Of a stretch of DNA of 7,138 bases, positions 1 through 7,138 are shown in pieces. Position numbers and translations under genes: made by a program. The notes beneath the pieces are model-generated. The model had not been told where the DNA came from. It did no database searches and saw only the letters and a program-made list of their open reading frames with translations. The stretch comes from Chloroflexota bacterium (GTDB lineage Bacteria > Chloroflexota > Anaerolineae > Anaerolineales > Villigracilaceae). Positions within the stretch are counted from its first letter, which is position 1, and the number at the start of each line of letters is the position of its first letter. Location of the stretch: assembly GCA_021796315.1 (NCBI GenBank), contig JAJYOH010000309.1:1-7138 (forward strand). Direction: 5' to 3'.

Positions 1-1
1 G

Positions 2-283
2 CTTGTTACCAACCTGCTCATGCAATTTGTGAAGGACGACCTTGCAGATGAAAAGCCTTTCGTGCTGGCCCTCCAAAAAGAAATCAATGAATTGACTGGC
101 ATGCTCCGCCAAAAAAAACAGGATTGGATCATTGTTTCGAACGAAGCGGGCTTGGGGCTTGTCCCTCCCTATCAAATGGGACGCGTATATCGCGATGCGC
201 TTGGCTGGGTCAATCAAACACTGGCACGCACCGCAGATAAAGTCATCTTTATGGTGGCGGGTATTCCGGCTGTCGTCAAGTAG
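2..283 (+). CDS. cobU: CobU-type adenosylcobinamide kinase/guanylyltransferase, C-terminal part
   Basis: The reading frame is already open at base 2 and ends at TAG 281-283, so the 5' part lies outside the window. The visible 93 residues begin LVTNLLMQF and carry the family's conserved C-terminal block (SNEAGLGLVPP, then GRVYRDALG and NQTLA) and end in a hydrophobic strand FMVAGIPAVVK. In this family the protein phosphorylates adenosylcobinamide and then transfers GMP to it, in the nucleotide-loop stage of cobalamin assembly or salvage; it is cytosolic. The N-terminal P-loop that binds nucleotide is not in view. An ABC ATPase of the corrinoid/siderophore type starts 5 nt downstream, which fits a B12 uptake and salvage operon. 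The internal ATG at position 20 is not the true start. Confidence 0.9.
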   Translation, partial: LVTNLLMQFVKDDLADEKPFVLALQKEINELTGMLRQKKQDWIIVSNEAGLGLVPPYQMGRVYRDALGWVNQTLARTADKVIFMVAGIPAVVK

Positions 284-288
284 GTCTT

Positions 289-1059
289 ATGCTCAAAATT
301 CAAAACCTCTCCGTCTTTTATGGTCAACGCCAGATTTTGTACGAGGCCAACCTGGATGTGCAATCAGGCGAAGTGGTGGCGTTGATTGGGCCGAACGGCG
401 CGGGCAAATCCACGTTGATCCGCGCGGTCAGTGGAGTTATCCCCATCCGAAGCGGGCGCGTCTGTACCAACGGCGATGATTTTTCCGCGCTCGATCCGAT
501 GAAGCGCGCCAAATATATGGCGGTCGTTCCACAGGCGGTTTCACTGCCTCCGGCTTACACGGTTTGGGAAACCGTCCTGCTTGGACGTACACCTTATCTT
601 GGATTTTTAGGACAGCCCTCTCAGACTGATAAAGAACTGGCGCGGCGTGCGCTGGAACGCGTCAGCGCAGGAGGATTTGCAGAACGCCGAGTCGGCGAAT
701 TGTCCGGCGGCGAGGCGCAGAGAGTTTTGCTGGCGCGCGCCCTGTGCCAGTCCACGCCGATCTTGCTCCTCGACGAACCGACCGCGCATCTGGATCTGCA
801 ATATCAAACCAGCCTGTTAAAGTTGGTTTATGAGCTGGCGCATCACGATCATCTGGCTGTTTTGGCTGCGTTGCACGATCTGAATCTCGCCGCGCATTAC
901 GCGGACCGCGTGGCGTTGCTGGTGGGCGGCAGGATAACTGCCATTGGGACGCCGCGCGAAGTGCTGACGTCTGAACTGATCTCACAGGCATATTGTCTGC
1001 CAGTGCGGGTGGTGGAACATCCACTGACTGGAGGTCCGCTGGTGTTGCCTTCGACTTGA
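289..1059 (+). CDS. ABC transporter ATP-binding protein, cobalamin/iron-siderophore (BtuD/FecE) type
   Basis: A complete 256-residue ATPase subunit that would power a periplasmic-binding-protein-dependent importer at the inner face of the membrane. All ABC motifs are present: Walker A GPNGAGKST at 34-42, Q-loop Gln82, signature LSGGE at 138-142, Walker B ILLLDE at 158-163, D-loop HLD at 167-169 and switch His196 in LHDLN. The spacing and the LHDLNLAAHYADRV block are typical of the FecE/FhuC/BtuD/HmuV group, which handles cobalamin, heme or ferric siderophores. The cobU-like gene 5 nt upstream favours a corrinoid substrate, but the ATPase alone does not fix it. The ATG at 289 has a weak AGG upstream, inside the end of cobU, suggesting translational coupling. 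Permease and binding protein are presumably encoded further left. Confidence 0.9.
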   Translation: MLKIQNLSVFYGQRQILYEANLDVQSGEVVALIGPNGAGKSTLIRAVSGVIPIRSGRVCTNGDDFSALDPMKRAKYMAVVPQAVSLPPAYTVWETVLLGRTPYLGFLGQPSQTDKELARRALERVSAGGFAERRVGELSGGEAQRVLLARALCQSTPILLLDEPTAHLDLQYQTSLLKLVYELAHHDHLAVLAALHDLNLAAHYADRVALLVGGRITAIGTPREVLTSELISQAYCLPVRVVEHPLTGGPLVLPST

Positions 1060-1137
1060 TGGAATGCGGTCGCTGTGCCCAGGGAAATCCGCGCGGACAA
1101 TGGCCTGTTGGTCTGCAAGTCTTGTATGTTTAATTAG
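1059..1137 (+). pseudogene. Possible frameshifted CxxC-CxxC mini-protein after the ABC ATPase
   Basis: An ATG at 1059-1061 overlaps the ATPase stop codon (TGATG) and opens a 24-codon frame beginning MECGRCA and ending at TAA 1131-1133. If one C is removed from the CCC at 1078-1080, the frame becomes MECGRCA-REIRADNGLLVCKSC-MFN and stops at TAG 1135-1137, giving two CxxC pairs as in a small zinc ribbon. Seen: the overlap and the two half-motifs in adjacent frames. Inferred: that this is a remnant or frameshifted gene rather than chance. No family assignment is possible. Confidence 0.22.
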
Positions 1138-1170
1138 TCCGACTGGTCAGTTGGACCGCAGAGATTTTTT
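1137..1170. terminator. Hairpin between convergent genes, possible terminator
   Basis: GTCCGACT at 1137-1144 can pair with AGTTGGAC at 1149-1156 (8 pairs, one G-U) around a 4-nt loop. On the plus strand six T follow at 1165-1170 after an 8-nt gap, which is longer than in a classical intrinsic terminator. On the minus strand an AT-rich TAATTAAA follows. The site lies between the converging ends of the ABC gene (1059) and pyrF (1199), so it may end transcription from both sides, or be another of the short repeats of this genome. No other structure is evident in 1060-1198. Confidence 0.35.
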
Positions 1171-1198
1171 GCGTTTCGTCTGGACGTTTATCGCGTTC

Positions 1199-2095
1199 TT
1201 AGAGGGCTGCGCGGTTCAAATCTCTTTTGGTATTCACAATTTGGTCACGGATTTCCGCCGCGGCTTGGGCGGGATTCTCCGCGCGCGAGATTCCCCGTGA
1301 GACATTGATGAGCATACCAAGTCCGTCTTTGCGGAGACCCGCCTTCAATGCAGATTCCAAATCGCCGCCTTGAGTCCCAACGCCGGGGACGAGGAACCAT
1401 AAATCGGGCGCGGCAGTACGGACGCGTTTCAGTGCGTCCAGATGAGTTGCGCCAACAACGAGGCCGATGTTGTTTTTGGTGTTCCATTGTTGGGCAAGGT
1501 GGGCAACGTGTTCATACAAAGGAACCACGGACGACGGACGACGGACGACACCATCCATTGCTCGTGGTTTGTTGTCCGTGGTTCGTGGTTTGTCGTCTGT
1601 GGTCACCAATAAATCCTGCAAATCGCCCGAACCCGGATTGGACGTCTTGCACACCAGAAACACGCCTTTGTCCTGATCCTTGATGAACGGCTCGATCGAA
1701 TCTTTTCCAAGATATGGACTTAGCGTAATGCCATCCGCACCGAGGTTCTCGAATGCGGATTTGGCATACGCTTCGGCAGTCGAGGCAATGTCGCCGCGCT
1801 TGGCGTCGAGGATGATGGGAATCTTTGAACCGAGCCGATTCGATTCTTCGCCAATCGTATCAATGACTTGCTTGAGCACGGTCCAACCCTTGGCGCCGAA
1901 TACTTCGAAGAAGGCCGCGTTGGGTTTGAAGGCCGCCGCGTAGGGCGCGGTCTGTTTAACGAGATTAAGGCAGAAGTCGAGAGCAGAGACGGCGGTGGGT
2001 TCTTTGAGGTCGGGAATGTGCGGGTCAAGTCCAACGCAAAGTAAAGACGATGAATCATCCGCACGTTTTTCGAGGAAGGTAAAAAAGGTTTCCAT
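1199..2095 (-). CDS. pyrF: Orotidine 5'-phosphate decarboxylase, type 2, with an in-frame repeat insertion
   Basis: PyrF decarboxylates OMP to UMP, the last step of de novo pyrimidine synthesis, in the cytosol. Signatures visible: VGLDPHIPDL near residue 21, AAFKPNAAFFE at 54-64, the catalytic block ILDAKRGDIASTAEAY at 95-110 with Lys99 and Asp102, SPYLGKDS at 126-133, TSNPGSGDLQ at 151-160, and the phosphate-binding region PGVGTQGGD (237-245) and INVSRGI (263-269). These mark the type 2 (longer, mycobacterial-like) subfamily. The ATG at 2095 is chosen because AGGAAAG (2098-2104) lies 2 nt before it; a TTG at 2113 would place this ribosome site inside the gene. Residues about 165-191 are low-complexity (TTDDKPRTTDNKP...VVRRPSSVV) and are encoded by a DNA repeat, making the protein about 27 residues longer than expected. 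All catalytic motifs are intact, so activity is likely retained. It follows pyrB by 76 nt. Confidence 0.93.
   Translation of the reverse strand: METFFTFLEKRADDSSSLLCVGLDPHIPDLKEPTAVSALDFCLNLVKQTAPYAAAFKPNAAFFEVFGAKGWTVLKQVIDTIGEESNRLGSKIPIILDAKRGDIASTAEAYAKSAFENLGADGITLSPYLGKDSIEPFIKDQDKGVFLVCKTSNPGSGDLQDLLVTTDDKPRTTDNKPRAMDGVVRRPSSVVPLYEHVAHLAQQWNTKNNIGLVVGATHLDALKRVRTAAPDLWFLVPGVGTQGGDLESALKAGLRKDGLGMLINVSRGISRAENPAQAAAEIRDQIVNTKRDLNRAAL
1524..1603. repeat. Roughly 80-bp palindromic/tandem repeat inserted in frame in pyrF
   Basis: The element opens with ACCACGGACGACGGACGAC, which contains the 7-bp unit GGACGAC in three tandem copies, and closes with TGTCGTCTGTGGT, whose complement ACCACAGACGACA matches the opening end. 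Read on the coding (minus) strand there are two 21-bp tandem units, ACCACAGACGACAAACCACGA and a near copy with two changes. It encodes residues about 165-191 of PyrF, a Thr/Asp/Arg/Ser-rich stretch with no counterpart in the family as I know it, between the TSNPGSGDLQ loop and the PLYEHVA helix. Seen: the repeat structure and open frame. Inferred: insertion of a dispersed genomic repeat into a surface loop. Confidence 0.75.
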
Positions 2096-2110
2096 ATCTT
2101 TCCTATGTTG

Positions 2111-2166
2111 CAAGTTTGAAGGTTGGCAAGTTGAAACGTTCCAACCTTCAAACCTGCCAACCTGTA
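2111..2166. repeat. Intergenic inverted repeat between pyrB and pyrF
   Basis: GTTTGAAGGTTGG at 2114-2126 is the exact complement of CCAACCTTCAAAC at 2141-2153, giving a 13-bp stem with a 14-nt loop. The right side also has a 16-bp period (CCAACCTTCAAACCTG, then CCAACCTGTAAACTTT), so AGGTTGGCA on the left can alternatively pair with TGCCAACCT at 2155-2163. It fills most of the 76-nt gap between the pyrB stop and pyrF start and ends just upstream of the pyrF ribosome site. It may be an intergenic repeat, an mRNA-processing or stability hairpin, or a partial terminator; no T-tract follows on the minus strand. Confidence 0.7.
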
Positions 2167-2171
2167 AACTT

Positions 2172-3149
2172 TTAGGCCTTGCCCAATACCATTGCCAACA
2201 AGGCCATTCTCACATACAGACCATATTCCATCTGGCGGAAATACGCGGCGCGCGGATCGTCGTCGAAATCCGGGCTGATCTCGCCGACGCGCGGCAGCGG
2301 GTGCATGACGATCATATCCTTTTTGGCGGACTTCATGATGGCGGGATCGATCACGTATGCGCCCTTGACCTTTTCATAATCGGCGGGGTCTTCGAAGCGT
2401 TCCTTCTGGACACGCGTCACATATAGCACGTCGATTTCCGGCAGAATTTTTTCAAGCGAACTGAACTCGGCCTGTGGTATTTTCTTCGCGGCCACTTCGT
2501 CCATCACGTCTTTTGGCATGCGCAAAATATCGGGCGAAACGTAATTGAGTTTGACCTTGTAGAGCGAAAGCAAGCGCGCCAGCGAATGAACCGTGCGGCC
2601 ATATTTCAAATCGCCGAGCATCGTCACCGTGAGATTATCGAGCCGACCGATTTCTTCCATGATGGTGAACGTATCGAGCAAGGCCTGCGTCGGATGTTCG
2701 CCCACGCCGTCGCCCGCGTTGATGACGGGTTTGCGCGCCGCCTGCGCCGCAATCGCCGCCGAGCCCGTTTCGGGATGGCGCAGCACGATCACGTCGGCGT
2801 AACTTTCGAGCGTGCGGACGGTATCGGGCAGGCTCTCGCCTTTCGTCACAGACGAATACCTCACTTCATTGATCGGGATGACCGAGCCGCCGAGTCGTTC
2901 CATCGCGGCAGTGAACGATGACGATGTGCGCGTGGATGGTTCATAAAAAAGATTGGCCAGGATTTTTCCTTTGAGCAGATCGAACGTCCCGACGCGCTCG
3001 ACCATGCCGCGCATCTCGTGCGCCACGCCGAAGATGTACTCGAGGTCATCGCGCTTGAACTGCTTGACGGAAATAATGTCCTTGCCGTACCACTCGGCGT
3101 TTTTGTTTTCGCCGAAAGGCAGGTGCGGGGATGAAGATTGAGTTGGCAT
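2172..3149 (-). CDS. pyrB: Aspartate carbamoyltransferase catalytic chain
   Basis: PyrB joins carbamoyl phosphate and aspartate to carbamoyl-aspartate, the first committed pyrimidine step. The 325-residue product has the carbamoyl-phosphate site [12 protein letters not shown] (STRT at 72-75), Lys103 in [16 protein letters not shown] at 152-155, [12 protein letters not shown] at 179-190, the aspartate-side TRVQKERF at 245-252, and HPLPR at 283-287. The length is slightly above the usual 300-310, owing to a polar N-terminal extension before residue 20. The [10 protein letters not shown] and YVTRVQKER wording resembles PyrB chains that work with a regulatory PyrI, but no pyrI is in the window. 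Start: ATG 3149 with AGGAG (3158-3162) 8 nt upstream. pyrF follows after 76 nt, probably on the same transcript. The order pyrC...pyrB-pyrF on one strand suggests an ancestral operon now interrupted by the toxin-antitoxin and LuxR-like genes. Confidence 0.95.
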
Positions 3150-3161
3150 AAGTTAGTCTCC

Positions 3162-3194
3162 TAGTTTTGTGGTTGGATAGTTTTGTAGTTTTGT
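3162..3194. repeat. Three copies of TAGTTTTGT upstream of pyrB
   Basis: TAGTTTTGT occurs at 3162-3170, 3178-3186 and 3186-3194 (ACAAAACTA on the pyrB strand). It lies in the pyrB 5' region directly before the ribosome site. The A-rich mRNA would be unstructured, which may keep the start accessible, or the repeat may be a local slippage product. Confidence 0.5.
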
Positions 3195-3295
3195 TATTCG
3201 ATAATCGCAAATCGGGATTCAGACTCTGGTTCTACCAAAAGCCGAATCCCGTTTTGATACATGCTTCTGTCGTTAGCCAATTCCACTCGGATCAC
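3194..3295 (-). CDS. Possible 33-codon ORF in the pyrB leader
   Basis: On the pyrB strand a GTG at 3295 opens a 33-codon frame ending at TAA 3194-3196, with an internal ATG (3266-3268) that would give 22 residues (MYQNGIRLLVEPESESRFAI, then IE). Composition is protein-like, with alternating hydrophobic and acidic residues, but no strong ribosome site precedes either start. It could be a pyrB leader peptide, a gene remnant, or chance. It overlaps the hairpin at 3213-3251. The remainder of 3296-3345 shows nothing recognisable. Confidence 0.2.
   Translation of the reverse strand: MIRVELANDRSMYQNGIRLLVEPESESRFAIIE
3213..3251. promoter_or_regulatory. Two-tier hairpin in the pyrB upstream region
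   Basis: CGGGATTC (3213-3220) pairs exactly with GAATCCCG (3244-3251); inside the loop TGGT (3228-3231) pairs with ACCA (3235-3238) around TCT. It lies 63 nt before the pyrB ribosome site and could form in pyrB leader RNA. No T-tract of terminator quality follows on the minus strand; GTTTTG follows on the plus strand, where no gene would need termination. Role unknown. Confidence 0.35.
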
Positions 3296-3345
3296 GCGCT
3301 ACTTTAGCCTTCTTTCCGTTTCGATGAATTTTCTGTTACTGATGT

Positions 3346-4734
3346 TTATTCCGATAAAACCCAGGGACCATAAATTGCCTGTTCCAACGCATCCATGATT
3401 ATTTTGTCAGCTTGATCTTTACTCATTCCAGAAGGCAATTTTAGATTCGAATAGAAAGAACCGATGGGGCCGCAAGTGAAATCAAGACCAGGATACAGTG
3501 GAGCAAGTCGTTGTTTGGCGCGAGCGCAATTGGCTTCCAGATTGTTTTCGGCGGGAACACGAATATTACTGATAGAGACACTCACAGGTGAGTTTCCGTA
3601 GTTACTGACGCCAACAGGAAATTCGACAATATAACAACGGTACGCGCTAGAGTAAGTACCTGGAGATTTTGGATTTTTGAGCATATATCCAGAAAGCGAG
3701 TTTTGGACATTTCCCGCTGTAAGGATCACCCCGTTCAAATTCCAATCTTGTGTGTCTGGCAGTTGAGCACAAATTTCTACATTTGTAACGGTTTCATTCT
3801 TTTGAATGTTGATTAATGTCATGGTTACGTTATTGGCTTGCGTTGAACTGCCAGTCAATTGCACATTGCCCACAGTGATTTTCAACCAGACTTCAGCGCC
3901 ATCGCCTGAAACAAATTGTCCGTTAGCGTTTTTGAGTTTATAGTGAACTTCGTAAATTCCGTCCGCATTAGGAACTGTGAAGTTGCTTGAAATCTCTACG
4001 ACTTGTCCTGGATTCACGGGATTTGATAATTTGATTTCATTTGACTCATTTAAATTATTTCCTAACGGAGCGGAATAGCTTGTCAACACTAAAGCGTAAT
4101 CTGTAGTCCAGGTGGTTGAACCATCATTTTGCAACTTCCATGTTTTCGTGAAAGTTGTGCCTTTGGCGACATTTATCCCATCAGGATAATTCTCTCCAAC
4201 AAAGTGTGCTACATCTGCTGCGGAAATCGTCGCTGTATCATTTGTAGCCGTGACCTTTGGCATTGCAGTGAAAGTCGGAACCATCACTGTTTGGGCAGAT
4301 TTCTCAATAGCGATAGTGGGAGTGATTTCTACTGGTGCGGTTGCTGTGACTGCCGACTCTGGAACGGGTGAATTGGTGATGGCAATCACGACAACTAATA
4401 CAGTTGTCAACAAGATGCCACCGACGATATATATCAAAGTTTTCATGGGAACCCTCCGAAAAACGAATTTGCTATCATTGTCGGAGGTTTCACTTCTCGT
4501 TTCAACTACAGGTTTCCCTAACTCGCCCAATCCATTGTCACCTACGGATTTCCCCAATCGTAAAACTGCCTCTGTTCTTGAACTCACATGAAGCTTTCTA
4601 TAAATATTTTTCAAATGATATTCAACAGTATGCTGAGAAACGCCAAGCATCAAGGCGATCTGCTTGTTGCTTTTGCCTTGCAATAAAAGCCTGATAACAT
4701 CCTGCTCGCGTTGACTGAAATTCTCCGTGTTCAT
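3346..4734 (-). CDS. Membrane-anchored LuxR-type HTH protein with NBR1-like Ig domain
   Basis: A 462-residue single-pass protein. Residues 6-62 are a GerE/LuxR helix-turn-helix (FSQREQDVIRLLLQGKSNKQ, then IALMLGVSQHTVEYHLKNIY), directly at the N-terminus with no receiver domain. A polar linker leads to one membrane helix at about 99-119 (TLIYIVGGILLTTVLVVVIA), then a Thr/Pro/Ala-rich stalk to about 172. Residues about 174-288 form an Ig-like fold of the NBR1 central-domain type (GTTFTKTWKLQNDGSTTW, NPGQVVEISSNFTVP, YEVHYKLKN, VSGDGAEVWLKITV), common in Chloroflexota surface proteins. Residues 290-462 are unassigned and contain four cysteines (322, 367, 403, 421). The DNA-binding end would be cytosolic and the Ig end outside, suggesting a one-component transmembrane sensor; ligand and target genes are unknown. 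Start: ATG 4734; a TTG at 4752 is also in frame, and neither has a clear Shine-Dalgarno. The gene is visibly AT-richer than pyrB, pyrF and pyrC, consistent with separate origin. Confidence 0.85.
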   Translation of the reverse strand: MNTENFSQREQDVIRLLLQGKSNKQIALMLGVSQHTVEYHLKNIYRKLHVSSRTEAVLRLGKSVGDNGLGELGKPVVETRSETSDNDSKFVFRRVPMKTLIYIVGGILLTTVLVVVIAITNSPVPESAVTATAPVEITPTIAIEKSAQTVMVPTFTAMPKVTATNDTATISAADVAHFVGENYPDGINVAKGTTFTKTWKLQNDGSTTWTTDYALVLTSYSAPLGNNLNESNEIKLSNPVNPGQVVEISSNFTVPNADGIYEVHYKLKNANGQFVSGDGAEVWLKITVGNVQLTGSSTQANNVTMTLINIQKNETVTNVEICAQLPDTQDWNLNGVILTAGNVQNSLSGYMLKNPKSPGTYSSAYRCYIVEFPVGVSNYGNSPVSVSISNIRVPAENNLEANCARAKQRLAPLYPGLDFTCGPIGSFYSNLKLPSGMSKDQADKIIMDALEQAIYGPWVLSE

Positions 4735-4748
4735 GATACAAGTGTATC
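4735..4748. promoter_or_regulatory. GATACA-AG-TGTATC palindrome abutting the luxR-like start codon
   Basis: A perfect 6-bp inverted repeat with a 2-nt centre ends on the base next to the ATG at 4734. No Shine-Dalgarno sequence fits between. It could be an operator for autoregulation by the HTH protein, or chance. Just upstream on the same side, TATTTTCTATTC (4763-4774) is nearly repeated at 4777-4788. Confidence 0.3.
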
Positions 4749-4782
4749 GCAAATCTATGAACTATTTTCTATTCACCATTTT

Positions 4783-4893
4783 CTATTCTCTCACATTCTT
4801 TCCAAAACCTTTTTCCGCCAGCACCTTGCCATCTTTGAAGGCTTCGCGTCCGCGTAAGACGACGCGCCTCACGCGCTCCTTCACCTTCCAGCC
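4783..4893 (-). pseudogene. pyrC: Detached 3' end of a second pyrC copy
   Basis: Positions 4789-4895 align without gaps to 5628-5734, the 3' end of the intact pyrC, with 15 differences in 107 bases by hand count (about 86% identity). On the minus strand the fragment reads GWKVKERVRRVVLRGREAFK then DGKVLAEKGFGKNVRE and stops at TAG 4783-4785: 36 codons, 32 identical to the PyrC C-terminus. It is cut off at its 5' side, where TAA (4894-4896) takes the place of the Glu codon. Ten of the 15 differences are silent, so the copies diverged while both were coding; the fragment was probably left by recombination with a related full-length gene rather than by decay of a local duplicate. It has no start and is presumably not expressed as protein. 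It and the intact pyrC end bracket the toxin-antitoxin pair. Confidence 0.85.
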
Positions 4894-4899
4894 TTATAA

Positions 4900-4932
4900 A
4901 GACTTCCGAAGTTTTGGAAACTTCGGAAGTCT
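4900..4932. repeat. 33-bp perfect palindrome after the PIN-toxin gene
   Basis: A 15-bp perfect stem (AGACTTCCGAAGTTT / AAACTTCGGAAGTCT) with a 3-nt loop TGG. It starts 2 nt after the toxin stop codon on the minus strand and is followed there by TTTATAA, so it may also serve as terminator for the toxin-antitoxin transcript. It lies 4 nt from the truncated edge of the pyrC fragment. Its architecture (AGAC, 7-nt stem, GTTTTGGAAAC core, 7-nt stem, GTCT) is shared by the palindrome inside pyrC at 6100-6132. Confidence 0.85.
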
Positions 4933-4934
4933 AT

Positions 4935-5354
4935 TTAGCGAGGAATATTAGGTACAAAGAAATTCTTGAATCCTTTCTCCAGCAAGCCTTCTTTCAATCG
5001 CTTGTCGCCCGTCCAAAGATACGCGTCCAATTCAAGCGCAAGCGCGACATGAGGCGTATCGGTTTCGTCAACATCACGACATAACTCGTACGCGGCTTTC
5101 CAATTTTCTGGTGAGATCAAATCTTCTCGATAAATCTGAACTCGCTTGACCAGGATGCGATACAGCCGCGTCACATCGTCCGACGAAAGGCGCGAGGCTT
5201 TGATTAGTTTTTCCTTGCGGTCAAAAATCTCAACAAGGGTCGTTTCGCATACGAAGAACTCATTCTCAGAGCGCAGCATGACTTTGGCAAAAGAAGATTC
5301 CGCGCTTGCCAGCGCTGAGAATAAAATGTTCGTGTCTACTACGACCCGCGCCAT
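4935..5354 (-). CDS. PIN-domain toxin (VapC-like ribonuclease)
   Basis: A 139-residue protein with the acidic PIN core: Asp7 in VVVDTNILFSA, Glu42 in TLVEIFDRKE, the acidic cluster RDVDETDTPHVALALE (Asp94, Asp96, Asp99) and Asp117 in LWTGDKRL. Such proteins are Mg-dependent ribonucleases, usually toxins held inactive by a partner encoded just upstream. The layout resembles the group of PIN toxins with DVDExDxPFVALAL signatures rather than classical VapC. Its ATG (5354) is 2 nt after the stop of the 74-codon upstream gene, so the two are co-translated. No transposase or integrase accompanies the pair. Cleavage target is not predictable from sequence. Confidence 0.85.
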   Translation of the reverse strand: MARVVVDTNILFSALASAESSFAKVMLRSENEFFVCETTLVEIFDRKEKLIKASRLSSDDVTRLYRILVKRVQIYREDLISPENWKAAYELCRDVDETDTPHVALALELDAYLWTGDKRLKEGLLEKGFKNFFVPNIPR

Positions 5355-5356
5355 GA

Positions 5357-5581
5357 TTATTTCTCAAGATAAACTGGTTTGAGTTTTTTCCATACTGCCG
5401 CATCAATTTCTTTTGAAAGTTCCGCGGCTTGTTTTTCGGTCAACTTACTGCGTTTGCGGATGGACTCTAATTCGAGATAATCCAAGAACAGCCCTAGTGT
5501 GGTTTCGTCAATCATGTCGCGTCGAAAACGCACGATCACATCTTTCTTCTCTACATTTACTTGATAGGAAGGGGTGTACAT
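5357..5581 (-). CDS. Putative antitoxin of the PIN module
   Basis: A 74-residue protein encoded immediately before the PIN gene. The N-terminus (YQVNVEKKDVIVRFRRDMID) is strand-like, and the rest is predicted helical and charged (ESIRKRSKLTEKQAAELSKE), a layout suited to a DNA-binding head and a toxin-wrapping tail. I do not recognise a named antitoxin family (not an obvious AbrB, RHH or Phd sequence), so the role rests on position, size and overlap logic. The ATG at 5581 has a strong AAGGAG (5587-5592) 5 nt upstream, better than that of the toxin, which fits excess antitoxin synthesis. Confidence 0.65.
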   Translation of the reverse strand: MYTPSYQVNVEKKDVIVRFRRDMIDETTLGLFLDYLELESIRKRSKLTEKQAAELSKEIDAAVWKKLKPVYLEK

Positions 5582-5586
5582 TCTTT

Positions 5587-5611
5587 CTCCTTAGACTCTG
5601 CTCACATTATA
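5587..5611 (-). promoter_or_regulatory. -10 element and ribosome site of the toxin-antitoxin pair
   Basis: On the minus strand a perfect TATAAT occupies 5606-5611, 10 nt after the pyrC stop codon, and AAGGAG lies at 5587-5592. Transcription from it would begin near 5599 and give a leader of roughly 18 nt. No convincing -35 hexamer is found 16-18 nt upstream (that stretch lies in the end of pyrC). The pair can probably be expressed independently of pyrC. Confidence 0.45.
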
Positions 5612-5621
5612 CAACACGCCA

Positions 5622-6692
5622 TTATCCTCTCACATTCTTTCCAAATCCTTTTTCCGCCAATACCTCGCCATCTTTAAAGGCTTCGCGTCCCCGCAAAACG
5701 ACGCGCGCTACGCGTCCCTTTACTTTCCAGCCTTCGAACGGAGTCCAGCCGCAGCGCGTGAATTGATTCGCGGCTTTGATTTCGTATTCGGCGTTTTCGT
5801 CCACTTCGATCCATGTCTCGGGTTGTTCGGGGAGTTTGAAAATCTTGCGCGGGTTCACATACATTTTATTGATAATGTCGTCTGTTGTCAGTCGTTTGTC
5901 GTTCATGGCCGTGAACCACAATGGTAACGCAGTTTCAAGTCCTGGGAAACCAGGCGGAGGATTGTCGGAATCTTTTTCTTCGACCGTGTGCGGAGCGTGG
6001 TCGGTGGCGAAGCAATCAATCACATCCATGTCTTGCCATAAGGCATCCACGTCTTCTTTGGTCGCGAGTCGCGGACGAACTTCTTTTCTTCCCGGCGTTA
6101 GACCTGACAGGTTTTGGAAACCTGTCAGGTCTTGAGTTAGAAACAAATGATGCGGCGCGACTTCACACGTCACTTTGATTCCTTTTTCCTTCGCGGCTTT
6201 GATGAGCAGGACTTCTTCTTTTAGAGAAATATGCGCGATATGGACGGGTCTATCGTAGATGGCGGCGAATAGAATCGCGGCGGCCATGCTTCGGTTTTCC
6301 GCGTGAACAACGATTGGATATTGCTTCGGATATTTTTCAAAGTGTGGCATCCAAAGACTCATATCATCGAGGCGGAGTTGACCGAAGGTGGAGTCGAGAT
6401 ACATCTTCAGCGCCGCGGCTTTGTCCGCGAAGGATGCGGCGATCGCGGCATTATCGGGTCCCGCACCGACGAATTGGGCGTAGTCGCAGCGCGCTTTTTC
6501 TTTGGCGGCGCTGAGGGCAAGATCGAGTGTCTCGGCGTCGAATATGGACGGCTTGGTGTTGGGCATGGCCAGGATCATGGTAACACCGCCGGCAAGGGCG
6601 GCTTGGGTGGCGGTGTCCCAATCTTCTTTGTGGGTTTGTCCAGGTTCGCGCACGTGAACGTGAGGGTCGATCAAGCCAGGGAGTTTGAGCAT
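5622..6692 (-). CDS. pyrC: Dihydroorotase, CAD-like type, with an in-frame palindrome
   Basis: PyrC reversibly cyclises carbamoyl-aspartate to dihydroorotate, between PyrB and PyrD. Of 356 residues, metal-site residues are visible as in the CAD dihydroorotase: HVH at 11-13, the likely carboxylated Lys96 in ALKMYLD, His130 in VVHAEN, His154 in HIAHIS and Asp231 in ATDHAPH. The blocks KLPGLIDPHVHVREPG, MPNT, CEVAPHHLFL, PPPGFPGLET and WTPFEG match this subgroup. The usual N-terminal small-domain strand is absent, as in some CAD-type proteins, and an in-frame TGA 12 nt upstream excludes a longer N-terminus. ATG 6692 has only a weak GGA site. Residues about 188-198 (DLTGFQNLSGL) are encoded by a 33-bp palindrome; from memory, human CAD has about five fewer residues between HHLFL and EVRP. 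Expression probably passes through the leader attenuator at 6714-6844. Confidence 0.95.
   Translation of the reverse strand: MLKLPGLIDPHVHVREPGQTHKEDWDTATQAALAGGVTMILAMPNTKPSIFDAETLDLALSAAKEKARCDYAQFVGAGPDNAAIAASFADKAAALKMYLDSTFGQLRLDDMSLWMPHFEKYPKQYPIVVHAENRSMAAAILFAAIYDRPVHIAHISLKEEVLLIKAAKEKGIKVTCEVAPHHLFLTQDLTGFQNLSGLTPGRKEVRPRLATKEDVDALWQDMDVIDCFATDHAPHTVEEKDSDNPPPGFPGLETALPLWFTAMNDKRLTTDDIINKMYVNPRKIFKLPEQPETWIEVDENAEYEIKAANQFTRCGWTPFEGWKVKGRVARVVLRGREAFKDGEVLAEKGFGKNVRG
5628..5734. repeat. pyrC 3' segment shared with 4789-4895
   Basis: Direct repeat partner of the detached pyrC end, offset by exactly 839 bp with no gaps. The two copies lie in the same orientation and enclose the PIN toxin-antitoxin pair and the 4900-4932 palindrome. 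Confidence 0.85.
6100..6132. repeat. 33-bp perfect palindrome inside pyrC
   Basis: A 15-bp perfect stem (AGACCTGACAGGTTT / AAACCTGTCAGGTCT) with TGG loop. On the coding strand it reads GACCTGACAGGTTTCCAAAA... and is translated without interruption as DLTGFQNLSGL in PyrC. Ends (AGAC/GTCT) and core (GTTTTGGAAAC) are identical to those of the palindrome at 4900-4932; the 7-bp stem segment differs but is fully complementary in each. Confidence 0.85.
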
Positions 6693-6713
6693 ATTTGCAT
6701 CCAGTCAACAGGC

Positions 6714-6738
6714 AAAAAAAAGAGCCGATGACGGCTCT
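6714..6738 (-). terminator. Intrinsic terminator in the pyrC leader (attenuator)
   Basis: On the minus strand AGAGCCG (6738-6732), loop TCAT, CGGCTCT (6727-6721) is followed by an uninterrupted T-run through 6714: a textbook Rho-independent terminator in this direction only (no T-run on the plus side). It ends 21 nt before the pyrC ATG, leaving no room for a separate promoter after it. It begins on the nucleotide after the stop codon of the leader ORF. Confidence 0.85.
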
Positions 6739-6807
6739 CTAAAAAACAAAAGAAAAGGTCGATTTGACGGGGGCAGGTTGAGGTTCCAGAAAGAAGCGGT
6801 TTCTCAT
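6739..6807 (-). CDS. Candidate pyrC leader peptide, 22 codons
   Basis: ATG 6805-6807 to TAG 6739-6741 encodes MRNRFFLEPQPAPVKSTFSF followed by VF. The last codons span a U-rich mRNA stretch (14 of 16 bases T at 6741-6756), and the stop codon abuts the terminator stem. A ribosome at the stop would cover the 5' arm of the hairpin. The start lies only 9 nt after the predicted -10 hexamer, so the mRNA would have almost no 5' untranslated region and the peptide would be made by leaderless or near-leaderless initiation; no Shine-Dalgarno is seen. The arrangement parallels the E. coli pyrBI leader peptide; function here is inferred. Confidence 0.5.
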   Translation of the reverse strand: MRNRFFLEPQPAPVKSTFSFVF

Positions 6808-6816
6808 TTCTGCCCG

Positions 6817-6844
6817 ATTCTATGCGCGGGGGTAATTCTGTCAA
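6817..6844 (-). promoter_or_regulatory. pyrC promoter (TTGACA - 16 nt - TAGAAT)
   Basis: On the minus strand a perfect -35 TTGACA (6839-6844) is spaced 16 nt from TAGAAT (6817-6822), one mismatch from the -10 consensus. Predicted transcription start is near 6809-6811. It is the best sigma70-type promoter in the window and the one upstream of the pyrC attenuator. Confidence 0.7.
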
Positions 6845-6861
6845 GGGCGAAAATTTTGCCC
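6845..6861. promoter_or_regulatory. 17-bp palindrome abutting the pyrC -35 box
   Basis: GGGCGAAAATTTTGCCC is symmetrical except at the wobble G/T pair. Without a loop it cannot make a good RNA hairpin, so a DNA operator is more likely than a terminator. It touches the -35 hexamer, where a bound protein would block or contact RNA polymerase. Confidence 0.4.
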
Positions 6862-6874
6862 CAAATTTTTTGTT

Positions 6875-6904
6875 ATTTAAAGTTCAAAGGTGAACCATTT
6901 AAAG
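6875..6904. promoter_or_regulatory. 22-bp-spaced direct repeat around an inverted repeat, upstream of pyrC
   Basis: ATTTAAAG occurs at 6875-6882 and 6897-6904, a 22-bp period (about two helical turns), and between them GTTCA-AAGG-TGAAC (6882-6895) is a perfect inverted repeat. It is 31 bp or more upstream of the -35 box, a position suited to a regulator. The rest of the gap (6905-6991) shows only a repeated ACATGAAA and nothing I can assign. Confidence 0.35.
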
Positions 6905-6991
6905 CTGAAAAGCGTTTTGGCGGTAAATGTCAATCAGGCAAGTAACATGAAAAGGGTAGGATGCCATCATTATTTACATGAAATCCGGGCC

Positions 6992-7138
6992 TTAGCAACT
7001 CGCCTCATCCACAATCGTGATCTTATCTTCCTTATTGGGGATAATGCACAAGAACTCAAATGGTTCTTCGCCTGAATTTTGATACGAATGCACCACGCCT
7101 TCGGGGATAAAAACCACATCGCCGGTCTTGACGTGATG
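6992..7138 (-). CDS. Cupin-domain protein, C-terminal 48 residues
   Basis: The frame is open at the right edge and ends at TAA 6992-6994. The visible part, HHVKTGDVVFIPEGVVHSYQ followed by NSGEEPFEFLCIIPNKED..., is the second cupin motif (G-D-x-x-x-I-P-x-G-x-x-H) with its metal-binding His, followed by the last strands of the small beta-barrel. Cupins of this size cover many functions, so none can be named. Its transcript may run into the pyrC leader, where the terminator at 6714-6738 would stop it. Confidence 0.85.
   Translation of the reverse strand, partial: HHVKTGDVVFIPEGVVHSYQNSGEEPFEFLCIIPNKEDKITIVDEASC

Follow-up and report, generated by a model that had tools for sequence, protein, structure and literature searches.

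What controls a pyrimidine operon in which a promoter, a very short open reading frame (ORF), a U-rich tract and a terminator are packed directly in front of the first gene? The locus that raises this question lies on the minus strand of a 7,138-nt stretch of contig JAJYOH010000309.1 (GCA_021796315.1) from a Chloroflexota bacterium, which was analysed whole and is called the window here. Read along that strand, the window holds the end of a cupin gene, the leader, pyrC, a small gene with a PIN-domain gene, a gene for a LuxR-type/Ig-like protein, pyrB and pyrF. The first gene presumed to be regulated, pyrC (5622–6692), encodes a dihydroorotase of 356 aa that matches PF01979 and TIGR00857 (6.9e-79; its 265.7 bits are slightly below the cut-off of 279). 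Downstream of it on the same strand, pyrB (aspartate carbamoyltransferase, 2172–3149; TIGR00670, 375 bits) and pyrF (orotidine-5'-phosphate decarboxylase, 1199–2113; TIGR02127, 249 bits) both score above cut-off.

The original prediction described the region ahead of pyrC as a pyrBI-like attenuator composed of a promoter, a 22-codon ORF, a U-tract, a TAG, a hairpin and, 21 nt further on, pyrC; each part is in place on the minus strand. The −35 element TTGACA (6839–6844) and the −10 element TAGAAT (6817–6822) precede a putative transcription start region, deduced from the position of the −10 box (6808–6811, 1–3 nt 5' of the leader ATG); in CGGGCAGAA, the stretch from TAGAAT to that ATG, the ATG lies 9 nt past the −10. 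The presumably near-leaderless ORF, MRNRFFLEPQPAPVKSTFSFVF (6739–6807), extends for 22 codons from its ATG (6807–6805) to a TAG (6741–6739). Its end coincides with the U-tract, the presumed UTP-dependent pause region (6741–6756), where the predicted 14 T in 16 bases were found, the last T being shared with the TAG. The intrinsic terminator hairpin, AGAGAGCCG-TCAT-CGGCTCTTT (6719–6740; 9 pairs, −13.2 kcal/mol), does abut the TAG as described, although the last two TAG bases can pair in the outer stem. A T8 tail (6714–6721) completes the terminator and is separated by 21 nt from the pyrC ATG at 6692.

Taken singly, these pieces are within chance in the window, and it is their recurrence in relatives that decides. 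The promoter, TTGACA-16-TAGAAT, has 11 of 12 consensus matches and is the best of 11 promoter-like hits, for which shuffled sequences give a mean of 7.0; terminator-like sites are not in excess in the window (8, shuffle mean 9.7); and the fold of the leader has a z-score of −2.0, with 7 of 200 shuffles equally stable.

A scan of genome contigs returned 80 pyrC loci with 67–82% identity (81 counting the window), nearly all labelled Chloroflexi/Chloroflexota or Anaerolineae/Anaerolineales and derived from metagenomes. A regular expression combining promoter, ATG, GAGAG..CTCT hairpin and T-run identified the leader unit in 46 of the 81 loci, with 47 leaders in total because L080 carries two, one before a permease gene and one before pyrC; genome G417 likewise has both. 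A looser scan starting from the hairpin raised the count to 47 of 81 loci by adding L062, whose −35 is TTGACG. By position, leaders stand before pyrC or a permease gene: of the 47, 26 are at most 150 nt from pyrC, 5 are separated from it by 231–680 nt that contain no permease gene, and 16 precede a permease-like ORF (454–509 codons) upstream of pyrC. This ORF belongs to Xan_ur_permease (PF00860) in 4 of 4 cases tested (3 of the 16, plus L135), and the best NCBIfam match for three tested permease ORFs is uracil permease, under the equivalog cut-off. In many loci pyrB and pyrF follow pyrC. Of 29 genomes with an above-cut-off pyrE, 23 carry the gene on the same strand, 3.1–8.9 kb downstream; 5 have it on a separate contig and 1 at a great distance. 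The cut-off for carA was exceeded in only 9 of 30 genomes.

Conservation of the ORF and U-tract before pyrC in relatives is what the original prediction had put forward as support, and it was found. It had also counted loss of these elements in relatives that keep pyrC against itself. Such loss does occur: with the DNA around each locus examined, 34 of the 81 loci have no leader, and the unit is therefore dispensable. These loci, however, have lost the hairpin as well, and six of their genomes carry a leader before a permease gene elsewhere. The six come from a search of the genomes behind the 35 loci in which the regular expression had found no leader; 8 of 35 had pattern matches, 6 directly before a permease gene, 1 cut by the end of the DNA (L134) and 1 by chance.

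The unit is also specific on the scale of whole genomes. The pattern TTGACA-N16-TANAAT-N6,12-ATG-N55,85-GAGAG, run on the whole genomes of 44 relatives, gave 47 matches in 42 of them, and the reversed pattern gave none in the 44; 43 of the matches are known pyr leaders and 4 lie elsewhere, of which the one that was looked at, L092, is non-pyr. Across the class the pattern occurred in 45 of 396 genomes, and of 23 loci inspected (L111–L133) nine precede pyrC or a permease gene, two of them already known, and 14 are chance matches. A slightly stricter pattern matched 80 of 400 genomes across the order, at least three by chance (G071, G035, G726). Across the phylum 16 of 400 genomes matched, G071 again by chance; as all 16 are within the order's list, the unit looks confined to one Chloroflexota order, within the reach of a stem-based pattern. 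All leader-finding patterns demanded the GAGAG stem and all except the hairpin-first scans demanded the ATG. When hairpins were sought first and no ATG was demanded, 48 of 48 sense-strand hairpins from the 80 loci and the window had a promoter with an ATG 4–12 nt after it, as did 13 hairpins in pattern-chosen loci; the other 8 of the 69 hits were on the opposite strand. The same stem matched 38 times in 29 of 30 genomes, 30 times at leaders and 8 times elsewhere, so that it is largely, not wholly, leader-specific.

Two collections were used for the measurements that follow. The main one comprises 59 leaders after removal of redundancy: the first loci together with the window supplied 46, and loci found by the pattern supplied 13. 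For the second set, 20 loci were re-examined (19 of 30 order-wide loci plus L247 from the phylum search), of which 19 precede pyrC or, once, a permease gene, with L216 a chance match. This yielded 16 leaders that were new and had a clear hairpin, and for 12 of these pyrC is only 55–63% identical; L219, before pyrC, was missed by the hairpin expression, and L212 and L234 repeat known ORFs.

The leader ORF is under translational selection, as judged from its stop codons and its pattern of substitution. Between the end of the ATG and a point 6 nt short of the stem, the 59 leaders contain 2, 38 and 39 stops in frames 0, 1 and 2, against a mean of 36.8 (sd 5.5, minimum 18) in 500 dinucleotide shuffles, and the second set contains 0, 16 and 7. 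Each of the 59 ORFs either stops no more than 9 nt short of the hairpin or runs into it, and in all 16 leaders of the second set the stop lies 5 nt or less before the stem or later. The close junction of stop and stem that had been expected from the window is present in 31 of the 59 leaders, whose stops lie 9 to 2 nt before the first stem base; in the other 28 the stop is at +9 or beyond, in the hairpin or past it. The ATG-to-stem distance is 65–81 nt in 53 of the 59 and 60–96 nt overall.

The original prediction also expected the peptide to vary freely, and this was not borne out. Among 38 equal-length pairs, synonymous changes make up a fraction of 0.48 in the reading frame, against an expectation of 0.24, and of 0.16 and 0.22 in the two alternative frames; in 14 independent pairs, codons with a single change are synonymous or non-synonymous in a ratio of 43:49 in frame versus 11:90 and 21:76 out of frame. 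This synonymous excess indicates that the amino acids of the leader peptide are constrained too, and stretches such as RFFxD and HFFG recur. Purifying selection of this kind would be expected if the peptide itself controlled the terminator, by nascent-chain arrest or in trans. We consider this unlikely, since the peptide sequence varies greatly from group to group, the frame in which it ends shifts relative to the hairpin, and no common C-terminal arrest motif was seen in the peptide alignment.

The promoter places the ATG very close to the predicted 5' end of the RNA. A −35 of TTGACA is present in 58 of the 59 leaders and a −10 of TA[A/G/T]AAT in all 59 (the search demanded TANN[AT]T), the spacer is 16 in 59 of 59 where 15–17 was permitted, and the ATG lies 8–11 nt past the −10 box in every leader where 6–12 was permitted (7–12 nt in the second set). 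If RNA synthesis starts 6–8 nt past the −10 box, the 5' untranslated region in the window would be about 1–3 nt, and we infer a 5' end about 1–3 nt before the leader ATG in most leaders. L070 has no leader, and there a promoter of this type is followed after 10 nt by the ATG of pyrC itself; among the 35 loci without a regular-expression leader, TATANT occurs 5–9 nt before the pyrC ATG in 18, compared with 9 of 1548 sampled ATGs. With both of these observations, initiation near the 5' end seems normal in these bacteria.

The hexamer TATACT in particular is often found 6–7 nt before the pyrC ATG in loci in which the attenuator is not adjacent (L009, L011, L020–L022, L028, L042, L044, L045, L047, L052, L055, L062–L064 and others); pyrC in loci of this kind may be carried on a near-leaderless mRNA. 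According to the cited part of a survey, leaderless genes occur in 4 of 12 Chloroflexi genomes, at an average of 4.7% (PMC3160421). GC-rich stretches recur between the −10 box and the ATG (CACGCCGAA, TCGGCGCA, TCCGCCCGAT); they may be a sign of growth-rate control or may mark a binding site. By eye, degenerate repeats of the CTTGAAACCTGGAACCTGACAC type were seen immediately ahead of pyrC, within the 20–60 nt preceding its ATG, in L004, L012, L013, L025, L029, L030, L031 and others.

The tract before the hairpin is rich in U well beyond what terminators of these loci usually show. The 21 nt before the stem contain on average 10.4 T in the leaders (range 6–14) versus 5.2 in 185 other terminators of the same loci, and T makes up 61% of positions −20 to −10 from the stem; the tract is weak in a few leaders, the lowest having 6 T of 21. 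Codon usage points to selection of U as a nucleotide in the leader tail. Wobble T:C is 235:93 in the last eight leader codons, versus 249:320 in earlier leader codons and 2903:6107 in pyrC; the odds ratio of tail to pyrC is 5.3, with a nominal P of 2e-46 that is too small because the leaders are related and their independence is overstated, although the direction holds in the second set (wobble T:C 58:18; TTT:TTC 15:4; 9.9 T of 21).

A translated leader and terminator could instead sense the general state of translation or growth, with the U-tract serving only to keep the RNA unstructured or to slow polymerase generally. A GC-rich stretch after the −10 box is a feature of growth-rate-controlled promoters, and many leaders have one, such as CACGCCGAA and TCGGCGCA; leader structure is unremarkable as well, in that the leaders fold like their shuffles (mean z +0.2) and show no upstream pause hairpin. 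The close association with pyrimidine genes, the preference for U over C at wobble positions and the lack of a U-tract before other terminators all speak against this explanation, which we regard as improbable.

Phenylalanine is the commonest residue of the leader tails (22%) and is found in 57 of the 59, as would suit amino-acid attenuation of the pheL type, in which the ribosome stalls at Phe codons and the RNA refolds. Yet it is U that appears to be selected and not Phe: the Phe codons TTT:TTC stand at 72:28 in the leader tails versus 180:384 in pyrC, and T exceeds C at wobble positions generally. Moreover, the terminator arm has no alternative pairing and it is pyrimidine genes that follow the leader, making such a sensor very unlikely. 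The consensus letters of a polymerase pause are GG-N6-YGY, and the pause-like GG-N6-YGY-T occurs in 20 of the 59 leaders (shuffle mean 1.3, maximum 6), an excess that is only suggestive because codon constraint and relatedness confound it.

In 59 of 59 leaders the hairpin (−13.2 to −19.1 kcal/mol, mean −15.4) is accompanied by a T-run, both being part of the search pattern. Stem pair 6 is TG in 31 leaders, CG in 27 and TA in 1; covariation in the stem is nearly uninformative, since the GAGAG/CTCTC stem was in the search pattern and barely varies. No antiterminator was detected from duplex energies between the 5' arm of the terminator and the leader, which are no better than those of shuffles (mean z +0.59), and an Rfam search of the window and five more leader loci assigned no family to the leader, all hits falling below threshold.

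These results bear on regulation by PyrR, an RNA-binding protein that would control the terminator or translation of the leader, as is known in Bacillus. The operon context is right, and a Thermus pyr leader with PyrR, a leader peptide and a terminator, and without an antiterminator, was reportedly described by Van de Casteele in 1997. The Chloroflexota leaders resemble that arrangement in having a leader peptide, a terminator and no antiterminator in a non-enterobacterial lineage; the Thermus scheme depends on PyrR, whereas the Chloroflexota genomes yielded none past the cut-off. With the single model used, NF003549, weak hits arose in 43 of 44 genomes and hits above the NCBIfam cut-off in 0 of 44, compared with 6 of 14 control genomes, E. 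coli being among the controls with a match. As the window and the five further leader loci also lack an Rfam PyrR element, and no antiterminator was found, control by PyrR is highly improbable. The same strand carries the end of the cupin gene about 250 nt upstream, but the idea that the hairpin is a plain terminator for this gene, accompanied by a chance ORF, is barely credible: the promoter separates the hairpin from the cupin gene, and the unit of promoter, ORF and hairpin is conserved from locus to locus, ahead of two different first genes.

Instead, it is probable that the leader is a UTP-sensitive, ribosome-coupled attenuator of the pyrimidine operon, pyrBI-like and acting on a near-leaderless leader ORF. 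We are most confident that it is an attenuator with a translated leader, which is very likely; that UTP is its signal is likely, if a little less so. The pyrBI-like logic of the original prediction finds support in a unit conserved in 46 of the 81 loci, a stop-free frame under selection, the reach of that frame to the hairpin, the selection for U, the pyrimidine context and the lack of any sign of an antiterminator or PyrR in the searches above, and it is from these sequence features that the start site, pausing, termination, co-transcription and UTP response of the leader are predicted. RNA polymerase would start 1–3 nt before the ATG, allowing a ribosome to load at the extreme 5' end as it emerges, and would then enter the U-rich stretch, which is densest 10–20 nt before the intrinsic terminator. 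Where UTP is plentiful, polymerase would pass quickly, the ribosome would lag, the hairpin would form and transcription would stop after about 100 nt. Where UTP is low, polymerase would pause in the U-rich stretch and the ribosome would catch up; since the ORF extends as far as the hairpin, the ribosome would cover or unwind the hairpin's 5' arm, with read-through into pyrC (or permease-pyrC), pyrB, pyrF and often pyrE. The constraint on the peptide is not needed in a pure race of this kind.

A fuller version can be offered tentatively: a Chloroflexota UTP sensor that evolved independently of the enterobacteria as a race between polymerase and a leaderless-loaded ribosome, in which about a third of members may encode a GG-N6-YGY pause whose next nucleotide is U, so that binding of UTP would be the escape step, and in which the constrained peptide forms a second layer acting through ribosome speed or as a regulatory nascent chain. 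We think this complete scheme possible, though doubtful.

The UTP race is the mechanism of E. coli pyrBI, and repression without a repressor is best known from the enterobacterial pyrBI operon. In E. coli pyrL (NC_000913), the distance from ATG to stem is 87 nt, sampled windows of 21 nt contain at most 10 T and the stop lies past the hairpin. The likeness lies in a short translated ORF that runs to or through the hairpin, a U-rich tract near an intrinsic terminator, pyrimidine genes behind the leader and no need for an antiterminator. Unlike pyrL, which has GGAGG before its ATG, the Chloroflexota leader, with its predicted near-leaderless start, would leave no room for a Shine-Dalgarno sequence before the ATG. 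It also differs from pyrBI in heading pyrC or permease-pyrC with pyrB, pyrF and often pyrE, in an ATG-to-stem distance of mostly 65–81 nt, in a constrained peptide sequence and, in the searches made, in being found in one order only. In the passages cited for pyrBI, coupling across the leader prevents the terminator (PMC5021804, PMC4824070). The portion cited for Sinorhizobium meliloti trpL describes an attenuator RNA, rnTrpL, whose 5' end is the leader ATG and which is a small leaderless mRNA (PMC7298713); that leader serves trp genes, whereas the Chloroflexota leader, predicted to be near-leaderless, precedes pyrimidine genes. Cysteine-rich uORFs of mycobacteria are small ORFs proposed as attenuation leaders in the cited section of a paper on leaderless transcripts (PMC4633059), which concerns cysteine codons as the sensor, another phylum and other genes. 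A search of the open-licence literature, covering titles and the starts of abstracts, gave no report of a Chloroflexota attenuator of such a kind. What appears to be new is the combination, together with the lineage and the gene set, while a leaderless leader ORF and a UTP race are each already known singly.

If the UTP-sensitive attenuator is real, repressor-free repression would extend to an order in a different phylum, where it would govern uracil-type uptake as well as pyrC, pyrB, pyrF and often pyrE, and where pyrBI-like control probably arose by convergence. It would also mean that attenuation can operate on near-leaderless translation, with the race between polymerase and ribosome shortened to about 70 nt, and transcription-translation coupling in Chloroflexota would become directly testable. 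The 75 leaders (59 plus 16) would offer a natural set of variants in pausing, ribosome reach and terminator geometry.

Other features of the window lie within and behind pyrC. A perfect palindrome, GACCTGACAGGTTTTGGAAACCTGTCAGGTC, is found in frame within pyrC (6101–6131), and a second palindrome sharing its core lies at 4901–4931. L002, L003 and L017 have a similar pyrC palindrome at approximately the same codon with the loop orientation reversed, and L001 and L005 have different sequence there; its appearance is that of a small palindromic element lying in frame. The 3' end of pyrC (5623–5734) is present again as a 112-bp copy, 86% identical, at 4784–4895, 839 bp downstream; the PIN-domain gene and its small partner lie between the two copies, as if this cassette had been inserted with duplication of the end of pyrC. 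The same pair of genes lies behind pyrC in L001 (97% and 93%). Between pyrC and pyrB, minus-strand positions 3346–4752 encode the protein that combines an Ig-like domain (PF16158) with a LuxR-type HTH; used as a query, it matched in only 3 of the 80 other loci (L001, L057 and L059) with 32–58% identity.
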